Assembly: GCF_001428255.1 (NCBI RefSeq)
Contig: NZ_LMRW01000008.1
Coordinates: 1,118 to 65,117, forward strand
Reading direction: 5' to 3'
DNA length: 64,000 bases
Source: Agromyces sp. Soil535
GTDB taxonomy: Bacteria; Actinomycetota; Actinomycetes; Actinomycetales; Microbacteriaceae
Shown: positions 1 to 64,000 of the stretch, in pieces
Position numbering within the stretch: position 1 is the first letter of the stretch
Layout: each line of letters begins with the position of its first letter
Translations under genes and position numbers: made by a program
Notes under the pieces: generated by a model
Seen by the model: the letters and a program-made list of their open reading frames with translations, nothing else
The model's database searches: none
Told to the model about the DNA's origin: nothing

Positions 1-29
1 CCATCCACTCCCCACTCACCCACCACGCA

Positions 30-58
30 GGGGTGCCGGCTCCGATCGCCGGCACCCC
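30..58 (+). terminator. Hairpin upstream of the FAD oxidoreductase
   Basis: Perfect 11-bp stem (GGGGTGCCGGC at 30-40, GCCGGCACCCC at 48-58) with a 7-nt loop. It most likely terminates a rightward gene lying before the window. Because it ends only 15 nt before the ATG at 74 it could instead sit in that gene's leader. There is no T-tract, as is common in high-GC actinobacteria. Confidence 0.6.
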
Positions 59-73
59 TCGAGGAGCATCGCC

Positions 74-1312
74 ATGAGTAACATCGACACCGTCGTCGTC
101 GGCGCGGGCCAGGCCGGCCTCGCTGCCAGTCACGAGCTCACGCGCCTCGGCCACGAGCACGTCGTGCTCGACCGCCATGCAGTCGGCGACCGCTGGATGG
201 GCCGCCGCTGGGACAGCCAAACCCTGCTCACTCCGAACTGGATGACGCGGTTGCCCGGCCATGCATACGATGGCCAGGATCCCGACCGGTTCATGTCCAC
301 CGCCGACTTCGCCGCGCTGCTGCGGGCGTACGCCCGGGGCTTCTCCGCGCCCGTCGAGGGCGGGGTGGGCGTCGACCGGGTGCAGCCGCGTGGAGGCCGA
401 CTCATCGTCTACACGCCTTCGGGCGCCTGGAGCGCGAGGAACGTCATCGTCGCCACCGGCTGGTGCGACATTCCCGGCGTTCCGGGCGCGGCAGCCGGAC
501 TGCATCCGTCGATCCACTCCCTCGTCTCCGACGAGTACCGCAACCCGGACTCGCTTCCGGAGGGCGGCGTGCTCGTGGTGGGCGCGTCGGCGACCGGCGC
601 CCAGCTCGCCGATGAACTCCGCCGCGACGGCCGCCGCGTCGTCCTCGCCGTCGGCAGCCACGTGCGCCTGCCACGGCGCTACCGGGGCGCGGACATCATG
701 GAGTGGCTCGACCGCACGGGCTCGCTCGACCGGCGCATCGACGACATGCCCGACCCGGCCGCGGCCGTGCGAGAGCCGGCAGCCCAGCTCGTCGGGAGCC
801 GCGGCGAGCCACGCACGATCGACCTTCCCTCGCTCGCGAGCCGCGGCGTGGAACTCGTCGGCCGCTTCACCGGCAACGACGGACGCACCGCGCACTTCGA
901 CACTGCGCTCGCCGCGCGGGTGTCGCTCGCCGACCGTGTCATGCACCGCGTGCTCGATCGACTCGACGGCTTCATCGAGCGCTCCGGGATGCCGGCGGGC
1001 GCGACGCGACGCCCCGTCGAGTTCACCCCGCCAGACGCGCCCACGTCGCTCGATCTCATCGGCGGCGGCATCCGCACCGTCATCTGGGCGACGGGCTACC
1101 GCCGCGACTACAGCTGGCTGCCCGCGGGGCTGCTCGACGCGCACGGCGAATTGCGCCACCACCACGGCGTCACCGACATTCCGGGGCTCACGGCGCTCGG
1201 GCTTCGCTTCCAGCGCACCCGCCGCTCGAACTTCATCGACGGGGTGGGGGCGGATGCCGCGATCGTCGCCGATCGCGCGCACGCGCACGTCTCCGCGCCC
1301 GTCGCCGCTTGA
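74..1312 (+). CDS. FAD/NAD(P)-dependent oxidoreductase (flavin monooxygenase-like)
   Basis: A 412-residue flavoprotein. The N-terminus carries the FAD-binding Rossmann motif VVGAGQAGLAA (about residues 8-18). An ATGW turn near 127 and a second dinucleotide fold GASATGAQLADEL near 170 (probably NADPH) follow, then a C-terminal ATGYRRDYSWLP segment typical of flavin-containing monooxygenase and pyridine-nucleotide oxidoreductase relatives. The substrate cannot be read from sequence. The ATG is preceded by GAGGAG at 60-65. It converges on ackA with a 12-bp gap, so no partner gene defines a pathway. Family placement is firm; the reaction is unassigned. Confidence 0.85.
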   Translation: MSNIDTVVVGAGQAGLAASHELTRLGHEHVVLDRHAVGDRWMGRRWDSQTLLTPNWMTRLPGHAYDGQDPDRFMSTADFAALLRAYARGFSAPVEGGVGVDRVQPRGGRLIVYTPSGAWSARNVIVATGWCDIPGVPGAAAGLHPSIHSLVSDEYRNPDSLPEGGVLVVGASATGAQLADELRRDGRRVVLAVGSHVRLPRRYRGADIMEWLDRTGSLDRRIDDMPDPAAAVREPAAQLVGSRGEPRTIDLPSLASRGVELVGRFTGNDGRTAHFDTALAARVSLADRVMHRVLDRLDGFIERSGMPAGATRRPVEFTPPDAPTSLDLIGGGIRTVIWATGYRRDYSWLPAGLLDAHGELRHHHGVTDIPGLTALGLRFQRTRRSNFIDGVGADAAIVADRAHAHVSAPVAA

Positions 1313-1324
1313 TCGCGGGGCTGG

Positions 1325-2536
1325 TCACCCCTCGACGACCGCGAGCGTCTGCCGCGCGATCTCGAGCTCCTCGTTCGTGGGGACGACGAGCACCACGACC
1401 CGAGAGGCATCCGTCGAGATGCGCCTTGCACTGCTCCCCCGCTCGCGGTTGCGGGCCGGGTCGAGCTCCACGCCGAAGCCCTCGAGCCCCGCCAGCGACC
1501 ACTCGCGCACGATCGGCGCGTTCTCGCCGACGCCCGCAGTGAACACGATCGCGTCGACCCGGCCGAGCTGGGCCGCGTAGGCGCCGACATACGAGCGGAT
1601 GCGATGCGTGTAGACCTCGAGCGCAAGGGTCGCCGCCTCGTCGCCGGCCTCGCTCGCGGCGACCAGGTCGCGCATGTCGGTGTGCCCGCCGAGCCCGAGG
1701 ATGCCGCTCCGGGAGTTGAGCAGCCTGTCGGTGGCATCCGTGTCGAGGCCGGCGACGCGCTGCAGGTGCAGCAGCACCGCGGGATCGATGTCGCCGGAGC
1801 GCGTGCCCATCACGAGCCCCTCGAGCGGCGTCATGCCCATGCTCGTCTCCACCGAACGCCCGCCCGACACGGCGCACGCGGAGGCGCCGTTGCCGAGGTG
1901 CAGCACGATCATGCGGAGGTCCTCGACGGGGCGCTCGAGGAACTCGGCCGCCGCGCGCGACACGAAGCGGTGCGAGGTGCCGTGGAAGCCGTAGCGCCGC
2001 ACTCGGTGCTTCGCGGCGAGCTCGCGGTCGATCGCGTACGTGTACGCGGCCGGCGCCAGCGTCTGGTGGAACGCCGTGTCGAACACCGCGACGTGCGGCA
2101 CGTCGGGGAACGCGCGCTCGGCGGCGACGATGCCCGCGAGGTTCGCCGGGTTGTGCAGCGGCGCGAGCACCTCGAGCTCCTCGATGTCGTGCTTCACGCG
2201 ATCGGTGACGACGGTCGGCTCGAAGAACCGGGCGCCGCCCTGCACCACGCGGTGGCCCACGGCGACCGGCGGATGCGCCTCGAGCGACGGCCCGTGCTCA
2301 TCGAACGCGGCCAGCATGCGCGCGAACGCCGCGTCGTGGTCGGGGATCGCCGCGTCGACGGTGAAGGACTCCTCGCGCGCGTCGGACGACGGATGCCGCA
2401 CGGCGTGCGTCGCGCGCCCCTCGGCCTGCCCGATCCGCTCGATGAGCCCGCTCGCGAGCGCCTCGCCCGCCTCCACGTCGATGAGCTGGTACTTGAGGGA
2501 TGAGGAACCGGAGTTGACGACGAGGACGACGCTCAC
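1325..2536 (-). CDS. ackA: Acetate kinase
   Basis: A 403-residue ASKHA-fold kinase that interconverts acetyl phosphate and acetate with ADP/ATP in the cytoplasm. The N-terminal signature VNSGSSSLKYQ (about 7-17), the HGTSHRFV segment near 180 and the RSGDIDPAVLLHL segment are all present, and the length matches the family. The start is a GTG that overlaps the pta stop by 4 nt (GTGA), so translation is probably coupled to pta, the usual pta-ackA arrangement for acetate overflow or assimilation and substrate-level ATP formation. Confidence 0.97.
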   Translation of the reverse strand: MSVVLVVNSGSSSLKYQLIDVEAGEALASGLIERIGQAEGRATHAVRHPSSDAREESFTVDAAIPDHDAAFARMLAAFDEHGPSLEAHPPVAVGHRVVQGGARFFEPTVVTDRVKHDIEELEVLAPLHNPANLAGIVAAERAFPDVPHVAVFDTAFHQTLAPAAYTYAIDRELAAKHRVRRYGFHGTSHRFVSRAAAEFLERPVEDLRMIVLHLGNGASACAVSGGRSVETSMGMTPLEGLVMGTRSGDIDPAVLLHLQRVAGLDTDATDRLLNSRSGILGLGGHTDMRDLVAASEAGDEAATLALEVYTHRIRSYVGAYAAQLGRVDAIVFTAGVGENAPIVREWSLAGLEGFGVELDPARNRERGSSARRISTDASRVVVLVVPTNEELEIARQTLAVVEG

Positions 2537-4695
2537 GAGGCATCCGCCGCCTGGATCGCCGTGATGGCCACGGTGTTCACGATGTCCTGCACGAGCGCTC
2601 CCCGCGAGAGGTCGTTGATGGGCTTGTTGAGGCCCTGCAGCACTGGACCGATCGCCACGGCCCCAGACGAGCGTTGCACCGCCTTGTACGTGTTGTTGCC
2701 CGTGTTGAGGTCGGGGAAGATGAACACCGTGGCCCGGCCGGCGACATCCGACTCGGGCAGCTTCGTGCGCGCGACCGCCGCGTCGGCGGCCGCGTCATAC
2801 TGGATCGGCCCCTCGACAGCCAGCTCGGGCGCCCGCTCGCGCACGAGCTCGGTGGCGCGCCGCACCTTGTCGACGTCGGCACCCGAGCCCGACTCGCCCG
2901 TCGAGTACGAGAGCATCGCGACGCGTGGCTCGATGCCGAACTGCGCGGCCGTGGCGGCCGACGAGATGGCGATGTCGGCGAGCTGCTCGGCCGTCGGCAC
3001 GGGCACGATCGCGCAGTCGCCGTAGACCAGCACCCGGTCGGCGAGGGCCATCAGGAAGACGCTCGAGACGACCTCGACGCCGGGCCTGGTCTTGATGATC
3101 TCGAACGCCGGCCGGATGGTGTGCGCGGTCGTGTGCACCGCCCCCGAGACCATGCCGTCGGCGAGGCCGAGCGCGACCATCATGGTGCCGAAGTACGAGA
3201 CGTCCTGCACCGTGTCGCGCGCCTGCTCGAGGGTGATGCCCTTGTGGGCGCGACGGCGCTGGTACTCGTCGGCGAACCGGTACACGAGCACGTGGTCGTG
3301 GTTTGAGAGCACGGTGGCCCGCGAGATGTCGAGCCCGAGCCCGATCGCGCGGGAACGGATCTCGATCTCCTCGCCGAGGATCGTGAGGTCGGCGACGTCC
3401 CGCGCGAGCAGCGTCGCGGCGGCACGCAGGATGCGGTCGTCGTAGCCCTCGGGCAGGACGATGTGCTTGCGCTCACTGCGGGCGCGCTCGAGCAGCCCGT
3501 ACTCGAACATGAGCGGCGTCACGACCTCGGGCGAGGCGACGTCGAGCAGGTCGAGCAGCGCGTGCCCGTCGACATGCTTCTCGAACAGCGAGAGGGCGGT
3601 GTCGCGCTTGCGCTGCGACTCGGCAGCGAGCCGGCCGCGGGTCTGCGTGATGGCGAGCGCGGTGTCGTAGGTGCCGAGCGCCGTGCGGATGATCGGCAGC
3701 CCTGCCTCCATGCCCTCGATCAGCCGCTCGATCTGCTCCGAGAGCGGGAAGCCGCCGTTCAGCACGATGCCCGAGATCGACGGGAACGTCGCGGAGGCGT
3801 GCGCGGTGAGCACCCCGAGCAGCACCTCGCTGCGATCGCCGGGCACCACGACGACCGAGCCCTCGATGAGTCGGGTGAGCACGTTCTCCATCGACATCGC
3901 CGCGACCACGACGCCGAGCGCCTCGCGGTTCAGCAGGTCGGGGTCGCCCGCGTACAGCTCGCCGTCGACGGCGTGCATGATCGTGCGCATCGACGGCGCC
4001 ACGAGGAACGGGTCCTCGGGAATGGCCCACACGACGACGGATGCCTCGGCGAGCGTCTGAGCGCCCGTGACGGCGTCGACCTCCCACCGTGCGGCGGCGC
4101 CAACCCGCTCCACGATCTCGGCGAGCCGCCCGGGGTCGGCGCGGTTCACGACGATCCCGAGGAGGGTCGCGTGCTCGCGCGCGAGCTCCTCGATGGCGAG
4201 CTCGGTGAGCTGGGCGAGCTCGTCGGCCGTGCGGGCGTCCGCATGGCCGAGGCGCTCTGAGCGTCCGCGGCCCAGACCGACCCGGCCGCCGAGCACGAGC
4301 AGCACTGCGGCGCCGAGGTTCGCGGCGATGCGTGCGTTGTACGCGAGCTCGGTGGGGCTGCCGACATCCGTGAAGTCCGAGCCGAGGATGACGATCGCGT
4401 CGCACCGATCCTCGACCGCCTTGAAACGGCGCACGATCGTCGCGAGCGCTTGGTCGGGGTCGGCGTGCACCTCGTCGTACGAGACGCCGATGGCCTCGTC
4501 GTACTCGAGGGGCACGGAGCCCTCGTGGGCGAGCAGCAGCTCGAGCACGTAGTCGCGTTCCGCGGTGGAGCGGGAGATCGGCCGGAACACCCCCACGCGG
4601 GTCGCGCGCCGGGTCAGGGTGTCGAGCATGCCGAGTGCGACGGTGGACTTGCCCGTGTTCCCCTCGGCAGAGCAGATGTAGATGCGGTGCGCCAC
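2533..4695 (-). CDS. pta: Phosphate acetyltransferase (long, three-domain form)
   Basis: A 720-residue enzyme converting acetyl-CoA plus phosphate to acetyl phosphate plus CoA. The N-terminal domain is a BioD-like P-loop domain (GNTGKST at about 12-18). A DRTGG-type regulatory middle follows. The C-terminal half is the PTA_PTB catalytic domain, with the conserved stretches YGDCAIVPVPTAEQLADIAI and SYSTGESGSGADVDKV. The start is GTG at 4695-4693. It is the first gene of the pta-ackA pair and is divergent from the SRP RNA, 49 nt from that RNA's -10 element. Confidence 0.97.
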   Translation of the reverse strand: MAHRIYICSAEGNTGKSTVALGMLDTLTRRATRVGVFRPISRSTAERDYVLELLLAHEGSVPLEYDEAIGVSYDEVHADPDQALATIVRRFKAVEDRCDAIVILGSDFTDVGSPTELAYNARIAANLGAAVLLVLGGRVGLGRGRSERLGHADARTADELAQLTELAIEELAREHATLLGIVVNRADPGRLAEIVERVGAAARWEVDAVTGAQTLAEASVVVWAIPEDPFLVAPSMRTIMHAVDGELYAGDPDLLNREALGVVVAAMSMENVLTRLIEGSVVVVPGDRSEVLLGVLTAHASATFPSISGIVLNGGFPLSEQIERLIEGMEAGLPIIRTALGTYDTALAITQTRGRLAAESQRKRDTALSLFEKHVDGHALLDLLDVASPEVVTPLMFEYGLLERARSERKHIVLPEGYDDRILRAAATLLARDVADLTILGEEIEIRSRAIGLGLDISRATVLSNHDHVLVYRFADEYQRRRAHKGITLEQARDTVQDVSYFGTMMVALGLADGMVSGAVHTTAHTIRPAFEIIKTRPGVEVVSSVFLMALADRVLVYGDCAIVPVPTAEQLADIAISSAATAAQFGIEPRVAMLSYSTGESGSGADVDKVRRATELVRERAPELAVEGPIQYDAAADAAVARTKLPESDVAGRATVFIFPDLNTGNNTYKAVQRSSGAVAIGPVLQGLNKPINDLSRGALVQDIVNTVAITAIQAADAS

Positions 4696-4743
4696 GGGCT
4701 CCAGCCTATTGGGCCGCCGTTCATCGCGTCCGTCCGGCTCGGG

Positions 4744-4749
4744 TAGACT
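4744..4749 (+). promoter_or_regulatory. -10 element (TAGACT) of the SRP RNA/tRNA-Ser unit
   Basis: TAGACT lies 6-7 nt before the predicted 5' end of the SRP RNA at about 4756, the spacing expected of a sigma-70-type -10 box. No convincing -35 hexamer is visible about 17 nt upstream. Confidence 0.55.
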
Positions 4750-4755
4750 GTCTCA

Positions 4756-4846
4756 GGCTCCTCACGTGGCGCCATCCAGGCCAACTCCCCCAGGGCGGAA
4801 ACGCAGCAAGGGTAACCGGGCTCTGGCGGGTGCGTGAGGGGTCCCA
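4756..4846 (+). ncRNA. ffs: Signal recognition particle RNA, small bacterial (4.5S) type
   Basis: The 5' segment CTCCTCACG pairs with CGTGAGGGG at the 3' end. The apical domain carries the universal SRP symmetric and asymmetric loop sequence (AGGGCGGAAACGCAGCAAGGG, near 4791-4812, with its GGAA tetraloop). The RNA binds Ffh and FtsY to target ribosomes to the membrane. Its 3' end abuts tRNA-Ser, so the two are probably transcribed together. The exact ends are estimated. Confidence 0.93.
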
Positions 4847-4934
4847 GGAGGATTCGCCTAGTGGCCTATGGCGCACGCTTGGAAAGCGTGTTGGGTGAAA
4901 GCCCTCGGGGGTTCGAATCCCCCATCCTCCGCCA
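4847..4934 (+). tRNA. tRNA-Ser (anticodon GGA)
   Basis: The acceptor stem GGAGGAT (4847-4853) pairs with ATCCTCC (4924-4930), followed by discriminator G and an encoded CCA (4932-4934). The anticodon GGA is at 4881-4883. The long variable arm and GTTCGAATCC T-loop fit a class II serine tRNA reading UCC/UCU. It starts immediately after the SRP RNA. No second copy of its 3' end, which would mark an integrated element, was found downstream. Confidence 0.97.
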
Positions 4935-5036
4935 GTACGTTTGTTCCCCTGATCACAACTTCTAGCCTCGGATTTGCTGGATGAGCGTTGCCCTGCAACG
5001 TTTCGAGCACCCAGGTCAATCGTTAGGGTCGACGTC

Positions 5037-5885
5037 ATGATCGACTCCGATTGGTCACTTGGCGCCCAGGTTCACCTGAAGGAAGATCCCGTTGCATCAT
5101 GGTCGCTGGAGACGCTGCGCTCTCTGAGCTCAGAGGAGTATGAGGCCTTCGCCAATGCCGGCGCACTCGCGGCAGCGTTCGATGGCAGCCGCATCACTCT
5201 GGGTATCACGACGTCGCTCAATGCCCTCTCCGACGCGCTTCGCGAACAACGCTCGCAAGTGTCCGTTGGGCGAGTCGGTTCAGCCGTGACTGCATGGCTC
5301 GCGGAATTCAGAGCCATGCGTTCGAAGGTCGAGAGTGCGGTAGCTCTCGTCGAGCGCACTGGTCAGGGCTCCCGCACATATGCGCGGTTTGACGCGCTCT
5401 ATCGGGAAGACCGCGACTACCGCCTCGCATGGGAACTCCGAAACCTTGATCAGCATCAAGGAGGCGCGAGTCACTATTTGACGTACACCGTCTCACGGGA
5501 CGCACAGGAATGGACCTGGGATCTCGATCGCCTCTTCGATGCACACGAGCGGGATCCCGCGTGGCGGGCGTGCAGGGACCTATGGGATGGATTTCCGTCC
5601 GCCGGCGTGATGGACACTTCACGGCGCGCCTTCCACGCATGCACAATGACGTTCGCTCACGTTGTGCACGAGCACGAGTCAGCAATTGAAGCGGCAGTCG
5701 ATCGACTAGGAAGCCTATTCGCCGAACCGCTCGCGGAGTACGGCTCGTGCGCCCCTGTCGTATTCAGAGCGCTACCGTCGACCGACAACACGTCGCTACG
5801 TATCCAGCTGTCCCAGATATCCCCGACGACTCTGGGAGGACTGGTGCTCACCGTCAAGGCAGCGCGCGAATTGCGCGGGCTGTGA
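5037..5885 (+). CDS. Orphan protein beside tRNA-Ser, unknown function
   Basis: A 282-residue soluble protein that I do not recognise. The frame is open from a TTG at 4974, but the ATG at 5037 is preferred because an AGGG-type ribosome site lies about 10 nt upstream. It is rich in acidic and aromatic residues with predicted helices, and has no signal peptide or membrane segment. A central motif, LAWELRNLDQHQGG, resembles the HEPN-like or 'ELRN' segments of uncharacterised host-defence and AbiV-type proteins, but that is only a hint. Base composition is clearly lower in GC and codon use less biased than in neighbouring genes. Together with its position after a tRNA 3' end, this suggests horizontal acquisition. 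Confidence 0.7.
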   Translation: MIDSDWSLGAQVHLKEDPVASWSLETLRSLSSEEYEAFANAGALAAAFDGSRITLGITTSLNALSDALREQRSQVSVGRVGSAVTAWLAEFRAMRSKVESAVALVERTGQGSRTYARFDALYREDRDYRLAWELRNLDQHQGGASHYLTYTVSRDAQEWTWDLDRLFDAHERDPAWRACRDLWDGFPSAGVMDTSRRAFHACTMTFAHVVHEHESAIEAAVDRLGSLFAEPLAEYGSCAPVVFRALPSTDNTSLRIQLSQISPTTLGGLVLTVKAARELRGL

Positions 5886-6114
5886 CTAGGGGTGACATCC
5901 ACACAGCCGGACGGAATGCACGCCGCGCCCGACGTACTCGGCTGGAGCCCCTGCTCGGCCAGTCACTAGAAGGCGGCTGCAATCCCCGCCATGCTGTCAA
6001 CGTTGTGTCTTCCTCGGATTTGGATGTGCCCGCCAATCAAGGTGTCGTAGAGCCGCGTTTCGACCCCCTCGGTGCACCTCACCCCCGACCTCTACGCCGC
6101 GGCATCCGCCCGTG

Positions 6115-6130
6115 TCCTCATTAATGAGGA
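6115..6130. promoter_or_regulatory. Perfect 16-bp palindrome (operator candidate)
   Basis: TCCTCATTAATGAGGA is a perfect loop-less palindrome centred 45 nt before the ATG at 6168. Such a symmetric AT-centred site in GC-rich DNA is typical of a dimeric repressor operator. The cognate regulator is unknown. The 5886-6167 gap otherwise shows no gene. Confidence 0.45.
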
Positions 6131-6167
6131 ATGGCGCGCAGGCGCGCGTCCGCGCATGATGTGAGAG

Positions 6168-6776
6168 ATGTCATCGGCACCGGTGGAAACAAGGAGTGGG
6201 GACGCAGGGGGCTCCTCCACCGGGTCGAGGGCAATCAGGGGCGACGGCCTCAGGGTGTTCACCCTGAGGCCGCGTCGCACCCTCGCGCGGAGCATCGGAC
6301 TGCCGACGTTTGCGCTCGTGCTGCCGCTGCTCGCGGCCGAGCTGTGGCTGCTCGACCCGGGCGGGGCGTGGCCCGTCGTCGCATGGACGGGCGCGATCAC
6401 GGCCGCGCTCATCGTCGCGGCGTGGGTCGCCTACCAGCGCACGCAGGCGTCGCTGAGCGTGTACGGCATCGTGGAGCGGGGATTCTTCGGCGGCACCTAC
6501 ACGATCGCGGCACGGGACATCGCCGGCGTGCTGCGCATACAGCTCTATCGCGCGAACAGCCTCGACACCACGCAGGAGCTCTTCGTCGTGAGCCGCACCG
6601 GACGCGGCGTGTTCCGCATGCGCGGCCGATTCTGGAATACGGCCACGATGGACCGGGTGGCGGGCATACTGCGTGCCGAGGAGACGGTGCGGCCCGAGCC
6701 CGTGACGCTCGCGGAGCTGCGCCAGACGGATCCCGAGCTCCTCTACTGGTTCGAACGGCGCTCGCTCAGCCGCTGA
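6168..6776 (+). CDS. Small membrane protein with PH-like domain
   Basis: A 202-residue protein. A 45-residue polar N-terminus is followed by two hydrophobic segments (about 45-62 and 68-88) and a C-terminal beta-rich domain (about 90-170) with the pattern LSVYGIVERGFFGGTYTIAARDI, typical of bacterial PH-like (bPH2/DUF2244-type) membrane proteins. Function is unknown in the family. Transcription is monocistronic, with a perfect palindrome at 6115-6130 upstream. A GTGAGAG sequence just before the ATG is the only ribosome-site candidate. Confidence 0.75.
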   Translation: MSSAPVETRSGDAGGSSTGSRAIRGDGLRVFTLRPRRTLARSIGLPTFALVLPLLAAELWLLDPGGAWPVVAWTGAITAALIVAAWVAYQRTQASLSVYGIVERGFFGGTYTIAARDIAGVLRIQLYRANSLDTTQELFVVSRTGRGVFRMRGRFWNTATMDRVAGILRAEETVRPEPVTLAELRQTDPELLYWFERRSLSR

Positions 6777-6834
6777 GGGCGACGCTCGCGGGACCCACCG
6801 CGCTTGCGGCGCCGCCGGCTGGTGCGATCGCGGG

Positions 6835-7515
6835 TCAGCTCGTCGCGATGCCGAGCAGTGGAGCATTCGGCCGGCTCGACGGCAACTCGTGGAAGCCGAG
6901 CCGGTCGTAGAAGGCCCGTGCCCCCGTGTTCGCCGCGTCCACGCCGAGGTGCACCGCGGCGACCCCGCGCTCGGCGAGCGCGGCTCGCAACGTGTCGATG
7001 AGGCGACGTCCGAAGCCCTGACCCTGCAGGTCCGGCAGCAGGTCGATGTGCAGGTGGGCGGGATATGCGTCGACTTCGGCGATGAGCATCCGTTCGGGGT
7101 CGGTACCGGCGCCCAGCAACTGCTCCTCGGTGTACTCGGGATTCCGTCCGGTCGGTGGGCCCGGGGCCGGATGCCGCTCGCGGAAGCCGGGGGTCCACTC
7201 GCGCTTCCACCACTCGACGAACGCACGCGTGTCGGCCACGCCGATCACGTAGCCGAGCGCTCGAGCGCCTCGGCCGTCGTCGACGACGAATGCGAGGTCC
7301 GGTGCGTACTCCACGTACGGCAGCGCGAACACGTCGGGCATGAGCGAATCGTCGGAGTACACGCCGGTCGCATCGCCGCCGCCGGCGGCGGTGCGCAGGC
7401 AGATCTCGTACACGTCGTCGCGGTCGCTCGGCCGATACGGCCGGATGAACGGATGCCCCGGCGCCGCGTTGCCGGTCGGCGCGGCCGCCGCGGCATCCGG
7501 GTGCTCGGCGCTCAC
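6835..7515 (-). CDS. GNAT N-acetyltransferase (O-GlcNAcase HAT-domain-like)
   Basis: A 226-residue acetyltransferase starting at GTG 7515, which overlaps the stop of the upstream DUF853 ATPase by 4 nt (GTGA). The acetyl-CoA loop QGQGFG and the downstream FYDRLGFHEL strand-helix are clear. The preceding WKREWTPGF..HPAP and PAHLHIDLLPD segments resemble the acetyltransferase-like domain fused to eukaryotic and bacterial O-GlcNAcases. The substrate is unknown. The first 25 residues are low complexity and carry two GGATGCC-type heptamers. Confidence 0.85.
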   Translation of the reverse strand: MSAEHPDAAAAAPTGNAAPGHPFIRPYRPSDRDDVYEICLRTAAGGGDATGVYSDDSLMPDVFALPYVEYAPDLAFVVDDGRGARALGYVIGVADTRAFVEWWKREWTPGFRERHPAPGPPTGRNPEYTEEQLLGAGTDPERMLIAEVDAYPAHLHIDLLPDLQGQGFGRRLIDTLRAALAERGVAAVHLGVDAANTGARAFYDRLGFHELPSSRPNAPLLGIATS

Positions 7516-9440
7516 CTGCGCCGCCGCGTGCCGAAGATCCCCTCGACGACGCTCGTCAGCACGTCGCGGGTGGCCTTCGAGCCGAGCACCTGCTCGAGCA
7601 CCGACCCGCCGCTCGACGAGCGCGACCGCGACGATGACGAGCGCGACGTGCTCGACGTGCGCTTCATGAGCCGGTCGTACTCGGCCTGCGCAGCCTTCTG
7701 CTCCTTCGCGCGCTGCTTCTCGATCGCCGCCTGCTGCTTGGCGAACTCGGCGTCGGCCCTGGCGTTCGCCTCCGCGTCCTCGGCGGCCATCGCGGAGGCC
7801 GCTGCGGCGTTCATCTTCGCGGTGAGGAGTTCGTGCGCCGACTCGCGGTCGATCGCCGTTCCGTACTTCGCCTGCAGCGGCGATGCCGCCACGGCGGCGT
7901 CGATCGCGGCATCCGCGCTCGGCGACATGGACGCCTGCGGCGCACGCAGCCGGGTCCAGGCGACGGGGCTGGGTGCGCCCTTCTCGTTCATGACGGTGAC
8001 GATCGCCTCGCCCGTGCCGAGGATGGTGAGCGTCTCCTCGAGGTCGTAGCCCGACGTGGGGTAGGTCGACACCGTCGCCCGAAGCGCCTTCGCGTCGTCG
8101 GGGGTGAACGCGCGCAGCTGGTGCTGCACGCGCGAACCGAGCTGCGCGAGCACGTCGGCCGGCACGTCCTTCGGCGTCTGCGTGACGAAGAAGATTCCGA
8201 TGCCCTTCGACCGGATGAGCCGCACCGTCTGCACGACCTGCTGCAGGAAGTCCTTCGACGCGTCGTTGAAGAGCAGGTGCGCCTCGTCGAAGAAGAACAC
8301 CAGCTTGGGCTTGTCGACGTCGCCCACCTCGGGGAGGTCGTTGAACAGGTCGGCGAGCAGCCACATGAGGAACGTCGAGTACAGCGCGGGCCGGTCGGCG
8401 ACACCCGGCACCTCGAGCAGGCTCACGATGCCACGACCGTCGGAAGCCACGCGCAGGAACTCGGCGGTGTCGATTTCGGGCTCGCCGAAGAACACGTCGG
8501 CGCCCGCCTCGGCGAACGCGACGAGCTCGCGCAGGATGACGCCGACGGTCGCCTTCGAGAGGCCACCGAGCCCCTCGAGCTCGGCCTTGCCGTCGTCGCT
8601 CACGAGGTACTGCAGCACGGCGCGCAGGTCGGCGAGGTCGACGAGTGCCATGCCGGCGTTCTCCGCGAAGTGGAACACGAGTCCGAGGCTCGACTCCTGC
8701 GTGTCGTTGAGGCCCAGCACCTTCGAGAGGAGCAGCGGACCGAACCCGGCGACCGTGGCCCTGATCGGCACGCCCTTGCCGATGCCGCCGAGGGAGAAGA
8801 ACTCGACCGGGAAGGATGCTGCGCTCCACGCCTGCCCGATGCCGTCGGTGCGCTTCAGCAGCTTCTCGTTGCCCTCGCCCGGCGTCGCGATGCCCGAGAG
8901 GTCGCCCTTGATATCGGCGGCGAACACTGCGACGCCGTTCGCCGCGAGCTGCTCGGCGAGCACCTGGAGCGTGCGCGTCTTGCCGGTCCCGGTGGCACCG
9001 GCGACGAGCCCGTGCCGGTTCGTCATCGCGAGCGGGATGCGCACCGGCACGTCGGGCATCGGATCGCCGTTCACGAGCGCGCCCATCTCGAGGGCGGCGC
9101 CGTCGAACGCGTAGCCGTCGCGGATCGCGGCGACCTGGTCGACGTCGAGCGGGCCGGCGGGTGCCTCCGCGGGTCGAGGAGCCGCCGGAGGCGGCGTCTC
9201 GAGACCCGCGTGCGCGAGGGTCGGGCTTCGAGACGCGTCCGGCTGCGCCGGCCGCTCCTCGACCCGCGAGGCGGCGGCCGAGGCATCCGCTGCCTGCTGC
9301 GCGTCGAGGGCGGCCTGCGCGAGCGCCGCGGCCTCCTCTGCCTTGCGGATGGCCTCCTGCGCCTGCACCTGCAGCGCCGTTGCTGCCTCGGCCGCAGCGG
9401 CGGCGGCCTCCTGAGCTTGCTTCACCGCGTCGTCGGCCAT
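7512..9440 (-). CDS. DUF853 HerA-like ATPase with repeat-derived linker
   Basis: A 642-residue protein of the DUF853 (helicase HerA-like C-terminal, FtsK/HerA superfamily) family. It begins with an Ala-rich coiled coil (about 1-50) and a proline-rich linker (about 55-95). The ATPase core follows, with Walker A GATGTGKT, Walker B LVFFFDEAHLLF and a sensor segment FFVTQTPKDVP. The C-terminus returns to an Ala/Gln/Lys-rich coiled coil and ends in a Ser/Arg-rich tail. These ATPases probably pump DNA or remodel nucleoprotein; their role is not established. The linker is encoded by a REP-like inverted repeat (9169-9267). The start is ATG at 9440. The downstream GNAT gene is translationally coupled. 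Confidence 0.88.
   Translation of the reverse strand: MADDAVKQAQEAAAAAAEAATALQVQAQEAIRKAEEAAALAQAALDAQQAADASAAASRVEERPAQPDASRSPTLAHAGLETPPPAAPRPAEAPAGPLDVDQVAAIRDGYAFDGAALEMGALVNGDPMPDVPVRIPLAMTNRHGLVAGATGTGKTRTLQVLAEQLAANGVAVFAADIKGDLSGIATPGEGNEKLLKRTDGIGQAWSAASFPVEFFSLGGIGKGVPIRATVAGFGPLLLSKVLGLNDTQESSLGLVFHFAENAGMALVDLADLRAVLQYLVSDDGKAELEGLGGLSKATVGVILRELVAFAEAGADVFFGEPEIDTAEFLRVASDGRGIVSLLEVPGVADRPALYSTFLMWLLADLFNDLPEVGDVDKPKLVFFFDEAHLLFNDASKDFLQQVVQTVRLIRSKGIGIFFVTQTPKDVPADVLAQLGSRVQHQLRAFTPDDAKALRATVSTYPTSGYDLEETLTILGTGEAIVTVMNEKGAPSPVAWTRLRAPQASMSPSADAAIDAAVAASPLQAKYGTAIDRESAHELLTAKMNAAAASAMAAEDAEANARADAEFAKQQAAIEKQRAKEQKAAQAEYDRLMKRTSSTSRSSSSRSRSSSGGSVLEQVLGSKATRDVLTSVVEGIFGTRRRR
9169..9267. 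repeat. REP-like inverted repeat inside the DUF853 gene
   Basis: Perfect 14-bp terminal inverted repeats (GCGGGTCGAGGAGC at 9169-9182, GCTCCTCGACCCGC at 9254-9267) enclose two divergent half-units, each with a CTCGAGAC/TTCGAGAC core. The pattern matches the intergenic palindromic repeats common in Microbacteriaceae. Here it is read in frame and encodes the linker between the coiled coil and ATPase core. Confidence 0.7.
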
Positions 9441-9508
9441 GAGCACGATCCTAGCGACGGGGCCGCCGCCCCTCGCGTGTCGCGGAGGGGCGTGCGGACG
9501 CCGATCGG

Positions 9509-10006
9509 CTACGGCTTGATCCGGACCGTCGGCCGGAATTTCGGCTCGGGTGGCGGCACTCCGAGCCGTCGCAGGCGAATGGCCGAGTTCAGGTAGAGGA
9601 AGGCGATCAAGCCGTACTCGACGAGGACGGCGATCCCGAGGATGTCGCCGTCCGCACCCGTCGGCCCCACGGGCCACGCACCGATCGCGAGGAGGACAAG
9701 CCTGGTCGCCGAACCGACCGAGAGCACCAGGAAGAGGATGCCGAGCCTCCAGCTCAGCTTCGGGCGCGCGGTCATCCGCCACCACGTCCGCGCCGGCTCG
9801 ATCGGCTCGCCCCGGCCGCGGAAGACGCGTGCGCCGAGCAGGATCGCCACCAGATCGACGCAGAACGAGACAAGTGCGATGGTGGCCTCCGCTGTCCCCA
9901 GCGCGCGCAGCATCGTCGCGATGGCGAGCCCGACCAGGTAGGCGCCGACGACGTACGCGAGCTTCAGCTCCCAACGGACGATCCGGATGTCGAGAATGCG
10001 ACGCAT
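9509..10006 (-). CDS. Four-helix integral membrane protein, unknown
   Basis: A 165-residue protein with four hydrophobic segments (about 18-38, 44-62, 88-108, 125-145) and basic cytoplasmic ends, resembling small actinobacterial DUF-type membrane proteins. The ATG at 10006 is chosen because AGGACAG sits just upstream; an in-frame GTG 33 nt earlier lacks such a site. There are no catalytic motifs. It stands alone between the DUF853 ATPase and the divergent secreted-protein gene. Confidence 0.7.
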   Translation of the reverse strand: MRRILDIRIVRWELKLAYVVGAYLVGLAIATMLRALGTAEATIALVSFCVDLVAILLGARVFRGRGEPIEPARTWWRMTARPKLSWRLGILFLVLSVGSATRLVLLAIGAWPVGPTGADGDILGIAVLVEYGLIAFLYLNSAIRLRRLGVPPPEPKFRPTVRIKP

Positions 10007-10112
10007 CCCTGTCCTTTCGCTCGTGCACGGTGGCACCACGCTATCCCGCGACCCGGCTGCGGGCCGGTATCGATCCGATCACGCCGGATGCCTGCATTCT
10101 GAACTTGAGAGA

Positions 10113-10132
10113 TATTCTGATATATTAGAATA
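10113..10132. promoter_or_regulatory. 20-bp AT-rich palindrome, probable GntR operator 1
   Basis: TATTCTGATATATTAGAATA is a near-perfect palindrome (one mismatched pair) in otherwise GC-rich DNA, 44 nt before the secreted-protein ATG. It overlaps a plausible promoter (TTGAGA at 10105-10110, TAGAAT at 10126-10131). A 19-bp match (14 identical) lies directly before the GntR gene at 10582-10600, so the GntR protein is the obvious candidate ligand. Confidence 0.65.
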
Positions 10133-10175
10133 CCGATCGACGAGAGGTCGGTCATCCGAGAGAAGAGGAACTGCA

Positions 10176-10493
10176 ATGAACATCCGCACCGGACGTTGGA
10201 TCATCGGCGGGCTCGCGGGCGCGGTCGCCGGACTCGTCGTGGCGAGCCCCGCGCTCGCCGCCCCGTCGAACACCATCGCGACCTTCACGAGGGACGCCTC
10301 CAGCTACACCTCGCCCACGGCTGTGTCGACCGCCATCGACGACTTCGAGGCCGGCGACCAGATCGAGGCCATCTGCTTCGTCAACGCCGTCTACGACGGT
10401 GGCTCCGACGTGTGGCTCCGGATCGCGAACGCGAACGGTGGGGGCTGGGTGTCGCGTGCGGTCCTCGATGTGGCTCCACTCGCCCCCTGCTGA
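10176..10493 (+). CDS. Small secreted SH3-like protein
   Basis: A 105-residue precursor with a classical Sec signal peptide (RTGRWIIGGLAGAVAGLVVA, cleavage after ALA near residue 29). The roughly 75-residue mature part has the pattern DVWLRIANANGGGWVSRAVL, which looks like a bacterial SH3 (SH3b) fold, often a cell-wall-binding module. Two cysteines (CF and the C-terminal C) could form a disulfide. AGAGGAA lies 5 nt before the ATG. The gene has its own AT-rich promoter/operator at 10113-10132 and a strong terminator at 10522-10568. Confidence 0.8.
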   Translation: MNIRTGRWIIGGLAGAVAGLVVASPALAAPSNTIATFTRDASSYTSPTAVSTAIDDFEAGDQIEAICFVNAVYDGGSDVWLRIANANGGGWVSRAVLDVAPLAPC

Positions 10494-10521
10494 TCGACGC
10501 AGCTCCGCCGTCGCGGTCGAG

Positions 10522-10568
10522 AAGGCCTCCGGATCAAGTGGTGCCCGACACCACGGATCGGAGGCCTT
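10522..10568 (+). terminator. Long composite hairpin terminator
   Basis: AAGGCCTCC-G-GATC (10522-10535) pairs with GATC-GGAGGCCTT (10556-10568) with one bulge, and an inner GTGGTG/CACCAC stem with a CCCGA loop closes the top. It follows the secreted-protein stop by 28 nt and ends 14 nt before the operator-like site of the next gene, so it separates the two transcription units. Confidence 0.8.
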
Positions 10569-10581
10569 CCACCTTTCCTGG

Positions 10582-10600
10582 ATTCCGGTATATTACAGTT
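10582..10600 (+). promoter_or_regulatory. GntR operator 2 / -10 region of the GntR gene
   Basis: ATTCCGGTATATTACAGTT matches the 10114-10132 palindrome half at 14 of 19 positions. TATATT (10589-10594) sits 7 nt before the ATG at 10602, so it can serve as the -10 box of a leaderless transcript, with the regulator's own site overlapping it. Confidence 0.55.
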
Positions 10601-10601
10601 C

Positions 10602-11333
10602 ATGGAACCAGGATCGCGGTCAGGGCTCGGCAGCACGATGTCCGTGAGCGCGTCACGCCTCACGGTCGGCGACTCCGTCTACCAGGAGCTGCTCAACGCC
10701 ATCTACGACGGCCGACTCGAGCCTGGCCAACGGCTCAACGACATCGCCCTGGCGGAGGATCTGGGCATCTCGCGTACCCCGGTCCGCGAGGCGATCCAGA
10801 AGCTGCGCGCGATCGGGGTGGTGGAGTCCGAGCCGAACCGGTTCACGCGGGTGGCCGTCGTGTCGCCCGAGCAGGTGCGCCAGCACCTGATCGTGTGGGT
10901 CGCCCTGATGCACGCGCTGATCGACGAGGTCGCCGAGACGGTGCCGAAGAGCGTGCTCCGCAAGATGGAGACCCAGCACCGGCGTTTCCTTCGCGACCTC
11001 GACGAGCTCATGGGAATGGGTTCGGGCGATGAGAGGCTCGCCGAGCGCATCGCGTTGTCGCGTGAGATCGCCACCGCGACCTTCGACTTCTTCACGTCCC
11101 TCGCCGGGCTGAGTGCGAACCCAGCGCTTCGCGGAGCACTGGAGACCGCGCAGCACGTCGTTCGGCTCGGGAGCCTCTCGCTCCCCGACTGGGTGGACGT
11201 CGGTGGGCTCGGCCGGGTGCAGGCCGGCCTGCTCGAGGCGTTGAAGGCCGGGGACCCCGAGGCGTCGCACGCCGCGATCGCGATGTTGCGCGAACTTGCG
11301 GTCCCGGTCGCGACCGCGGCTCGGGATCGCTGA
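10602..11333 (+). CDS. GntR/FadR-type transcriptional regulator
   Basis: A 243-residue repressor-type protein. The N-terminal winged helix (about 22-85) has the GntR signature YDGRLEPGQRLND...ISRTPVREAIQKL. The C-terminal all-helical part (about 95-235) fits an FCD ligand domain, though the usual metal-binding histidines are sparse, so the effector is uncertain. The ATG at 10602 is probably leaderless; an alternative ATG at 10638 removes 12 residues. Sites matching each other lie before this gene and the secreted-protein gene, suggesting autoregulation plus control of that neighbour. Confidence 0.88.
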   Translation: MEPGSRSGLGSTMSVSASRLTVGDSVYQELLNAIYDGRLEPGQRLNDIALAEDLGISRTPVREAIQKLRAIGVVESEPNRFTRVAVVSPEQVRQHLIVWVALMHALIDEVAETVPKSVLRKMETQHRRFLRDLDELMGMGSGDERLAERIALSREIATATFDFFTSLAGLSANPALRGALETAQHVVRLGSLSLPDWVDVGGLGRVQAGLLEALKAGDPEASHAAIAMLRELAVPVATAARDR

Positions 11334-11365
11334 CTCGCGGGTCGTGATCGCGGCATCCGCTCGGC

Positions 11366-11821
11366 TCAGGCACTGACCGGGATGGCCTCCCCTGTCTCGA
11401 CCCACGACTTCAGGCTCGACAGCACCATCGGCCAGGTCTCGGCCGTCTCGGCCTGGGACGGATGCCCCTCGCTCCACCCGTCGTTCGTGAACGTCAGCTT
11501 GGTGAGCCCTGCGCCCGCCTGCTCGAGGCGCCAGGTCATGCGGCTCATGAGCTCGGCGTGGTTCTCGCGATAGACCGGTCCGGGATGCTCGGTGAGCTGG
11601 AGCACGGCGCCCGGCTCGGCCTGCAGCACGTCGCCGTAGACGTGCACGGTCTCGTCGCCTGCCTCACCCGGCCCGATGTACTCGTAGTGGCCGCCCGGCA
11701 CGAGGTCGCCGCGCAGCACCGAGCCGAACATCACGGCGCGGTTCCCCTCGTCGCCCGTGATCGCGTCCCACACCGTCATCGGGTCGGCCGCGATGTAGAC
11801 GGTCATCTCGAAGTCCTGCAC
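11366..11821 (-). CDS. SRPBCC (AHSA1-like) domain protein
   Basis: A 151-residue helix-grip protein of the Activator of Hsp90 ATPase 1-like/START superfamily (VYIAADPMTVWDAITGD at the start, MTWRLEQAGAGLTKLTFTNDGW in the middle, a C-terminal helix with SSLKSWVETGE). Such proteins bind hydrophobic ligands; the ligand here is unknown. The start is GTG 11821, set by a perfect AAGGAGG 5-6 nt upstream. It is divergent from the AraC-type regulator at 11937 with a 115-bp shared promoter region, so that regulator may control it. Confidence 0.85.
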   Translation of the reverse strand: MQDFEMTVYIAADPMTVWDAITGDEGNRAVMFGSVLRGDLVPGGHYEYIGPGEAGDETVHVYGDVLQAEPGAVLQLTEHPGPVYRENHAELMSRMTWRLEQAGAGLTKLTFTNDGWSEGHPSQAETAETWPMVLSSLKSWVETGEAIPVSA

Positions 11822-11936
11822 GATTCCTCCTTCATTGGATACCTCCGACCTCCATCGGATGCCTCCGACGCTACGCACGCGGCATCCGCCGATCTTGTCG
11901 AAACGCGACATCGGTGGTGCCCGGAATACTGGGGCC

Positions 11937-12869
11937 ATGCGAGCCGGTGACGACTACTGGCGCTCCCGCGCGGGCGCCGCCGCGGTGAAGGGCGTGCTCG
12001 CCCCGTCGCCCGGCGAGCCCGGCGTCGCCCCGCTGCCGTCGCATGCCGACGCGCAGGTCGACGCCCAGAGCCCGGTGCGGCTCGCGCGTCACGCAGTGAG
12101 CGACGACGTCGCCGACCTCGTGCGGCACGTGTGGGTGCCGCGCTGGCGCCTGCCGCCGGGCCTCGTCGTCGAGCAGGGCGTGCTCGAGTACCCGTCGGCG
12201 AACCTCGTGATCGAGGCGGATGCCGCGGCGCTGTACGGCCCAGAGCTCGGCCGCGGCCACCAGCGCCTCGAGGGCGAGGGCTGGGCGTTCGGCGCGCTCC
12301 TGCAACCCGGCGTCGCGCGCCTGCTCGTCGACGGGCCGATGCGGGCGCTCATCGGCGGGTCGGTGCCGCTCGGGCGGCTCCGGGTCACGGATGCCGCGGG
12401 CCTCGCGCGCGACGTGCGCACGGCCGTCGCGGCGGGCGACGACGCGGCGGGGCTCGACCGCTTCGAGTCGTGGCTCCTTTCCCAGCGCCTCGTGGTCGAC
12501 GACGAAGCCCGCCTCGTGCGACACGTGGTCGAGCTCGCCGAGGAGGACCGCTCCATCCTCCGCGCCGAGGATCTCGCCCGCGCGAGCGGCCTCGGCCTGC
12601 GCACCCTGCAACGGCTCGTGCGCGAGCAGCTGGGACTCACCCCGAAGTGGCTCATACGCCGATACCGCATGCAGGAGGCCGCCGCCGCCCTCGCGAGCCC
12701 GACCTCTCCGTCGCTGGCAGACCTCGCCGCGGAGCTCGGATTCGCCGACCAGGCGCACCTGACCCGCGAGTTCCGGGCGGTGATCGGCGAGACGCCCCGG
12801 CGCTATGCGCTGGCGGCCGGGGCGGCCGCGGCATCCGTCAACGGATCGAGTGCGTCGACCCGGCGATGA
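11937..12869 (+). CDS. AraC-family transcriptional regulator
   Basis: A 310-residue regulator. The N-terminal region (about 30-150) resembles the DUF6597-type sensor of actinobacterial AraC proteins (VLEYPSANLVIEADAAALYGP). The C-terminal DNA-binding region (about 190-285) has two helix-turn-helix motifs, LRAEDLARASGLGLRTLQRL and LADLAAELGFADQAHLTREF, ending in GETPRRYAL. The ATG at 11937 is preferred over the open frame to 11835, which would run into the divergent promoter region. Likely targets are itself and the divergent SRPBCC gene. Confidence 0.85.
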   Translation: MRAGDDYWRSRAGAAAVKGVLAPSPGEPGVAPLPSHADAQVDAQSPVRLARHAVSDDVADLVRHVWVPRWRLPPGLVVEQGVLEYPSANLVIEADAAALYGPELGRGHQRLEGEGWAFGALLQPGVARLLVDGPMRALIGGSVPLGRLRVTDAAGLARDVRTAVAAGDDAAGLDRFESWLLSQRLVVDDEARLVRHVVELAEEDRSILRAEDLARASGLGLRTLQRLVREQLGLTPKWLIRRYRMQEAAAALASPTSPSLADLAAELGFADQAHLTREFRAVIGETPRRYALAAGAAAASVNGSSASTRR

Positions 12870-12925
12870 GCGCCACGCCCGCCCGGGGGTTCCGGTCGCG
12901 CGGCGCTCGCACCTAGGGTGAAGGC

Positions 12926-14161
12926 GTGAGTCCCGCCAAGGACAGCGCCGAACTCCTCGAGATCGACGGTCGCGAGGTGCGCGTCAGCAACCCCGACAAG
13001 GTCGTGTTCCCCGAGCCCGGCCTCACCAAGCTCGACCTCGTGCGGTACTACCTGAGCGTCGCCGATGGGGCGCTTCGTGGCGTCGAGGGGCGTCCGATGG
13101 TGCTGAAGCGGTTCGTGAAGGGCATCTCGCAGGAGGCGTTCTTCCAGAAGCGCGCGCCCGAGAAGCGACCCGAGTGGATCGACACGGCCACGCTGCACTA
13201 TGCGTCGGGCAACTCGGCCGAAGAGGTCGTGGTTCGGGATGCCGCGGCGCTCGCGTGGGTGGTGAACCTCGGCTGCATCGACCTCAACCCGCATCCGGTG
13301 CGCGCGGAGGACCTCGATCATCCCGATGAGCTCCGCGTCGACCTCGACCCCATGCCGGGCGTCGACTGGGGCCAGATCGTCGACGTGGCGATGGTGGTGC
13401 GCGAGGTGCTCGCCGACCACGGGCTCGTCGGCTGGCCCAAGACCTCGGGATCGCGCGGCATGCACATCTACGCCCGCATCGCGCCGCGCTGGACGTTCCG
13501 CGACGTGCGACTCGCCGCCGAGACCCTCGCGCGGGAGGTCGAGCTGCGCGCGCCCGGCCTCGCGACGGCGCGGTGGTGGAAGGAGGAGCGCGGCGAGAGC
13601 GTGTTCGTCGACTTCAACCAGAACGCCAAGGATCGCACGGTCGCGTCGGCGTATTCGATCCGCCCGCTGCCCGATGCGCGGGTCTCGACCCCGCTGGACT
13701 GGGACGAGGTGCGGGGCAGCCACCCCGAACGGTTCACCGTGCCGACGGTGCTGCAGCGGTTCGCGGAACGCGGCGATCCGGCGGCGGGCATCGACGACAC
13801 GGTCGGCGGCCTCGACGGGCTGCTGCGGCTCGCCGAGGAGCTGGGTCCCGCGGAGAAGCCGCCGAAGTCGTCCGACGGCTCGGGGCGGCGGCAGTCGACG
13901 ATGCCTCTCATCGAGGTCGCACGCACGAAGACGAAGCCCGAAGCCCTCGAGGCGCTCGAGCGGTGGAAGGCGAAGCATCCCGACGTGGTGCCGCTGCTGC
14001 AGCCCGCCGACGTGCTCGTGGACGGCATGCGCGGGTCGAGCTCGCTCTGGTACCGGATCCGCGTGAACCTCCAGCACGTGCCCGAAGCCCAGCGCCCGGC
14101 GCAGGCGGCCCTCGAGGCCGACTACGACCCGTGGGCGGGCAAGGAGTGGAATCGCCCGTGA
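12926..14161 (+). CDS. LigD-type DNA polymerase/primase domain protein
   Basis: A 411-residue stand-alone relative of the LigD polymerase domain (archaeo-eukaryotic primase fold) used in Ku-dependent non-homologous end joining. The metal motif RVDLDPMPG (near 137-145), the SGSRGMHIYARI motif (near 175-186) and VFVDFNQNAKDRTVASAYS (near 230-248) are all present. No ligase or phosphoesterase domain is fused, and no ku gene lies in this window. The start is GTG; TAGGGT 6 nt before it suggests a leaderless transcript. The downstream kinase gene overlaps by 4 nt. Confidence 0.9.
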   Translation: MSPAKDSAELLEIDGREVRVSNPDKVVFPEPGLTKLDLVRYYLSVADGALRGVEGRPMVLKRFVKGISQEAFFQKRAPEKRPEWIDTATLHYASGNSAEEVVVRDAAALAWVVNLGCIDLNPHPVRAEDLDHPDELRVDLDPMPGVDWGQIVDVAMVVREVLADHGLVGWPKTSGSRGMHIYARIAPRWTFRDVRLAAETLAREVELRAPGLATARWWKEERGESVFVDFNQNAKDRTVASAYSIRPLPDARVSTPLDWDEVRGSHPERFTVPTVLQRFAERGDPAAGIDDTVGGLDGLLRLAEELGPAEKPPKSSDGSGRRQSTMPLIEVARTKTKPEALEALERWKAKHPDVVPLLQPADVLVDGMRGSSSLWYRIRVNLQHVPEAQRPAQAALEADYDPWAGKEWNRP

Positions 14162-15012
14162 GCGACCTCGGCCCCGTGGACCCCGGCCACGCCGGGGAGG
14201 CCGCCTGGTTGCGACGGTGGCGACTGCACCCCGACGGCGACGTCATGACGACCGCGTCGAGCACGCTCATGCCCGTGCGGACGATCGAGGGCGAACCGGC
14301 GATGCTGAAGCTCGCGCACACCGAGGAGGAGATCCGCGGCGCTCACGTCCTCGACGCCCTCGCCGGGCACGGCGCGGCACGCGTGCTCCAGCGGAGGGGC
14401 GAGGCGGTGCTCCTCGAGCGGGCGACCGGGCAGCGGGACCTCGTGCGCCTGGTCGAGAACGGCCGCGACAGCGAGGCCACTCGCATCATCTGCGACACCG
14501 CTGTGCGCATCCACGCGGCATCCGACGACGTGCTCGGCGCCGATCACCCGCCGGAGCTCCTCGACCTGCCCACCTGGTTCCGGCACCTGTTCGAACATGC
14601 CGACCGGCTCGGTCCGCTGCACCGTCGCGGCGCCGATCTGGCCGCCGCGCTCCTCGACGACGCGCGCAGCCCGGTCGTGCTGCACGGCGACCTCCACCAC
14701 GGGAACGTGCTCGACTTCGGCGAGCGCGGCTGGCTCGCGATCGACCCCAAGGGGCTCATCGGCGAGGCCGCGTTCGACTACTGCAACCTGCTGTGCAACC
14801 CCTCGCACGACCGCGCGCTCGCGCCGGGCCGCCTCGAGCGGCAGCTCAGCGTGGTGGCGGCGTCGACCGGCGTGGAGCCCACCCGCCTCACGCACTGGCT
14901 CCTGGCGTGGTGCGCCCTCTCGTCGACGTGGTTCACCCTGGACGACGATCCGCGGCTCGCGGACTCCGCGGCGGCGATCGGCGAGCTCGCGCTGGAGCTG
15001 CTTCCGGCCTGA
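14158..15012 (+). CDS. APH(6)/StrB-like aminoglycoside phosphotransferase
   Basis: A 284-residue kinase of the aminoglycoside/hydroxyurea kinase family (PF04655; StrB-type). The catalytic loop HGDLHHGNVLDFG, directly followed by GWLAIDPKGLIGE and FDYCNLLCNP, closely follows the StrB pattern. Family members phosphorylate streptomycin at the 6-hydroxyl, but chromosomal actinobacterial homologs often have unknown substrates, so resistance is not established. GTG start with GTGA overlap to the polymerase gene. It is convergent with the nitroreductase. Confidence 0.85.
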   Translation: MSDLGPVDPGHAGEAAWLRRWRLHPDGDVMTTASSTLMPVRTIEGEPAMLKLAHTEEEIRGAHVLDALAGHGAARVLQRRGEAVLLERATGQRDLVRLVENGRDSEATRIICDTAVRIHAASDDVLGADHPPELLDLPTWFRHLFEHADRLGPLHRRGADLAAALLDDARSPVVLHGDLHHGNVLDFGERGWLAIDPKGLIGEAAFDYCNLLCNPSHDRALAPGRLERQLSVVAASTGVEPTRLTHWLLAWCALSSTWFTLDDDPRLADSAAAIGELALELLPA

Positions 15013-15022
15013 CGGCCGGGCG

Positions 15023-15514
15023 TCATGGCGTAGCGCGATCGACCCGGAATACCGGGTAGTCCCCCGCCACCCGCTCGAAGTCCCGCAGCGGCGAGTTCCA
15101 GTGCACCTTCATGTGCGGACGCGCCCCGAGCGCGATGAGCAGGTAGCGGCGCAGGATGGGCGGGCGCTCCGGGACCGGGACCTCCGACAGCACGACCTCC
15201 TCACGCCGGCGGCGGATGATCGCCGCACGCCCGTCGGCCGCGTGGACGTTGCGCACCCAGCCCACGTCGGGACCGAGCATCGACACCACGTACCGGATGC
15301 CGCGGCGCCGCACCATCACGAGCGGCACGCGCCGCGTCGCCCCGCTCGTGCGCCCCCTCGTCTCGAGCACGATCGCGAACGGCGCGAGCCCGCGCTCGAT
15401 GACACGCATGAATCGGCGCTGGATGCCGAGCGCCTCCTCGGTCGGTCGCCCGCCGGGGTAGCGCGAACGGGCTCGCTCGGAGAAGTCCACGTTGCCGATT
15501 CTGGCACGCCGCAC
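15023..15514 (-). CDS. Deazaflavin (F420)-dependent nitroreductase-family protein
   Basis: A 163-residue split-beta-barrel protein of the DDN/PF04075 family (LETRGRTSGATRRVPLVMVRRRGIRYVVSM; WVRNVHAADGRAAI), which uses F420 or flavin and reduces quinones, nitro compounds or unknown substrates. The GTG at 15514 lies 5 bp beyond the preceding racemase stop (15520); a second in-frame GTG at 15490 (VDFSERARS) is also possible and neither has a strong ribosome site. It is probably co-transcribed with the three genes to its right. Confidence 0.8.
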   Translation of the reverse strand: MRRARIGNVDFSERARSRYPGGRPTEEALGIQRRFMRVIERGLAPFAIVLETRGRTSGATRRVPLVMVRRRGIRYVVSMLGPDVGWVRNVHAADGRAAIIRRRREEVVLSEVPVPERPPILRRYLLIALGARPHMKVHWNSPLRDFERVAGDYPVFRVDRATP

Positions 15515-15519
15515 AGGCG

Positions 15520-16740
15520 TCAGCGCGAGATCACGACGCGCGCGGAGCTCGCCCAGTCGCGCAGGAGATCATCGCGCACGGTGACGCCCGTGCCCGCGGC
15601 ATCCGGCACCCGCAGCTGCCCGCGGTGCTCGCCCTCGCCGAGCACGAAGGGCTCCGTGAGGTCCTCGGCGAAATAGCGCGCCGACGCCGACGTGTCGCCC
15701 GGCAACGTGAACCCGGGCAACGCGGCGAGCGCCACGTTCGCCGCGCGGCCGACCCCGGTCTCGAGCATGCCGCCGCACCACACGGGCACGTCCCGTTCAC
15801 GGCAGGCGTCGTGCACGCGCAGCGCCTCGAGGTAGCCGCCCATGCGGCCCGGCTTGATGTTCACGACGCTCGTCGCACCGCGGTCGATCGCGTCGATCGC
15901 GGTCGTGACGTCGAGGATCGACTCGTCGAGGCACACCGGTGTCACGCACGCCTCGGCGAGGCGCACGTGCGTGGCGATGTCCTCCTCGGCGAACGGCTGC
16001 TCGATGAGCAGGAGGTCGAACGCGTCGAGGCGCGCGAGCAGCGGGATGTCCTCGGCGGTGTACGCCGTGTTCGCGTCGACCTGCAGCATCCCGCGCGGTC
16101 CGATCTCCTCGCGCACGGCCCCGACCGGCACGAGGTCCCAGCCGGGCTTGATCTTCAGCTTGATGCGCCGGTAGCCCTCCTCGATGTAGCCCGCGACCTC
16201 GTCGAGGAGCTCCTCGACCGTCGGCGCGATGCCGACCGAGACGCCGCAGTCCACCCACTCGCGCTCCGCGCCGAACAGCTCGCCCATCGAGCGACCCTGC
16301 GCTCGCAGCTCGGCGTCGAGCACGGCCGCCTCGAGCGCGCCCTTCGCCATGCGGTGGCCGGCGACGAACGCGAGCGTCGAAGCCACGGACGCCGCGAGCG
16401 GCACGGATGCCCCCCGTGACCCGGGCCCCTCGGCCACCGTCGTGCCCGCGGCATCCGGTGCGCCGTGGTGGGTCGCCGCGTGACGGCCGTGCCTCCCGAG
16501 GAGCGCCGGTCCGAGGTAGCGCTCGATGACGGATGCCGCACCGTCGACGTACTCGCCCGAGTAGAACGGGTCGCGGCCGGCGACGCACTCCCCCCACCCG
16601 TCGCCCGCGTCGGTGACGACGTGCACGAGGAGCACCTCTCGTACCGTCTCCCGCCCGAAGGAGGTCTCGAACGGCCGCACGAGCGGCACGTCGAGGCGGT
16701 GCAGTTCGATGCGCTCGATGGTGGGGGTGGGGTCGCTCAT
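15520..16740 (-). CDS. N-succinylamino acid racemase / o-succinylbenzoate synthase family
   Basis: A 406-residue enolase-superfamily enzyme (MenC/NSAAR branch). Catalytic elements are visible: KLKIKPG (194-200), metal ligands D222 (VDANTAY), E247 (IEQPF) and D272 (LDES), and the second lysine in NIKPGRMGG (296). It is longer than the usual ~370 residues because of a low-complexity insertion at about 84-118 carrying two GGATGCC-type heptamers. Coupling to a GNAT rather than to menaquinone genes favours N-succinylamino acid racemase over OSBS activity. It overlaps the GNAT gene by 1 nt. Confidence 0.85.
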   Translation of the reverse strand: MSDPTPTIERIELHRLDVPLVRPFETSFGRETVREVLLVHVVTDAGDGWGECVAGRDPFYSGEYVDGAASVIERYLGPALLGRHGRHAATHHGAPDAAGTTVAEGPGSRGASVPLAASVASTLAFVAGHRMAKGALEAAVLDAELRAQGRSMGELFGAEREWVDCGVSVGIAPTVEELLDEVAGYIEEGYRRIKLKIKPGWDLVPVGAVREEIGPRGMLQVDANTAYTAEDIPLLARLDAFDLLLIEQPFAEEDIATHVRLAEACVTPVCLDESILDVTTAIDAIDRGATSVVNIKPGRMGGYLEALRVHDACRERDVPVWCGGMLETGVGRAANVALAALPGFTLPGDTSASARYFAEDLTEPFVLGEGEHRGQLRVPDAAGTGVTVRDDLLRDWASSARVVISR

Positions 16741-17555
16741 CAGGCCTCCCGGTCGGGGTCGTCGCGTGTGAACACGTAGTCGCCGTTCGCGTCGAGCTCG
16801 ACGCGGAGGCTCGGATCGGCCTCGAGCGACGCGAACGCCTCGCGGGAGGCCTCGCGCAGGCGCACGGCGACGTCGGGGTCCTCGGCGCGAACGTGCTCGT
16901 AGTCGGCGAGGAGCGCGAGACCGCCCTGGGCCCGCCAGTCGGGCAAGGGGCCCCGGGTGAGGGCCCGCGCCGTGCGTGGAGAGTCCATCCGCCAGCGCAC
17001 CTCGAAGCGGTCGCTGCGGTCGGTGCCGCTGATCGCGTCGCGGAGCTCGCCGTAGAAGTCGGGCAGGAAGGCTACGACCTCGGCGCCGAGGCGAACGAGG
17101 TTGAGCCGCGCGTTGCGGCGGATCAACGGGTCGTAGGTCCAGCGCATCTCGTTGACACCGTGCGCGAGGCAGACCGCCCGCTGCCGGAGCTTCAGGGCGA
17201 CCCCGACGCCGCGGCCCCGGGTCGCCGGGTCGACGGCGTTCATGTGCGAGTGCAGGTGGATGCCGCCCGACCAGCCGAGGAAGCCGAGAGTCGCGCCGAG
17301 GGGCGGCTCCGCGGCATCCGGCACATCGTCCACTGCGACGAGCAGGGTGTTGCCCGCGTGGTCGAGCGCCTGCAGCGTCGCACGGTCGGGCCCGCGTCCC
17401 GCGCCCCACGTGGTCTCGAAACGGGCGAGCACGCCGTCGAGCTCATCCGGTCGGGCCGGGCGGGTACGGATGCCGGCACGTGCGTCGGCGGCATCCGCCG
17501 TCGTCTCGGCGTCGGCCACGACCGTCGCAGGCACCAGGTTCGACGCGGCGGTCAC
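16740..17555 (-). CDS. COG3375-type GNAT acyltransferase, racemase partner
   Basis: A 271-residue protein with a GNAT domain at about 28-180. Its hallmark segment MRWTYDPLIRRNARLNLVRLGAEV and the acyl-CoA loop RGRGVG belong to the predicted acyltransferase group that accompanies N-succinylamino acid racemases, where a member N-succinylates D-amino acids. The C-terminal 80 residues are acidic and helical. GTG start at 17555 in a GTGA overlap with the dehydrogenase gene; the stop overlaps the racemase start. The first 25 residues are low complexity with a GGCATCC heptamer. Confidence 0.82.
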   Translation of the reverse strand: MTAASNLVPATVVADAETTADAADARAGIRTRPARPDELDGVLARFETTWGAGRGPDRATLQALDHAGNTLLVAVDDVPDAAEPPLGATLGFLGWSGGIHLHSHMNAVDPATRGRGVGVALKLRQRAVCLAHGVNEMRWTYDPLIRRNARLNLVRLGAEVVAFLPDFYGELRDAISGTDRSDRFEVRWRMDSPRTARALTRGPLPDWRAQGGLALLADYEHVRAEDPDVAVRLREASREAFASLEADPSLRVELDANGDYVFTRDDPDREA

Positions 17556-18826
17556 GCGAGCCGATCCTCCAGGCCCCACGGCTGGCCGTAGCCGCCGTCG
17601 GCCTCTGGCCGGGCCATCAGGTCGAGGAACGGCGCGGCATCGAACGCCTCGGGCCCGAGCACCCCGCTGCCGGACCACACGCCCGTCGCGAGGAGCTCCA
17701 GGGCGATGACCGGGTTGAGTGCGGTCTGCCAGACCACGCACTGCGACTCGTACTCGGCCATCGTCCAGGCGTTGTCGGACACGTGGTACAGGTACACCTC
17801 GCGGGGCGTCCCGTCGGTGCCGGTGCCGGTGACCCACAGGCCTGCGCAGGTCTTGCCCGTCATGCGCGGCCCGATGGTGGCCGGGTCGGGCAGGGCCGCG
17901 GCGACCACGTCGCGGGGGGCGACCTCGGCCGGCCCGTTGGCGGAGCGCACGCGGATCGGAGTGGTCGAGTCCAGGCCGAGCAGGTGCAGCACCCGCAGCA
18001 CGTTGATGAACTCCTCGCCGAGGCCGTACTTGAACGTCACCCGCTTCGCGTCGACCCACCGCGGCATCAGGAGCACTTCCTCGTGCTCCACGTTGACGCA
18101 CTCGACCGGGCCGATTCCCTCGGGGAACTCGAACACCTCGGGCTCGCTGAACGGCGCAGTGGTGAACCAGCCCGCATCCTCCTCCCAGACGACGGGCGGG
18201 TTCAGGCACTCCTCGATGGTGGTCCAGATCGAGAAGCTCGGCGCGAAGATCTCGTTGCCGTCCTCGTCGGTGACGACGAGGTTCGCGCCGTCGCGTACGC
18301 CGAGCTCGTCGATCTCGGAGAACAGGTGGTCGGCGGCGTACCTGGCGAACACGTCGGACAGACCCGGCTCGACGCCCATGCCCACGAGCGCGAGCCTGCC
18401 GGCGGCCTGCCAGTCCGACGCCTGCGCGAACTGGTCGTCGCCGAGCTTGATCCCGGTGCGTTCGTAGGGGTGCGTCGGATGCGGCTCGGACAGGCTCATC
18501 GCCATGTCGACGTAGTCCGCTCCCGCGGCGAGTGCGCCCGCGAAGATCGACGGCACGAACTTCGGCTCCACCGCGTTCATCACGTGCGTGGCGCGGTGCT
18601 CACGGGCGACGGATGCCACGACGTCGGGATCGGACGCGTCGACCTGCGCCGTGGCGAAGCGGCCCGCGACGTCGTCGCCGTGCTTCGCGCGAATCCAGTC
18701 GACGGTGCGCCGCGCCCTTCCCTCGTCGTAGTCGCTCACCACGATCAGTTCGGCGAAGTCCCGGCGGGCCGTGATCTTGGCAATGGCATCTCCGACGCCT
18801 CCGGCGCCGACGAGGAGGATCCGCAT
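17552..18826 (-). CDS. Saccharopine dehydrogenase-family oxidoreductase
   Basis: A 424-residue NAD(P)-dependent enzyme of the LYS1-like family. The N-terminal Rossmann fold MRILLVGAGGVGDAIAKI is followed by THVMNAVEPKFVPSIFAGALAAGADYVDMA and, in the middle, GVEPGLSDVFARYAADHLF. The family includes saccharopine dehydrogenases and other enzymes that form or split C-N bonds to amino acids. It leads a tightly coupled operon with the GNAT and the racemase, which points to an amino-acid substrate, but the exact reaction is unknown. Confidence 0.85.
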   Translation of the reverse strand: MRILLVGAGGVGDAIAKITARRDFAELIVVSDYDEGRARRTVDWIRAKHGDDVAGRFATAQVDASDPDVVASVAREHRATHVMNAVEPKFVPSIFAGALAAGADYVDMAMSLSEPHPTHPYERTGIKLGDDQFAQASDWQAAGRLALVGMGVEPGLSDVFARYAADHLFSEIDELGVRDGANLVVTDEDGNEIFAPSFSIWTTIEECLNPPVVWEEDAGWFTTAPFSEPEVFEFPEGIGPVECVNVEHEEVLLMPRWVDAKRVTFKYGLGEEFINVLRVLHLLGLDSTTPIRVRSANGPAEVAPRDVVAAALPDPATIGPRMTGKTCAGLWVTGTGTDGTPREVYLYHVSDNAWTMAEYESQCVVWQTALNPVIALELLATGVWSGSGVLGPEAFDAAPFLDLMARPEADGGYGQPWGLEDRLA

Positions 18827-19109
18827 GCCTCGACGCTATCGCGGCGGGACGTGACGAGTCGATGGGCGGCGGTACGGCCGTGCGCGGAAACCGAACGGAA
18901 TGTCGGCCCGCGCCGGCGCGGCATCCGCTCACCGTCCCGTCGCGGGCGGCGCGGCATCCGCTCGCCCCTCCCATCACCGCCTTGGCGGCCGATGCAGGAA
19001 CTTCTGACCGATCGTCGGCGTGTCGCGGCGCCCGTGGCGGCGCTGGTCGGCGTTTCTTCCTGCACTTCGCACCCGCGCCAGGCCTGAAACGGAGCGGGCA
19101 GCCGAGGGG
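18827..19109. other. Intergenic region with heptamer repeats and a hairpin element
   Basis: This 283-bp gap has no credible gene. It carries two direct copies of GCGGCATCCGCTC (18919-18931 and 18951-18963) and the degenerate hairpin element described at 18993-19064. Confidence 0.7.
18993..19064. repeat. Hairpin element, copy 1 (degenerate)
   Basis: The left arm TGCAGGAACTTC (18993-19004) is intact; the right arm retains only TTCCTGCA (19057-19064). The interior contains CGGCGTGTCGCGGC, shared with copies 2 and 3. It lies just downstream of the DUF559-type gene. Confidence 0.65.
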
Positions 19110-20075
19110 TCAGCCCGTGATGGGCGGCAGCCCGCGATGCCGCCACACGATCTTGGCATCCGCGACGGTGCGGGCCACGGCGGCGAACGTCATCGGCCAG
19201 TCCTCGAGCACGTGCCGCGCACTCGGCCTGACGACCGGGATGCCGAAGACCTGCCCGACGAGCGTGCGATCTCGGTCGGCGAAGAACGCGTCGGACCCCG
19301 AATGGAATTCGCGGCCGTCGACTTCGAAGAGGACGCATCCGTCGATGACCCCGTCATACCTGCCGAATCCCGCGAGATCGACCTGAGGTTCGACGAGGAA
19401 CCCGGCATCCGACATCCGCCGTACGAACAGGCTCTCCGCTCCCGACTCGGGCTTGCCGGTGAAGTCGTCCCTGAGGGCGGCGCACCGATTCGGGAGCGAC
19501 GCCATCACCGTGTCCACCTCCCGTCGCGTGAGGACCCGCTCATGGAGTGCGGAGTCGATCGCCGCGCTCGCGTGCTCGGCGTCCATGCAGCGCACGGCCG
19601 CGGCGAGGGCCGTCTGTGGTGAGACGATCCAGTCGAGCGCACGTCGTGGCGCGAGCTCCCGTGCCCAGTGCACGCGCGGCGGGGCATCCGATGCGAGACG
19701 GACCGTTCGCGCCCGCCGCTTCCGATCCGGCACCAACGGATGCCACACGCCGGGGCTCGCAACCCCGGGGACCTGTGGCGACTGGCCGAGCCGAGCGGCG
19801 GTGCGCGGGACGTGGAGGTGGAGGGCGTCGTCGGTGCCGGCCCACACGCCGAGGCGACGGAGTGCCGACGAGCATCCGATGCGGGCGCCGGTGGCGATCG
19901 CGCGCAGCTGGTCCTGGTCGGCGAGCGGTGACGCGATCCAGCCGCGCCGCGGGCGCCTCACGAACCCAGCGGCGAGCGCCGCGTGCAGCGAGGCGTCAGG
20001 GATGCCGCGCGCTCGCAGCGACGCGACGCGTGCGACGTGCCCGAGCCGGGCGAGTTCACGAAGGAGATCGGGCAT
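19110..20075 (-). CDS. DUF559 nuclease-like protein with AbiEi-like N-terminus
   Basis: A 321-residue protein. The N-terminal 100 residues resemble the winged-helix AbiEi antitoxin-like module frequent in actinobacteria (GHVARVASLRARGI...FVRRPRRGWIAS). The C-terminal 110 residues show the DUF559/Vsr-like PD-(D/E)xK pattern: DLAGFGRYDGVID, then VLFEVDGREFHSG, then DRDRTLVGQVFGIPVVR, with candidate metal ligands in YDGVID and FEVDG. The ATG at 20075 is chosen because GGAGG lies 9 nt upstream; the open frame continues into the hairpin repeat and is not real coding there. Role unknown. Hairpin elements lie on both sides. Confidence 0.8.
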   Translation of the reverse strand: MPDLLRELARLGHVARVASLRARGIPDASLHAALAAGFVRRPRRGWIASPLADQDQLRAIATGARIGCSSALRRLGVWAGTDDALHLHVPRTAARLGQSPQVPGVASPGVWHPLVPDRKRRARTVRLASDAPPRVHWARELAPRRALDWIVSPQTALAAAVRCMDAEHASAAIDSALHERVLTRREVDTVMASLPNRCAALRDDFTGKPESGAESLFVRRMSDAGFLVEPQVDLAGFGRYDGVIDGCVLFEVDGREFHSGSDAFFADRDRTLVGQVFGIPVVRPSARHVLEDWPMTFAAVARTVADAKIVWRHRGLPPITG

Positions 20076-20163
20076 GGCGAGCATCCTCCGGCGCCGAGGC
20101 GCGGCCGTCGGGGACTGAGCGGCGGGCAGTGAAACCCCCCGTCGCATGCGGTCGTGGGAGGGC

Positions 20164-20276
20164 GAGTGGAAATGGCTCCCGAGGTACCGCAGGAACTTCC
20201 GTCGAGACACCGACGCGTCGCGGCGGCGACTCGCCGCGGAAGGGCGGAAGTTCCTGCATTGACAGGGCCGGGGAGG
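20164..20276. repeat. Direct repeat A with hairpin element copy 2
   Basis: Perfect 12-bp arms GCAGGAACTTCC (20189-20200) and GGAAGTTCCTGC (20246-20257) enclose 45 nt that itself contains a CGCGGCG/CGCCGCG stem. Flanks from GAGTGGAAAT to CAGGG match repeat B at 20364-20475, offset by 200 bp. Confidence 0.85.
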
Positions 20277-20279
20277 ACC

Positions 20280-20351
20280 GGGAGGGACGGGAGGGACGGG
20301 AGGGACGGGAGGGACGGGAGGGACGGGAGGGACGGGAGGGACGGGAGGGAC
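20280..20351 (+). repeat. Eight tandem GGGAGGGAC units (G-quadruplex-prone)
   Basis: Eight exact 9-bp units, with a ninth differing in its last base. Each unit has two runs of three G separated by 1 and 2 nt, so any two units satisfy the G-quadruplex consensus on the + strand. The array lies between the two direct repeats. Confidence 0.95.
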
Positions 20352-20363
20352 GGGAGGGAGGAC

Positions 20364-20475
20364 GAGTGGAAATACTCCCGAGGTACTGCAGGAACTTCCG
20401 TCGAGATCCCGGCGTGTCGCGGGCGCGACCGGCAGGGGAAGGGCAGAAGTTCCTGCATAAGCAGGGACCGGGAGG
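20364..20475. repeat. Direct repeat B with hairpin element copy 3
   Basis: Perfect 12-bp arms TGCAGGAACTTC (20387-20398) and GAAGTTCCTGCA (20446-20457). The interior holds CGGCGTGTCGCGG as in copy 1. Overall similarity to repeat A extends well beyond the hairpin. Confidence 0.85.
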
Positions 20476-20543
20476 GAGGCCCGTGACGGAGGCCCGGGTG
20501 GGACGGAGGCGCGGGAGTAGCGGAGGGGACCCGCGGCATCCGC

Positions 20544-21443
20544 TCAGCAGAACCCCGCGATGCCCTCCCAGGCCACGGCCGGGCTCTCGACGCCCTCGCG
20601 TTGGACCGCCGCCTCGATGAGCCCGTAGGGCCGGTCGGCCGCGAAGAACACCTCGTTCGGGTTGTCCAGTCCGAACGGAGTGAGGTCGACGACGAAGTGG
20701 TGCTTGTTCGGCATCGAGAACCGGATCTCGGCGATCTCGGGGTGTCGTTCGAGTACGCGGCGTCCCATGTCGAACAGGGTCGTCTGCAGCGCGGCGGAGT
20801 ACTTCTCGGCGAACGCCTCGAGGAGCAGGGCGCGCACGCTCGCGTAGGCGGCGTCGTAGTCGACATCGGCGCGTGCGTAGCGCCACCTGGCGGCGACATC
20901 CGTGGCGAGCACGCGGTCGTGGGTCTCGGGGAGCGTCGTGTAGCGGTCCTTCGGGTAGCCCTCGAAGCCCGACTCGGTGGTCTTCAGCACCGTGAGGTCC
21001 TTGAGGCCGGCGATCACGTGGCGCGCGTCGCCATCGGCGACCACCACTGCGGTGCGCACCTCCTGCCCGCTGCGCACGAACGCATGGTCATGCTCGGCGT
21101 CGCCCACTCGGATGCGCTGCCAGGCGTACCGCTCCGCCTCCCACCGGCCGCCGCTCACCCAGTCGAACGAGCTCGTGAAGTGCTCGGCGAGGCGCAGCAG
21201 GAACGCCTCGGGCGTGCCGATCCCGTCGCGGGCGAACGCGAACATCGTGTTCTTCTGGGTGTCGGTGGCCACCACGTGGGAATTGTCGCCCTCGAGGTGC
21301 ACCGCGGCGAAGTCGCCGCGCAGCTGGGACGTGACGTTGAGGTCGTCGATCTCATGACGTGCGGTGTCGCGCGTGACCTTCACGACGCGCACCTCGGCCT
21401 TGCCGTATTGGTTGGGGCCGAGGACGATGGCGGGCTCTGGCAT
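20544..21443 (-). CDS. pucL: Urate oxidase (uricase)
   Basis: A 299-residue cofactor-free T-fold enzyme oxidising urate to 5-hydroxyisourate. The catalytic lysine is in YGKAEVRVVK (K15) and the threonine in VVATDTQKNT (T60). The oxygen/substrate wall FDWVSGGRWEAERYAWQRI and the C-terminal SMPNKHHFVVDLTPFGLDNPNEVF are conserved. It is the last gene of the leftward purine operon. GGGAG lies upstream of the ATG. Its stop codon sits inside a GCGGCATCCGCTCA motif. Confidence 0.96.
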   Translation of the reverse strand: MPEPAIVLGPNQYGKAEVRVVKVTRDTARHEIDDLNVTSQLRGDFAAVHLEGDNSHVVATDTQKNTMFAFARDGIGTPEAFLLRLAEHFTSSFDWVSGGRWEAERYAWQRIRVGDAEHDHAFVRSGQEVRTAVVVADGDARHVIAGLKDLTVLKTTESGFEGYPKDRYTTLPETHDRVLATDVAARWRYARADVDYDAAYASVRALLLEAFAEKYSAALQTTLFDMGRRVLERHPEIAEIRFSMPNKHHFVVDLTPFGLDNPNEVFFAADRPYGLIEAAVQREGVESPAVAWEGIAGFC

Positions 21444-21489
21444 GGCTCAACTCCCTCGATAGGTCGAACAGGCGATAGGGCTGAGCTCT

Positions 21490-22887
21490 TCACGCGACAT
21501 CGCCCGGTCCACCCTCCGATTCTGCCCGCCGCAGCAGTCGTCCGCGCGGATCCGACCGGTCGATCGGGACGCCGGCGAGGTACGTCGCCCGCACGATCCC
21601 CGCGAGCTCGCGCCCGTCGTACGGCGTGATCGGATGCCGGTGCTCGAGCGCCGCGGCCTCCACCGTGAACCCGGCGTCGGGCGCGAACACGACGAGGTCG
21701 GCCGCGCGCCCCTCGGCGATCGCGCCCTTGGTCGCGAGTCCGACGCGCCGTGCGGGCGCGCCCGACATCCACTCGACGACTCGGGCGAGCGGGATGCCGC
21801 GGCGCCGCGCCTCGGTCCAGACGATCGGCAGTCCGAGCTGGAGCGACGCGATGCCGCCCCACGCCTCGGCGAAGTCGCCGTCGCCCGCGAGCTTCACCGC
21901 GGGCGACGCGGGCGAGTGGTCGGAGACGACGAAGTCGATCGTGCCCTCCTCGAGCCCGCGCCAGAGCGCGTCGCGATTCGCGGCCTCGCGGATCGGCGGG
22001 CAGCACTTGAACGCGGTCGCCCCCTGCGGCACCTCCTCCGCGGTGAGGGTCAGGTAGTGCGGGCAGGTCTCGACGCTGAGGCGCACTCCCTCGCGCTTGG
22101 CCTGCGCGATCGTGCCGAGCGCGTCGGCAGAGCTCAGGTGCAGGATGTGCGCTCGCGCCCCCGTTCGGGCGGCCGCCTCGATCACGGCGGCGATCGCGGC
22201 GTGCTCGGCCGCGCGCGGTCGCGAGGCGAGGAAGTCGGCGTAGGCGCGGCTGTGCGGGTGCGGCGCCGCATCGATGAGCGAAGCATCCTCGGCGTGCACG
22301 ATGAGCAGCGAGTCGGTGCCGACGAGCGCCCGCATCGCCGCCTCCATCTCGACGGTGGTGACCGCGGGGAACTCCTCGACGCCGGAGTCCACGAGGAAGC
22401 ACTTGAACCCGAAGACGCCCTCGTGGACGAGCAACCCGAGGTCGGCCTCGTTGCCCGGCACGAGTCCGCCCCAGAACCCCACGTCGACGAAGACGGCGCC
22501 GCGCGCCGCGCGCCGCTTGGCCTCGAGCGCCGCGACCGTGGTGGTGGGCGGGATGCTGTTGAGCGGCATGTCGACGATGGTGGTGACCCCGCCAGCGGCG
22601 GCGGCGCGCGTCGCCGACGCGAATCCCTCCCACTCGGTGCGCCCCGGCTCGTTCACGTGCACATGCGTGTCGACGAGGCCCGGGATGAGCACCTCGTCGT
22701 CGCCGAGCCGCACGTGGCGGGTGGCGGCGAGGCCCGCGCCGAGCGGAGCCACACGCCCGATGGCGCCCTCTCGCACGCCGACCTCGGCGGGCGCGAACGC
22801 GCTGCCGACGAGCACCCGCTCGCCCGCTACCACGAGGTCGAAGGGCCCGGATGCCGCGCCGGCCGCCCGCGGCATCCGCTCGCTCAC
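21490..22887 (-). CDS. allB: Allantoinase
   Basis: A 465-residue amidohydrolase opening the allantoin ring to allantoate. The metal motif VDTHVHVNEPGR, the carbamylated-lysine region GFKCFLVDSG and the late SDHSPA aspartate are in place, as in hexameric zinc allantoinases. GTG start at 22887 with a 4-nt overlap to allE. The first ~12 residues are a low-complexity extension carrying a GGCATCC heptamer. It is 46 bp before pucL in the same operon. Confidence 0.95.
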   Translation of the reverse strand: MSERMPRAAGAASGPFDLVVAGERVLVGSAFAPAEVGVREGAIGRVAPLGAGLAATRHVRLGDDEVLIPGLVDTHVHVNEPGRTEWEGFASATRAAAAGGVTTIVDMPLNSIPPTTTVAALEAKRRAARGAVFVDVGFWGGLVPGNEADLGLLVHEGVFGFKCFLVDSGVEEFPAVTTVEMEAAMRALVGTDSLLIVHAEDASLIDAAPHPHSRAYADFLASRPRAAEHAAIAAVIEAAARTGARAHILHLSSADALGTIAQAKREGVRLSVETCPHYLTLTAEEVPQGATAFKCCPPIREAANRDALWRGLEEGTIDFVVSDHSPASPAVKLAGDGDFAEAWGGIASLQLGLPIVWTEARRRGIPLARVVEWMSGAPARRVGLATKGAIAEGRAADLVVFAPDAGFTVEAAALEHRHPITPYDGRELAGIVRATYLAGVPIDRSDPRGRLLRRAESEGGPGDVA

Positions 22888-23729
22888 CCCCATCGGCTCG
22901 CGGCTCGCCCGGTGGCCGGATCGGTGAGTCGGACCTGGCGGTTCACGTCCTTGTAGAGCAGGTAGCGGAACGGCCCGGGCCCACCGGCGTAGCACGCCTG
23001 CGGGCAGAACGCCCGGAGCCACATGAAGTCGCCCGCCTCGACCTCGACCCAGTCGCCGTTGAGGTGGTAGACCGCCTTCCCCTCGAGCACGAACAGCCCG
23101 TGCTCCATCACGTGGGTCTCGGCGAACGGAAGGACGCCGCCGGGCTGGAACGTCACGATGTTCACGTGCATGTCGTGCGCGAGGTCGTCGGGGTCGACGA
23201 AGCGCGTCGTCGCCCAGGCCCCGTTCGAGTCGGGCATCTCCTGTGGCGGGACCGCCTGGTCGCTCGTCACGAACGACGTCGTGGTGCGGCCCTCGAGCGG
23301 CTCGTACGCCTTGCGGATCCAGTGGAGGCTCGTGCGCTCGTCGCCCTCGTTGGCGAGCGACCACGAGGCGCCCGCGGCGAGGTACGCGTACCCGCCCGCT
23401 GCGAGCACGTGCCGCTCGCCCTCGAGCGTCAGGGTGAGCTCGCCCGCCGTGACGAACACGACCCCCTCGACGCCCTCCTCCTGCTCGGGCCGCTCGGCGC
23501 CCCCGCCCGGCCCGATCTCGACGAGGAGCTGGGCGAATGTCGTGGAGAACCCGGCGATCGGCCGCGCGAGGATCCACGAACGGGTGTTCGTGAAGCCGGG
23601 CACGTTGCTCGTCACGATGTCGCGCAGCACGCCCTTCGGGATGACCGTGTACGCCTCGGTCACGATCGCCCGGTCGGTGAGCAGCTCGGTCTGGGGCGGC
23701 AGGCCGCCCTGCGGGGTGTAGTAGCTCAT
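22884..23729 (-). CDS. allE: (S)-ureidoglycine aminohydrolase
   Basis: A 281-residue bicupin (YlbA/AllE). It releases ammonia from (S)-ureidoglycine, the allantoate-hydrolysis product. The N-terminal cupin carries FAQLLVEIGPGGGAERPEQEEG; the C-terminal, metal-binding cupin has PGGVLPFAETHVMEHGLFVLEG with the expected Glu/His ligands, then DWVEVEAGDFMWLRAFCPQ. GGAGG 5 nt before the ATG at 23729. It overlaps allB by 4 nt. Confidence 0.95.
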   Translation of the reverse strand: MSYYTPQGGLPPQTELLTDRAIVTEAYTVIPKGVLRDIVTSNVPGFTNTRSWILARPIAGFSTTFAQLLVEIGPGGGAERPEQEEGVEGVVFVTAGELTLTLEGERHVLAAGGYAYLAAGASWSLANEGDERTSLHWIRKAYEPLEGRTTTSFVTSDQAVPPQEMPDSNGAWATTRFVDPDDLAHDMHVNIVTFQPGGVLPFAETHVMEHGLFVLEGKAVYHLNGDWVEVEAGDFMWLRAFCPQACYAGGPGPFRYLLYKDVNRQVRLTDPATGRAASRWG

Positions 23730-23769
23730 GGGACCTCCTCGTCCGTGCGGCCTGCGCCGCGGCATCCGC

Positions 23770-25032
23770 TCAGCTCGTCGCGCGTCTCGGATGGGCGAGC
23801 GCGACGAGCGTCGGTTCGTCGAGGCCAGTGCCTTCCGCGACCTCGCCGGTGGAGAGCGCCCCGCACCGCACGCCGCGCAGCACGAAGCCCGCGAGTGCGC
23901 GGATCGTCGCCGGCTCGTCGAGCACGGCACCGGGCGTGCGATCGAGCGCGTCGCGGAGCCGGGCGGATGCCTCGGGCCAGCCCTCGCGGTAGAACGCGTA
24001 CGTCGCGATGAAGCGAGTCGGCAGCTGGTGCGCGTGCAGGTCCCAGCCCTGCGGGAAGCCGCGCTCGAGCGAGCGCCGCACGAGCCGGGCGTGCAGCCGC
24101 CACGCCTCGGCCGTGCGTTCGCCGACGGGCAGGAGGTTCGTCGACCCGTCGGACAGGCGGATGCCGGTACCGGCGACCGCGACCTGCATGATCCCCTTCG
24201 CGAGGTCGGCCGCCGGATGCTCCAACGACTGGTACCGGGCGGCGATGCCGATCGCGGCGCTGTAGTCGTAGGTGCCGTAATGGAGACCGCTGATGCGGCC
24301 CGGCGCGGCGAGCGGCAGGCGCGCGACGGGCGCCGTGCCGTCGGCCCCCAGCACGACCTGCGGAGTCTCGACCTGCACCTCGAAGCGGAGCCTCCCGTCG
24401 GTCAGGCCGTGCGCGCGCTCGAGGGCGGCCACGGCATCTGCCATCGCCTCCACCTGGGCGACCGTCGACACCTTCGGCAGCGTGAGCGCGAGCCCGTCGG
24501 GGAGGCCACCATGCTCCATCAGCGTCGTCACGAACAGGTCGAGGGTGCGGATGCCGCGGGCCCGCGTCGCCACCTCGAGGCTCTTGATCCGGATGCCGAT
24601 GAACGGCGGGGCGAACCCCGCGCCCGCCGCGGCGACGACCCGCTTGGCCGCACGCTCCGCATCGGCGTCCTCGACGTCGTCGCCCCGGTCGCCGTAGCCG
24701 TCCTCGAAGTCGATGCGCAGGTCCTCGATCGGCTCGCGTTCGAGCTTGGATCGCACCCCGGGTGCGACGGCCGCCGCGACCTCTTGGTCGAGGCTGACCG
24801 AGACCGCGACCGCCTCGACACCCCCGGCCGCGTCGACGGCGGTGAGCGCCGCGCGCCCCCACACGGTGGGCAGCTCGGGCGTGTACCGGTCGGCGGCCAC
24901 GTAGACGGTGTGCACGGGCTGGCGCGACCCGTCGTCTCCCGGATAGGCCCGCGCGAGCAGCTCGTCGGTCGGCGTGAGACGGGCGTCGATCACGGCGAGG
25001 TCGGCGGCGGTGAGGGCGGTGCGCACGCTCAC
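23770..25032 (-). CDS. DUF6986 aldolase/citrate-lyase-like protein of the purine operon
   Basis: A 420-residue TIM-barrel protein of the phosphoenolpyruvate/pyruvate aldolase (HpcH/CitE-like) superfamily, DUF6986 group. [21 protein letters not shown] resembles the acidic metal/substrate region of CitE-like enzymes. IGIRIKSLE provides the arginine/lysine segment and [12 protein letters not shown] the conserved Glu. GTG at 25032 overlaps the aceB stop by 4 nt; the next GTG at 25026 is less likely. Position between malate synthase and allE implies a role in glyoxylate or ureide conversion, but no reaction is established. Confidence 0.75.
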
Positions 25033-26627
25033 TCCAGCAGTTCGTACGCGGGCAGGGTGAGGAAGTCGACGTACTCGTCGCGCAGGCAGAGGTCTGCGGT
25101 GAGGCGCGCGGCCGGCTCCGTGAACGCGGCGAACCGCACGGGCGGCGTCTCCGAGCGCAGGTGCTCCACCTCCTCGTCGAGCACGGCGCGCACGAGCCCG
25201 GGGGTCATCGTGCGGCCGGTGTCGGCGAGCACCACGCGGTGCTGCAGGTGCTGCCACACCTGGGAGCGGGAGATCTCGGCCGTGGCGGCATCCTCCATGA
25301 GGCTGTGAAGGGCCACCGCGCCGTTGCCCGCGAGCCACGCCGCAAGGTACGCCACGCCGACCGAGAGGTTCGTGCGCAGGCCCGCCTCGGTGACCGCGCC
25401 GCCGGTGGACGCGACGTCGAGGAGCTGCGCGGCGGTCACCTCGACCTCGGGGCGCTGGCGGTCGAGCTGGTTCGGCCGGTCGCCGAGCACTCCGTCGAAC
25501 ACCTCCAGGCAGACCGGCACCAGGTCGGGATGCGCGACCCAGGAGCCGTCGAAGCCGTCGTTCGCCTCCCGGGTCTTGTCGGCGCGCACCTTCTCGAACG
25601 CGACGGCCGTGGCCTCGGGATCTGCGCGGTTCGGCACGAACGCCGCCATGCCGCCCATCGCCATGGCGCCGCGCCGGTGGCAGGTCTTCACGAGCAGGTC
25701 GGTGTAGGCCCGCATGAACGGCGCGGTCATCGACACCGCGGCGCGGTCGGGCACGACGAACTCGGGGCCGGCGTCGCGGAACACCTTGATGATGCTGAAC
25801 AGGTAGTCCCAGCGGCCGGCATTGAGGCCCGCCGCGTGCTCGCGCAGCTCGTACAGGATCTCGTCCATCTCGAAAGCCGCGGGGATGGTCTCGATGAGCA
25901 CGGTCGCCCGTATGGTGCCCCCCGGGATGCCGAGTGCGTCCTGGGCGAAGACGAACACATCGTTCCAGAGGCGCGCCTCGAGGTGGCTCTCGAGCTTCGG
26001 CAGGTAGTAGTACGGGCCGTCGCCGTTGTCGATGAGCTGCTGCGCGGTATGGAAGCAGTGCAGCCCGAAGTCCACGAGCGACCCCGAGGCGCGCTCGCCG
26101 TCGATGAGCACATGCCGTTCGGGCAGGTGCCAGCCTCGCGGGCGGGCGATCACCGTCGGGCGGCGCACGTCGTCGCGGAGCGCATACTCCTTCCCCTCGG
26201 GCGAGGCGAAGGCGAGCGCGCCGCGTGCGGCGTCGCGGAGGTTCAGCACGCCGCCGACGACGTTGGCCCACGTCGGGCTCAGGGCGTCCTCGAAGTCGGC
26301 GAGCCATACGCGTGCTCCGGAGTTCAGCGCGTTGATCGCCATCTTCGGCGGGGAGGCGGGTCCCGTGATCTCGACCCTCCGGTCGGTGAGGGCGTCGGGC
26401 GGCGGGGGCACGCGCCAGTCGGCCGAGCGCACCTCGGCCGTCTCGGGAAGGAAGTCGAGCGGCTCGCCGCGGGCGATCCGCTCACGGCGGTCGTGTCGGG
26501 CGGCGAGCAGCGCTCGACGGCGCGGATCGAAGCGACGATGCAGCTCCTCGACGAAGGCGAGCGCCTCGTCGGTGAGGATCTCCTCGCCGCCCGGAACCTC
26601 GCTGTCACGGGCGATCTCGATGGTCAT
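25029..26627 (-). CDS. aceB: Malate synthase A
   Basis: A 532-residue enzyme condensing glyoxylate with acetyl-CoA to malate. The motif [17 protein letters not shown], the catalytic-arginine segment [55 protein letters not shown] and a late [31 protein letters not shown] identify isoform A. It is first in the leftward operon (GGAAGGGAG upstream of the ATG) and catabolises glyoxylate freed from ureides. It is divergent from xdhA with a 128-bp promoter region. Confidence 0.97.
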
Positions 26628-26755
26628 GCGGCTGCCGCTCCCTTCCGGGGTTGATGCTCCACACGCTCAGCTCATCTTCGCGCAGATGCGATCACGGCGT
26701 AACCGGAAACACGCGGAACGCGGCGGCGTAGACTCCGGAACCAAGGAGTTCGACC
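26628..26755. promoter_or_regulatory. Divergent promoter region of the purine locus
   Basis: A 128-bp gap between aceB (leftward) and xdhA (rightward). On the right side TAGACT (26729-26734) and an AAGGAG ribosome site before the xdhA ATG are visible. No clear inverted-repeat operator was found, and no regulator gene lies beside the locus. Confidence 0.5.
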
Positions 26756-28204
26756 ATGGATCCCATCGGCGTGACGGTCAACGGGGTGACACACCCGTTG
26801 CGGGGCGTTGCTGTGCACACGTCGGCGCTGGACTGGCTGCGCGACCTCGGGCTCACGGGCTGCAAGGAGGGCTGCGCCGAGGGCGAATGCGGCGCCTGCG
26901 CGGTGCTGCTCGCGGCACCTCGCGACGACGGCGGCACCGAGTGGACGACCGTCAACGCGTGCCTCGTGCCGGCCGCCGCGCTCGACGGGCAGGAGGTCGT
27001 GACGGCGGAGGGGCTCGGGTCGCCCGAGCATCCGCACCCGGTGCAGGCCGGGCTCGCCGAGGCGGGCGGCTCGCAGTGCGGCTACTGCACGCCGGGCTTC
27101 GCCTGCAGCATGGCGGGCGAGTTCTACCGCGCCGGGCGGACGGCCGGCGACGAAACGGCCGACGGACACCACGGGCCGAACGGATTCGACCTGCATGCGC
27201 TGAGCGGCAATCTCTGCCGGTGCACCGGGTACCGTCCGATCCGGGATGCCGCGTACGCGCTCGGCGAGCCCGACGCGCACGACCCGTTGGCCGCACGCCG
27301 GGAGCGCCCCGCGCCGGGGCCGGCGGCGACCCGGCTGGGCGACGGCGACGAGCGCTTCGTGCGACCGGCATCGCTCGACGAGGCCCTGACGCTGCTGCGC
27401 GACGAGCCCGAGGCGATGGTGGTCGCCGGCACCACGGACTGGGGCGTCGAGGTGAACCTCCGCGGACGGCGCGCGGCCCTCACCATCGCGATCGAACGGC
27501 TTCCCGAGCTCCGCACGCTCGCCTTCAGCGACGACGCGAGCCTCGAGATCGGCGCGGCGCTCTCGCTCTCCGAGATCGAACGCGGCCTCGACGGCCGCGT
27601 GCCGCTGCTCGCCGAGGTGTTCCCGCAGTTCGCGTCGCCCCTCATCCGCAACCGGGCCACGATCGGCGGCAACCTCGGCACCGCCTCGCCGATCGGCGAC
27701 ACCTCGCCGGCCCTCCTCGCGCTCGAAGCGCGCGTCGTGCTCGTCTCCGCCGACGGCGAGCGGGAGGTCGACCTCGCGGAGTACTTCACCGGCTACCGGC
27801 AGACGCTGCGCCGCGACGACGAGCTCATCCGCGCGGTGCGGATCCCGATGCCGCTCGCCGGGCTCGCCGCCTTCCACAAGATCGCGAAGCGGCGCTTCGA
27901 CGACATCTCCAGCGTCGCCGTGGGCTTCGCGCTCGACCTCGACGACGGGGTCATCGCCTCGGCGCGCATCGGGCTCGGCGGCGTCGCGGCCACCCCCATC
28001 CGCGCCCGCGCCACCGAGGCCGCGCTCATGGGCCGCGAGTGGAACCGCGAGACCGCCCGCGAGGCGGCATCCGTGCTCGGCACAGAGGGCACGCCGATGT
28101 CCGACCACCGGGCGAGCGCGGAGTACCGCGCGCTCATGCTCGGAACGGCCCTCCTGAAGCTCTCTCGTTCGACCCCGTTCACGACGGAAGAGGTGCCGGC
28201 ATGA
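26756..28204 (+). CDS. xdhA: Xanthine dehydrogenase small (FeS/FAD) subunit
   Basis: A 482-residue fused subunit. The N-terminal [2Fe-2S] domains carry cysteines in GCKEGCAEGECGACAVLL and QCGYCTPGF plus GNLCRCTGYRPI. The FAD domain follows (VVAGTTDWGVEVNLR; LIRNRATIGGNLGTASPIGD) and then a CO-dehydrogenase-type flavoprotein C-terminal domain. It passes electrons from the molybdenum subunit to NAD. Its stop overlaps xdhB by 4 nt (ATGA). Confidence 0.96.
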   Translation: MDPIGVTVNGVTHPLRGVAVHTSALDWLRDLGLTGCKEGCAEGECGACAVLLAAPRDDGGTEWTTVNACLVPAAALDGQEVVTAEGLGSPEHPHPVQAGLAEAGGSQCGYCTPGFACSMAGEFYRAGRTAGDETADGHHGPNGFDLHALSGNLCRCTGYRPIRDAAYALGEPDAHDPLAARRERPAPGPAATRLGDGDERFVRPASLDEALTLLRDEPEAMVVAGTTDWGVEVNLRGRRAALTIAIERLPELRTLAFSDDASLEIGAALSLSEIERGLDGRVPLLAEVFPQFASPLIRNRATIGGNLGTASPIGDTSPALLALEARVVLVSADGEREVDLAEYFTGYRQTLRRDDELIRAVRIPMPLAGLAAFHKIAKRRFDDISSVAVGFALDLDDGVIASARIGLGGVAATPIRARATEAALMGREWNRETAREAASVLGTEGTPMSDHRASAEYRALMLGTALLKLSRSTPFTTEEVPA

Positions 28205-30630
28205 GCGAGCTCGCCGCCCGCCCGACCGACCCGGTCGTCGGTCGGCGCACGCCCCACGAGAGCGCCGCGCTGCACGCCACGGGCGCCGCGGTGTACACCG
28301 ACGACCTGGCCGCCCTCACCGCCGGGGTGCTCACGGCGTGGCCCGTGCAGTCCGAGCAGGCGCACGCGCTCGTGACGCTCGACGTGCGGCCCGCCCTCGA
28401 CGTACCCGGTGTCGTGCGCGTGCTCACGGCCGACGACGTGCCCGGCGTCAACGACGCGGGCGTCAAGCACGACGAGCCGCTCTTCCCGAGCGAGGCGATG
28501 TTCCACGGGCATGCGCTCGCGTGGGTGCTCGCCGAGACGGCGGACGCCGCGCGACTCGGCGCGGCCGCGGTGCGGGTGGAATACGAGACGCTTCCGTCGA
28601 TCATCACCGTGCCGGAGGCGATCGAGGCGGGCTCGTTCCAGGGCATCCCCCGCACGATCCGGCGGGGCGACCCCGAGTCCGTCCTGGCCACCGCGCCGCA
28701 CGTCTTCGAGGGCGTCGTCGAGGTCGGCGGGCAGGAGCACTTCTACCTCGAGACGCACGCCTCCCTCGCGCGCATCGACTCCGAGGGCCAGGTGTTCATC
28801 GAGTGCAGCACGCAGCATCCCTCGGAGACGCAGGAGATCGTCGCGCACGTGCTCGGCCTGCCGAACAACCGGGTCACCGTGCAGTGTCTTCGCATGGGCG
28901 GCGGATTCGGCGGAAAGGAGATGCAGCCGCACGGCTTCGCCGCGATCGCCGCACTCGGCGCCATGCTCACCGGCCGAGCGGTGCGGCTGCGGCTGAACCG
29001 CACGCAGGACCTCACGATGACCGGCAAGCGGCATCCGTTCCACATCGTGTGGAAGGCCGGATTCGACGACGACGGGCGCATCCTCGCCCTCGCGACGACG
29101 CTCACCTCCGACGGGGGCTGGAGCCTCGACCTCTCGGAGCCCGTGATGGGCCGGGCGCTCTGCCATGTCGACAACGCGTACTGGATCCCCCACTTCGTGG
29201 CGCAGGGACGCATCGCGAAGACCCACAAGACCTCGCAGACGGCGTTCCGCGGCTTCGGCGGGCCGCAGGGGATGTTCGTCATCGAGAACGTGCTCGGTCT
29301 CGCGGCGCCCGCCCTCGGCATCGACGCCGCGACCCTTCGTGAGCGCAACCTCTACGTGCCCGGCCAGACCACTCCCTACGGCCAGCCCGTGCGCCACGCG
29401 GAACGGCTGCACACCATCTGGAACGAGCTCCGGCACACGAGCGAGTTCGACGCGCGCCGCGCCCGGATCGCCGCGTTCAACGCCGAGCATGACGACGTGA
29501 AACGCGCCCTCGCCATCACGCCCGTGAAATTCGGCATCTCGTTCACCCTCACCGCGTACAACCAGGCCGGCGCGCTCGTGCACGTGTACAAGGACGGCTC
29601 GGTGCTCGTGAACCACGGCGGCACCGAGATGGGCCAGGGGCTGCACACGAAGATGCTGCAGGTCGCGGCGACCGCGCTCGGGGTGCCGCTCGAGGCGGTG
29701 CGGCTCGCCCCGACGCGCACCGACAAGGTGCCGAACACCTCCGCGACGGCGGCCTCCTCGGGGGCCGACCTCAACGGCGGCGCGGTCAAGCACGCGTGCG
29801 AGCAGATCCGCGACCGCATGGCCGCGGTGGCGGGGCGGATGCTCGGCATCGACCAGCGCGACGTGCGGTTCTCCGGCGGGCGGGTCGCCGGCCTCGGGGT
29901 AGTTCCACCGGGCTCCGTCGAAGTGTCCGGATCCTCGTTCACGTTCGCGGAGGTGGCCCAGGCCGCGTACCACCAGCGCGTGCAGCTCTGGGCGGCCGGC
30001 TTCTACCGCACCGAGGGACTGCACTGGGACGCCGAGACGATGCAGGGCGAGCCGTTCAAGTACTTCGCCTACGGCGCGGCGGCGACCGAGGTGGAGGTCG
30101 ACGGGTTCACGGGCGTCTCACGGATGCTGCGGGTCGACATCCTGCACGATGTCGGCGACTCGCTGTCGCCCATCATCGACCTCGGCCAGGTCGAAGGCGC
30201 ATTCGTGCAGGGCGCGGGATGGCTCATGCTCGAGGAGCTGCGCTGGGACACCGGCGACGGGCCCGGCCGGGGCCGGCTGCTCACCCAGTCGGCGAGCACG
30301 TACAAGCTGCCGAGCTTCTCGGAGATGCCCGAGGTGTTCAACGTGCGGCTGCTCGAGCACGCCGCCGAGGACGGTGCGGTGTACGGGTCGAAGGCCGTCG
30401 GCGAGCCGCCGCTCATGCTCGCGTTCAGCGTGCGCGAGGCGATCCGCGAGGCGGTCGCCGCGTTCGGACCCGACGGATGCAGCGTGGACCTCGGCTCTCC
30501 GGCGACCCCCGAGGCGACCTTCCGCGCGATCATGGCCGCCCGTGCGGCCGTCGGGGCCGCCGGCGAGCGCCCGGGCACGGATGCCGCGGCCACCACTGCC
30601 GGACCTCGCCTCGTGCCGTCGGACTCCTGA
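28201..30630 (+). CDS. xdhB: Xanthine dehydrogenase molybdenum-binding subunit
   Basis: An 809-residue catalytic subunit hydroxylating hypoxanthine/xanthine to urate at a molybdopterin cofactor. The molybdopterin motif GGGFGGKE, TAFRGFGGPQGMF, GGTEMGQGLHTK and the catalytic glutamate in KAVGEPPLMLAFSV are present, with QHPSETQEIVAHVLGLP upstream. The start ATG at 28201 is embedded in the xdhA stop. The last ~25 residues are low complexity (ATTAGPRLVPSDS) and include a GGATGCC heptamer. Confidence 0.97.
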   Translation: MSELAARPTDPVVGRRTPHESAALHATGAAVYTDDLAALTAGVLTAWPVQSEQAHALVTLDVRPALDVPGVVRVLTADDVPGVNDAGVKHDEPLFPSEAMFHGHALAWVLAETADAARLGAAAVRVEYETLPSIITVPEAIEAGSFQGIPRTIRRGDPESVLATAPHVFEGVVEVGGQEHFYLETHASLARIDSEGQVFIECSTQHPSETQEIVAHVLGLPNNRVTVQCLRMGGGFGGKEMQPHGFAAIAALGAMLTGRAVRLRLNRTQDLTMTGKRHPFHIVWKAGFDDDGRILALATTLTSDGGWSLDLSEPVMGRALCHVDNAYWIPHFVAQGRIAKTHKTSQTAFRGFGGPQGMFVIENVLGLAAPALGIDAATLRERNLYVPGQTTPYGQPVRHAERLHTIWNELRHTSEFDARRARIAAFNAEHDDVKRALAITPVKFGISFTLTAYNQAGALVHVYKDGSVLVNHGGTEMGQGLHTKMLQVAATALGVPLEAVRLAPTRTDKVPNTSATAASSGADLNGGAVKHACEQIRDRMAAVAGRMLGIDQRDVRFSGGRVAGLGVVPPGSVEVSGSSFTFAEVAQAAYHQRVQLWAAGFYRTEGLHWDAETMQGEPFKYFAYGAAATEVEVDGFTGVSRMLRVDILHDVGDSLSPIIDLGQVEGAFVQGAGWLMLEELRWDTGDGPGRGRLLTQSASTYKLPSFSEMPEVFNVRLLEHAAEDGAVYGSKAVGEPPLMLAFSVREAIREAVAAFGPDGCSVDLGSPATPEATFRAIMAARAAVGAAGERPGTDAAATTAGPRLVPSDS

Positions 30631-30647
30631 GACCCGGAGGCGTGGGC

Positions 30648-31517
30648 GTGGACTGGTTGGAGGCCGTGCAGCGGCTCCGCGCGGCACGGACGCCGGCGGT
30701 GATCGTGACGATGGCGATGGTGCGCGGTCACGCCCCGCGCAACGGCGGCGCGAAGATGGTCGTCTCGCCGGACGCGCTGTTCGGCACCGTCGGCGGCGGC
30801 AACCTTGAGGCGACGGCGATCCACCGGGCTCGCGAGCTGCTCGCCGATGGCATCGCGGAGCCCGAGCTGCTCACGCTGACGCTCAGCGACAAGACCACCA
30901 CTGAGTACGGGGTGCAGTGCTGCGGAGGAGAGGTCACCATGCTGCTGGAACCCGTGCGGGTGGTCCCGTCGGTCGCGATCTTCGGCCTCGGCCACGTCGG
31001 CCTGGAGCTCGCGCGCATCCTGGGCCGGCATCCGATCGAGCTCTGGCTCGTCGACTCCCGGGCCGAGATGCTCGCGCCTGAACGTCTCGGGGTGCCAGGG
31101 TCCTCCGGCGTGCTCGGCGACGCCGAGGCGACCGTGCGGGTGCGCCACCTGCCCGTGCCCGAGGCCGCACTCGCGGAGCTTCCGGAGGGCGCGCACGTGC
31201 TCGTCATGACCCACGACCACGTCGAGGACCTCGCGATCGTCGAGGCCGCGCTGCGCTCCCCCGGCCTCGGCTCGATCGGCCTCATCGGCTCACGCTCGAA
31301 GTGGACGCGATTCCGGAAGCAGTTGCGCGAGGAGGCGGGTTTCGGCGAAGCCGACCTCACACGGGTGTCGACGCCGATCGGCATCGAGGGCATCCGGTCG
31401 AAGGAGCCCGCGGCGATCGCGGTGAGCGTCGCCGCGCGCGTGCTGCAGCTCGTGGAGGAGGCGGCTGCCGTCCAGCCTGCGACGGCGGCGACGGGCTCGG
31501 CATCGGGCTCCGCGTGA
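30648..31517 (+). CDS. xdhC: XdhC molybdenum-cofactor insertion/sulfuration protein
   Basis: A 289-residue XdhC/CoxI-family chaperone that binds molybdopterin and promotes its sulfuration before insertion into xanthine dehydrogenase. N-terminal domain with HAPRNGGAKMVVSPDALFGTVGGGNLE and CCGGEVTMLLEP; C-terminal Rossmann domain with FGLGHVGLELARIL and GLIGSRSKWTRFRKQL. GTG at 30648 is chosen over GTG 30642 because GGAGG (30636-30640) lies 7 nt before it. Last gene of xdhABC. Confidence 0.94.
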   Translation: MDWLEAVQRLRAARTPAVIVTMAMVRGHAPRNGGAKMVVSPDALFGTVGGGNLEATAIHRARELLADGIAEPELLTLTLSDKTTTEYGVQCCGGEVTMLLEPVRVVPSVAIFGLGHVGLELARILGRHPIELWLVDSRAEMLAPERLGVPGSSGVLGDAEATVRVRHLPVPEAALAELPEGAHVLVMTHDHVEDLAIVEAALRSPGLGSIGLIGSRSKWTRFRKQLREEAGFGEADLTRVSTPIGIEGIRSKEPAAIAVSVAARVLQLVEEAAAVQPATAATGSASGSA

Positions 31518-31554
31518 CCTTCAGCCCCCACTCGGTTGCGCTTCGTCGGGCTCC

Positions 31555-32544
31555 TCACCACTCGGCCACGGGCCACCCGTCGCCGTCCCACCGCAACGGG
31601 AGGAGCGCCTGCTGGAACGCGCCACGCAGGTTCGCGTCGTAGTAGTGCAGCGCCATCATCCCGTCGGCGATCGACTGCCCGCCGGGCCCGATGCGCGACC
31701 CCTCGGACTCGAGCAGCACGGTGCCGCCGCCTTCGAGGAGCGGCACGCCGTCGCGGTCCACGAACGGACCGGTCGGAGCATTCGATCGGCCCACGGCGAC
31801 GCGGTAGGTGCTGTCCGTGCCGCGGCAGCACGAGTCGAGCGAGACGAACAGGAACCACTCGCCGTCATGCTCGACGAGGTACGGTGCTTCGATCGCGTTC
31901 GGCGGCACGCCGCGGTCGGCGAGGCGCAGCGGCTCGCCGTCGTCGGCGCGCAGCCCGCTCGGCCAGTCGAGCTCCACCATGCGGATGCCGCTCCAGAACG
32001 AGCCGAACGACATCCAGGGCGTGCCCTCGGCGTCGACGGCCACGCCGGGGTCGATGGCGTTGAAGTCGTCGCCGCTCGAGGACGTCACGACGGGACCGCG
32101 GTCGACCCAGGCGTACTCGGGGTCGTCGGGATCGACCGTCGTGTTCGTCGCCAGGGCGATCACCGACGAGTTCTTCCCGAACGTGGACGCGGAGTAGTAG
32201 AGGTACCAGATGCCGTCGTGCTCGACGAGCTCGGGCGCCCAGAGGTTGTCGACGCCCGGCACCGACTCGCGGAGCCACCCGGGCTTCTCCTGCCACACCT
32301 CGCCGTCGTAGCGCCACGTGACGCCGTCGTCGGATGAGCGCACCTGGATGTTCCCGTCGGCGACCGTGCCGTTGCCGGTGGAGTAGACGTACCATGTGTC
32401 GCCGTCACGGGCGAGCGCCGGGTCGTGGGCGGCGAGGTCGCCCGTCAGCTCGCGCGCGCCGCCGGGCGCGCACGCGGCGAGCAATGCGATGACGGATGCT
32501 GCGGCCAGCACGGAGACCCCGCGTGCGACGCGGCGCGACGGCAT
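31555..32544 (-). CDS. Exported GH43 endo-arabinanase-like lipoprotein
   Basis: A 329-residue five-bladed propeller hydrolase. A lipoprotein signal with lipobox LLAAC (C25) anchors it outside the membrane. GH43 catalytic residues read as D41 (HDPALA), D165 (NAIDPGV) and E219 (IEAPYL), matching endo-alpha-1,5-L-arabinanases. The ATG at 32544 gives a standard signal peptide; an in-frame GTG at 32598 would overlap the GH51 gene. It probably trims arabinan outside the cell for import by the adjacent transporter. Confidence 0.88.
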   Translation of the reverse strand: MPSRRVARGVSVLAAASVIALLAACAPGGARELTGDLAAHDPALARDGDTWYVYSTGNGTVADGNIQVRSSDDGVTWRYDGEVWQEKPGWLRESVPGVDNLWAPELVEHDGIWYLYYSASTFGKNSSVIALATNTTVDPDDPEYAWVDRGPVVTSSSGDDFNAIDPGVAVDAEGTPWMSFGSFWSGIRMVELDWPSGLRADDGEPLRLADRGVPPNAIEAPYLVEHDGEWFLFVSLDSCCRGTDSTYRVAVGRSNAPTGPFVDRDGVPLLEGGGTVLLESEGSRIGPGGQSIADGMMALHYYDANLRGAFQQALLPLRWDGDGWPVAEW

Positions 32545-32573
32545 CGACGACCGCCGCGCCGCGCTGGACCCGG

Positions 32574-34085
32574 TCAGCCGAGCGACAGTGCGGTCCACGA
32601 CACCGGCGGGAGCGTCACGGTGAGCTCGCCGTCCTCGATGCGCACCGAGTCGTTCGGCCGCGGCGCGACCCGCTCGGGGTCGGCCAGCGTGTTCCTCGCG
32701 GAGACGTCGTCGTCGGAGAGGGTGTGGGATTCGAGCAGCGCCGCATCACCGAGGGTCGACACGTCGACCGTGAGCGTCACAGCCTCGTCCTGGCTGCGGT
32801 TCACGAGGAACACCGCCGTGCGCCCCGACTCGGCGTCGTGCGTCGCCACCGCGTCGACGAGCGGCACCTCGCCGTACTCCGCCGTGGCATACGTGGGCGC
32901 GTCGAGCTTGAGCTCCAGCGCCTCGCCTTGCGCGAGCCGCGAGGTGATCGAGAACGGGAAGAACGTCGTCTGCCGCCAGGCGGGGCCGCCCGGCTCGGTC
33001 ATGATCGGCGCGATCACGTTCACGAGCTGCGCGAGCGACGCGCTCGTGACGCGGTCCGCGTGCTTGAGGAGCGAGATCATGAGGTTGCCGAAGACGACCG
33101 CGTCGGCAACGGAGTACACGTCCTCGAGCAGTCGCGGGGCGACCGGCCAGTTGTCGATCCCCTCGATCCGGTCGACGTCGTGGAAGCGCGTCAGGTACCA
33201 GACGTTCCACTCGTCGAACGAAATGTTCACGGTCTTCTCGCTGCCGAGCACCGCCTTCACATGGTCGGCCGTCGCGACGACGGTCTCGATGAAGCGGTCC
33301 ATGTCGACGGCTGAGGCGAGGAAGCTGGCGAGGTCGCCGCCCTTCTCCTCGTAGTAGGCGTGGCACGAGATGTAGTCGACGTCCTCGTACGTGTGCGTGA
33401 GCACGACGCGCTCCCACTCGCCGAAGGTCGGCATGTGCGCGCTCGACGAGCCGCAGACGACGAGCTCGACCGACGGGTCGAGCTGGCGCATCGCCTTCGC
33501 GGTCTGCGACGCGAGCTTGCCGTAGTCCTCGGCCGAGCGGTGACCGAGCTGCCATGGCCCGTCCATCTCGTTGCCGAGGCACCACATCTTCACCCCGAAC
33601 GCGTCGGTGCGGCCGTTCGCGATGCGCCCCTCGGACAGCGCGGTGCCGCTGGGGATGTTCGCGTACTCCAGCAGGTCGAGCGCTTCGGGGATGCCGCGCG
33701 TGCCGAGGTTCACGGCGAGCATGAGCTCGCTGTCGACCTTGTCGAGCCACGACGAGAACTCGTGCAGGCCGACCTCGTTCGTCTCGGTCGAGTGCCAGGC
33801 GAGGTCGAGTCGGCGCGGGCGCTGGTCGCGCGGGCCCACGCTGTCCTCCCAGCGGAAGCCCGAGACGAAGTTGCCGCCCGGGTAGCGGATCGTCGAGACC
33901 CCGAGCTCCTTCACGAGCTCGACGACGTCGGCCCGGAAGCCCTCCGCGTCGGCCGTCGGGTGGCCGGGCTCGTGGATGCCGTCGTAGACGTGACGGCCGA
34001 GGTGCTCGACGAAGCCGCCGAAGACGCGCCGGTGGACGCGCCCGATCGTGAAGTGCGGGTCGATGGTCAGGCGTGCGGTGGGCAT
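32574..34085 (-). CDS. abfA: Alpha-L-arabinofuranosidase, GH51
   Basis: A 503-residue cytoplasmic enzyme (no signal peptide) removing terminal arabinofuranose. The GH51 acid/base E173 (CLGNEMDGPW) and nucleophile E292 (ISFDEWNVW) are present, with HEPGHPT and RYPGGNFVSGF upstream and a C-terminal beta domain. It degrades arabino-oligosaccharides after import. It lies between the GH1-like and GH43 genes in the leftward operon. Confidence 0.96.
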   Translation of the reverse strand: MPTARLTIDPHFTIGRVHRRVFGGFVEHLGRHVYDGIHEPGHPTADAEGFRADVVELVKELGVSTIRYPGGNFVSGFRWEDSVGPRDQRPRRLDLAWHSTETNEVGLHEFSSWLDKVDSELMLAVNLGTRGIPEALDLLEYANIPSGTALSEGRIANGRTDAFGVKMWCLGNEMDGPWQLGHRSAEDYGKLASQTAKAMRQLDPSVELVVCGSSSAHMPTFGEWERVVLTHTYEDVDYISCHAYYEEKGGDLASFLASAVDMDRFIETVVATADHVKAVLGSEKTVNISFDEWNVWYLTRFHDVDRIEGIDNWPVAPRLLEDVYSVADAVVFGNLMISLLKHADRVTSASLAQLVNVIAPIMTEPGGPAWRQTTFFPFSITSRLAQGEALELKLDAPTYATAEYGEVPLVDAVATHDAESGRTAVFLVNRSQDEAVTLTVDVSTLGDAALLESHTLSDDDVSARNTLADPERVAPRPNDSVRIEDGELTVTLPPVSWTALSLG

Positions 34086-34118
34086 GTGGTGCTCTCTGCT
34101 CGAGGATGAACGGATGTG

Positions 34119-35393
34119 CTAGGGAGTCTTCTGATTGCGGGGGTCGCCAGCGTGCATGCGGAAGCGATCGACGATCGCCGTCGGGACGCGTTCGAGGGTT
34201 CCATCTCGCTCGGCGAGCTCCCAGAGCCCCACGGTGAGGCGGTGCGCCTCCCGAGGTGCGTCGGAATGGCGGTAGGTCCACTCGAACATGTCGAAGACGG
34301 GCCACCACGTGTAGCCGACGAGATCGAGTCCGTCATCGCGGAGCTCACGAACACGGGCTACGGATGCATCCAGCCACGCGATCCGTGCGGGCACCGAGGC
34401 GGTCACGCACGTTTCCGTCAGCATGACGGGCGCGCCGTATCGAACGGCCGCAGCGCGCAACAACTCCTCGAGCCCATCGACACCGTCGTCCCGGGTTGGT
34501 CGGGGATCACGGAACCCGCCGGCGTGACGGACACCCGCCTCGAACACCTCGGTCGAATGCCTCGGGTAGTAGTTCACGCCCATCACCGTCGGTTGGATCG
34601 GGTCGGCCCGGAACCACGCGAGGTCATCGTCGCCCCAGCCGTGCGCGAGCAGGAACGACGCGAGCTGATGCTGTCCGTCGACGCGTCCCGTCACGAGATC
34701 CTCGACGAGGAACACCTGCTCACGAAGGCGCGTCGAGAGATCCCGATGCTCCGGTGCATCCGTGTCCCCGACATACCGCATGCCGGCGTCGACGTGGACG
34801 AACACGGCCCCATCGCCGAGCACCTGCTGCATCGCCTGCTGTGCGAGGACGAAACCGCGCGCGAGCCGATGCACCATGAGGCTGAGGCCATCCGGCCCGC
34901 TGAGGTAGGGCGGCCAGTACGCATACTCGCCCGAGAACAGGGCATGGATCATCGGTTCGTTGACCGGCGTGTAGTCCATCACGCCCAGCGCCGCATACCG
35001 CTCTGCGACTCGAGCCGAGTACTCGGCGACCCGGGCCGGATATTCCGGGTTCGCGAACTCGTGCTCGAGCCAGAGCGGCGTGCCGTAGTGCATGAGGTCG
35101 ACGATCGGCCGCAGGCCCAGTTCGGCGAATCGATCCATGACCCGGTCGAGCCAGGACCACTCCCACACTCCTGGCGTCGGCTCGATGCGATACCAGGGAA
35201 CGCCCCAGCGCAGCAGCTCCGCTCCGGCATCGACCGCAAGACCGAGGTCCGAGTGCCACCGGACGTCGTGCTCGGTGAGCACGTACTCATCGATCGCGCG
35301 CTCGCCGGCGCGTTCTTGGGGCACGAACGTGTCCTCGATTCCGAGCGCGAAGTGAAGCGTGCCGTCTCGATACCAATCCGGTCGGCTGCTCAC
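34119..35393 (-). CDS. GH1-like glycoside hydrolase
   Basis: A 424-residue (beta/alpha)8 enzyme related to family 1. The acid/base E146 is in YTPVNEPMIH; the strand-7 nucleophile is E327 in VMLTETCV instead of the usual TENG. TWWPVFDMFEWTYR near the C-terminus replaces the canonical GH1 WSLLDNFEW segment. It is therefore a divergent member, probably an intracellular glycosidase for arabinose- or galactose-containing oligosaccharides; specificity is unknown. GTG at 35393 overlaps the permease stop by 4 nt. Confidence 0.82.
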   Translation of the reverse strand: MSSRPDWYRDGTLHFALGIEDTFVPQERAGERAIDEYVLTEHDVRWHSDLGLAVDAGAELLRWGVPWYRIEPTPGVWEWSWLDRVMDRFAELGLRPIVDLMHYGTPLWLEHEFANPEYPARVAEYSARVAERYAALGVMDYTPVNEPMIHALFSGEYAYWPPYLSGPDGLSLMVHRLARGFVLAQQAMQQVLGDGAVFVHVDAGMRYVGDTDAPEHRDLSTRLREQVFLVEDLVTGRVDGQHQLASFLLAHGWGDDDLAWFRADPIQPTVMGVNYYPRHSTEVFEAGVRHAGGFRDPRPTRDDGVDGLEELLRAAAVRYGAPVMLTETCVTASVPARIAWLDASVARVRELRDDGLDLVGYTWWPVFDMFEWTYRHSDAPREAHRLTVGLWELAERDGTLERVPTAIVDRFRMHAGDPRNQKTP

Positions 35394-36241
35394 TTCAGTC
35401 CCGTCGTCGCGATGCTCTCGATGAACCGGCGCTGTACGAGAAGGAAGGCGATCACGAGCGGAAGCACCGCGATGAGGGAGCCCGCCATCATCACGCCGTA
35501 GGGGATGATGCCGCCGGGGCCGGTCAGCAGCGTGAGCCCCGACGTGATCGTCCCCATCTCGCTCTCCGTCGTGAACACGAGCGGCCAGAGGAGGTCGTTC
35601 CAGTTGTTGACGAACGTGAAGATCGCCAGCGTCAGAAGGGCTGGAACCGCGTTCGGCAGCACGATACTGCGGAAGATCCTGAACTCGGACGCACCGTCGA
35701 TGCGGGCCGCCGAGTCGATGTCCCGGGGTAGGGCGAGGAAGAACTGACGGAGGAAGAAGATGCCGAAGGCATCCGCTGCCCGAGGCGCGATGAGTCCGGC
35801 GTAGGTGTTGACCCAGTCGAGCTGGCTCACGAGCTGGTACACGGGGATCAGGGTCGCCTGGAATGGAATCATGAGGCTCGCGATGATCGCGACGAGGAGC
35901 ACCCGCTGCCCCGTGAAATCCATGCGGGCAAGCGCGTAGGCGGCCAGCGAGTCGAACACGAGTGCGAATAGCGTGACGCCCCCCGCGAAGATGAAGCTGT
36001 TGAGCACGAGTCTTGCGAACGGCAGTTCCTGCATTATCCGAGCGAGGTTGTCGAGCGTCCACTCCGTCGGAAGCAGGGTGGGCGGATAGGCATTCACTTC
36101 GGCGACGGGCTTGAACGCGGTGAAGACGATGATCGCGATCGGGAGCAGCACGAACGCGGTGGTGAAGACGAGCGCCAGCGTCGCGAGCACCGTACTCGGA
36201 CGTAGACCGGAGCGACGGCGAATGGCGGTGGCGGTGGTCAC
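35390..36241 (-). CDS. Carbohydrate ABC permease (MalG type)
   Basis: A 283-residue inner-membrane permease with six predicted helices and the EAA-loop equivalent IDSAARIDGASEFRIFRSIVLPNAVPA that docks an ATPase. The final GLK matches MalG-family ends. Partner of the permease at 36238 (ATGA overlap) and the binding protein at 37252. Substrate is inferred as arabino-oligosaccharides from the neighbouring GH51/GH43 genes. Confidence 0.93.
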   Translation of the reverse strand: MTTATAIRRRSGLRPSTVLATLALVFTTAFVLLPIAIIVFTAFKPVAEVNAYPPTLLPTEWTLDNLARIMQELPFARLVLNSFIFAGGVTLFALVFDSLAAYALARMDFTGQRVLLVAIIASLMIPFQATLIPVYQLVSQLDWVNTYAGLIAPRAADAFGIFFLRQFFLALPRDIDSAARIDGASEFRIFRSIVLPNAVPALLTLAIFTFVNNWNDLLWPLVFTTESEMGTITSGLTLLTGPGGIIPYGVMMAGSLIAVLPLVIAFLLVQRRFIESIATTGLK

Positions 36242-37185
36242 GACAGGTCCTTCTCACGGCGGCCAAAGAATACGAACTGCGCGGCGCTGAGCAGGAGCGT
36301 GGCGATCAGCAGGACATACGAGAGTGCGGAGGCGAAGCCGAGCTCGAGCTTTCGGAAGCCTGACTCGTAGATCTCCATCACCACGGTCTGGGTGCTCCCG
36401 TACGGACCGCCACCCGTCATGACGTAGATCTGGTCGAATGCCTGGAGCGCCGCGATCATCGCGAAGATGACCACGAACGCGAACGTGTTCGACAGGAGAG
36501 GTACCGTTACGTTCCGGAATCGCGACCACGGCCCCGCGCCATCTACTCGCGCGGCTTCGTAGAGCGACGCGGGGATGTCCTGAAGACCGGCGAGGAAGAT
36601 GACGAAGTAGAACCCGAAGTTCTTCCAGACCGCCACGAGCGCGACCATGGGCATGGCGAGCACGGGGTCTTGGAGGACGTTGCCGATGCGCACCCCGAGC
36701 CCGTTCAGCCAGTAGTTCAGCAGACCGATCTGCGGGTCGATGAGATAGCTCCACGCGAAGGCGCCGACGGCGAGGGAGACGATGAACGGGAGGAAGAGCG
36801 CCGTGCGGAAGAACGAGCGGAAGGGCAGGTGCGGATTGTTGAGGAGCAGCGCGAGCCCGAGGGCGACGAGGACCGCCGTCGGCGTGAAGAGTACCGTGTA
36901 CCAGACCGTGTTCACCACGGCATTGAGGATGTCGGGCTGCGTGAAGACCTCGACGTAATTGCCGAAGCCCACGAATTCCTCTTTCCCGAAACCGCTTGCA
37001 TCAGTGAACGAGAGCCGCAGGGCCGACAGCGCCGGCCATGCCACGAACGCAGCCAGGATGATGAGCGCGGGGGCGAGGAAGGCGAGGGCCGTGATGCTGC
37101 GCTGCCGGGAAGCCGGCGCCACTCGGCGTCCGCCGAGAGGTGCCGCCGGCCGATAGCGGCGGACGATGTGGTTCTGGGTGCTCAT
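36238..37185 (-). CDS. Carbohydrate ABC permease (MalF/UgpA type)
   Basis: A 315-residue permease with a basic N-terminus, six helices and the EAA loop YEAARVDGAGPWSRFRNVTVPLL. The ATG at 37185 is preferred over the open frame to 37245, whose extra residues are encoded by the hairpin region. GGAG lies just before the ATG. It forms the membrane heterodimer with the 35390 permease. The UUCG hairpin at 37207-37234 separates it from the binding-protein gene. Confidence 0.93.
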   Translation of the reverse strand: MSTQNHIVRRYRPAAPLGGRRVAPASRQRSITALAFLAPALIILAAFVAWPALSALRLSFTDASGFGKEEFVGFGNYVEVFTQPDILNAVVNTVWYTVLFTPTAVLVALGLALLLNNPHLPFRSFFRTALFLPFIVSLAVGAFAWSYLIDPQIGLLNYWLNGLGVRIGNVLQDPVLAMPMVALVAVWKNFGFYFVIFLAGLQDIPASLYEAARVDGAGPWSRFRNVTVPLLSNTFAFVVIFAMIAALQAFDQIYVMTGGGPYGSTQTVVMEIYESGFRKLELGFASALSYVLLIATLLLSAAQFVFFGRREKDLS

Positions 37186-37206
37186 GGCTCCATGATCTCT
37201 GCAGGA

Positions 37207-37234
37207 GAGGGGGCGCCCCGAAGGGCGCCCCCTC
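37207..37234 (-). terminator. Intra-operon C(UUCG)G hairpin after the binding-protein gene
   Basis: Perfect 12-bp stem GAGGGGGCGCCC/GGGCGCCCCCTC. On the transcribed (minus) strand the loop is TTCG closed by C-G, the exceptionally stable UUCG tetraloop. It sits between the binding-protein stop and the permease start, where a partial terminator or mRNA-stabilising hairpin would make the binding protein exceed the permeases. Confidence 0.8.
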
Positions 37235-37251
37235 GGTCGATGCACGCCGGG

Positions 37252-38523
37252 TCAGTCGTCCAGTGCGGTCTGGATCGCGGTCTGCGCCTCGGCCAGCAAT
37301 GCCTCGATGTCGCCGCCGGCGATGACCTTCTGCGTGAGTTCGTCGACTGCGGTGAGCACGTCGACGCTGTTCACGACGCCGGGAAGCAGCGGGCGGCCGA
37401 GCTCAGCCTGCTCGGTCAGCGCGGCGACCGTGGCGTTCTCGGAGACGGCATCCGCCGGGATGTCCGTACGCAGAGGCGGCCAGCCGGAGCCGAGAGACCA
37501 TGCCACCGAGTTCTCGTCGTTGAGGAAGTAGGCGAAGAACTGTTCCGCCGCCTCCTGCTTCGCAACGTCATCCTGTGCGGTGATCGCCATCGAGACGCCG
37601 ATCGCCGATGCGGCCTGCGCTTCCGGACCGGCCGGAATGGGTGCGATGCCGTAATCGATGCCGTTGTCCCCCGCGATGAACACCATCCAGGGGCCACCCA
37701 CGGTCATGGCTGCCTTCCCGCTGCTGAACACCTCATCGGCGCCGATTCCATCAACGCCAGTCGGCGAGATCTTGTCGTCGACGATCGCCGAACGCCAGAA
37801 TTCGAGCGTCTCGGCATTCTCGGGCGAGTCGATCACGGCGGTGTCCCCACCTTCGACGATGTCGCCGTCGTTGCCGTAGAACAAGGACGGCCAAAGACCG
37901 TTCGCGACGGTCGCATGGTCGGGCAGCACAACACCATACTGCTCGGGCGTCCCATCGCCGTTGCCGTCGACGGTCAGCGACTTGGCGGTCGTAACCCACT
38001 CATCCCAGGTCGCGGGCGGTTCACTGATGCCTGCGGCTTCGAACAGTGCCTTGTTGTAGTACACGGCGAGGGGTACGAAGCCCGTCGGTACGCCGTAGCG
38101 GGACCCCTCCACGGTCTCCATCTCCACAGCTCCAGGGTTGAGGTTCGCCGTGTTCGAATCGGGGTCCGCGTAGAAATCGTCAAGGGACGCGAACGCGCCG
38201 CGGGCCGCGTAGACGGGAAGACGCTCGGCGGGCATCGCCACGATGTCGGGACCATCGCCTGCGGAGAGCGCGGGAAGCAGCGTGTCGTCGATGACGGCCC
38301 AGGTCTTGATCTCGGTCGAGATCACGACCTCGTCTTGCGAGGCGTTGAATTCATCGACGATCTGCTCCAGCACGTCGCCGTCGGCCTCCGTATAGCCATG
38401 CCAGAAGGTCAGCTCGGTAGGGCCGTCGCTCGCGTCGTCGGACTCGCCGCCGACCGAACAGCCGGCGAGCGCAAGGGCGGCGGCAGCGGCGCCGGCGCCC
38501 AGAAGGAATCGGGTGCGGAACAT
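37252..38523 (-). CDS. Sugar-binding lipoprotein of the arabinoside importer
   Basis: A 423-residue family-1 extracellular solute-binding protein. Lipobox LALAGC (C22) gives a membrane-anchored lipoprotein, and the start of the mature domain, LTFWHGYTEADGD, is typical. Further blocks GPDIVAMPAERLPVYAARG and VYYNKALFEAAGISEPPATWDEW identify cluster-B sugar-binding proteins. First gene of the arabinan/arabinoside operon. LacI-type operators at 38595-38608 and 38651-38666 lie upstream. Confidence 0.93.
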   Translation of the reverse strand: MFRTRFLLGAGAAAAALALAGCSVGGESDDASDGPTELTFWHGYTEADGDVLEQIVDEFNASQDEVVISTEIKTWAVIDDTLLPALSAGDGPDIVAMPAERLPVYAARGAFASLDDFYADPDSNTANLNPGAVEMETVEGSRYGVPTGFVPLAVYYNKALFEAAGISEPPATWDEWVTTAKSLTVDGNGDGTPEQYGVVLPDHATVANGLWPSLFYGNDGDIVEGGDTAVIDSPENAETLEFWRSAIVDDKISPTGVDGIGADEVFSSGKAAMTVGGPWMVFIAGDNGIDYGIAPIPAGPEAQAASAIGVSMAITAQDDVAKQEAAEQFFAYFLNDENSVAWSLGSGWPPLRTDIPADAVSENATVAALTEQAELGRPLLPGVVNSVDVLTAVDELTQKVIAGGDIEALLAEAQTAIQTALDD

Positions 38524-38594
38524 TGGTGTGGGTTCTCTCTCTGATGCGGGACTGCTCTGTCTGCACTTGGTGTCGCACGATGGGAGCTTGCGGT

Positions 38595-38608
38595 TTACAA
38601 CGTTGTAA
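38595..38608. promoter_or_regulatory. LacI operator 1 (TTACAACGTTGTAA)
   Basis: Perfect 14-bp palindrome with the CG-centred form of LacI-family operators, 72 nt before the binding-protein ATG. The same TACAACGTTGTA core lies before the LacI gene itself (39797-39808). Confidence 0.85.
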
Positions 38609-38650
38609 CACCACCATCCTCCACAGCGGATGTCGCCCTGTCAAGCGATT

Positions 38651-38666
38651 TCTATATCGTTGTAGA
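38651..38666. promoter_or_regulatory. LacI operator 2 (imperfect)
   Basis: TCTATATCGTTGTAGA keeps the right half CGTTGTAGA of the TACAACGTTGTA operator with mismatches on the left. It lies 56 bp from operator 1 (centre to centre) and could support cooperative binding. Confidence 0.6.
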
Positions 38667-38732
38667 ACCAGACCGACATCCTGCCCCCCGCCGTACCACG
38701 GCCAACATCAAATGGCCGAGTCGACGACGGCG

Positions 38733-39764
38733 TTACAGTGTCCCGCTCCTGATTGGAGGCGGCGCCGACTCGCGTTCGATGATCGAGAACTCGGCCAAGA
38801 GCTGTCGCGCCGGCCCGGCGGCATCGCCGCGTTCGATTCGATCGAGGAGCGTCTGCACGGCGGTGCGTGCGATCCACGGCTGACCCGGGTCCACCGTCGT
38901 GAGCGAAGGAATCGAGTACTGCGCCTCGTCCAGGTCGTCGTAGCCGACGACCGCCACATCGTCCGGAACCCGCCGGCCCGACTCCTGCAGGGCGCGCATG
39001 GCGCCCAGGGCGAGCGTGTCGTTAAGGCCGAAGACCGCGTCGAATTCCACGCCGCGGTCGAGCAGCTCGCGCATGCACGTCGCGCCGTTCGCGCGATGCC
39101 ACAGGGTCGTGTAACCGATGATCGATTCGTCGAACGGCAGACTGTGTACTTCGAGAGCCTGACGATACCCACTGAGGCGGAGGCCTGCCGAGCCGATCAC
39201 CTCGCCCTCGTGTGCGCCGATGACCGCGATCCGTTGCCGACCCGAACCGATGAGGTACTCGGTCGCCGCCCGTGCGGCCTCGACGTTGCGCATCGTCACG
39301 TGATCGCACGGCCCACCGAAGATGCGTTCGCCGAGAAGCACGAGGGGGTAGGGCACGTCGAGCGCTTCAACGTCTTCCTGACCCATCCCGAGCGCGCTGA
39401 AGATCAAGCCGTCGGTCATCTTCAGCCGCGGGCTGCGCAGGAGGTCGAGCTCGCGATCGCGGTCGCCGCCGGTCTGCTCCACGAGCACGACGACGCCGGC
39501 CTCCTCGGCCGCCTCGATGACGGATGCCGCGAGCTCGGCGAAGTAACTCAGCCCGAGGTCGGGCACCGCGAGTGCGATCGCACCGGTGCGCCCCGAACGC
39601 AGGCTCCGAGCGGTGAGGTTCGGAATGTACCCGAGCTCGGCGATGGCCTGCTCGACGCGCTCGCGGGTGGCCGGGCGGATGTGCGGGTAGTCGTGGATGA
39701 CGTTCGACACCGTCTTGATGGACACGCCGGCGAGTTTCGCGACATCGTGCAGCGTCGACGCCAT
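38733..39764 (-). CDS. LacI-family repressor of the arabinoside operon
   Basis: A 343-residue regulator. N-terminal HTH and hinge, TLHDVAKLAGVSIKTVSNVI...AIAELGYIPN; then a periplasmic-binding-like sensor (LALAVPDLGLSYFAEL-type start, VVGYDDLDEAQYSIPSLTTV near the end). GGAGG 8 nt before the ATG at 39764. It precedes the binding-protein gene in the same direction. Identical palindromes in front of both genes indicate autoregulation and operon control, with an arabinose-derived inducer expected. Confidence 0.93.
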   Translation of the reverse strand: MASTLHDVAKLAGVSIKTVSNVIHDYPHIRPATRERVEQAIAELGYIPNLTARSLRSGRTGAIALAVPDLGLSYFAELAASVIEAAEEAGVVVLVEQTGGDRDRELDLLRSPRLKMTDGLIFSALGMGQEDVEALDVPYPLVLLGERIFGGPCDHVTMRNVEAARAATEYLIGSGRQRIAVIGAHEGEVIGSAGLRLSGYRQALEVHSLPFDESIIGYTTLWHRANGATCMRELLDRGVEFDAVFGLNDTLALGAMRALQESGRRVPDDVAVVGYDDLDEAQYSIPSLTTVDPGQPWIARTAVQTLLDRIERGDAAGPARQLLAEFSIIERESAPPPIRSGTL

Positions 39765-39796
39765 GTATGAGCCTCCTCAGCCGTTCGGCGCGAGTC

Positions 39797-39808
39797 TACA
39801 ACGTTGTA
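39797..39808. promoter_or_regulatory. LacI autoregulatory operator (TACAACGTTGTA)
   Basis: Perfect 12-bp palindrome, flanked by TC on the left, 32 nt before the LacI ATG. Identical to the core of operator 1 at 38595-38608. Confidence 0.85.
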
Positions 39809-39839
39809 CTCGGCGTACCGCGGATCGGCGGCGGGTGAT

Positions 39840-40592
39840 TCAGTCCTTCGCGTCCCGCTCGCTCGCCGGCGGCGTGACGTGCGCCTGTGCGCGGGCGGCG
39901 TTCCGCGCCGAGACGCGCGCGATCCACGCGAGCCGCTCGCGCTCGAGGGGTGCGGCGAACAACGACCACAGCACGAGCGCGACGCCCGCTCCAACCAGGA
40001 GGCCGCCGATCGTGTCGGAGAGCCAGTGCGCACCCAGGTAGGTGCGACTGACGGCCATGAGCACCGTGTAGACGCCGCCGAGCACCCACACCCACACCGC
40101 CGGCACGATGACGCCCAACGCGACCGCGATCGTGGCCGCGTTCGCGACATGCCCCGACGGGAATGAACCGGTGTCGGAGGTGACCATGATGTCCTCGGGC
40201 CGAGCGCGCCCGAACACGTTCTTCAGGATCTGCACGACCAGGGCGCTCGCGGCCGACGCCACGATGAAGTACAGCGCACCCCACGGTCGTCTCGCGATGA
40301 GCAGCACGACCGCGGCCACAACGGGCACCAGGAACACGCCCACGACTCCGCCGCCGAGTGCGTTCATGAAGTACGCGAACACGTCGCCGACAGGACCGCG
40401 CAGCGCCACGAGATCCGCCGCCCATTCCTCGTCGAACGCGAACGGCAGGCCGCCCGAGCGGGCCATGATGACGACGCCGAGCAGGGCCGCGGCGACGACC
40501 GCGACCACGCCGCTCACGAACGGCACCCGGCGGCCGAGCCGCTGCGCCCGCGCCTCCCGCTGCGCGGGCCGCAGGTCGTCGGTGTCCGTCAT
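39840..40592 (-). CDS. PAP2-family membrane phosphatase
   Basis: A 250-residue integral membrane protein with about six helices and the PAP2 tripartite motif: KNVFGRARPED (KX6RP), FPSGHVANAA (PSGH) and SRTYLGAHWLSDTIGG (SRX5HX3D). Such enzymes dephosphorylate undecaprenyl pyrophosphate or phosphatidic acid at the outer face. No operon partner. The substrate cannot be chosen from sequence. Confidence 0.93.
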   Translation of the reverse strand: MTDTDDLRPAQREARAQRLGRRVPFVSGVVAVVAAALLGVVIMARSGGLPFAFDEEWAADLVALRGPVGDVFAYFMNALGGGVVGVFLVPVVAAVVLLIARRPWGALYFIVASAASALVVQILKNVFGRARPEDIMVTSDTGSFPSGHVANAATIAVALGVIVPAVWVWVLGGVYTVLMAVSRTYLGAHWLSDTIGGLLVGAGVALVLWSLFAAPLERERLAWIARVSARNAARAQAHVTPPASERDAKD

Positions 40593-40622
40593 CCCACCAC
40601 GCTAGCCGCGAGCACGCGATGC

Positions 40623-40654
40623 CGGATGCCGCGGCGCCCGCCTCGCGGCATCCG
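40623..40654 (-). terminator. Heptamer-containing terminator hairpin after the MFS gene
   Basis: Perfect 11-bp stem CGGATGCCGCG/CGCGGCATCCG around a 10-nt loop, 20 nt downstream of the MFS stop. It is built from the GGATGCC heptamer and its complement. Confidence 0.65.
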
Positions 40655-40674
40655 CCCTCGGCATCCGCGCGCCG

Positions 40675-41949
40675 TCAGTCGCTGAGCGGAGGCACCGTCT
40701 TCGGCCGCACGAGCGCCCACAGGGCGGCGATCGCCACGACCGCCGCGAGGGTCATCACGAACGCCATGGGCACGGCGCTGCCGACGCCCATGAGGCCGAT
40801 GAGCGGCGAGATCAGGCCCGCGAGACCGAAGTTCAGCGCGCCGAGCAGCGACGCGGCGGTGCCCGCCTCTGCGCCGTGATGGGCGAGGGCGAGCACCTGC
40901 ACCGCGGGGAACGAGAAGCCGCAGGCGAGGATGTAGATCCAGAGCGGGATCGCCGTGCCCCAGAAGCCAGCACCCGAGTTGTCGAGCACCATGATGGCGA
41001 TCGCCATCGAGAGGTGCACGACGGTGGTGATCGCGAGGATCCACTGGGGTTGCACCGCCCCGCGCATCAGGCGCGAGCTCGTTTGCACACCGATGATGAT
41101 GCCGACGGAGTTGACCGCGAACAGGAGGCCGTACTCCTGGGCGCTGAACGCGTAGATCTCCTGGAAGAGGAACGACGACGTCGACAGGTACCCGAAGAGG
41201 CCGGTGAACGTCATGCCGCCGATGAGCACGGCGCCCAGGTACACGCGGTCGCGGAAGAGCGCGGCGTACCGGTCGCGCAGGGTCGAGTGACCGGCGAGGT
41301 GGCGGCGCGACTGGGGCAGCGTCTCGACGATGAAGAATGCGACGGCCGTGACGACGACGGCCCCGTAGATCGCGAGCACCACGAAGATGCCGCGCCAGTC
41401 CATGACGGCGAGCAGCTGCGAGCCGATGACCGGGGCGAGCACCGGCGCGAGGCCGTTCACGAGCGCAAGGCGCGAGAGCATGCGCACGAGCGGCTTGCCG
41501 CCGAACAGGTCGCGCACCATCGCCATGGCGACCACGCCGCCCGCGGCCGCGCCGAAGCCCTGCAGCAGGCGGAACACGCTGAGCCACACGATGTCGGGCG
41601 CGAACGCTGCGCCGACGGATGCCGCGATGTGCAGCGTCGTGGCGAGGATGAGCGGCAGGCGACGGCCGACCTTGTCGCTCCAGGGGCCGACGATGAGCTG
41701 GCCGAAGCCGAAGCCCACCATCGTGCCGGTGAGCGTGAGCTGCACCGCCGCGGCCGAGACGCCGAGCTCGTCCTGCAGCACGGGGAACGCGGGCAGGTAC
41801 AGGTCGACCGTGAACGGGCCGAGTGCGGTGAGCGCGCCGAGCACGAGCACGTAGACGAGGCGCTGGCGGCGTGAGAGGAGGTCGCCGGGGTGCGCGGGCG
41901 CCGAGTAGTCGTCGGGCCGGATGATGGGGATGGAGGCGGTGGAGGACAT
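40675..41949 (-). CDS. Bcr/CflA-type MFS drug efflux transporter
   Basis: A 424-residue 12-helix major facilitator. N-terminal helix ALTALGPFTVDLYLPAFPVL is the Bcr/CflA signature; the A-loop GPWSDKVGRRLPL and the motif RLLQGFGAAAGGVVAMAMVRDLF follow. It exports drugs such as bicyclomycin or chloramphenicol by proton antiport; substrate unknown. The ATG at 41949 (AGGATC upstream) is preferred; the frame is open to an ATG pair at 42057/42054 through a hairpin leader, so a longer N-terminus or a regulatory leader is possible. Confidence 0.92.
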   Translation of the reverse strand: MSSTASIPIIRPDDYSAPAHPGDLLSRRQRLVYVLVLGALTALGPFTVDLYLPAFPVLQDELGVSAAAVQLTLTGTMVGFGFGQLIVGPWSDKVGRRLPLILATTLHIAASVGAAFAPDIVWLSVFRLLQGFGAAAGGVVAMAMVRDLFGGKPLVRMLSRLALVNGLAPVLAPVIGSQLLAVMDWRGIFVVLAIYGAVVVTAVAFFIVETLPQSRRHLAGHSTLRDRYAALFRDRVYLGAVLIGGMTFTGLFGYLSTSSFLFQEIYAFSAQEYGLLFAVNSVGIIIGVQTSSRLMRGAVQPQWILAITTVVHLSMAIAIMVLDNSGAGFWGTAIPLWIYILACGFSFPAVQVLALAHHGAEAGTAASLLGALNFGLAGLISPLIGLMGVGSAVPMAFVMTLAAVVAIAALWALVRPKTVPPLSD

Positions 41950-42009
41950 GCGGATCCTGGGCGTGCTCGTGTGCGGCGGCGCACGCCCTCGGGCGCCGGG
42001 GAAACAGGA

Positions 42010-42037
42010 ACGACGGCGCCCTGCTCGGCGCCGTCGT
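42010..42037 (-). promoter_or_regulatory. Leader hairpin of the MFS gene (attenuator candidate)
   Basis: Perfect 11-bp stem ACGACGGCGCC/GGCGCCGTCGT with a 6-nt loop. On the minus strand it is followed by TCCTGTTTCC. It lies about 60 nt before the chosen MFS start within the 5' leader. Confidence 0.5.
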
Positions 42038-42061
42038 GAGGCGATCTCGGCCATCATGGCC

Positions 42062-42075
42062 TCGAATCGATTCGA
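42062..42075. promoter_or_regulatory. Palindromic operator at the MFS promoter
   Basis: TCGAATCGATTCGA is a perfect 14-bp palindrome, with a further ATCGATTCTA at 42081-42090. Read leftward, TAGAAT (42090-42085) is a good -10 box with TTGCGT 19 nt upstream, so the palindrome covers the likely transcription start, as for a MarR/TetR-type repressor. Confidence 0.55.
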
Positions 42076-42134
42076 CTGTGATCGATTCTAGCTGATGCCG
42101 CCCCGGCTCACGCAAGCGGGAAGCGCATCCCCGC

Positions 42135-42168
42135 GCCCCTCAGACACCCGTGAGCGGGTCAGCGAGCA
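42135..42168. repeat. Duplicated 3' end of the ROK gene
   Basis: This 34-bp segment, beginning GCCCCTCAGACACCCGTGAG, matches 42484-42517 at 33 of 34 positions. The second copy spans the ROK stop and its last eight codons; this first copy is non-coding. The two are 349 bp apart in the same orientation. Confidence 0.9.
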
Positions 42169-42193
42169 CGCGACGCCGCGCGACATTGGTTCG

Positions 42194-42250
42194 CGACTCA
42201 CGAGTTACGGCCGCCACTCACTGCGTTGAGCGACGAAATCCCGTGACTCG
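42194..42250. repeat. CGACTCACGAGTT hairpin element, degenerate copy
   Basis: CGACTCACGAGTTACGGCCGC starts at 42194 and matches the left part of the copy at 42307, apart from two bases. The right arm CCCGTGACTCG near 42240-42250 is decayed. Confidence 0.6.
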
Positions 42251-42306
42251 ACGTCGGCCTGCGCGCGAATGGGAGAGATGGCGCGTCCCGGCATGAGATC
42301 GATATG

Positions 42307-42364
42307 CGACTCACGAGTTCTGGCCGCTGCTCTTGGGCCCCAGCCGACCAGAACTCGTGAGTCG
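42307..42364. repeat. CGACTCACGAGTT hairpin element, perfect copy
   Basis: Perfect 17-bp inverted repeat CGACTCACGAGTTCTGG (42307-42323) and CCAGAACTCGTGAGTCG (42348-42364) with a 24-nt loop. The size and second nearby copy suit a REP/MITE-like element. Confidence 0.85.
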
Positions 42365-42488
42365 AGGTAGTGCTGCATGCGATGAGGGCCGCGCATGCAG
42401 GGACGCCGCGCGCCAGCGTCAGCGCGAGGGCGCATCAGCGCGCCGGCAGGTCGTGCGAAGGCACGCCTCAGTGTGTGGGCGCCGCCCC

Positions 42489-43658
42489 TCAGACACCCGT
42501 GAGCGGGTCGGCGAGCAGGTCCTGGAACGCCAGCTCGGCCGCACCGATGGCGAGGCGGTCCTCGCCGAGCGCGGCGACGCGGAGGTCGACGTCCTCCACC
42601 GCTGCCGGCATGGCCTGTTCGGCGACGGCCGCCGCGAGGGCGCCGGGGTCGCTCTCGGCGACGGTGGCGAGGAAACCGCCGAGCACGACCAGCGACGGGT
42701 TCAGGACGTTCACGGCGTTGGCGAGCGCGGTCGAGAGGATGCGGCGCTGACGCGCGAGCTCTGCCGCCACTTCGGGCGAGTCCGACGCATCGAGGGCTGC
42801 GGCGAGCGTGGGCTCGTCGGCGGCGGCGAGGCCGACGACCGCGAGCAGCCGGGCGCGGCTCACCTCGTCCTCGAGCACGCCGCCGGCCGCCCGGCGATCG
42901 TCGGGCGAGGCGATGCCCGGGCGATTCTGGCCGAACTCCCCCGCGTACCCGCCCGCTCCGCCGACGGGCAGCCCGTGCACGATGAGACCGCCGCCGATGC
43001 CGCTCGCACCGCCGTTGAGGTAGACGATGTCGTCGACCCCGCGTCCCGCTCCGAAGAGGTGCTCGGCGAGGGCGCCCAGGCTCGCGTCGTTGCCCACCAC
43101 GGTCGGCAGGCCGGTCGCGTCCTCGACGAGGGTGCGGATCGGGGCATCCGTCCACTCCAGGTGCGGGGCGAGCCGGACGAGTCCGTCGGAGGCGCGCACG
43201 AGTCCCGGCACGGCGAGGCCCACCGCCACGATGCGGGCGCGGACCAGCTCGCCCGATCGCCAGCGCTCGATCGTGCGGGCGACGAGCTCGGCGGTCTCGG
43301 CTGGCGACACGAGGTGGTCGACGTCCACGCGCTCCCGCACCGGGATGCGGCCGTCGAGGCCGACCGCCGCGATGGTCACCGCGTCGACCTCGGGGTTCAC
43401 GGCGATGGCGGTCACGCCGGGGTGCGGCGCCACCACGGGCGACGGACGGCCCACGCGATTCGTCGGATCCGGGGCGCGTTCCACCACGAGCCCGTGGTCG
43501 ACGAGCTCGGCGGCGAGCGCGGCCACGGTCGAGCGGTTGAGACCCGTCGCGGCCGTCAGCCGGGCGCGAGAGAGGGGCCCCTCGAGGTGCACGAGCCCGA
43601 GGAGTTTCGAGAGGTTTCGACGGTGCACCCCGTCGAACGTTCCGCCTCGCTCTGCCAC
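42489..43658 (-). CDS. ROK-family transcriptional regulator lacking the zinc motif
   Basis: A 389-residue regulator. N-terminal winged helix LSRARLTAATGLNRSTVAALAAEL, then a ROK sugar-kinase-like domain (GLAVPGLVRASDGLVRLAPHLEW; VGNDASLGALAEHLFG; GGYAGEFGQ). The usual CxCGxxGC zinc site and the GEFGH histidine are absent (GEFGQNRPGIASPDDRRAAGG), so it should be a non-kinase sensor, as in XylR/NagC repressors. GTG start at 43658. It is divergent from the xyloside operon at 43800, which it may control. Confidence 0.88.
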   Translation of the reverse strand: MAERGGTFDGVHRRNLSKLLGLVHLEGPLSRARLTAATGLNRSTVAALAAELVDHGLVVERAPDPTNRVGRPSPVVAPHPGVTAIAVNPEVDAVTIAAVGLDGRIPVRERVDVDHLVSPAETAELVARTIERWRSGELVRARIVAVGLAVPGLVRASDGLVRLAPHLEWTDAPIRTLVEDATGLPTVVGNDASLGALAEHLFGAGRGVDDIVYLNGGASGIGGGLIVHGLPVGGAGGYAGEFGQNRPGIASPDDRRAAGGVLEDEVSRARLLAVVGLAAADEPTLAAALDASDSPEVAAELARQRRILSTALANAVNVLNPSLVVLGGFLATVAESDPGALAAAVAEQAMPAAVEDVDLRVAALGEDRLAIGAAELAFQDLLADPLTGV

Positions 43659-43717
43659 GCGACCACTCTAGGCGCGCCGCCGAAGGGCGCATCGGCGACG
43701 CGCCGAATATGTTGCGC

Positions 43718-43746
43718 TTGACCCCAAATGCCGAGCGACGTAGTAT
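43718..43746 (+). promoter_or_regulatory. Sigma-70 promoter of the xyloside operon
   Basis: TTGACC (43718-43723) and TAGTAT (43741-43746) with a 17-bp spacer, an almost consensus promoter for this GC-rich genome. Transcription would start near 43753, giving a leader of about 48 nt before the binding-protein ATG. Confidence 0.8.
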
Positions 43747-43764
43747 TCGAGGCGTCCAGATCAC

Positions 43765-43784
43765 TTTCGACGTGAAGGTCGAAA
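43765..43784. promoter_or_regulatory. TTTCGAC-6-GTCGAAA operator downstream of the promoter
   Basis: Perfect 7-bp inverted repeat (43765-43771 and 43778-43784) just downstream of the expected transcription start, suited to repression. The same TTTCGA...TCGAAA arrangement sits at the start of the LacI gene at 51239-52261. Confidence 0.65.
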
Positions 43785-43799
43785 CTTTCGAGAGGTTCA

Positions 43800-45098
43800 A
43801 TGATGAACAGACGCAGCACCACACGGCTCGTCACGCTGGGTGCCGTGGCCGCACTGGCCGTCGGCACCCTCGCCGGGTGCAGTGCCGGCGGCGGTGACGC
43901 GGAGGACGGCACGGTCGAACTGTCCTTCTGGCACAACTCCACCACCGGCGACGGCAAGGCGTATTGGGAGCAGACGGCGAAGGATTTCGAGGCCGAGCAC
44001 CCCGGCGTCGACATCAAGATCCAGGCCATCCAGAACGAGGATATGGACGGCAAACTCCAGACCGCCCTGAACTCAGGTGACGCGCCCGACATCTTCATGG
44101 CCCGCGGCGGCGGCAAGCTCGCGGCCGTCGTCGAGGCCGGTCAGGTGCAGGACCTCACCGATGCGCTCTCGGACGACACCAAGTCCGCGCTGGGCGAGGC
44201 ATCGCTCGCCGCGTTCTCCGTCGACGACAAGGTCTACGGCGTGCCCTCCTCCGTGCTGCCGGGCGGCATCTACTACAGCAAGGACCTGTTCGCCCAGGCG
44301 GGCATCACCGAGACGCCGACGACGTTCGACGAGCTCGGCGAAGACGTCGACAAGCTCAAGGCCGCCGGTATCGCCCCGATCGCCCTCGGCGCCAAGGACG
44401 CCTGGCCCGCAGCCCACTGGTACTACTTCTTCGTGCTGCGGGAGTGCTCGCAGGACGTCGTGGCCGCGCTCGCCACCGACCCGAGCTTCTCGGACGAGTG
44501 CTTCCTGCGCGCCGGCGAGGACCTCGCGGACTTCGCCGCCACCGAGCCGTACAACGAGGGCTTCCTCACCACCACCGCCCAGCAGGGGGCCGGCTCCTCC
44601 GCGGGCCTCATCGCCAACCACAAGGCGGCGATGGAGCTCATGGGCGCGTGGGACCCCGGAGTGATCGCCTCGCTCACGCCCGACGAGCAGCCGCTCGCCG
44701 ACCTCGGCTGGTTCCCCTTCCCCGCCGTGGACGGCGGCGACGGCGACGCCGGCGCGATGATGGGCGGCGTCGACGGCTACAGCTGCTACGTCGACGCGCC
44801 GAAGGAATGCGCAGAGTTCCTCGAGTTCGCCTCGCAGAAGGAGCAGCAGGAAGCCTACGCCGAGGCGTTCGTCACGCTGCCGGCCAACAAGGATGCCCAG
44901 GGCGTCGTCACCGACCCCGCCTTGCAGGAGGTGCTCGCCTCGTACAGCGACGCGCCGTATGTCTCGGTGTGGCTCGACACGCTGCTCGGCCAGAACGTCG
45001 GCAACGCGCTGAACGTCGGCGTCGTCGACCTGCTCGCCGGCAAGGGCGACGCCCAGGGCATCGTCGACGCCGTCGAAGACGCCATCAAGAAGGGCTGA
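43800..45098 (+). CDS. Sugar-binding lipoprotein of the xyloside importer
   Basis: A 432-residue family-1 solute-binding protein with lipobox TLAGC (C27) and mature start VELSFWHNSTTGDGKAYWEQ. GDAPDIFMARGGGKLAAVVEAG, VLPGGIYYSKDLFAQAGITETPTTFDEL and an acidic FPAVDGGDGDAGAMMGGVDGYSCYV identify a cluster-B sugar binder. Paired Met codons at 43800/43803; GAGAGG 4 nt upstream. First gene of the rightward operon with GH3 and GH43 enzymes; xylo-oligosaccharides are the likely ligand. Confidence 0.93.
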   Translation: MMNRRSTTRLVTLGAVAALAVGTLAGCSAGGGDAEDGTVELSFWHNSTTGDGKAYWEQTAKDFEAEHPGVDIKIQAIQNEDMDGKLQTALNSGDAPDIFMARGGGKLAAVVEAGQVQDLTDALSDDTKSALGEASLAAFSVDDKVYGVPSSVLPGGIYYSKDLFAQAGITETPTTFDELGEDVDKLKAAGIAPIALGAKDAWPAAHWYYFFVLRECSQDVVAALATDPSFSDECFLRAGEDLADFAATEPYNEGFLTTTAQQGAGSSAGLIANHKAAMELMGAWDPGVIASLTPDEQPLADLGWFPFPAVDGGDGDAGAMMGGVDGYSCYVDAPKECAEFLEFASQKEQQEAYAEAFVTLPANKDAQGVVTDPALQEVLASYSDAPYVSVWLDTLLGQNVGNALNVGVVDLLAGKGDAQGIVDAVEDAIKKG

Positions 45099-45112
45099 GA
45101 GGCCCTCGCAAC

Positions 45113-46156
45113 ATGAGCGTTCGCACCAGCTCTCCCGCACCGAGGCGAGCCCTGGCGGACGGCGTGCGGGCCGGGGACGACATGTCGTCCCCGGCCCCGC
45201 GCCCGGCCATCGCCCCGGCGGCGTCGGCCCCGAGTCTCGGCCGCGGCCGGCGCGACTGGCGGAAGGTCCTCGAGATCGCCGTGCTCGTCGGCCCGGCCCT
45301 CGTCGTCTTCCTCGGCTTCGTCATCTTCCCGGTCGTCATGGCCGGGTACTACGGATTCTTCCGATGGAAGGGCTATGGTCCGCCCACGGACTTCGTCGGC
45401 CTCCAGAACTACGTCACGATCTTCCAGGACCCGACGTTCCACGAGGCGCTCTGGCACAACGTCGTCATCGTCGTGATGTCGCTCGTGCTGCAGGGGCCGA
45501 TCGCGCTGCTGCTGGCGCTGCTGCTGAACCGCCCGATGCGGGGGCAGTCGGCGATCCGGGTGCTCATCTTCGTGCCGTACGTCATCGCCGAGGTCGTCGT
45601 CGGCACCGGCTGGAGCCTCATGCTCCAGAGCGACGGCGCGCTCAACGGACTGCTCGAGAAGATCGGCCTCGGCGCGCTCGCCCAGGACTGGCTCTCGAAT
45701 CCCGGGCTGGCGATCTGGACCCTGCTGGCGATCATCACCTGGAAGTACATCGGCTTCGCCGTCATCCTCTTCCTCGCCGGACTGCAGGGCATCCCGCAGG
45801 AGCTCACCGAGGCCGCCCAGATCGACGGCGCCTCCTACTGGCAGATCCAGCGCCGGATCACGCTGCCGCTGCTCGGACCGACCCTGCGCATCTGGGCGTT
45901 CCTGTCGATCATCGGATCGCTGCAGCTGTTCGACCTCGTCTACATCATCTGGGGTCAGTACATCGCCTCGACCGCCGGCACCTCGACGATGGCGACGTAC
46001 ATGGTCGCCAACGGCCGCAATGCCGGCAACTACGGCTACGGCAACGCCGTGGCGGTCGTGCTGTTCCTCATCTCGCTCGTCGTCGCCCTCGTCTACCAGC
46101 GCTACGTGCTGCGCCGTGACACGGCGGGCGCCCTCACAGAACGGAGCGAGCGATGA
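45113..46156 (+). CDS. Carbohydrate ABC permease (MalF type)
   Basis: A 347-residue permease with a 50-residue cytoplasmic N-terminus (Pro/Ala-rich), six helices and the EAA loop LTEAAQIDGASYWQIQRRITLPLLGP. The ATG at 45113 follows the binding-protein stop by 14 nt; an internal ATG at 45182 would shorten the disordered N-terminus. Its stop overlaps the next permease by 4 nt. Confidence 0.92.
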   Translation: MSVRTSSPAPRRALADGVRAGDDMSSPAPRPAIAPAASAPSLGRGRRDWRKVLEIAVLVGPALVVFLGFVIFPVVMAGYYGFFRWKGYGPPTDFVGLQNYVTIFQDPTFHEALWHNVVIVVMSLVLQGPIALLLALLLNRPMRGQSAIRVLIFVPYVIAEVVVGTGWSLMLQSDGALNGLLEKIGLGALAQDWLSNPGLAIWTLLAIITWKYIGFAVILFLAGLQGIPQELTEAAQIDGASYWQIQRRITLPLLGPTLRIWAFLSIIGSLQLFDLVYIIWGQYIASTAGTSTMATYMVANGRNAGNYGYGNAVAVVLFLISLVVALVYQRYVLRRDTAGALTERSER

Positions 46157-47025
46157 CCACCTCCACCATCGCCATCCCGCGGGCCAGGCGGCCGCGCGGC
46201 AACGGCCGGCTGCCATGGGGCAGTCCCGCCATCTACTTCGGCGCCCTCGTCGTCATCGCGCTCATGCTGGCGCCGATCGCGTACATCATCGTCGGCGGCT
46301 TCCGGACCAACGCACAGATCACCGCCGACCCGTCGGGGCTGCCTTCGCCCTGGGTGACGAAGAACTACGCCGAAGTGCTCGGCAGCACGACATTCTGGGG
46401 CGAGGTGGCGAACTCCACGGTCGCTGCGGTCGTCACCACGATCGGGGTCGTCGCGCTCGGCCTCATGGCCAGCTACGTGCTCGCGCGGTACCGGTTTCGG
46501 GCGCGCGGGCTGCTCTACGCGGTCTTCGCCGCAGGCCTGATGTTCCCGATGACGGTGGCGATCACGCCCCTGTACATCGTGGTGCGCAACCTCGGCCTGA
46601 TGAACTCCATGGCCGGCATCATCCTGCCCCAGATCGCCTTCGCCCTGCCGGCGACGATCATCATCCTCGTGCCGTTCCTGCGTGCCATCCCCGACGAGAT
46701 CGAGGAGGCCGCCTCGATCGACGGATGCTCGCGCCTCGGCTTCTTCTGGAGGATGGTGGTGCCGTTGGCGTTGCCCGGCGTCATCACCGTGGGCATCCTC
46801 GCCTACATCGCGAGCTGGAACAGCTACATCCTGCCGCTGTTCATCCTGAACAACGAGGCCGCCTTCACCCTGCCGCTCGGCGTGCAGGCCTTCGCCTCGC
46901 AGTACTCCGTCGACACCGCCAAAGTGCTCGCCTTCACCTCGCTGTCGATGATCCCCGCCCTCATCTTCTTCAGCATCTTCGAGCGCCGCATCGTCGGCGG
47001 CCTGACCGGGGCGGTGAAGGGATGA
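46153..47025 (+). CDS. Carbohydrate ABC permease (MalG type)
   Basis: A 290-residue permease with six helices and the EAA loop IEEAASIDGCSRLGFFWRMVVPLALPG. Pairs with the 45113 permease. ATGA overlaps on both sides, with the upstream permease and the downstream GH3 gene, indicate tight translational coupling of transport and hydrolysis. Confidence 0.93.
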   Translation: MTTSTIAIPRARRPRGNGRLPWGSPAIYFGALVVIALMLAPIAYIIVGGFRTNAQITADPSGLPSPWVTKNYAEVLGSTTFWGEVANSTVAAVVTTIGVVALGLMASYVLARYRFRARGLLYAVFAAGLMFPMTVAITPLYIVVRNLGLMNSMAGIILPQIAFALPATIIILVPFLRAIPDEIEEAASIDGCSRLGFFWRMVVPLALPGVITVGILAYIASWNSYILPLFILNNEAAFTLPLGVQAFASQYSVDTAKVLAFTSLSMIPALIFFSIFERRIVGGLTGAVKG

Positions 47026-49496
47026 GCGAGCCGGTGACGGATGCTGCGTACGCGATGGATGCCGCCACGATGACGGATGCCCCGACGGAGCGAGAGGCCG
47101 ACACGATGACGGATGCCCAGACGAAGCGAGAGGCCGACACGATGACGGATGCCCAGACGACGGGTGTCACGACGACGACGGATGTTCCGTGGCGCGACCG
47201 TTCGCTGCCTGCCGGTGTGCGCGCGGGCGCGCTCATCGCCGAACTCTCCCTCGAAGAGAAGATCGCCCAGCTCTACGGCATCTGGATCGGTGCCTCAGAT
47301 GACGGCGCCGACGTGGCCCCGCACCAGCACGACATGAGCAGCGCAGTGGATCTCGATGAGCTGCTGCCCAAGGGCCTCGGCCAGATCACGCGGGCCTTCG
47401 GCACCGCGCCGGTCGATGCGGCGGTCGGGGCGCGGTCGCTCGCCCGCCTGCAGGAGCGCATCGTCGCGTCGAGCAGGTTCGGCATTCCGGCGCTCGTGCA
47501 CGAAGAGTGCCTGGCGGGCTTCGCCGCCTACGGCGCGACCGCCTACCCGGTGCCGCTGTCGTGGGGCGCGACGTTCGATCCCGAGCTCATCGAGCAGATG
47601 GCGCGCCGCATCGGCGCCGACATGCGCTCGGTCGGCGTGCACCAGGGACTGGCTCCGGTGCTCGACGTGGTGCGCGACGCCCGCTGGGGCCGCGTCGAGG
47701 AGACCATGGGCGAAGATCCGTACCTGGTCGGCACCCTCGGCACGGCGTACGTGCGCGGGCTCGAGGCATCCGGCATCGTGGCGACGCTCAAGCACTTCGT
47801 CGGGTACTCGGCGTCGCGGGCGGGCCGCAACCTGGCGCCCGTGTCGGTCGGCGCCAGGGAGCTGGCCGACGTGCTGCTGCCGCCGTTCGAGATGGTGGTG
47901 CGCGATGCGAAGCCGCGTTCGGTGATGAACGCGTACACCGATCTCGACGGCGTGCCCACGGCTGCCGACGGCGACCTGCTCACGGGCGTGCTGCGCGAGA
48001 CCTGGGGCTTCGAGGGCACCGTCGTCGCCGACTACTTCTCGGTGGCCTTCCTCGAGACCCTGCACGGCACGGCCGGCGACCTCGGCGAGGCGGCCGCGGC
48101 GGCGCTCGAGGCGGGCATCGACGTGGAACTGCCCACGGTGCACGCGTTCGGCGAGCCGCTCGTGCGGGCGGTCGCCGACGGCCGCGTCGGCGAGGAGGTC
48201 GTCGATCGGGCCCTCCGCCGGGTGCTCGTGCAGAAGATCGAGGCGGGCCTGCTCGACGATCCGGCGGCGCCGGCCGCGGCCGCGCAGGGCACGGTCGACC
48301 TCGACCCGGTGGAGAATCGCGCCCTCGCGCGCGACATCGCCGAGCAGGCGATCGTGTTGCTGCGCAACGACGGCACGCTGCCCCTGTCCGCGCCCGCACG
48401 CATCGCCGTGATCGGCCCGACCGCCGACGACCCGCTCGCCGTGCTCGGCTGCTACGCCTTCCCGACGCACGTCGGCGTGCACCACCCAGCGAGCGGCGCG
48501 GGAATCGAGCTGCCGACCCTCGTCGACGCCCTGCGCGCCGAGTTCCCCGCCGCCGAGGTCACCCTCGCATCGGGCACCTCGATCGACGGCGGCGAGACCC
48601 ACGGCATCGCGGACGCGGTCGTGCTCGCAGCATCCGCCGACGTCGTCGTGCTCGCGCTCGGCGACCGCGCCGGCCTCTTCGGCCGGGGCACGAGCGGCGA
48701 GGGCTGCGACGCGGAGACCCTCGACCTGCCCGGTGCGCAAGCGGCGCTGCTCGAGGCCGTGCTCGACGCCGGCACCCCGACGGTGCTCACCATGCTCGCG
48801 GGCCGCCCGTATGTGCTCGGCACCGCTCCCGAGCGCGCCGCCGGCATCGTGCAGGCGTTCTTCCCGGGCGAGGAGGGCACGCGCGCCATCGCCGCCATCC
48901 TCAGCGGACGCGTGAACCCGAGCGGCCGACTGCCCGTCAGCGTGCCGGCGACGCCCGGCGCGCAGCCGTCGACGTACCTGGCGTCGACGTTGGCCCGGCG
49001 CAGCGAGGTGTCGAACATCGACCCGACGGCGCGCTACCCATTCGGCCACGGGCTCGGCTATACGTCGTTCGCATGGAGCGACCTGCGAGTGGAATCGGCC
49101 GAGGCGACAACCGGCGGCACGGTCAGGATGTCGCTCATCATCGAGAACCTCGGCGACCGGGCGGGCGCCGACGTCGTGCAGCTGTACCTGCACGACCCCG
49201 TGGCATCCGTCGTGCGACCGGTGCAGCGGCTGGTCGGGTTCCGGCGAGTCGAGCTCGAGCCGGGAGCATCCGTGCGCCTGGGCGTCGAGGTGCCGGCCGA
49301 CCTCGCGGCGTTCACCGGGCGCGACGGCCGCCGCATCGTCGAGCCGGGGTCGCTCGTGCTGGGCTTCGGGCGGTCGAGCGCCGACTTGCCGCTGCAGGCG
49401 AACGTCGAGCTCGTCGGGCCGGTGCGAGTGGTCGACCACACCCGCGCGTTGCATCCCGTGTGGGCCTCCGAGCGGATCGGCCCGGATCCGCTGTGA
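47022..49496 (+). CDS. GH3 beta-xylosidase/beta-glucosidase with repeated N-terminus
   Basis: An 824-residue cytoplasmic GH3 enzyme. The TIM-barrel domain runs from about 60 to 370 (LIHEECLAGF-type loop at 159-167, KHF at 257-259, nucleophile D337 in VVADYFSV), then the alpha/beta sandwich and a fibronectin-III-like end (VVQLYLHDPVASVVRPVQRLVGF). Residues 17-47 are 2.6 copies of a 12-residue repeat MTDAxTxREADT encoded by a 36-bp tandem repeat; each unit begins with an ATG, so the true start may be any of several. Likely cleaves imported xylo-oligosaccharides. Confidence 0.9.
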   Translation: MSEPVTDAAYAMDAATMTDAPTEREADTMTDAQTKREADTMTDAQTTGVTTTTDVPWRDRSLPAGVRAGALIAELSLEEKIAQLYGIWIGASDDGADVAPHQHDMSSAVDLDELLPKGLGQITRAFGTAPVDAAVGARSLARLQERIVASSRFGIPALVHEECLAGFAAYGATAYPVPLSWGATFDPELIEQMARRIGADMRSVGVHQGLAPVLDVVRDARWGRVEETMGEDPYLVGTLGTAYVRGLEASGIVATLKHFVGYSASRAGRNLAPVSVGARELADVLLPPFEMVVRDAKPRSVMNAYTDLDGVPTAADGDLLTGVLRETWGFEGTVVADYFSVAFLETLHGTAGDLGEAAAAALEAGIDVELPTVHAFGEPLVRAVADGRVGEEVVDRALRRVLVQKIEAGLLDDPAAPAAAAQGTVDLDPVENRALARDIAEQAIVLLRNDGTLPLSAPARIAVIGPTADDPLAVLGCYAFPTHVGVHHPASGAGIELPTLVDALRAEFPAAEVTLASGTSIDGGETHGIADAVVLAASADVVVLALGDRAGLFGRGTSGEGCDAETLDLPGAQAALLEAVLDAGTPTVLTMLAGRPYVLGTAPERAAGIVQAFFPGEEGTRAIAAILSGRVNPSGRLPVSVPATPGAQPSTYLASTLARRSEVSNIDPTARYPFGHGLGYTSFAWSDLRVESAEATTGGTVRMSLIIENLGDRAGADVVQLYLHDPVASVVRPVQRLVGFRRVELEPGASVRLGVEVPADLAAFTGRDGRRIVEPGSLVLGFGRSSADLPLQANVELVGPVRVVDHTRALHPVWASERIGPDPL
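47065..47161 (+). repeat. 36-bp tandem repeat in the GH3 gene start
   Basis: Units at 47065-47100, 47101-47136 and 47137-47161 (partial). Each unit includes ATGACGGATGCCC, that is, the GGATGCC heptamer, and keeps the reading frame. Confidence 0.92.
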
Positions 49497-51103
49497 CCGC
49501 GGCGCGCAACCCGGTGCTGCCGGGGTTCCACCCGGATCCGAGCATCTGCCGGGTGGGCGACGAGTTCTTCGTGGTGACCTCGACCTTCGAGTACTTCCCC
49601 GGGCTGCCGGTGCATCGCTCTCGCGACCTGGTCGAGTGGCAGCTCGTGGGCCACGCGGTGCACCGCGACGAGCAGCTCGACCTGTCGACGGTGTCGGCCT
49701 CGGGCGGGCTGTTCGCGCCGACGATCCGCCACCACGAGGGCCGGTTCTACGTCGCCTGCACGCTCGTCGGCGGCGAGGGTCGGCAGGGCAGCTTCGTGGT
49801 GACCACGACGGACCCGGCCGGCCCGTGGTCGGATCCGGCATGGATCGAGGATGCCCAGGGCATCGACCCGTCGATCCTGTTCGACGACGACGACGACGAC
49901 GACGACGGGCGGGCGTGGTGGTGCGGCACCCGGCTCGCCGAGCCGGGCGACTGGCCCGAGCAGACCGAGGTGTGGGTGCGCGAGCTCGACCTCTCCACGA
50001 TGTCGCTCGCCGGCGAGGAGCACGTCGTGTGGCACGGCGCGGTCGAGGGTGCGGTCTGGGCGGAGGGGCCGCACCTCTATCGCCGAGGAGGCGACCTGCT
50101 GCTCGTCGCGAGCGAGGGAGGCACCGAACGCCACCACGCCGTGAGCGCAGCGCGCGGCGCGAGCCCGACAGGACCCTTCACCGGGTCGCGGGCGAACCCG
50201 CTGCTCACCCACCGTCATCTCGGCGGCGATGCCCCGGTCGCGAACGTCGGACATGCCGACCTCGTCGACGACGGTCGCGGCGGGTGGTGGGCGACCGTGC
50301 TCGCGACGAGGCGGCTGCCGCTCGACGAGGCCCGCGCCGACGCGCTGCAGGGCCGCGAGACCTGGCTGGTTCCGGTCGTCTTCGAAGACGGCTGGCCGGT
50401 GTTCGCGCCGGCCACCGGCCGGTTGGCCGAGGAGGTCGAGGTGCCGTGGGCGGACGCGCAGGCGACCGCTGCGCGGTCGCTGGTCGACGACTTCGACGGG
50501 CCGTCGGTACATCCGGAACTGGTGTCGGTGCGCACCGCACCCGGCGCGCGCAGGACTCAGCTCGGCGAGCGGCAGGGGCACCTGCGCCTCCACGCCACCT
50601 CCGGCAGCCTCCACGAGCTCGCACCGCACGCGTTCGCGGGCTTCCGCCTCGAGCAGCCCATCGCGACGCTCGCGACGGTGGTCGAGGCACCGGATGCCCC
50701 GTCGCCCGGCCTGCTCGCCGGGCTCACCCTGCGGCTCTCGGAGCGCCGACACCTGACCTTGGGCGTGCGCGCAGGCACTGCCGGCCGCGTCGTGGAACTG
50801 GTGCTGCATGTCGACGGCGAAGACCGCGTGCTGGGCGTCGCCGAGGTGCCCGCGGGGCGACTCGGGCTCGCCCTCGAGATCGACGGCTTCGAGGCCGTCG
50901 CCCGGGTCGAGTACGGCGAACGCCGCATCGCGGTCGGCACGGCCGACCTCTCGCCGCTCAGCCCGAGCGAGGGCGGCGGGTTCGTGGGGGTCGTAGGCGG
51001 GGTCTTCGTCGTCGGCGAGCCCGCTCGAGACGAAGGCGGCGCTGCGCTGGCGGCCGCGGCCGATTTCGATCTGCTCAGCCTGGTGCACGCGCCGGCGCGC
51101 TGA
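49493..51103 (+). CDS. GH43 beta-xylosidase/arabinofuranosidase with poly-Asp tract
   Basis: A 536-residue enzyme of the XynB-like GH43 group. N-terminal five-bladed propeller with the base D15 in PGFHPDPSICR, GIDPSILF for the second aspartate and AEGPHLYRRGGDLLLVASEGG for the acid Glu. C-terminal beta-sandwich (about 330-530). FDDD, normally short, is expanded to eight aspartates by a (GAC)8 run at 49883-49906. GTG start in a GTGA overlap with GH3. No signal peptide, so it acts on imported oligosaccharides. Confidence 0.92.
   Translation: MTAARNPVLPGFHPDPSICRVGDEFFVVTSTFEYFPGLPVHRSRDLVEWQLVGHAVHRDEQLDLSTVSASGGLFAPTIRHHEGRFYVACTLVGGEGRQGSFVVTTTDPAGPWSDPAWIEDAQGIDPSILFDDDDDDDDGRAWWCGTRLAEPGDWPEQTEVWVRELDLSTMSLAGEEHVVWHGAVEGAVWAEGPHLYRRGGDLLLVASEGGTERHHAVSAARGASPTGPFTGSRANPLLTHRHLGGDAPVANVGHADLVDDGRGGWWATVLATRRLPLDEARADALQGRETWLVPVVFEDGWPVFAPATGRLAEEVEVPWADAQATAARSLVDDFDGPSVHPELVSVRTAPGARRTQLGERQGHLRLHATSGSLHELAPHAFAGFRLEQPIATLATVVEAPDAPSPGLLAGLTLRLSERRHLTLGVRAGTAGRVVELVLHVDGEDRVLGVAEVPAGRLGLALEIDGFEAVARVEYGERRIAVGTADLSPLSPSEGGGFVGVVGGVFVVGEPARDEGGAALAAAADFDLLSLVHAPAR
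49883..49906 (+). repeat. (GAC)8 microsatellite
   Basis: Eight exact GAC codons encoding eight aspartates within the GH43 propeller loop after the second catalytic motif. Length changes would add or remove residues without a frameshift. Confidence 0.95.
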
Positions 51104-51238
51104 CCGTGCCGCCTCGCGCGGGGCCGCGAGCGCGAGCGCTCCGGCTCAGCCCCAGCGCAGGAGACTCGTCGCCCTCCCACCCGTGAGGCGGGCACGCGTG
51201 CACGGGCGCGGGTGCAGGGGCACGGACGGGCCTGACTC

Positions 51239-52261
51239 CTACCCGGCGGGCGGCGCCGTGCTGTCGCGCACCACGAGGCTCGTCGCGAGGTCCATGCGGG
51301 GCGTGGTACCCGCGGGCTCTTCTGCGAGGCGGATCGCGAGCCGTGCCGCCTCCTCGCCCATGCGCCGCAGCGGCTGGTGCACGGTGGTGAGCCGCGGGCT
51401 CACCCAGCGGGCGAGCGGGATGTCGTCGTAGCCGACGACGGAGATGTCCTCGGGCACGCGGAGCCCGGCCTCGCGCACGGCGTCCAGCGTGCCGAGCGCC
51501 TGGAGGTCGCTGCCCGCGAAGATCGCCGTGGGCGGCTCGGGCAGGGCCAGTATCTCGCGGGCCCGGTCGCGACCGCCCTCCACGTGGAAGTCGCCGAAGC
51601 GGACCCACTCCGGATCGATGGCGAGGCCCGCGGAGTTCATCGCCGAGCGGTAGCCGTCGAGGCGGGCGAGCGAGCACATCATGTCCTCGGGCCCGGTGAT
51701 CGCGGCGATGCGCCGGTGCCCGAGCTCGATGAGGTGCCGGGTCGCCGCGAGGCCGCCCGACCAGTTCGCCGAGCCGACCGACGGGGCATCGGGCGACGGG
51801 TCGCCCGCCGGATCGACGATGACGAACGGGATCGCCCGCGATCGCAGCCGCTCGCGGTACTCGGGCGCGAGGTCCGAGAAGACGAGCACGACGCCGACCG
51901 GGCGCCGTCGCATGACGCCCTCGATCCAGTCGGGGTCGGGCGCGTGCCTGCTGCCGCTCACCGTGAGCACGACGCTCAGCCCGTGCGCCTTCGCGACCGA
52001 CTCCACGCCGTCGATGAGCTCCATCGACCAGATCGGGTCGAGCTCGTGGAAGACGAGCTCGATGAGGTCGGCCCGGCCGTCGGAGCGGCCGGCGCGCCGC
52101 ACGTAGCCGCGCTCGGCGAGCAGCGTCTCCACCCGCGTGCGGGTCGCCGCCGACACATCCGACCGGCCGTTCAGCACCTTCGAGATCGTCGAGAGCGACA
52201 CGCCCGCCTCCTCGGCCACGCTCGCGAGCGTGACGCGTTCTGCGGCGGCATCCGTTTCCAT
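51239..52261 (-). CDS. LacI-family regulator at the tail of the alpha-xyloside operon
   Basis: A 340-residue regulator. HTH VTLASVAEEAGVSLSTISKVLNGRSDVSAATRTRVETLLAERGYV, sensor domain ending SVVGYDDIPLARWVSPRLTTVHQPLRRMGEEAARLAIRL. The ATG at 52261 is directly preceded by an inverted repeat at 52262-52284, and TAGGCT (52274-52269) 7 nt upstream suggests a leaderless internal promoter. It lies 29 bp after the GH31 gene and converges on the GH43 gene of the xyloside operon; a similar operator before that operon makes it the best candidate regulator. Confidence 0.92.
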   Translation of the reverse strand: METDAAAERVTLASVAEEAGVSLSTISKVLNGRSDVSAATRTRVETLLAERGYVRRAGRSDGRADLIELVFHELDPIWSMELIDGVESVAKAHGLSVVLTVSGSRHAPDPDWIEGVMRRRPVGVVLVFSDLAPEYRERLRSRAIPFVIVDPAGDPSPDAPSVGSANWSGGLAATRHLIELGHRRIAAITGPEDMMCSLARLDGYRSAMNSAGLAIDPEWVRFGDFHVEGGRDRAREILALPEPPTAIFAGSDLQALGTLDAVREAGLRVPEDISVVGYDDIPLARWVSPRLTTVHQPLRRMGEEAARLAIRLAEEPAGTTPRMDLATSLVVRDSTAPPAG

Positions 52262-52284
52262 GTTTCGAAGCCTAGCGTCGAAAC
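52262..52284. promoter_or_regulatory. GTTTCGA-9-TCGAAAC operator at the LacI start
   Basis: Inverted repeat GTTTCGA (52262-52268) and TCGAAAC (52278-52284) immediately upstream of the LacI ATG. It surrounds the probable -10 box TAGGCT on the minus strand, consistent with autorepression. Resembles the site at 43765-43784. Confidence 0.65.
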
Positions 52285-52290
52285 TTGCGG

Positions 52291-54420
52291 TCAGCCGACG
52301 AACTGCCCGACGCGCCCGTCCTCGCCGACCACGGGGATCACGGCACCCTCCCGCACCCACAGCGGCAGCGTGTCGAAGCCGTGCACCTCACGCCGCCAGC
52401 CGCCGCCCTCGACGATCTCTTTCGTGAACCAGTTCGTCCACCGGCCGTGCGGCAGGTAGTAGTCGACCTCGCCCGAGGCGCTGAACACCGGCGCGACGAG
52501 CAGGCTCGGGCCGAGCAGGTACTGCCGGTCGAGGTGGGCGACCGCGGGGTCGTCGGGGAACTCGAGCTGCATCGGCCGCATGATCGGCCGCCCGGTGCGG
52601 TGCGCCTCCTCGCCAGCCGCGACGAGGTACGGCGTGAGCGAGCGCTTGAGCTTCGCGAACCGCGATGCGACCTCCACCGCGCTCTGGCCGGGCGCTTCGT
52701 CGCCGTGATCGAACGCCCATGGCACGCGATAGCTGGTCGACCCGTGCAGCCGCGAGTGGCTCGAGAGCAGTCCGAACGCGAGCCAGCGCTTGAACACCGC
52801 GGGGTCGGGGTCGCCCTCGAACCCGCCGATGTCGTGGCTCCAGTAGCCGAACCCGCTGAGCGCGAGCGAGAGCCCGCCGCGCAGGCTCTCCGCCATCGAC
52901 GTGAACGTCGAGGAGTTGTCACCGCCCCAGTGCACCGGCATCCGCTGGCCGCCAGCCGTCGCCGACCGGGCGAAGAGCACCGCCTCCCCCTGCCCGCGCG
53001 CCTCCTCGAGCACGTCGAAGACCGCCTGGTTGTAGAGGTCGGTGTAGCGGTGGTGCATGGCCTCGGGGTCGCTGCCGTCGTGCCAGACGACGTCGACGGG
53101 GATGCGCTCGCCGAAGTCCGTCTTGATGGCGTCCACGCCCTGGTCGAGGAGCCGCCGCAGGTGATCCTGGAACCAGCGGGTGGCTTCGGGGTTCGTGAAG
53201 TCGACGAGGGCCATGCCGGCCTGCCACAGGTCCCACTGCCACACGGAGCCGTCGGCGCGCCGCACGAGGTAGCCCGCCTCCATGCCTTCGCGGAACAGGC
53301 GGGAGCGCTGGGCGATGTAGGGGTTCAGCCAGACGCTCACGCGCAGGCCGCGATCGTGCAGCCGGGCCAGCATCCCCTCGGGGTCGGGGAACACCGCCGG
53401 GTCCCACTCGAAGTCGGTCCAGTGGAATTCGCGCATCCAGAAGCAGTCGAAGTGGAAGACGCCGAGCGGGATGTCGCGCTCGGCCATGCCGTCGATGAAC
53501 GACGTGACCGTCTCCTCGTCGTAGTCGGTCGTGAAGCTCGTCGAGAGCCAGAGCCCATACGACCACTCGGGCACGCGCGCGGGCCGCCCGGTGAGGCGCG
53601 TGTAGCGGTCGAGCACCTCCGCGGGCGTCGGACCGGCGATGACGAAGTACTCCAGGCTCTCGCCGGCGACCGAGAACTGCACCTGCTCGACCGCCTCGGA
53701 GCCGACCTCGAAGGAGACGTGCCCGGCGTGGTTCACGAGCACGCCGTAGCCGCGGTTCGTCAGGTAGAACGGCACGTTCTTGTAGGCCTGCTCGCTCGAC
53801 GTACCGCCGTCGGCGTTCCAGATGTCGACCGTCTGGCCGTTCTTCACCAGCGGCCCGAAGCGCTCGCCGAGCCCGTAGACCAGCTCGCCGACTCCGAGCG
53901 AGAGCTGCGTGTGCAGGTAGGCGGGCGCAGGAGCGAGGCCCGTGGTCGTGATGCCGGCGACACCGGTCGGCTCGGCGGCCACCGGGGCGCCGGGTGCGAG
54001 CTTCAGGTAGCCGACGGACCTGTGGCCGCTCGTGGTGTAGGCGCCGCCGTCGTGCTCGAACGCGAGCTCCCAGGGGGCGCCGCGGCGGATGCGCGCACGC
54101 AGCGACCCCGCGTCGAGGACGCCCTCGTCGTCGCCGGCCTCGAGCACCGGGCGGTGCGCGGCATCCGACTCGATCGCGAAGCCGGGGTCACGGCGCCGGC
54201 CGCGGTGGTGCTCGATGCGCACGCGGATGACGCCCTCGGCCGGGCTCGCGAGCGACACCGTGAGCATCGGCCGGTTGAGGGTGTCGCCGCGCCGCTCCAC
54301 GACGCGGGTCGACGCCCAGGCCACCAGCTCGTCGCCCTCGACCGCGAGATCGCGCACCTCCTGGGCGTAGAGCGCCTCGACGCCCGGACGCACGTGCCAG
54401 AACCCATCGGTGAACTTCAT
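52291..54420 (-). CDS. yicI: GH31 alpha-xylosidase
   Basis: A 709-residue enzyme close to YicI. FHFDCFWMREF (323-333) is the alpha-xylosidase-specific loop; nucleophile D435 is in IKTDFGERIP and acid/base D501 in HWGGDNSST. N-terminal beta-sandwich (1-270) with GLGERFGPLVKNG, C-terminal beta domains end in GQFVG. It removes alpha-xylose from xyloglucan oligosaccharides or isoprimeverose in the cytoplasm, supplying xylose to XylA. Starts 2 nt after the permease stop. Confidence 0.93.
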   Translation of the reverse strand: MKFTDGFWHVRPGVEALYAQEVRDLAVEGDELVAWASTRVVERRGDTLNRPMLTVSLASPAEGVIRVRIEHHRGRRRDPGFAIESDAAHRPVLEAGDDEGVLDAGSLRARIRRGAPWELAFEHDGGAYTTSGHRSVGYLKLAPGAPVAAEPTGVAGITTTGLAPAPAYLHTQLSLGVGELVYGLGERFGPLVKNGQTVDIWNADGGTSSEQAYKNVPFYLTNRGYGVLVNHAGHVSFEVGSEAVEQVQFSVAGESLEYFVIAGPTPAEVLDRYTRLTGRPARVPEWSYGLWLSTSFTTDYDEETVTSFIDGMAERDIPLGVFHFDCFWMREFHWTDFEWDPAVFPDPEGMLARLHDRGLRVSVWLNPYIAQRSRLFREGMEAGYLVRRADGSVWQWDLWQAGMALVDFTNPEATRWFQDHLRRLLDQGVDAIKTDFGERIPVDVVWHDGSDPEAMHHRYTDLYNQAVFDVLEEARGQGEAVLFARSATAGGQRMPVHWGGDNSSTFTSMAESLRGGLSLALSGFGYWSHDIGGFEGDPDPAVFKRWLAFGLLSSHSRLHGSTSYRVPWAFDHGDEAPGQSAVEVASRFAKLKRSLTPYLVAAGEEAHRTGRPIMRPMQLEFPDDPAVAHLDRQYLLGPSLLVAPVFSASGEVDYYLPHGRWTNWFTKEIVEGGGWRREVHGFDTLPLWVREGAVIPVVGEDGRVGQFVG

Positions 54421-54422
54421 GG

Positions 54423-55343
54423 CTACTTGACTGCTCCTGCGGTGATGCCCCGGGTGAGGGTGCGTTGGAAGATGAGGAAGAACACGAGCGTCGGGATGAG
54501 CCCGAGCAGGGCCGAGGCGCTCGTCGTGGTCACGTCCATGAGCCGGTCGCCCTGCAGCACCGTGATCGCCACCGGCACGGTCTGCGTGTCGTTCGACACC
54601 AGGAACGTGAGTGGGATCAGGAACTCGTTCCACGTCCAGATGAAGAAGAAGATCAGCAGCACCGAGAGCATCGGCCGCGAGATCGGGTAGACCACGCGCC
54701 AGAGGATCTGCCACCGGCTCGCGCCGTCGAGTGACGCGGCCTCGAGCAATTCCTTCGGGAAGGTGCCGAAGACCGACGCCAGCAGGTAGGTGCCGAACGC
54801 CGACTGGATCACGGTGAAGATGATGATCACGGCCCACTGGTTGTCGTAGAGTCCGGCCTCCTTGAACATGAAGTACAGCGGGTAGAGCAGCACCTCCTGC
54901 GGCAGCATGTTCGCGAGCAGGATCACGACGACGATCCAGAGCCGGCCCTTCACGCGGCCGATGCCCAGCGCGAACGCGTTGAACATCGACAGCACCACCG
55001 CGAAGACCGCGACGAGGCCTGAGATGAACACGCTGTTCCACAGCTTCTCGGGGAAGTCCACCCGTTCCCAGAACGCGACGATGCCGTCGAAGTACAGGCT
55101 GGTCGGAAGGCTCAGCGGGCCGGACGTGTTGTAGTCCGCGGGCGACTTGAACGAGTTGATGAGGATCATCAGGAACGGCACCGCGATGAAGAAGCCGAGC
55201 ACGATCGCGACGACCAGCACGACCCAGTCGCTTGCGGTGCGGCGCTTCGTGCCGCCTGCCCGCCGGCTGCGGCGCTTGGCGTCGACGGGTTCGCGAACGG
55301 ATGCCCCGAGCGTCTCCGCGGCCTCGTCGAGCACGGCGCTCAT
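54423..55343 (-). CDS. Carbohydrate ABC permease (MalG type)
   Basis: A 306-residue permease. A 35-residue basic N-terminus, six helices, and EAA loop LLEAASLDGASRWQILWRVVYPISRP. ATG at 55343 overlaps the upstream permease stop (ATGA). It ends in TAG, 2 nt before the GH31 start. Partner of the 55340 permease and the 56394 binding protein. Confidence 0.93.
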   Translation of the reverse strand: MSAVLDEAAETLGASVREPVDAKRRSRRAGGTKRRTASDWVVLVVAIVLGFFIAVPFLMILINSFKSPADYNTSGPLSLPTSLYFDGIVAFWERVDFPEKLWNSVFISGLVAVFAVVLSMFNAFALGIGRVKGRLWIVVVILLANMLPQEVLLYPLYFMFKEAGLYDNQWAVIIIFTVIQSAFGTYLLASVFGTFPKELLEAASLDGASRWQILWRVVYPISRPMLSVLLIFFFIWTWNEFLIPLTFLVSNDTQTVPVAITVLQGDRLMDVTTTSASALLGLIPTLVFFLIFQRTLTRGITAGAVK

Positions 55344-56320
55344 CGGGCCTCCTCCTTCCGCTCCGCACGGTTCTGCACGAGGATGAACGCCACACTGACC
55401 GCGGCGATGACGACGGTCAGCGCCGTCGCGATCGTCGCGCCGTAGCCGACCTGCTGCGACTGGAAGAACTCGCTGTACGCGTAGTACGCGGGCACGATCG
55501 TGGCCGTGCCTGGACCACCCCCGGTCAGCGCGTAGACCGGCCCGAACACCTTCAGCGCTGCGATCGTGCACGTCAGGGTGACGACGAAGATCTCGGGGCG
55601 GATGATCCCCACCGTGATGGCGCGGAACCGCTGGAACCAGTTGGCGCCGTCGAGCTCGGCGGCCTCGTACAGCTCGGGGTCCACCCGCTGCAGCGCCGCC
55701 ATGAAGATCACGATCGGGTAGCCGAGCTGCACCCAGACCATGATGACCATGATGCTGGGCAGCGCGGTGTCGGGGCTGCCGAGCCAGTTGTGCTGCAGCG
55801 CGCCGAGCCCGATCGCCTCGAGGATCTGGTTGAGCGCGCCGTTCTGCGGGCGCAGGATCCAGCCGATCACGATCGCGGCGATGACCGCCGGCAGGATCTG
55901 CGGCAGGTAGTAGGTGGCACGCAGGAAGCTCGCGAGCTTGCCGCCGAACTTCTTGCCGATGAGGTCGAAGAGCATCGCGGCGAGGACGAGGCCGGCGAGC
56001 GTCGGCACCACCACCATCGCGACGATCATCGCGATGGAGTTGCCGAACGAGGTCCAGAACACCTCGTCGCCGAACAGCTCGATCCAGTTCTCGAGGCCGA
56101 TCCACTCGGGCGGACGGATGCCGCGATAGTCCGTGAACGTCAGGTAGATGTTCCAGATCAGCGGGACGACGATGATGACGGCCAGCAGCGCGAGGCCGGG
56201 CACGAGGTACAGCCAGTAGGCGTTGCGGCTCGAGCCCGGGATGAGGCTGGACGGAGCCCGGCTCCCGGCGCGGCCGGCGCCGCGCGTGGTGAGCGCCCGG
56301 GTGTCGGGGACGATGGCCAT
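55340..56320 (-). CDS. Carbohydrate ABC permease (MalF type)
   Basis: A 326-residue permease with six helices and EAA loop YEAAELDGANWFQRFRAITVGIIRPE, plus the TGGGPGTAT segment typical of sugar permeases. AGGA lies just upstream of the ATG. A 15-bp inverted repeat (56344-56389) separates it from the binding-protein gene. Confidence 0.93.
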   Translation of the reverse strand: MAIVPDTRALTTRGAGRAGSRAPSSLIPGSSRNAYWLYLVPGLALLAVIIVVPLIWNIYLTFTDYRGIRPPEWIGLENWIELFGDEVFWTSFGNSIAMIVAMVVVPTLAGLVLAAMLFDLIGKKFGGKLASFLRATYYLPQILPAVIAAIVIGWILRPQNGALNQILEAIGLGALQHNWLGSPDTALPSIMVIMVWVQLGYPIVIFMAALQRVDPELYEAAELDGANWFQRFRAITVGIIRPEIFVVTLTCTIAALKVFGPVYALTGGGPGTATIVPAYYAYSEFFQSQQVGYGATIATALTVVIAAVSVAFILVQNRAERKEEAR

Positions 56321-56343
56321 GATGGGTCCTTCCGGTTGGTTGG

Positions 56344-56389
56344 ACGGATGCCGCGGGCTCGGCGCACACTCCGTGCCCGCGGCATCCGT
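56344..56389 (-). terminator. Intra-operon 15-bp stem after the binding-protein gene
   Basis: Perfect ACGGATGCCGCGGGC (56344-56358) and GCCCGCGGCATCCGT (56375-56389) with a 16-nt loop, built on the GGATGCC heptamer. It lies 4 nt after the binding-protein stop and 23 nt before the permease start, parallel to the hairpin at 37207-37234. Confidence 0.75.
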
Positions 56390-56393
56390 GGCG

Positions 56394-57683
56394 TCAGCCG
56401 ACGATGTCGTCGACGCCGGCCTGGTACTGCTCGCCGAGCTGCTGCTGCACGTCGGCGGGCGACTTGGTGCCGTTGACGAGCTCCTGCAGGCCCGCGTTCA
56501 GCTCGTCGTAGAACGTCGGCGTGGGCCAGTCGGGGTAGAAGGCGAGGCCGTCCTGCCCGGTCAGCGTGTTGAAGTTCGCGATGAGCTCGCGGCTCTTCTC
56601 GTCGGTGATGTCGGCCTCGTCAGCGGCCACGGGGACACCGCCGTTGTTGCCGAGGAGCGCCTGGATCTCGGGACGCATCGTGATGTCGATGAACTCGTAG
56701 GCGAGCTCCTTGTTCTGCGCCTTCTCCGGCACGACCCACATGTTGCCCGCCGACCCGGGTGAGAGCTCCGCCTCGGGGAACAGGAAGGTGCCCCACTCGA
56801 AATCGGTGATCTCGCTCGCGAATCTTCCGTACCACCAGCTGCCCGAGTAGAACATCGGGTACTGGCCGCCGATGAAGCCGACGCCCGCGTCCTCGGCCTT
56901 CAGGCCGCTCGAGTCGGCCGAGATGTAGCCCTTCTCGGTCCAGTCCTGCACGGTCTCGGTGGCGTGGGTGATCTCGGCGCCCGACCAGTCGACCGGGTTC
57001 TCGTAGAGCTGGTAGTCGTTCACGAACTGGCGATCGGCCTGCGTGAGGGCGAGCTGGTACCAGAGCTGGCCGAGCGGGTACTCGGCGGCCGACTCGGCGA
57101 GGGGCGTCACGCCCTGCGCGGCGAAGGCCGCGAGCACGTCCTCGAACTCCGCGAGCGTGGTGGGCACCTCGAGGCCGGCGGCGGCGAAGGCGTCCTTGTT
57201 GTAGTACACCTCGACGTACTCGCCGTAGTTGGGTACGCCGTACCAGCTGCCCGACCCCATGACGCCGTTCTCGTCGTACTTGGCGGTCGTCTGCAGCGAC
57301 GGGGCGAGCTTGTCGCCCCAGCCGAACTCATCGACCGCGTCATCGAGCGGGGTGAGCAGGCCTTGGCTCGAGAGCAGGCCCGCGGTGGCGTTGCCCTTGT
57401 TGTACTCGAGGATGTCGGGCGCCTCGTCGGAGTTGAGCACCTGGCTCGCGGTCGAGCGGATCTGCTCGAAGCTCTTCTCCTCGAACTCGACGGTGGCTCC
57501 GGTCTCCTCCTCGAAGACCTTGATCGCCTCCGCCCAGGCGACGCCCATGGCACTGTCGGCGCCCTCGTAGTGCCAGAGGCGCAGGACGTCGTCGCCCTGG
57601 TCGTTGGCACCGGAGCATCCGGTGAGGACGAGTGCCGCTGCGGCGATCGCCGCGGCGACTCCCACGATTCTGCTGTGCTTCAT
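56394..57683 (-). CDS. Sugar-binding lipoprotein of the alpha-xyloside importer
   Basis: A 429-residue family-1 solute-binding protein; lipobox LVLTGC (C23). Mature start VLRLWHYEGADSAMGVAW; APDILEYNKGNATAGLLSSQGLL and YGEYVEVYYNKDAFAAAGLEVPTTLAEFEDVL are typical. AAGGAG lies just before the ATG at 57683. First gene of a leftward operon with two permeases, GH31 and LacI, so xyloglucan-derived alpha-xylosides are the likely ligand. A LacI-type palindrome lies at 57755-57768. Confidence 0.93.
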   Translation of the reverse strand: MKHSRIVGVAAAIAAAALVLTGCSGANDQGDDVLRLWHYEGADSAMGVAWAEAIKVFEEETGATVEFEEKSFEQIRSTASQVLNSDEAPDILEYNKGNATAGLLSSQGLLTPLDDAVDEFGWGDKLAPSLQTTAKYDENGVMGSGSWYGVPNYGEYVEVYYNKDAFAAAGLEVPTTLAEFEDVLAAFAAQGVTPLAESAAEYPLGQLWYQLALTQADRQFVNDYQLYENPVDWSGAEITHATETVQDWTEKGYISADSSGLKAEDAGVGFIGGQYPMFYSGSWWYGRFASEITDFEWGTFLFPEAELSPGSAGNMWVVPEKAQNKELAYEFIDITMRPEIQALLGNNGGVPVAADEADITDEKSRELIANFNTLTGQDGLAFYPDWPTPTFYDELNAGLQELVNGTKSPADVQQQLGEQYQAGVDDIVG

Positions 57684-57754
57684 TGCTCTCTCTCCTTGGT
57701 GGGGTGGGGTGGGGTGGTGCGGTTCATGGGTGGAGCGTCCTCGAGCCCGTGGTG

Positions 57755-57768
57755 TCGAAGCGCTTCGA
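57755..57768. promoter_or_regulatory. LacI-type palindrome TCGAAGCGCTTCGA
   Basis: Perfect 14-bp CG-centred palindrome 72 nt before the binding-protein ATG. Shares TCGAA..CG..TTCGA architecture with the site at 58851-58864 before the neighbouring LacI gene. Confidence 0.8.
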
Positions 57769-57819
57769 TACGCAAGACGCGGATCTGGGGTCCTCTCGTG
57801 GGATGTGTCGACCCGCCGG

Positions 57820-58848
57820 TCAGCGTCGACCTGGCGGGGCGACCGATCCGTGGTCGTGGTAGACGGGGGCGACGAGGCGCACGCCGGGCGGCGGCACGGC
57901 ATCGGACAGCAGTTGCATCGCGAGGTCGACGGCCAGGTCGCACGATGCCTGCGGCACGAGCGGCAGGACGTCGAGCGGCGGCTGCATCGACGAGGTGTCG
58001 AACGTCGATCCGACTGAGACGACGGAGACGTCGTCGGGCACGCGGAGGCCGCGGGCGGCGAGTTCGTCGAGCGCCGCGACGTGGGCCTCCTCGTCGCAGT
58101 GGAGCACGATGCCCGTGACGCCGCGGTCGAGGAGCACTCCGAGCGCGGCCCGCACCGCGACACGGCGGGCGCCTCCGAACTCGGGAAGCTCGACGGTGTC
58201 GGCGAGCCCGCGTTCGCGGGCGCGCCGCTCGAACCCGGCGCGGACCCGCGGCGGGAAGTTCGAGCGATGGTACGCGGCCGCCGGATGCCCGAGGAGGCCG
58301 ATCGTGCGATGGCCCGCGTCGGCCAGGCGGTCGACCGCGAGCCCGGCCGCGGCTTCGAAGTCGAGGTCGACGCACACGAGCCCGTCGTGGTCGTTCGGCA
58401 CACCGACGAAGACCGACGGGATGTCGAGATGCCGCGCGAGTTCCACGCGCTCGTCGTCGGGCGCGACGTCGAGCACCAGGACGGCGTCGGCGAGGCCGCT
58501 CCTCGCGACCCGGCGCATGCCCGCGGAGGCCTGCTCCTCGGTGAGGAGCAGGACGTCGTAGTCGTAGCGCCGGGCGGCGATGGACGTGGCGAGCACGAAC
58601 GCCATGTGGGCGGGCGCGTAGGTGTCGGCGCGGAACGGCTCGGTGAGCGCGAAGATGTTGGTGCGGCGGCCTGCGAGCATGCGGGCGCCGGCGTTCGGGC
58701 GGTAGTCGAGCTCGCGCACGGCCTGCTCGATGCGCCGGCGGGTTTCGGCGGAGATGGTGCGCTTGCCGCTCAGGGCGTACGACACCGTGCTGATCGACAC
58801 ACCGGCGGCCTCGGCCACCTCGTGGATCTTCGCCATGTCGGACTCCAT
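57820..58848 (-). CDS. LacI-family repressor of the alpha-xyloside operon
   Basis: A 342-residue regulator. HTH AKIHEVAEAAGVSISTVSYALSGKRTISAETRRRIEQAVRELDYRPN, followed by a sensor domain (NIFALTEPFRADTYAPAHMAFVLATSI; DDVSVVSVGSTFDTSSMQPPLDVLP). It lies directly upstream of the binding-protein gene in the same direction and is divergent from xylA. Palindromes before itself and the binding-protein gene suggest joint control. Confidence 0.92.
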   Translation of the reverse strand: MESDMAKIHEVAEAAGVSISTVSYALSGKRTISAETRRRIEQAVRELDYRPNAGARMLAGRRTNIFALTEPFRADTYAPAHMAFVLATSIAARRYDYDVLLLTEEQASAGMRRVARSGLADAVLVLDVAPDDERVELARHLDIPSVFVGVPNDHDGLVCVDLDFEAAAGLAVDRLADAGHRTIGLLGHPAAAYHRSNFPPRVRAGFERRARERGLADTVELPEFGGARRVAVRAALGVLLDRGVTGIVLHCDEEAHVAALDELAARGLRVPDDVSVVSVGSTFDTSSMQPPLDVLPLVPQASCDLAVDLAMQLLSDAVPPPGVRLVAPVYHDHGSVAPPGRR

Positions 58849-58850
58849 CG

Positions 58851-58864
58851 TCTAAACGTTTCGA
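58851..58864. promoter_or_regulatory. LacI operator TCTAAACGTTTCGA
   Basis: A LacI-type palindrome with one mismatched pair (ideal TCGAAACGTTTCGA), 2 nt upstream of the LacI ATG, so autorepression is likely. Confidence 0.75.
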
Positions 58865-58913
58865 TTGATTCGTCGGGGCACTGTACGCACATCGCGATCC
58901 GCCGCGCAAGTGT

Positions 58914-58985
58914 TTTGTCGGAACTGAGAACAAATGGCTTTCGGGCCGGGCGGACTTGCGGCGGATGCCGCGTCGGCCTTATGTT
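58914..58985 (+). promoter_or_regulatory. xylA promoter region with TTTGT/ACAAA motif
   Basis: TTGCGG (58956-58961) and TATGTT (58980-58985) with an 18-bp spacer form a plausible promoter. TTTGT (58914-58918) and ACAAA (58930-58934) are an inverted pair upstream, and TTGT...ACAA recurs at 58984-58999 over the likely start. TTTGTT-type arms recall ROK-type xylose repressor sites; the ROK protein at 42489 is a candidate. Confidence 0.45.
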
Positions 58986-59030
58986 GTATATGCCAACAAA
59001 TCACCGATGACGCTGAAAGGCGGATCTCCC

Positions 59031-60224
59031 ATGGCCATCGCGCCCACCCGCGACGACAAGTTCTCATTCGGCCTCTGGACCGTGGGCTACAACGGCACCG
59101 ACCCGTTCGGCGGCCCCACGCGGCATCCGCTCGACGTCGTGCACGCGGTCGAGAAGCTCGACGAACTCGGCGCCTACGGCCTCACGTTCCACGACGACGA
59201 CCTCTTCGCGTTCGGCTCGACCGACGCCGAGCGCCAGCGGCAGATCGACCGGCTGACGGGCGCCCTCGAGGCCACCGGCATCATCGTGCCGATGGTCACC
59301 ACCAACCTGTTCAGCGCGCCCGTGTTCAAGGACGGCGGCTTCACCTCGAACGACCGGCAGGTGCGGCGCTTCGCGCTCCGCAAGGTGCTGCGAAACCTCG
59401 ACCTCGCCGCCGAACTCGGCGCGAAGACCTTCGTGATGTGGGGCGGCCGCGAAGGCGCCGAGTACGACGCCGCGAAGGACATCCGTTCGGCCCTCGAGCG
59501 CTACCGCGAGGCCGTGAACCTGCTCGGCGACTACGTGACCGACAAGGGCTACGACATCCGGTTCGCGATCGAGCCGAAGCCCAACGAACCCCGCGGCGAC
59601 ATCCTGCTGCCGACCGTCGGCCACGCCCTCGCGTTCATCGACTCGCTCGAGCGCCCCGAGCTCGTGGGCCTCAACCCCGAGGTCGGCCACGAGCAGATGG
59701 CGGGCCTCAACTTCGCCGCCGGCATCGCCCAGGCGCTGTACCACGGCAAGCTCTTCCACATCGACCTCAACGGCCAGCGCGGCATCAAGTACGACCAGGA
59801 CCTCGTGTTCGGCCACGGCGACCTGCACAACGCGTTCGCCCTCGTCGACCTGCTCGAGAACGGCGGCCCCGGGGGCACGCCGACCTACACGGGTCCGCGC
59901 CACTTCGACTACAAGCCTTCGCGCACGGAGGACGAGACCGGAGTCTGGGACTCGGCCGCCGCCAACATGCGCACCTACCTGCTGCTCAAGGAGCGCACCG
60001 CAGCGTTCCGCGCCGACCCCGAGGTGCAGGCGGCGCTCGAAGCCGCTCGCGTCTACGAGCTCGCCCAGCCGACGCTCGAGTGGGGCGAGACCTACGACGA
60101 CCTCCTCGCCGACCGCTCGGCGTTTGAGGACTTCGACCCGTCGGCGTACCTCGGCGGCAAGGGCTTCGGCTTCGTGCGCCTGCAGCAGCTCGCGACCGAG
60201 CACGTACTCGGCGCGCGCGGTTAG
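59031..60224 (+). CDS. xylA: Xylose isomerase (class I)
   Basis: A 397-residue actinobacterial-type metalloenzyme converting D-xylose to D-xylulose. Catalytic H54 and D57 (FHDDDLF), metal ligands E181 and K183 ([10 protein letters not shown]), E217 and H220 (NPEVGHEQ), D245 and D255/D257 (IKYDQDL) are all visible. AAAGGCGG lies before the ATG. It is followed after 191 bp by xylB. Receives xylose released by GH31, GH3 and GH43 enzymes encoded nearby. Confidence 0.98.
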
Positions 60225-60290
60225 GACCTGCGGGCCTCTCCCCACCCATCCACCCGCCTGCCTCTCCCCCGGCCCAGCCGGACTCCCTAC

Positions 60291-60361
60291 TGCAGGAACT
60301 TCGGGGTGACACGCCGATCCGAGTCGGTCGACTCACCCGAGGCATCCGAGAAGTTCCTGCA
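60291..60361. repeat. Hairpin element, copy 4, between xylA and xylB
   Basis: Arms TGCAGGAACTTC (60291-60302) and GAAGTTCCTGCA (60350-60361) are perfect and extend to 13 bp with a terminal C/G. The interior, read on the minus strand, contains GATCGGCGTGTC as in copy 1. Otherwise the 60225-60415 gap holds only the xylB ribosome site (AGGAGG). Confidence 0.85.
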
Positions 60362-60415
60362 GTCGGCGGGAGACGAGGAGCATGAGCAGGACCGAACCCC
60401 CCATCAGGAGGCACC

Positions 60416-61822
60416 ATGTCGCTCGTCGCCGGCGTCGACTCGTCGACGCAGTCGTGCAAGGTCGTGATCCGGGATGCCGCGACCGGGGCGCTCGTGCGCT
60501 CCGGCCGGGCCGCGCATCCCGACGGCACCGAGGTCGACCCCGCCGCCTGGTGGGGCGCCCTGCTGCAGGCGTTCGCCGACGCCGGTGGGCTCGACGGCGT
60601 CGAGGCGATCTCGATCGGCGGGCAGCAGCACGGCATGGTCGTGCTCGACGCCGAGGGTCGGGTCGTCCGCGACGCCCTGCTCTGGAACGACACGCGGTCG
60701 GCGCAGGCGGCCCGCGACCTGATCGCCGAGGTCGGTGCCGACGCGTACGCACGGCGCACGGGGGTCGTGCCCGTCGCGTCGTTCACCGCCACGAAGCTGC
60801 GGTGGCTGCGCGTCACCGAGCCCGCGAACGCCGAGCGCGTCGCGGCCGTCGCGCTCCCCCACGATTGGCTGACATGGCGCCTGCGCGGCTACGGCCCGGC
60901 GGGCGAGTCGCCGCTCGGGCCGGTGCTCGAGGAGCTCATGACCGACCGTTCCGACGCGAGTGGCACGGCGTACTGGGGCGCAGGCGGGTACGACCGCGAG
61001 CTTCTCGTGCGGGCGCTCGGGCATGACGCGATCCTCCCGCGCGTGCTCGGGCCCGCCGAGGCCGCGGGTCGCACGCCCGACGGCATCCTCGTGGGCCCCG
61101 GCGCGGGCGACAACGCGGCGGCCGCGCTCGGCCTCGACGCGGCCTCCGGCGACGTCGTCGTGTCGATCGGCACGAGCGGCACGGTCTTCGCCGTGACGGA
61201 TGCCCCGGTGGCCGACCCCTCGGGCACGGTCGCGGGCTTCGCGGATGCCACGGGGCGCTTCCTCCCCCTCATCGCCACGCTCAACGCGGCCCGCGTGCTC
61301 GACGCGACCGCGGGTCTCCTCGGCGTCGACCATGCGGAGCTCGGCCGCCTCGCGCTCGACGCCGAGCCCGGGGCATCCGGCGCCGTGCTCGTGCCGTACT
61401 TCGAGGGCGAGCGCACACCGAACCTGCCGCACGCGACGGCGTCGTTCTCGGGACTCACGCTGGCCAACACCACCCGGCCATCGATCGCCCGGGCGGCGAT
61501 CGAGGGCATGCTGTGCGGACTCGCCGACGGCCTCGACGCCGTGCTCGGCCAGGGAGTCGACGCACAGCGGGTGCTGCTCATCGGCGGTGCCGCGCAGAAC
61601 CCCGCCGTGCGGCGCATCGCCGCGCAGGTCTTCGACGTGCCGGTCACCGTGCCCGAGCCGGGCGAGTACGTCGCCGACGGCGCGGCGCGTCAGGCGGCCT
61701 GGGTGCTCGCGGGCGAGCGGCCGACGTGGCCGATCGCGGCGGCCGACCCGATGGCCGTCGACATGCGCGAGGTCATCCGCCGACAGTACGCCGAGCGCAC
61801 CGCAGCCGGCGCCACGCGCTGA
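60416..61822 (+). CDS. xylB: Xylulokinase
   Basis: A 468-residue FGGY kinase phosphorylating D-xylulose to xylulose 5-phosphate. Phosphate-1 motif [10 protein letters not shown], substrate loop [11 protein letters not shown] and WNDTRS, ADP/adenosine segment [14 protein letters not shown] and [15 protein letters not shown] are present. AGGAGG 4 nt before the ATG. It completes the route from xylosides to the pentose phosphate pathway and is probably transcribed with xylA. Convergent with the STAND gene, 12 bp apart. Confidence 0.97.
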
Positions 61823-61834
61823 GCACCTCACGGA

Positions 61835-64000
61835 TCAGGCCAGCGCCGCCTCGACGACCTCGGCGACCTCTGCGCCGCGCCCCGCCATTCGCGCCCGCTC
61901 GAAGTCTGCCGCGTGTGGGCCCGCCCGGATCTGCTCCACGATCGGTTGGTGAAAGGAGAACATCGAGCTGCCGAAGAGCCCCTTGCGCTCCCGGATGCCC
62001 TCGGCCGCTCCGAGCAGACGACCGGCGAGTTCGACATCGCCCGACGTGGCCGCGAGCACCAGCATGCCTTCCAGTCCGTACGCCACACCCTCCTCATGTC
62101 CCACCGAGGAGGAGATGAGAAGCTGTTCGGAGAAGCATGTCCGGGCACCGTCGAGGTCGCCGATTCGCAATCGTGTCCAAGCGAGGTGGTTCAGCGAGCT
62201 CTCCTCCGCGAATATGTCGCCGATGTCTCGCGAGAGGGCAAGGCTCGCCTCGAACCGATCGAGCGCCGCGGGGACATGGTCGCGCAAGAGCTCGATGCGC
62301 CCGAACAACATGCCCGCGAACGCCCGGCCTACCGGGTTGTCGAGTTCCTCGACGAGACGGAGACAGCGCTGGACCGTATCCTCGGCGGCGTCCAGGTCGG
62401 GCTGCGACTGCATGAGCTGGGCCGTGGCGAGCGAGGCGAGTGCCGATGCCTCACCGTACCGGTCGCCCTCCCGTTGGAAGCGTTCAGCGCAGTCCGCGAG
62501 CACCGGAAGCAACCTCGGATCGGGCACCTGCTGAGCGGCGACAGCGTTCGTGACATAGAGGGCGATCGCTCTGGAATGCCCGGTGAGCTCTGCGTCAGGC
62601 TCGAGCAGACGGTTCATCCAGCCCTTGATTTCGCCCAACTGGCCGCCCGTCCACCAGAAGAGGTAGAGCGGCCAGACGAGTTCCGCGACCTCGTTCCACT
62701 GCCGGGTCGCGATGAAGTGGGCGACCGCGGCGCGAAGTCCGTCACGTTCATCGACGAGCCGTGACATCCACTCGCCTTGGCCTTCGCGGGTCAGCGGTCC
62801 GCCCGCTTCGGCCGCGAGCCTCAGGTAGAACCGCGCATGCCGCTCCTCGCAATCGCTCATCGCACCGCGGGTCTCGAGCTGCTCGCGCGCGTACTCGCGC
62901 ACCGTGGCAAGCAGGGTGAACCATGCTCGGGTGCCGCGGTCCTGCTCGCGCACGAGGCTGCCGTCGACGAGAGCGCCGAGCGCGTCGATCGGGGCGATGC
63001 CGTCGAGGCCCTCCGCCATCCACTCGACCGCGTCGAGACCGAATCCACCACGGAAGACGCCCAGGCGGAGCAACAGCTCGCGCTGGTCCTCCTGCAGCAG
63101 CTGCGTGCTCCACTCGATCGTCGCCCGGATCGTCCGCTGACGCTCGGGCAGGTCGCGCGGCCCGCTGACGAGGAGCGGCAGCGCGTGGTCGAGCCGAGTA
63201 AGGATCTCTGCCGGCGTGAACACGCGTACTCGGGCCGCGGCGAGTTCGAGGGCCAAGGGTGTCCCGTCGAGCGACTCGGAGATCGCGGCGATCGCGTCGG
63301 CGTTCTCGATTGTCCGATCGAAGTCCGGCTTGACCGCGTGGGCGCGCTCCACGAACAAGTCGATCGCAGCGGCAGAGGGCAGCGGCCCGACTTCGACGCT
63401 CTGCTCGCCGCTGATCCGCAGCAGTACCCGGCTCGTGGCGAGCACCGAGACCGCCGACCCGGCCAAGAGGGCGCTGATCTGGGGCGCCGCCTCGACGACC
63501 TGTTCGACGTTGTCGAGCACGAGGAGCATCCGGCGGTCGGCGAGCGCCCGTCGGATCTTCTCTGCGAGCGGCTGGTCTCCCGTGTCACGGATGCCGAGCG
63601 CATGCGCGACCGCCGGCATCACCATGGCCGGGTCTTGCACGGGCGCGAGATCCACGAAGGCAATGCCATCGGGGAAGGATGCCTCGACCGCACGTGCGGC
63701 GGCGATGGCGAGCCGGGTCTTGCCGATGCCGCCCGGGCCGGTGATGGTCACCAACCGTCGACCGTCGTCCCCGAGCATCCGGGTCACTGCGTCCACCTCG
63801 TCATCCCGGCCGAGCACACGGGTGAGCGGCGACGGCAACCCGATGAGTTCCGTCGACGTGACGGCTGACGCGGTCTCGGGGATCGGCTCGTGCCGCCGAT
63901 CTCCAGCGTCGAACCGCTCGGCGAGGAGGGTTGCGAGATCCTTGACGACGAGGTCGGCCAGCTCGTCGGCATCCGCGAATGAGACGTAGGAGGCGCGGTC
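61835..64000 (-). CDS. STAND NTPase with TPR-like C-terminus, 5' end outside window
   Basis: At least 721 residues; the frame is open to the window edge, so the start is missing. The visible N-terminal end (RASYVSF...LADLVVKDLATLLAERF) matches the end of DUF4062 (TIR-related) domains. An AAA/NB-ARC ATPase follows: GRDDEV, Walker A GPGGIGKTRLA, Walker B MLLVLDNVEQV, sensor VLATSRVLLRISGE and GTPLALELAAAR. The rest is a winged-helix and TPR-like superhelix. Such proteins are signalling or defence-type STAND NTPases or AfsR/LuxR-like regulators; no C-terminal HTH is seen. Confidence 0.85.
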   Translation of the reverse strand, partial: DRASYVSFADADELADLVVKDLATLLAERFDAGDRRHEPIPETASAVTSTELIGLPSPLTRVLGRDDEVDAVTRMLGDDGRRLVTITGPGGIGKTRLAIAAARAVEASFPDGIAFVDLAPVQDPAMVMPAVAHALGIRDTGDQPLAEKIRRALADRRMLLVLDNVEQVVEAAPQISALLAGSAVSVLATSRVLLRISGEQSVEVGPLPSAAAIDLFVERAHAVKPDFDRTIENADAIAAISESLDGTPLALELAAARVRVFTPAEILTRLDHALPLLVSGPRDLPERQRTIRATIEWSTQLLQEDQRELLLRLGVFRGGFGLDAVEWMAEGLDGIAPIDALGALVDGSLVREQDRGTRAWFTLLATVREYAREQLETRGAMSDCEERHARFYLRLAAEAGGPLTREGQGEWMSRLVDERDGLRAAVAHFIATRQWNEVAELVWPLYLFWWTGGQLGEIKGWMNRLLEPDAELTGHSRAIALYVTNAVAAQQVPDPRLLPVLADCAERFQREGDRYGEASALASLATAQLMQSQPDLDAAEDTVQRCLRLVEELDNPVGRAFAGMLFGRIELLRDHVPAALDRFEASLALSRDIGDIFAEESSLNHLAWTRLRIGDLDGARTCFSEQLLISSSVGHEEGVAYGLEGMLVLAATSGDVELAGRLLGAAEGIRERKGLFGSSMFSFHQPIVEQIRAGPHAADFERARMAGRGAEVAEVVEAALA

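Follow-up and report, generated by a model that had tools for sequence, protein, structure and literature searches.

In Agromyces sp. Soil535, a gene for a DUF559/MTES_1575-type protein of 321 amino acids (positions 19110 to 20075, minus strand, of the 64,000-nucleotide stretch of DNA analyzed here, hereafter the window) lies among copies of one pair of inverted half-sites, and many genes of its type are bracketed by half-site pairs of their own. On balance, the comparisons described below suggest that an AbiEi-type winged-helix/EDxHD-Vsr nuclease and its cognate paired sites probably form a DNA system of two parts, in all likelihood a selfish one. That a non-RAYT nuclease is paired with such sites is well supported; the cutting and mobilization that would make the system mobile or homing-like are inferred.

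Paired half-sites around the gene

The earlier note on this DNA had described four elements, all of which we recovered at the positions given. One lies downstream of the gene (18993 to 19064; 72 nt), 45 nt past the stop codon. Two lie upstream, at 20188 to 20258 and 20387 to 20457 (71 nt each), 112 nt and 311 nt 5' of the start codon, respectively. These three surround a single gene, all inside 1.5 kb. The fourth is a solo element (60291 to 60361; 71 nt), which is absent or replaced in relatives and is flanked by a sugar-isomerase-like TIM-barrel gene (58869 to 60224) and an FGGY kinase gene (60416 to 61822).

Each element is made of the inverted half-sites TGCAGGAA/TTCCTGCA, spans 71 to 73 nt overall, and often carries an inner CGACACGCCG/CGGCGTGTCG motif. 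The elements at 20387 and 60291 have arms of 12 bp. In the element at 20188, the outermost pair is mismatched and the 69-nt core noted earlier (20189 to 20257, 113 nt from the gene) has 13-bp arms, and the element at 18993 pairs exactly in its outer 8 bp only, its right arm being TTTCTTCCTGCA. The interior sequence CGGCGTGTC is found in the elements at 18993 and 20387 and as its reverse complement in that at 60291; in that at 20188 it is degenerate (CGACGCGTC). The conserved parts of the element are the outer half-sites and the distance between them, and not a 12-bp hairpin with a fixed loop sequence.

Allowing up to 2 mismatches, we counted 14 copies of the arm in the window (shuffled sequence, mean 2.04, maximum 7). 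Exact pairs of the form TGCAGGAA-N44-68-TTCCTGCA are present at 10 places in the 4.83-Mb genome, eight of them 71 nt long, one 72 nt and one 73 nt, and the reversed control gave none. With up to 2 mismatches and the length fixed at 71 nt, the same genome yielded 14 elements and the control 3. The elements did not correspond to a known RNA family, the window containing only an SRP RNA and a tRNA at gathering thresholds, nor, judged by eye, do they look like ordinary terminators, having long unpaired interiors and no T run.

Predicted domains of the protein

Based on Pfam, the predicted structure, and structural and profile matches, the protein is predicted to be an AbiEi-like winged helix, as part of a DNA-binding portion, joined to a Vsr/EDxHD-fold nuclease. 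The N-terminal winged-helix domain (residues 1 to 51; 19923 to 20075, minus strand) contains the Pfam AbiEi_4 match (residues 4 to 45), has structural matches to winged helices and to AbiEi 6y8q, and is presumed to be the half-site reader. A middle AbiEi-like region (residues 52 to 206; 19458 to 19922, minus strand) with invariant H86 and H136 is followed by the C-terminal nuclease domain (residues 210 to 309; 19149 to 19448, minus strand), in which E214, Q231, D241, H258, and D267 are invariant and E251 and D253 near-invariant. The putative active-site residues do not vary across the 24 diverse members aligned.

Both Pfam matches of the window protein lie below the curated cutoffs (AbiEi_4, E 0.0034; MTES_1575 REase, E 0.035). 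Among the 24 aligned members, MTES_1575 was matched at an E of ≤0.01 in 19, DUF559 in 11, AbiEi_4 in 10, and Vsr and AbiEi_3_N in one each. The structure was confidently predicted (pLDDT 90.8, pTM 0.89), and its best Foldseek matches were Rv2827c (1zel) and AbiEi (6y8q), followed by the I-Bth0305I domain 3r3p (TMt 0.81 but E 0.59). In VIA-align 2, 96 residues aligned to I-Bth0305I (3r3p_A; Z 10.5, rmsd 2.1), and 3hrl (Z 10.1) and Vsr (1cw0; Z 9.1) were also matched; residues 1 to 206 matched AbiEi 6y8q_D (Z 7.3, rmsd 4.7, 159 residues aligned). A profile search likewise returned 3hrl (E 2e-7) and 3r3p (E 0.009). In the profile alignment to 3r3p, H258 is not paired with any 3r3p histidine, and E214, D241, H258, and D267 are invariant in the 24 members. 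The DUF559/Vsr-like C terminus reported earlier is in keeping with the MTES_1575 and DUF559 matches among the members and with the Vsr/EDxHD fold predicted here.

Homologs at an E of ≤1e-10 are present in 124 of 199 genomes of the family. One distant match each was found in plasmid and phage collections. Among viral contigs there was a single pattern match, and no relative of the window protein was confirmed.

Bracketing of DUF559-type genes by their own half-site pair

A genome from a different genus of the family (G076) has a homolog flanked by two TGCAGGAA elements. We therefore tested blindly both flanks at other loci, looking for a word and its reverse complement 45 to 110 nt away that were present in both 450-nt flanks, upstream and downstream. 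Such a word of at least 8 nt was found in both flanks at 32 of 91 loci (the best-scoring part of a longer list, together with the window gene and L044) compared to 7 of 910 mismatched flank pairs. At loci from named records (Microcella, Agreia, Plantibacter, Micropruina, and others), words of at least 9 nt were shared at 12 of 31 loci and in 12 of 620 mismatched pairs. Micropruina is outside the Microbacteriaceae. Eight of these 31 loci repeat loci of the first set, and the repeats (L166, L169, L171, L176, L178, L180, L181, and L189) were removed from the combined set and from the phasing and specificity sets below. When the position of the gene was shifted at the named loci, the shared pair was found at 0/28, 0/28, 0/26, and 0/26 loci, versus 12/29 at the real place. 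Overall, 39 of 114 distinct DUF559-type loci harbor the same half-site pair on both sides of the gene, and the other 75 have no exact 8-bp pair common to both flanks.

The upstream element lies a median of 107 nt before the start codon and the downstream element a median of 39 nt after the stop codon. Across loci, the flanking elements are 59 to 113 nt long, and the two elements of a locus are within 1 nt of each other in length in 31 of the 39 cases, though their interiors often differ. A direct-repeat duplication was rejected as a general rule, since the two copies flanking one gene were by a clear margin direct in nine cases and inverted in five.

The half-site follows the protein

Half-sites vary among genes (AAATGCAGGA, CAATTCAGGATC, TGCGCAACTCAGGA, CCCAAATCACGGAG, and many more), and their similarity correlates with protein identity (rho 0.27 over 43 loci; reached in 0 of 2,000 permutations). 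At the window gene's own locus in its genus, the half-site is TGCAGGAA in genomes G000, G200, and G218, TGTAGGAA in G219, with both arms changed, CGGGAGGAA in G222, ATCAGGAAAA in G079, GCAATTCAGGACGAA in G233, GCGGATGAGGCAGAAC in G244, and CACGGATGCTGCGGAT in G204. Seven half-site types thus adjoin diverged alleles at one locus in one genus, and the inner CGGCGTGTCG motif is kept. At the 10 loci compared at this position, the pair is present on both sides in six, on one side in three, and on neither in one (L142 of G228, with 90 nt of upstream flank compared); the G228 gene has an exact element just upstream. These comparisons show, at the level of sequence, that each gene has a half-site of its own, which changes as the protein does.

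The same-locus homologs are 43 to 76% identical, while the neighbor gene is 83 to 93% identical. Such fast protein divergence would also suit a defense or addiction module, in which the nuclease attacks DNA with or without paired sites and the copies in the chromosome would be decoys or self-marks. Relatives do match AbiEi profiles of a defense library: PADLOC reported AbiEi and "HEase" profiles in L044 and L075, "HEase" being found in two of the three relatives scanned. However, NCBIfam, PADLOC, and PHROGs gave no match to the window protein itself, and the genes directly adjoining the window gene (by Pfam, a saccharopine dehydrogenase and a uricase) include no partner toxin or methylase. We regard a defense role as decidedly improbable.

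Half-sites are spaced by helical turns

We considered the distance between half-sites, measured from CAGG to CCTG, for 55 values from gene flanks. Spacings fell at 53 to 55, 64 to 68, 75 to 78, 85 to 86, and 98; outside these groups, 36 and 51 were each seen once and 104 twice. A period of 10.4 bp fitted best (R 0.69, p~5e-12), and it persisted when each 50%-identity protein cluster contributed a given spacing just once (n = 42, R 0.66, p~9e-9). A control of 169 other inverted repeats from the same flanks gave an R of 0.05. Three of the 55 spacings were clearly off phase (51 and the two of 104; residual above 4), and those of 53 lag by 2.7. At loci whose two elements are unequal in length by more than 1 nt, the differences are 11, 11, 11, 10, 22, 31, and 19 nt, with one of 2 nt. 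Among the dispersed copies of G127, 19 of the 20 listed places, out of 37, are 76 nt long and one is 77 nt long, and their interiors are unrelated.

The half-sites are thus shown, by the measured spacings, to be separated by a whole number of helical turns. Because such spacing is needed by two proteins sitting on one face of the DNA and not by a hairpin loop, this points to a pair of protein molecules on the DNA duplex rather than a folded hairpin. A single-stranded hairpin as the conserved feature was rejected on account of this phasing. The earlier proposal of a non-RAYT nuclease paired with its element is strongly supported by the bracketing, the tracking of site and protein, and the dispersed copies; its designation of the element as a hairpin substrate found no support, as the interiors are mostly unpaired and the phased spacing fits paired half-sites on double-stranded DNA.

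It had also been considered that the clustering of elements at this gene could be the coincidence of an abundant repeat and a common gene family, and palindromes are indeed common in these intergenic regions. This is contradicted by the mismatched-flank and shifted-gene controls, by the protein-to-site tracking, and by the helical phasing, and we consider it extremely improbable.

Dispersed copies and their co-occurrence with the gene

Exact TGCAGGAA pairs were sought in 60 genus genomes and found in G000 (10), G200 (5), G203 (15), G218 (2), G228 (22), G234 (1), and G254 (11) and in none of the remaining 53. They are present in five of the six genomes encoding a homolog of at least 64% identity and in 2 of the 54 others (Fisher p = 2e-5), a threshold set post hoc in a count that, like all co-occurrence counts and p values here, ignores kinship and genome size. 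The sixth genome is G219, whose half-sites are changed. At 60% identity, the numbers were 5/9 and 2/51 (p = 4e-4), and at 50% they were 5/14 and 2/46 (p = 0.006); a weaker association at lower thresholds is expected if proteins and sites are paired, because lower-identity alleles carry other half-sites. A second type, AANTNCAGGA, was found in 1 to 37 copies in 33 of 199 family genomes, with a single control match in the 199. Homologs at an E of ≤1e-10 are encoded in 30 of these 33 genomes and in 94 of the 166 without AANTNCAGGA elements (Fisher p 1e-4).

The expectation that genomes with the element would have the homolog was not borne out throughout. In G203, 42 copies of the TGCAGGAA type were counted with up to 2 mismatches allowed (control, 2), and no TGCAGGAA inverted repeat of at least 9 bp was found in the 5 kb around its best homolog. 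G058 has 15 elements of the AANTNCAGGA type and no homolog at an E of ≤1e-10, so that these two genomes carry many elements and no identified partner gene. G005 and G139 contain AANTNCAGGA-type elements and no homolog at the same cutoff, and G248 has eight near-matches (control, 0) and no homolog at an E of ≤1e-15. G127, with the most AANTNCAGGA-type copies, has a single examined gene without the dispersed arm type, and it is one of 11 gene loci read, among which the dispersed arm type is on both sides in one (L326 of G029). Another enzyme, for instance a Y1/HUH transposase or a recombinase, could instead move the palindromes, the DUF559 gene being a frequent binder or passenger: G005, G058, G139, and G203 have elements without a homolog at the limits used or without a matching flanked one, and palindromes of several unrelated families are found at the same intergenic positions. 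Nevertheless, the element type follows the type of the DUF559 allele and the elements bracket these genes, which makes a separate enzyme an improbable explanation.

In the genomes listed, the interiors of dispersed copies are mostly unrelated, copy-like interiors being found in G203 and in local tandem pairs. This counts against recent copying, which would not predict unrelated interiors. With its similar interiors and tandem arrays, G203 is the best case for what may be recent copying.

Turnover at orthologous positions

At the window gene's locus, a homolog is present in 10 of 30 genus loci, our own included. For 10 of the 30 loci, both neighbors were measurable: the gene is present in two, seven have an intergenic gap of 48 to 156 nt, and in one (G229) a solo palindrome with other arms lies in a gap of 276 nt. 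Of 30 genus loci compared at the spot of the solo element at 60291 to 60361, counting our own, 7 have a gap of 10 to 23 nt; the orthologous element is present in G254, and other relatives have different palindromes, as read by eye. A second solo element lies between glyA and folD, in a gap of 132 nt in the window's genome; the gap is 7 to 8 nt in 6 of 10 relatives, and other palindromes are found in the other 4. A third is absent in four of four relatives. Of five of the genome's own solo loci queried, three (L018, L022, and L028) were left out of this comparison, having yielded no comparable two-sided flanks. At the intergenic spots examined, these alignments show solo copies to be present, absent, or replaced between species.

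No sharp insertion borders were seen in the glyA-folD and 60291 comparisons, and no target-site duplication was recognized by eye between occupied and empty sites, in relatives that differ by about 6 to 20% even in the flanking genes. Since borders are not sharp, no duplication was recognized, and most listed interiors are unrelated, selection on the half-sites or a regulatory role is possible.

One form of this would be an AbiEi-like autoregulator that binds paired operators both beside the gene encoding it and in promoters of the host, with the nuclease inactive or otherwise used. AbiEi and Rv2827c autoregulate via inverted repeats (PMC7319586), and the median upstream position, 107 nt before the start codon, would be suited to an operator. 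In addition, half-sites are kept in seven orthologous pairs of solo loci from different species: in eight element comparisons, 15 to 16 of the 16 bases of the half-sites agree (two comparisons have gap columns at an arm edge), while the interiors diverge (34 to 44 matches in 56 to 63 columns), a half-site conservation that is biased upward because the pairs were found by the half-site pattern. Against a regulon of this kind, the element is also found downstream, 39 nt (median) after the stop codon, the solo positions examined are species specific and turn over, two solos lie between codirectional genes where relatives have gaps of 7 to 23 nt, and the putative active-site residues are invariant across the 24 members. 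We consider such a regulon unlikely, though it deserves serious attention.

Proposed mechanism

For a selfish two-part system, we propose that two protein molecules, sitting on one face of the DNA duplex, would bind both half-sites via their winged helices. Their nuclease domains would then nick or cut at the paired sites, and repair or recombination there could spread new solo sites as well as the gene itself, as a site-gene-site unit. The upstream copy probably doubles as an autoregulation operator, as in AbiEi. The spread of the elements, which we infer from presence/absence patterns, is the weakest step of this mechanism. In a broader form, which we put forward tentatively and at not quite even chances, AbiEi-winged-helix DUF559/MTES_1575 proteins could serve as partners to a large and so far undescribed class of mobile elements in actinobacteria, built of helically phased half-site pairs. 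The half-sites would coevolve with the winged helix and cutting would drive the copying of solo sites and site-gene-site units, so that a restriction/homing-type nuclease would take a RAYT-like role on double-stranded DNA.

Relation to known systems

Like MITEs, the elements described here are short, nonautonomous inverted repeats with a presumed partner enzyme. The predicted fold of that partner is not that of a DDE transposase, and no target-site duplication was recognized by eye.

REPtrons consist of RAYT genes and GTAG palindromes (PMC3733652). The present arrangement resembles them in its palindrome-flanked gene, its solo copies scattered in intergenic DNA, and its species-specific families, and by behavior alone it could be filed as REP/RAYT-like. 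However, the REP/RAYT enzyme is HUH/Y1, whereas the proteins described here matched only AbiEi_4, AbiEi_3_N, MTES_1575, DUF559, and Vsr in Pfam. The GTAG tag described for REP palindromes (PMC3733652) was not seen by eye at the arm ends of TGCAGGAA and its relatives. In addition, REP/RAYT involves a single-stranded hairpin, while mostly unpaired interiors and helically phased half-sites argue for double-stranded sites here.

The EDxHD enzyme I-Bth0305I is reported to form a dimer on target DNA nearly 60 bp long (PMC3943268). The likeness lies in the predicted fold of the catalytic domain (the 96-residue match to 3r3p_A); the long target read by a dimer is described for I-Bth0305I (PMC3943268). 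A homing endonuclease gene interrupts its target, whereas here whole paired sites are found on both sides of the gene and dispersed, and the DNA-binding domain is AbiEi-like.

AbiEi and Rv2827c bind inverted repeats (PMC7319586) and share with the present family the winged helix and middle domain (AbiEi_4 in 10 of the 24 members; the 6y8q_D match). Their repeats are 3 or 13 bp apart, whereas here the spacing is wide and phased and the sites are on both sides and dispersed. Unlike in the AbiE type IV toxin-antitoxin system, a C-terminal Vsr/EDxHD-fold nuclease is predicted, and no nucleotidyltransferase toxin gene adjoins the window gene.

MTES_1575 has been described as a Vsr-type REase (PMC3710099). 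The nuclease fold predicted here is shared with Vsr, as seen in the 1cw0 match and in the 19 of 24 members matching MTES_1575. Vsr is a repair enzyme that is not known to have cognate dispersed elements.

The arrangement lacks a defining feature of each of the RAYT, homing-gene, and AbiE systems. In the literature searched, we found no report of this nuclease/palindrome pairing, no DUF559 paper with a title on palindromes, and no assigned role for DUF559-type genes. If the proposed pairing is true, many hypothetical proteins would become nucleases that bind DNA site specifically, and the sequences flanking their genes would directly reveal the targets. Part of the rapid change in palindromes between the genes of these bacteria would also be accounted for, and there would be a natural series of matched protein-DNA pairs in which to follow the evolution of specificity.

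In one of the compared genomes (G029), the elements flanking the homolog at locus L326, on contig C22, have a CAGG spacing (the distance from CAGG to CCTG between the half-sites) of 78, whereas the dispersed 77-nt AAATGCAGGAG copies have a CAGG spacing of 67 among those listed. These listed copies are about one helical turn shorter in this spacing than the gene-flanking elements at L326. In G203, a genome with many dispersed elements, there are tandem arrays in which elements of the TGCAGGAAC type lie about 170 to 220 nt apart and have similar interiors (C1:1268515-1268766, 1609743-1610625, 2445179-2445604, and 2508935-2509433).

Around the nuclease gene of the window, a 9-nt minisatellite, (GGGAGGGAC)n, lies between the two upstream elements (20271-20360). 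Among the sequences inspected, CGGCATCCGC/GCGGATGCCG words seem to recur frequently, at 18914-18966 of the window and elsewhere. Two further regions of diverged homology to the gene are present in the window's own genome, at C5:92659-93468 and C12:513157-513438. Locus L169 (JABBOD010000002.1), which is labelled Acidobacteria, is probably a mislabelled bin; both this record and contig C53 of G066, a genome from the window's family, are 128011 nt long. The window also carries a small SRP RNA gene immediately followed by a tRNA gene (4753-4931).

The intergenic region orthologous to window 60225-60415, where the solo element lies, harbors different palindrome families at the same spot in relatives. 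Palindromes of CGCCGAGTG and its kin were found at L241, L243, L253, L255, and L256, those of the GGTCGAGTAGCGA family at L248, L254, and L265, and those of the CGCCACTTC family at L240, L245, and L250.
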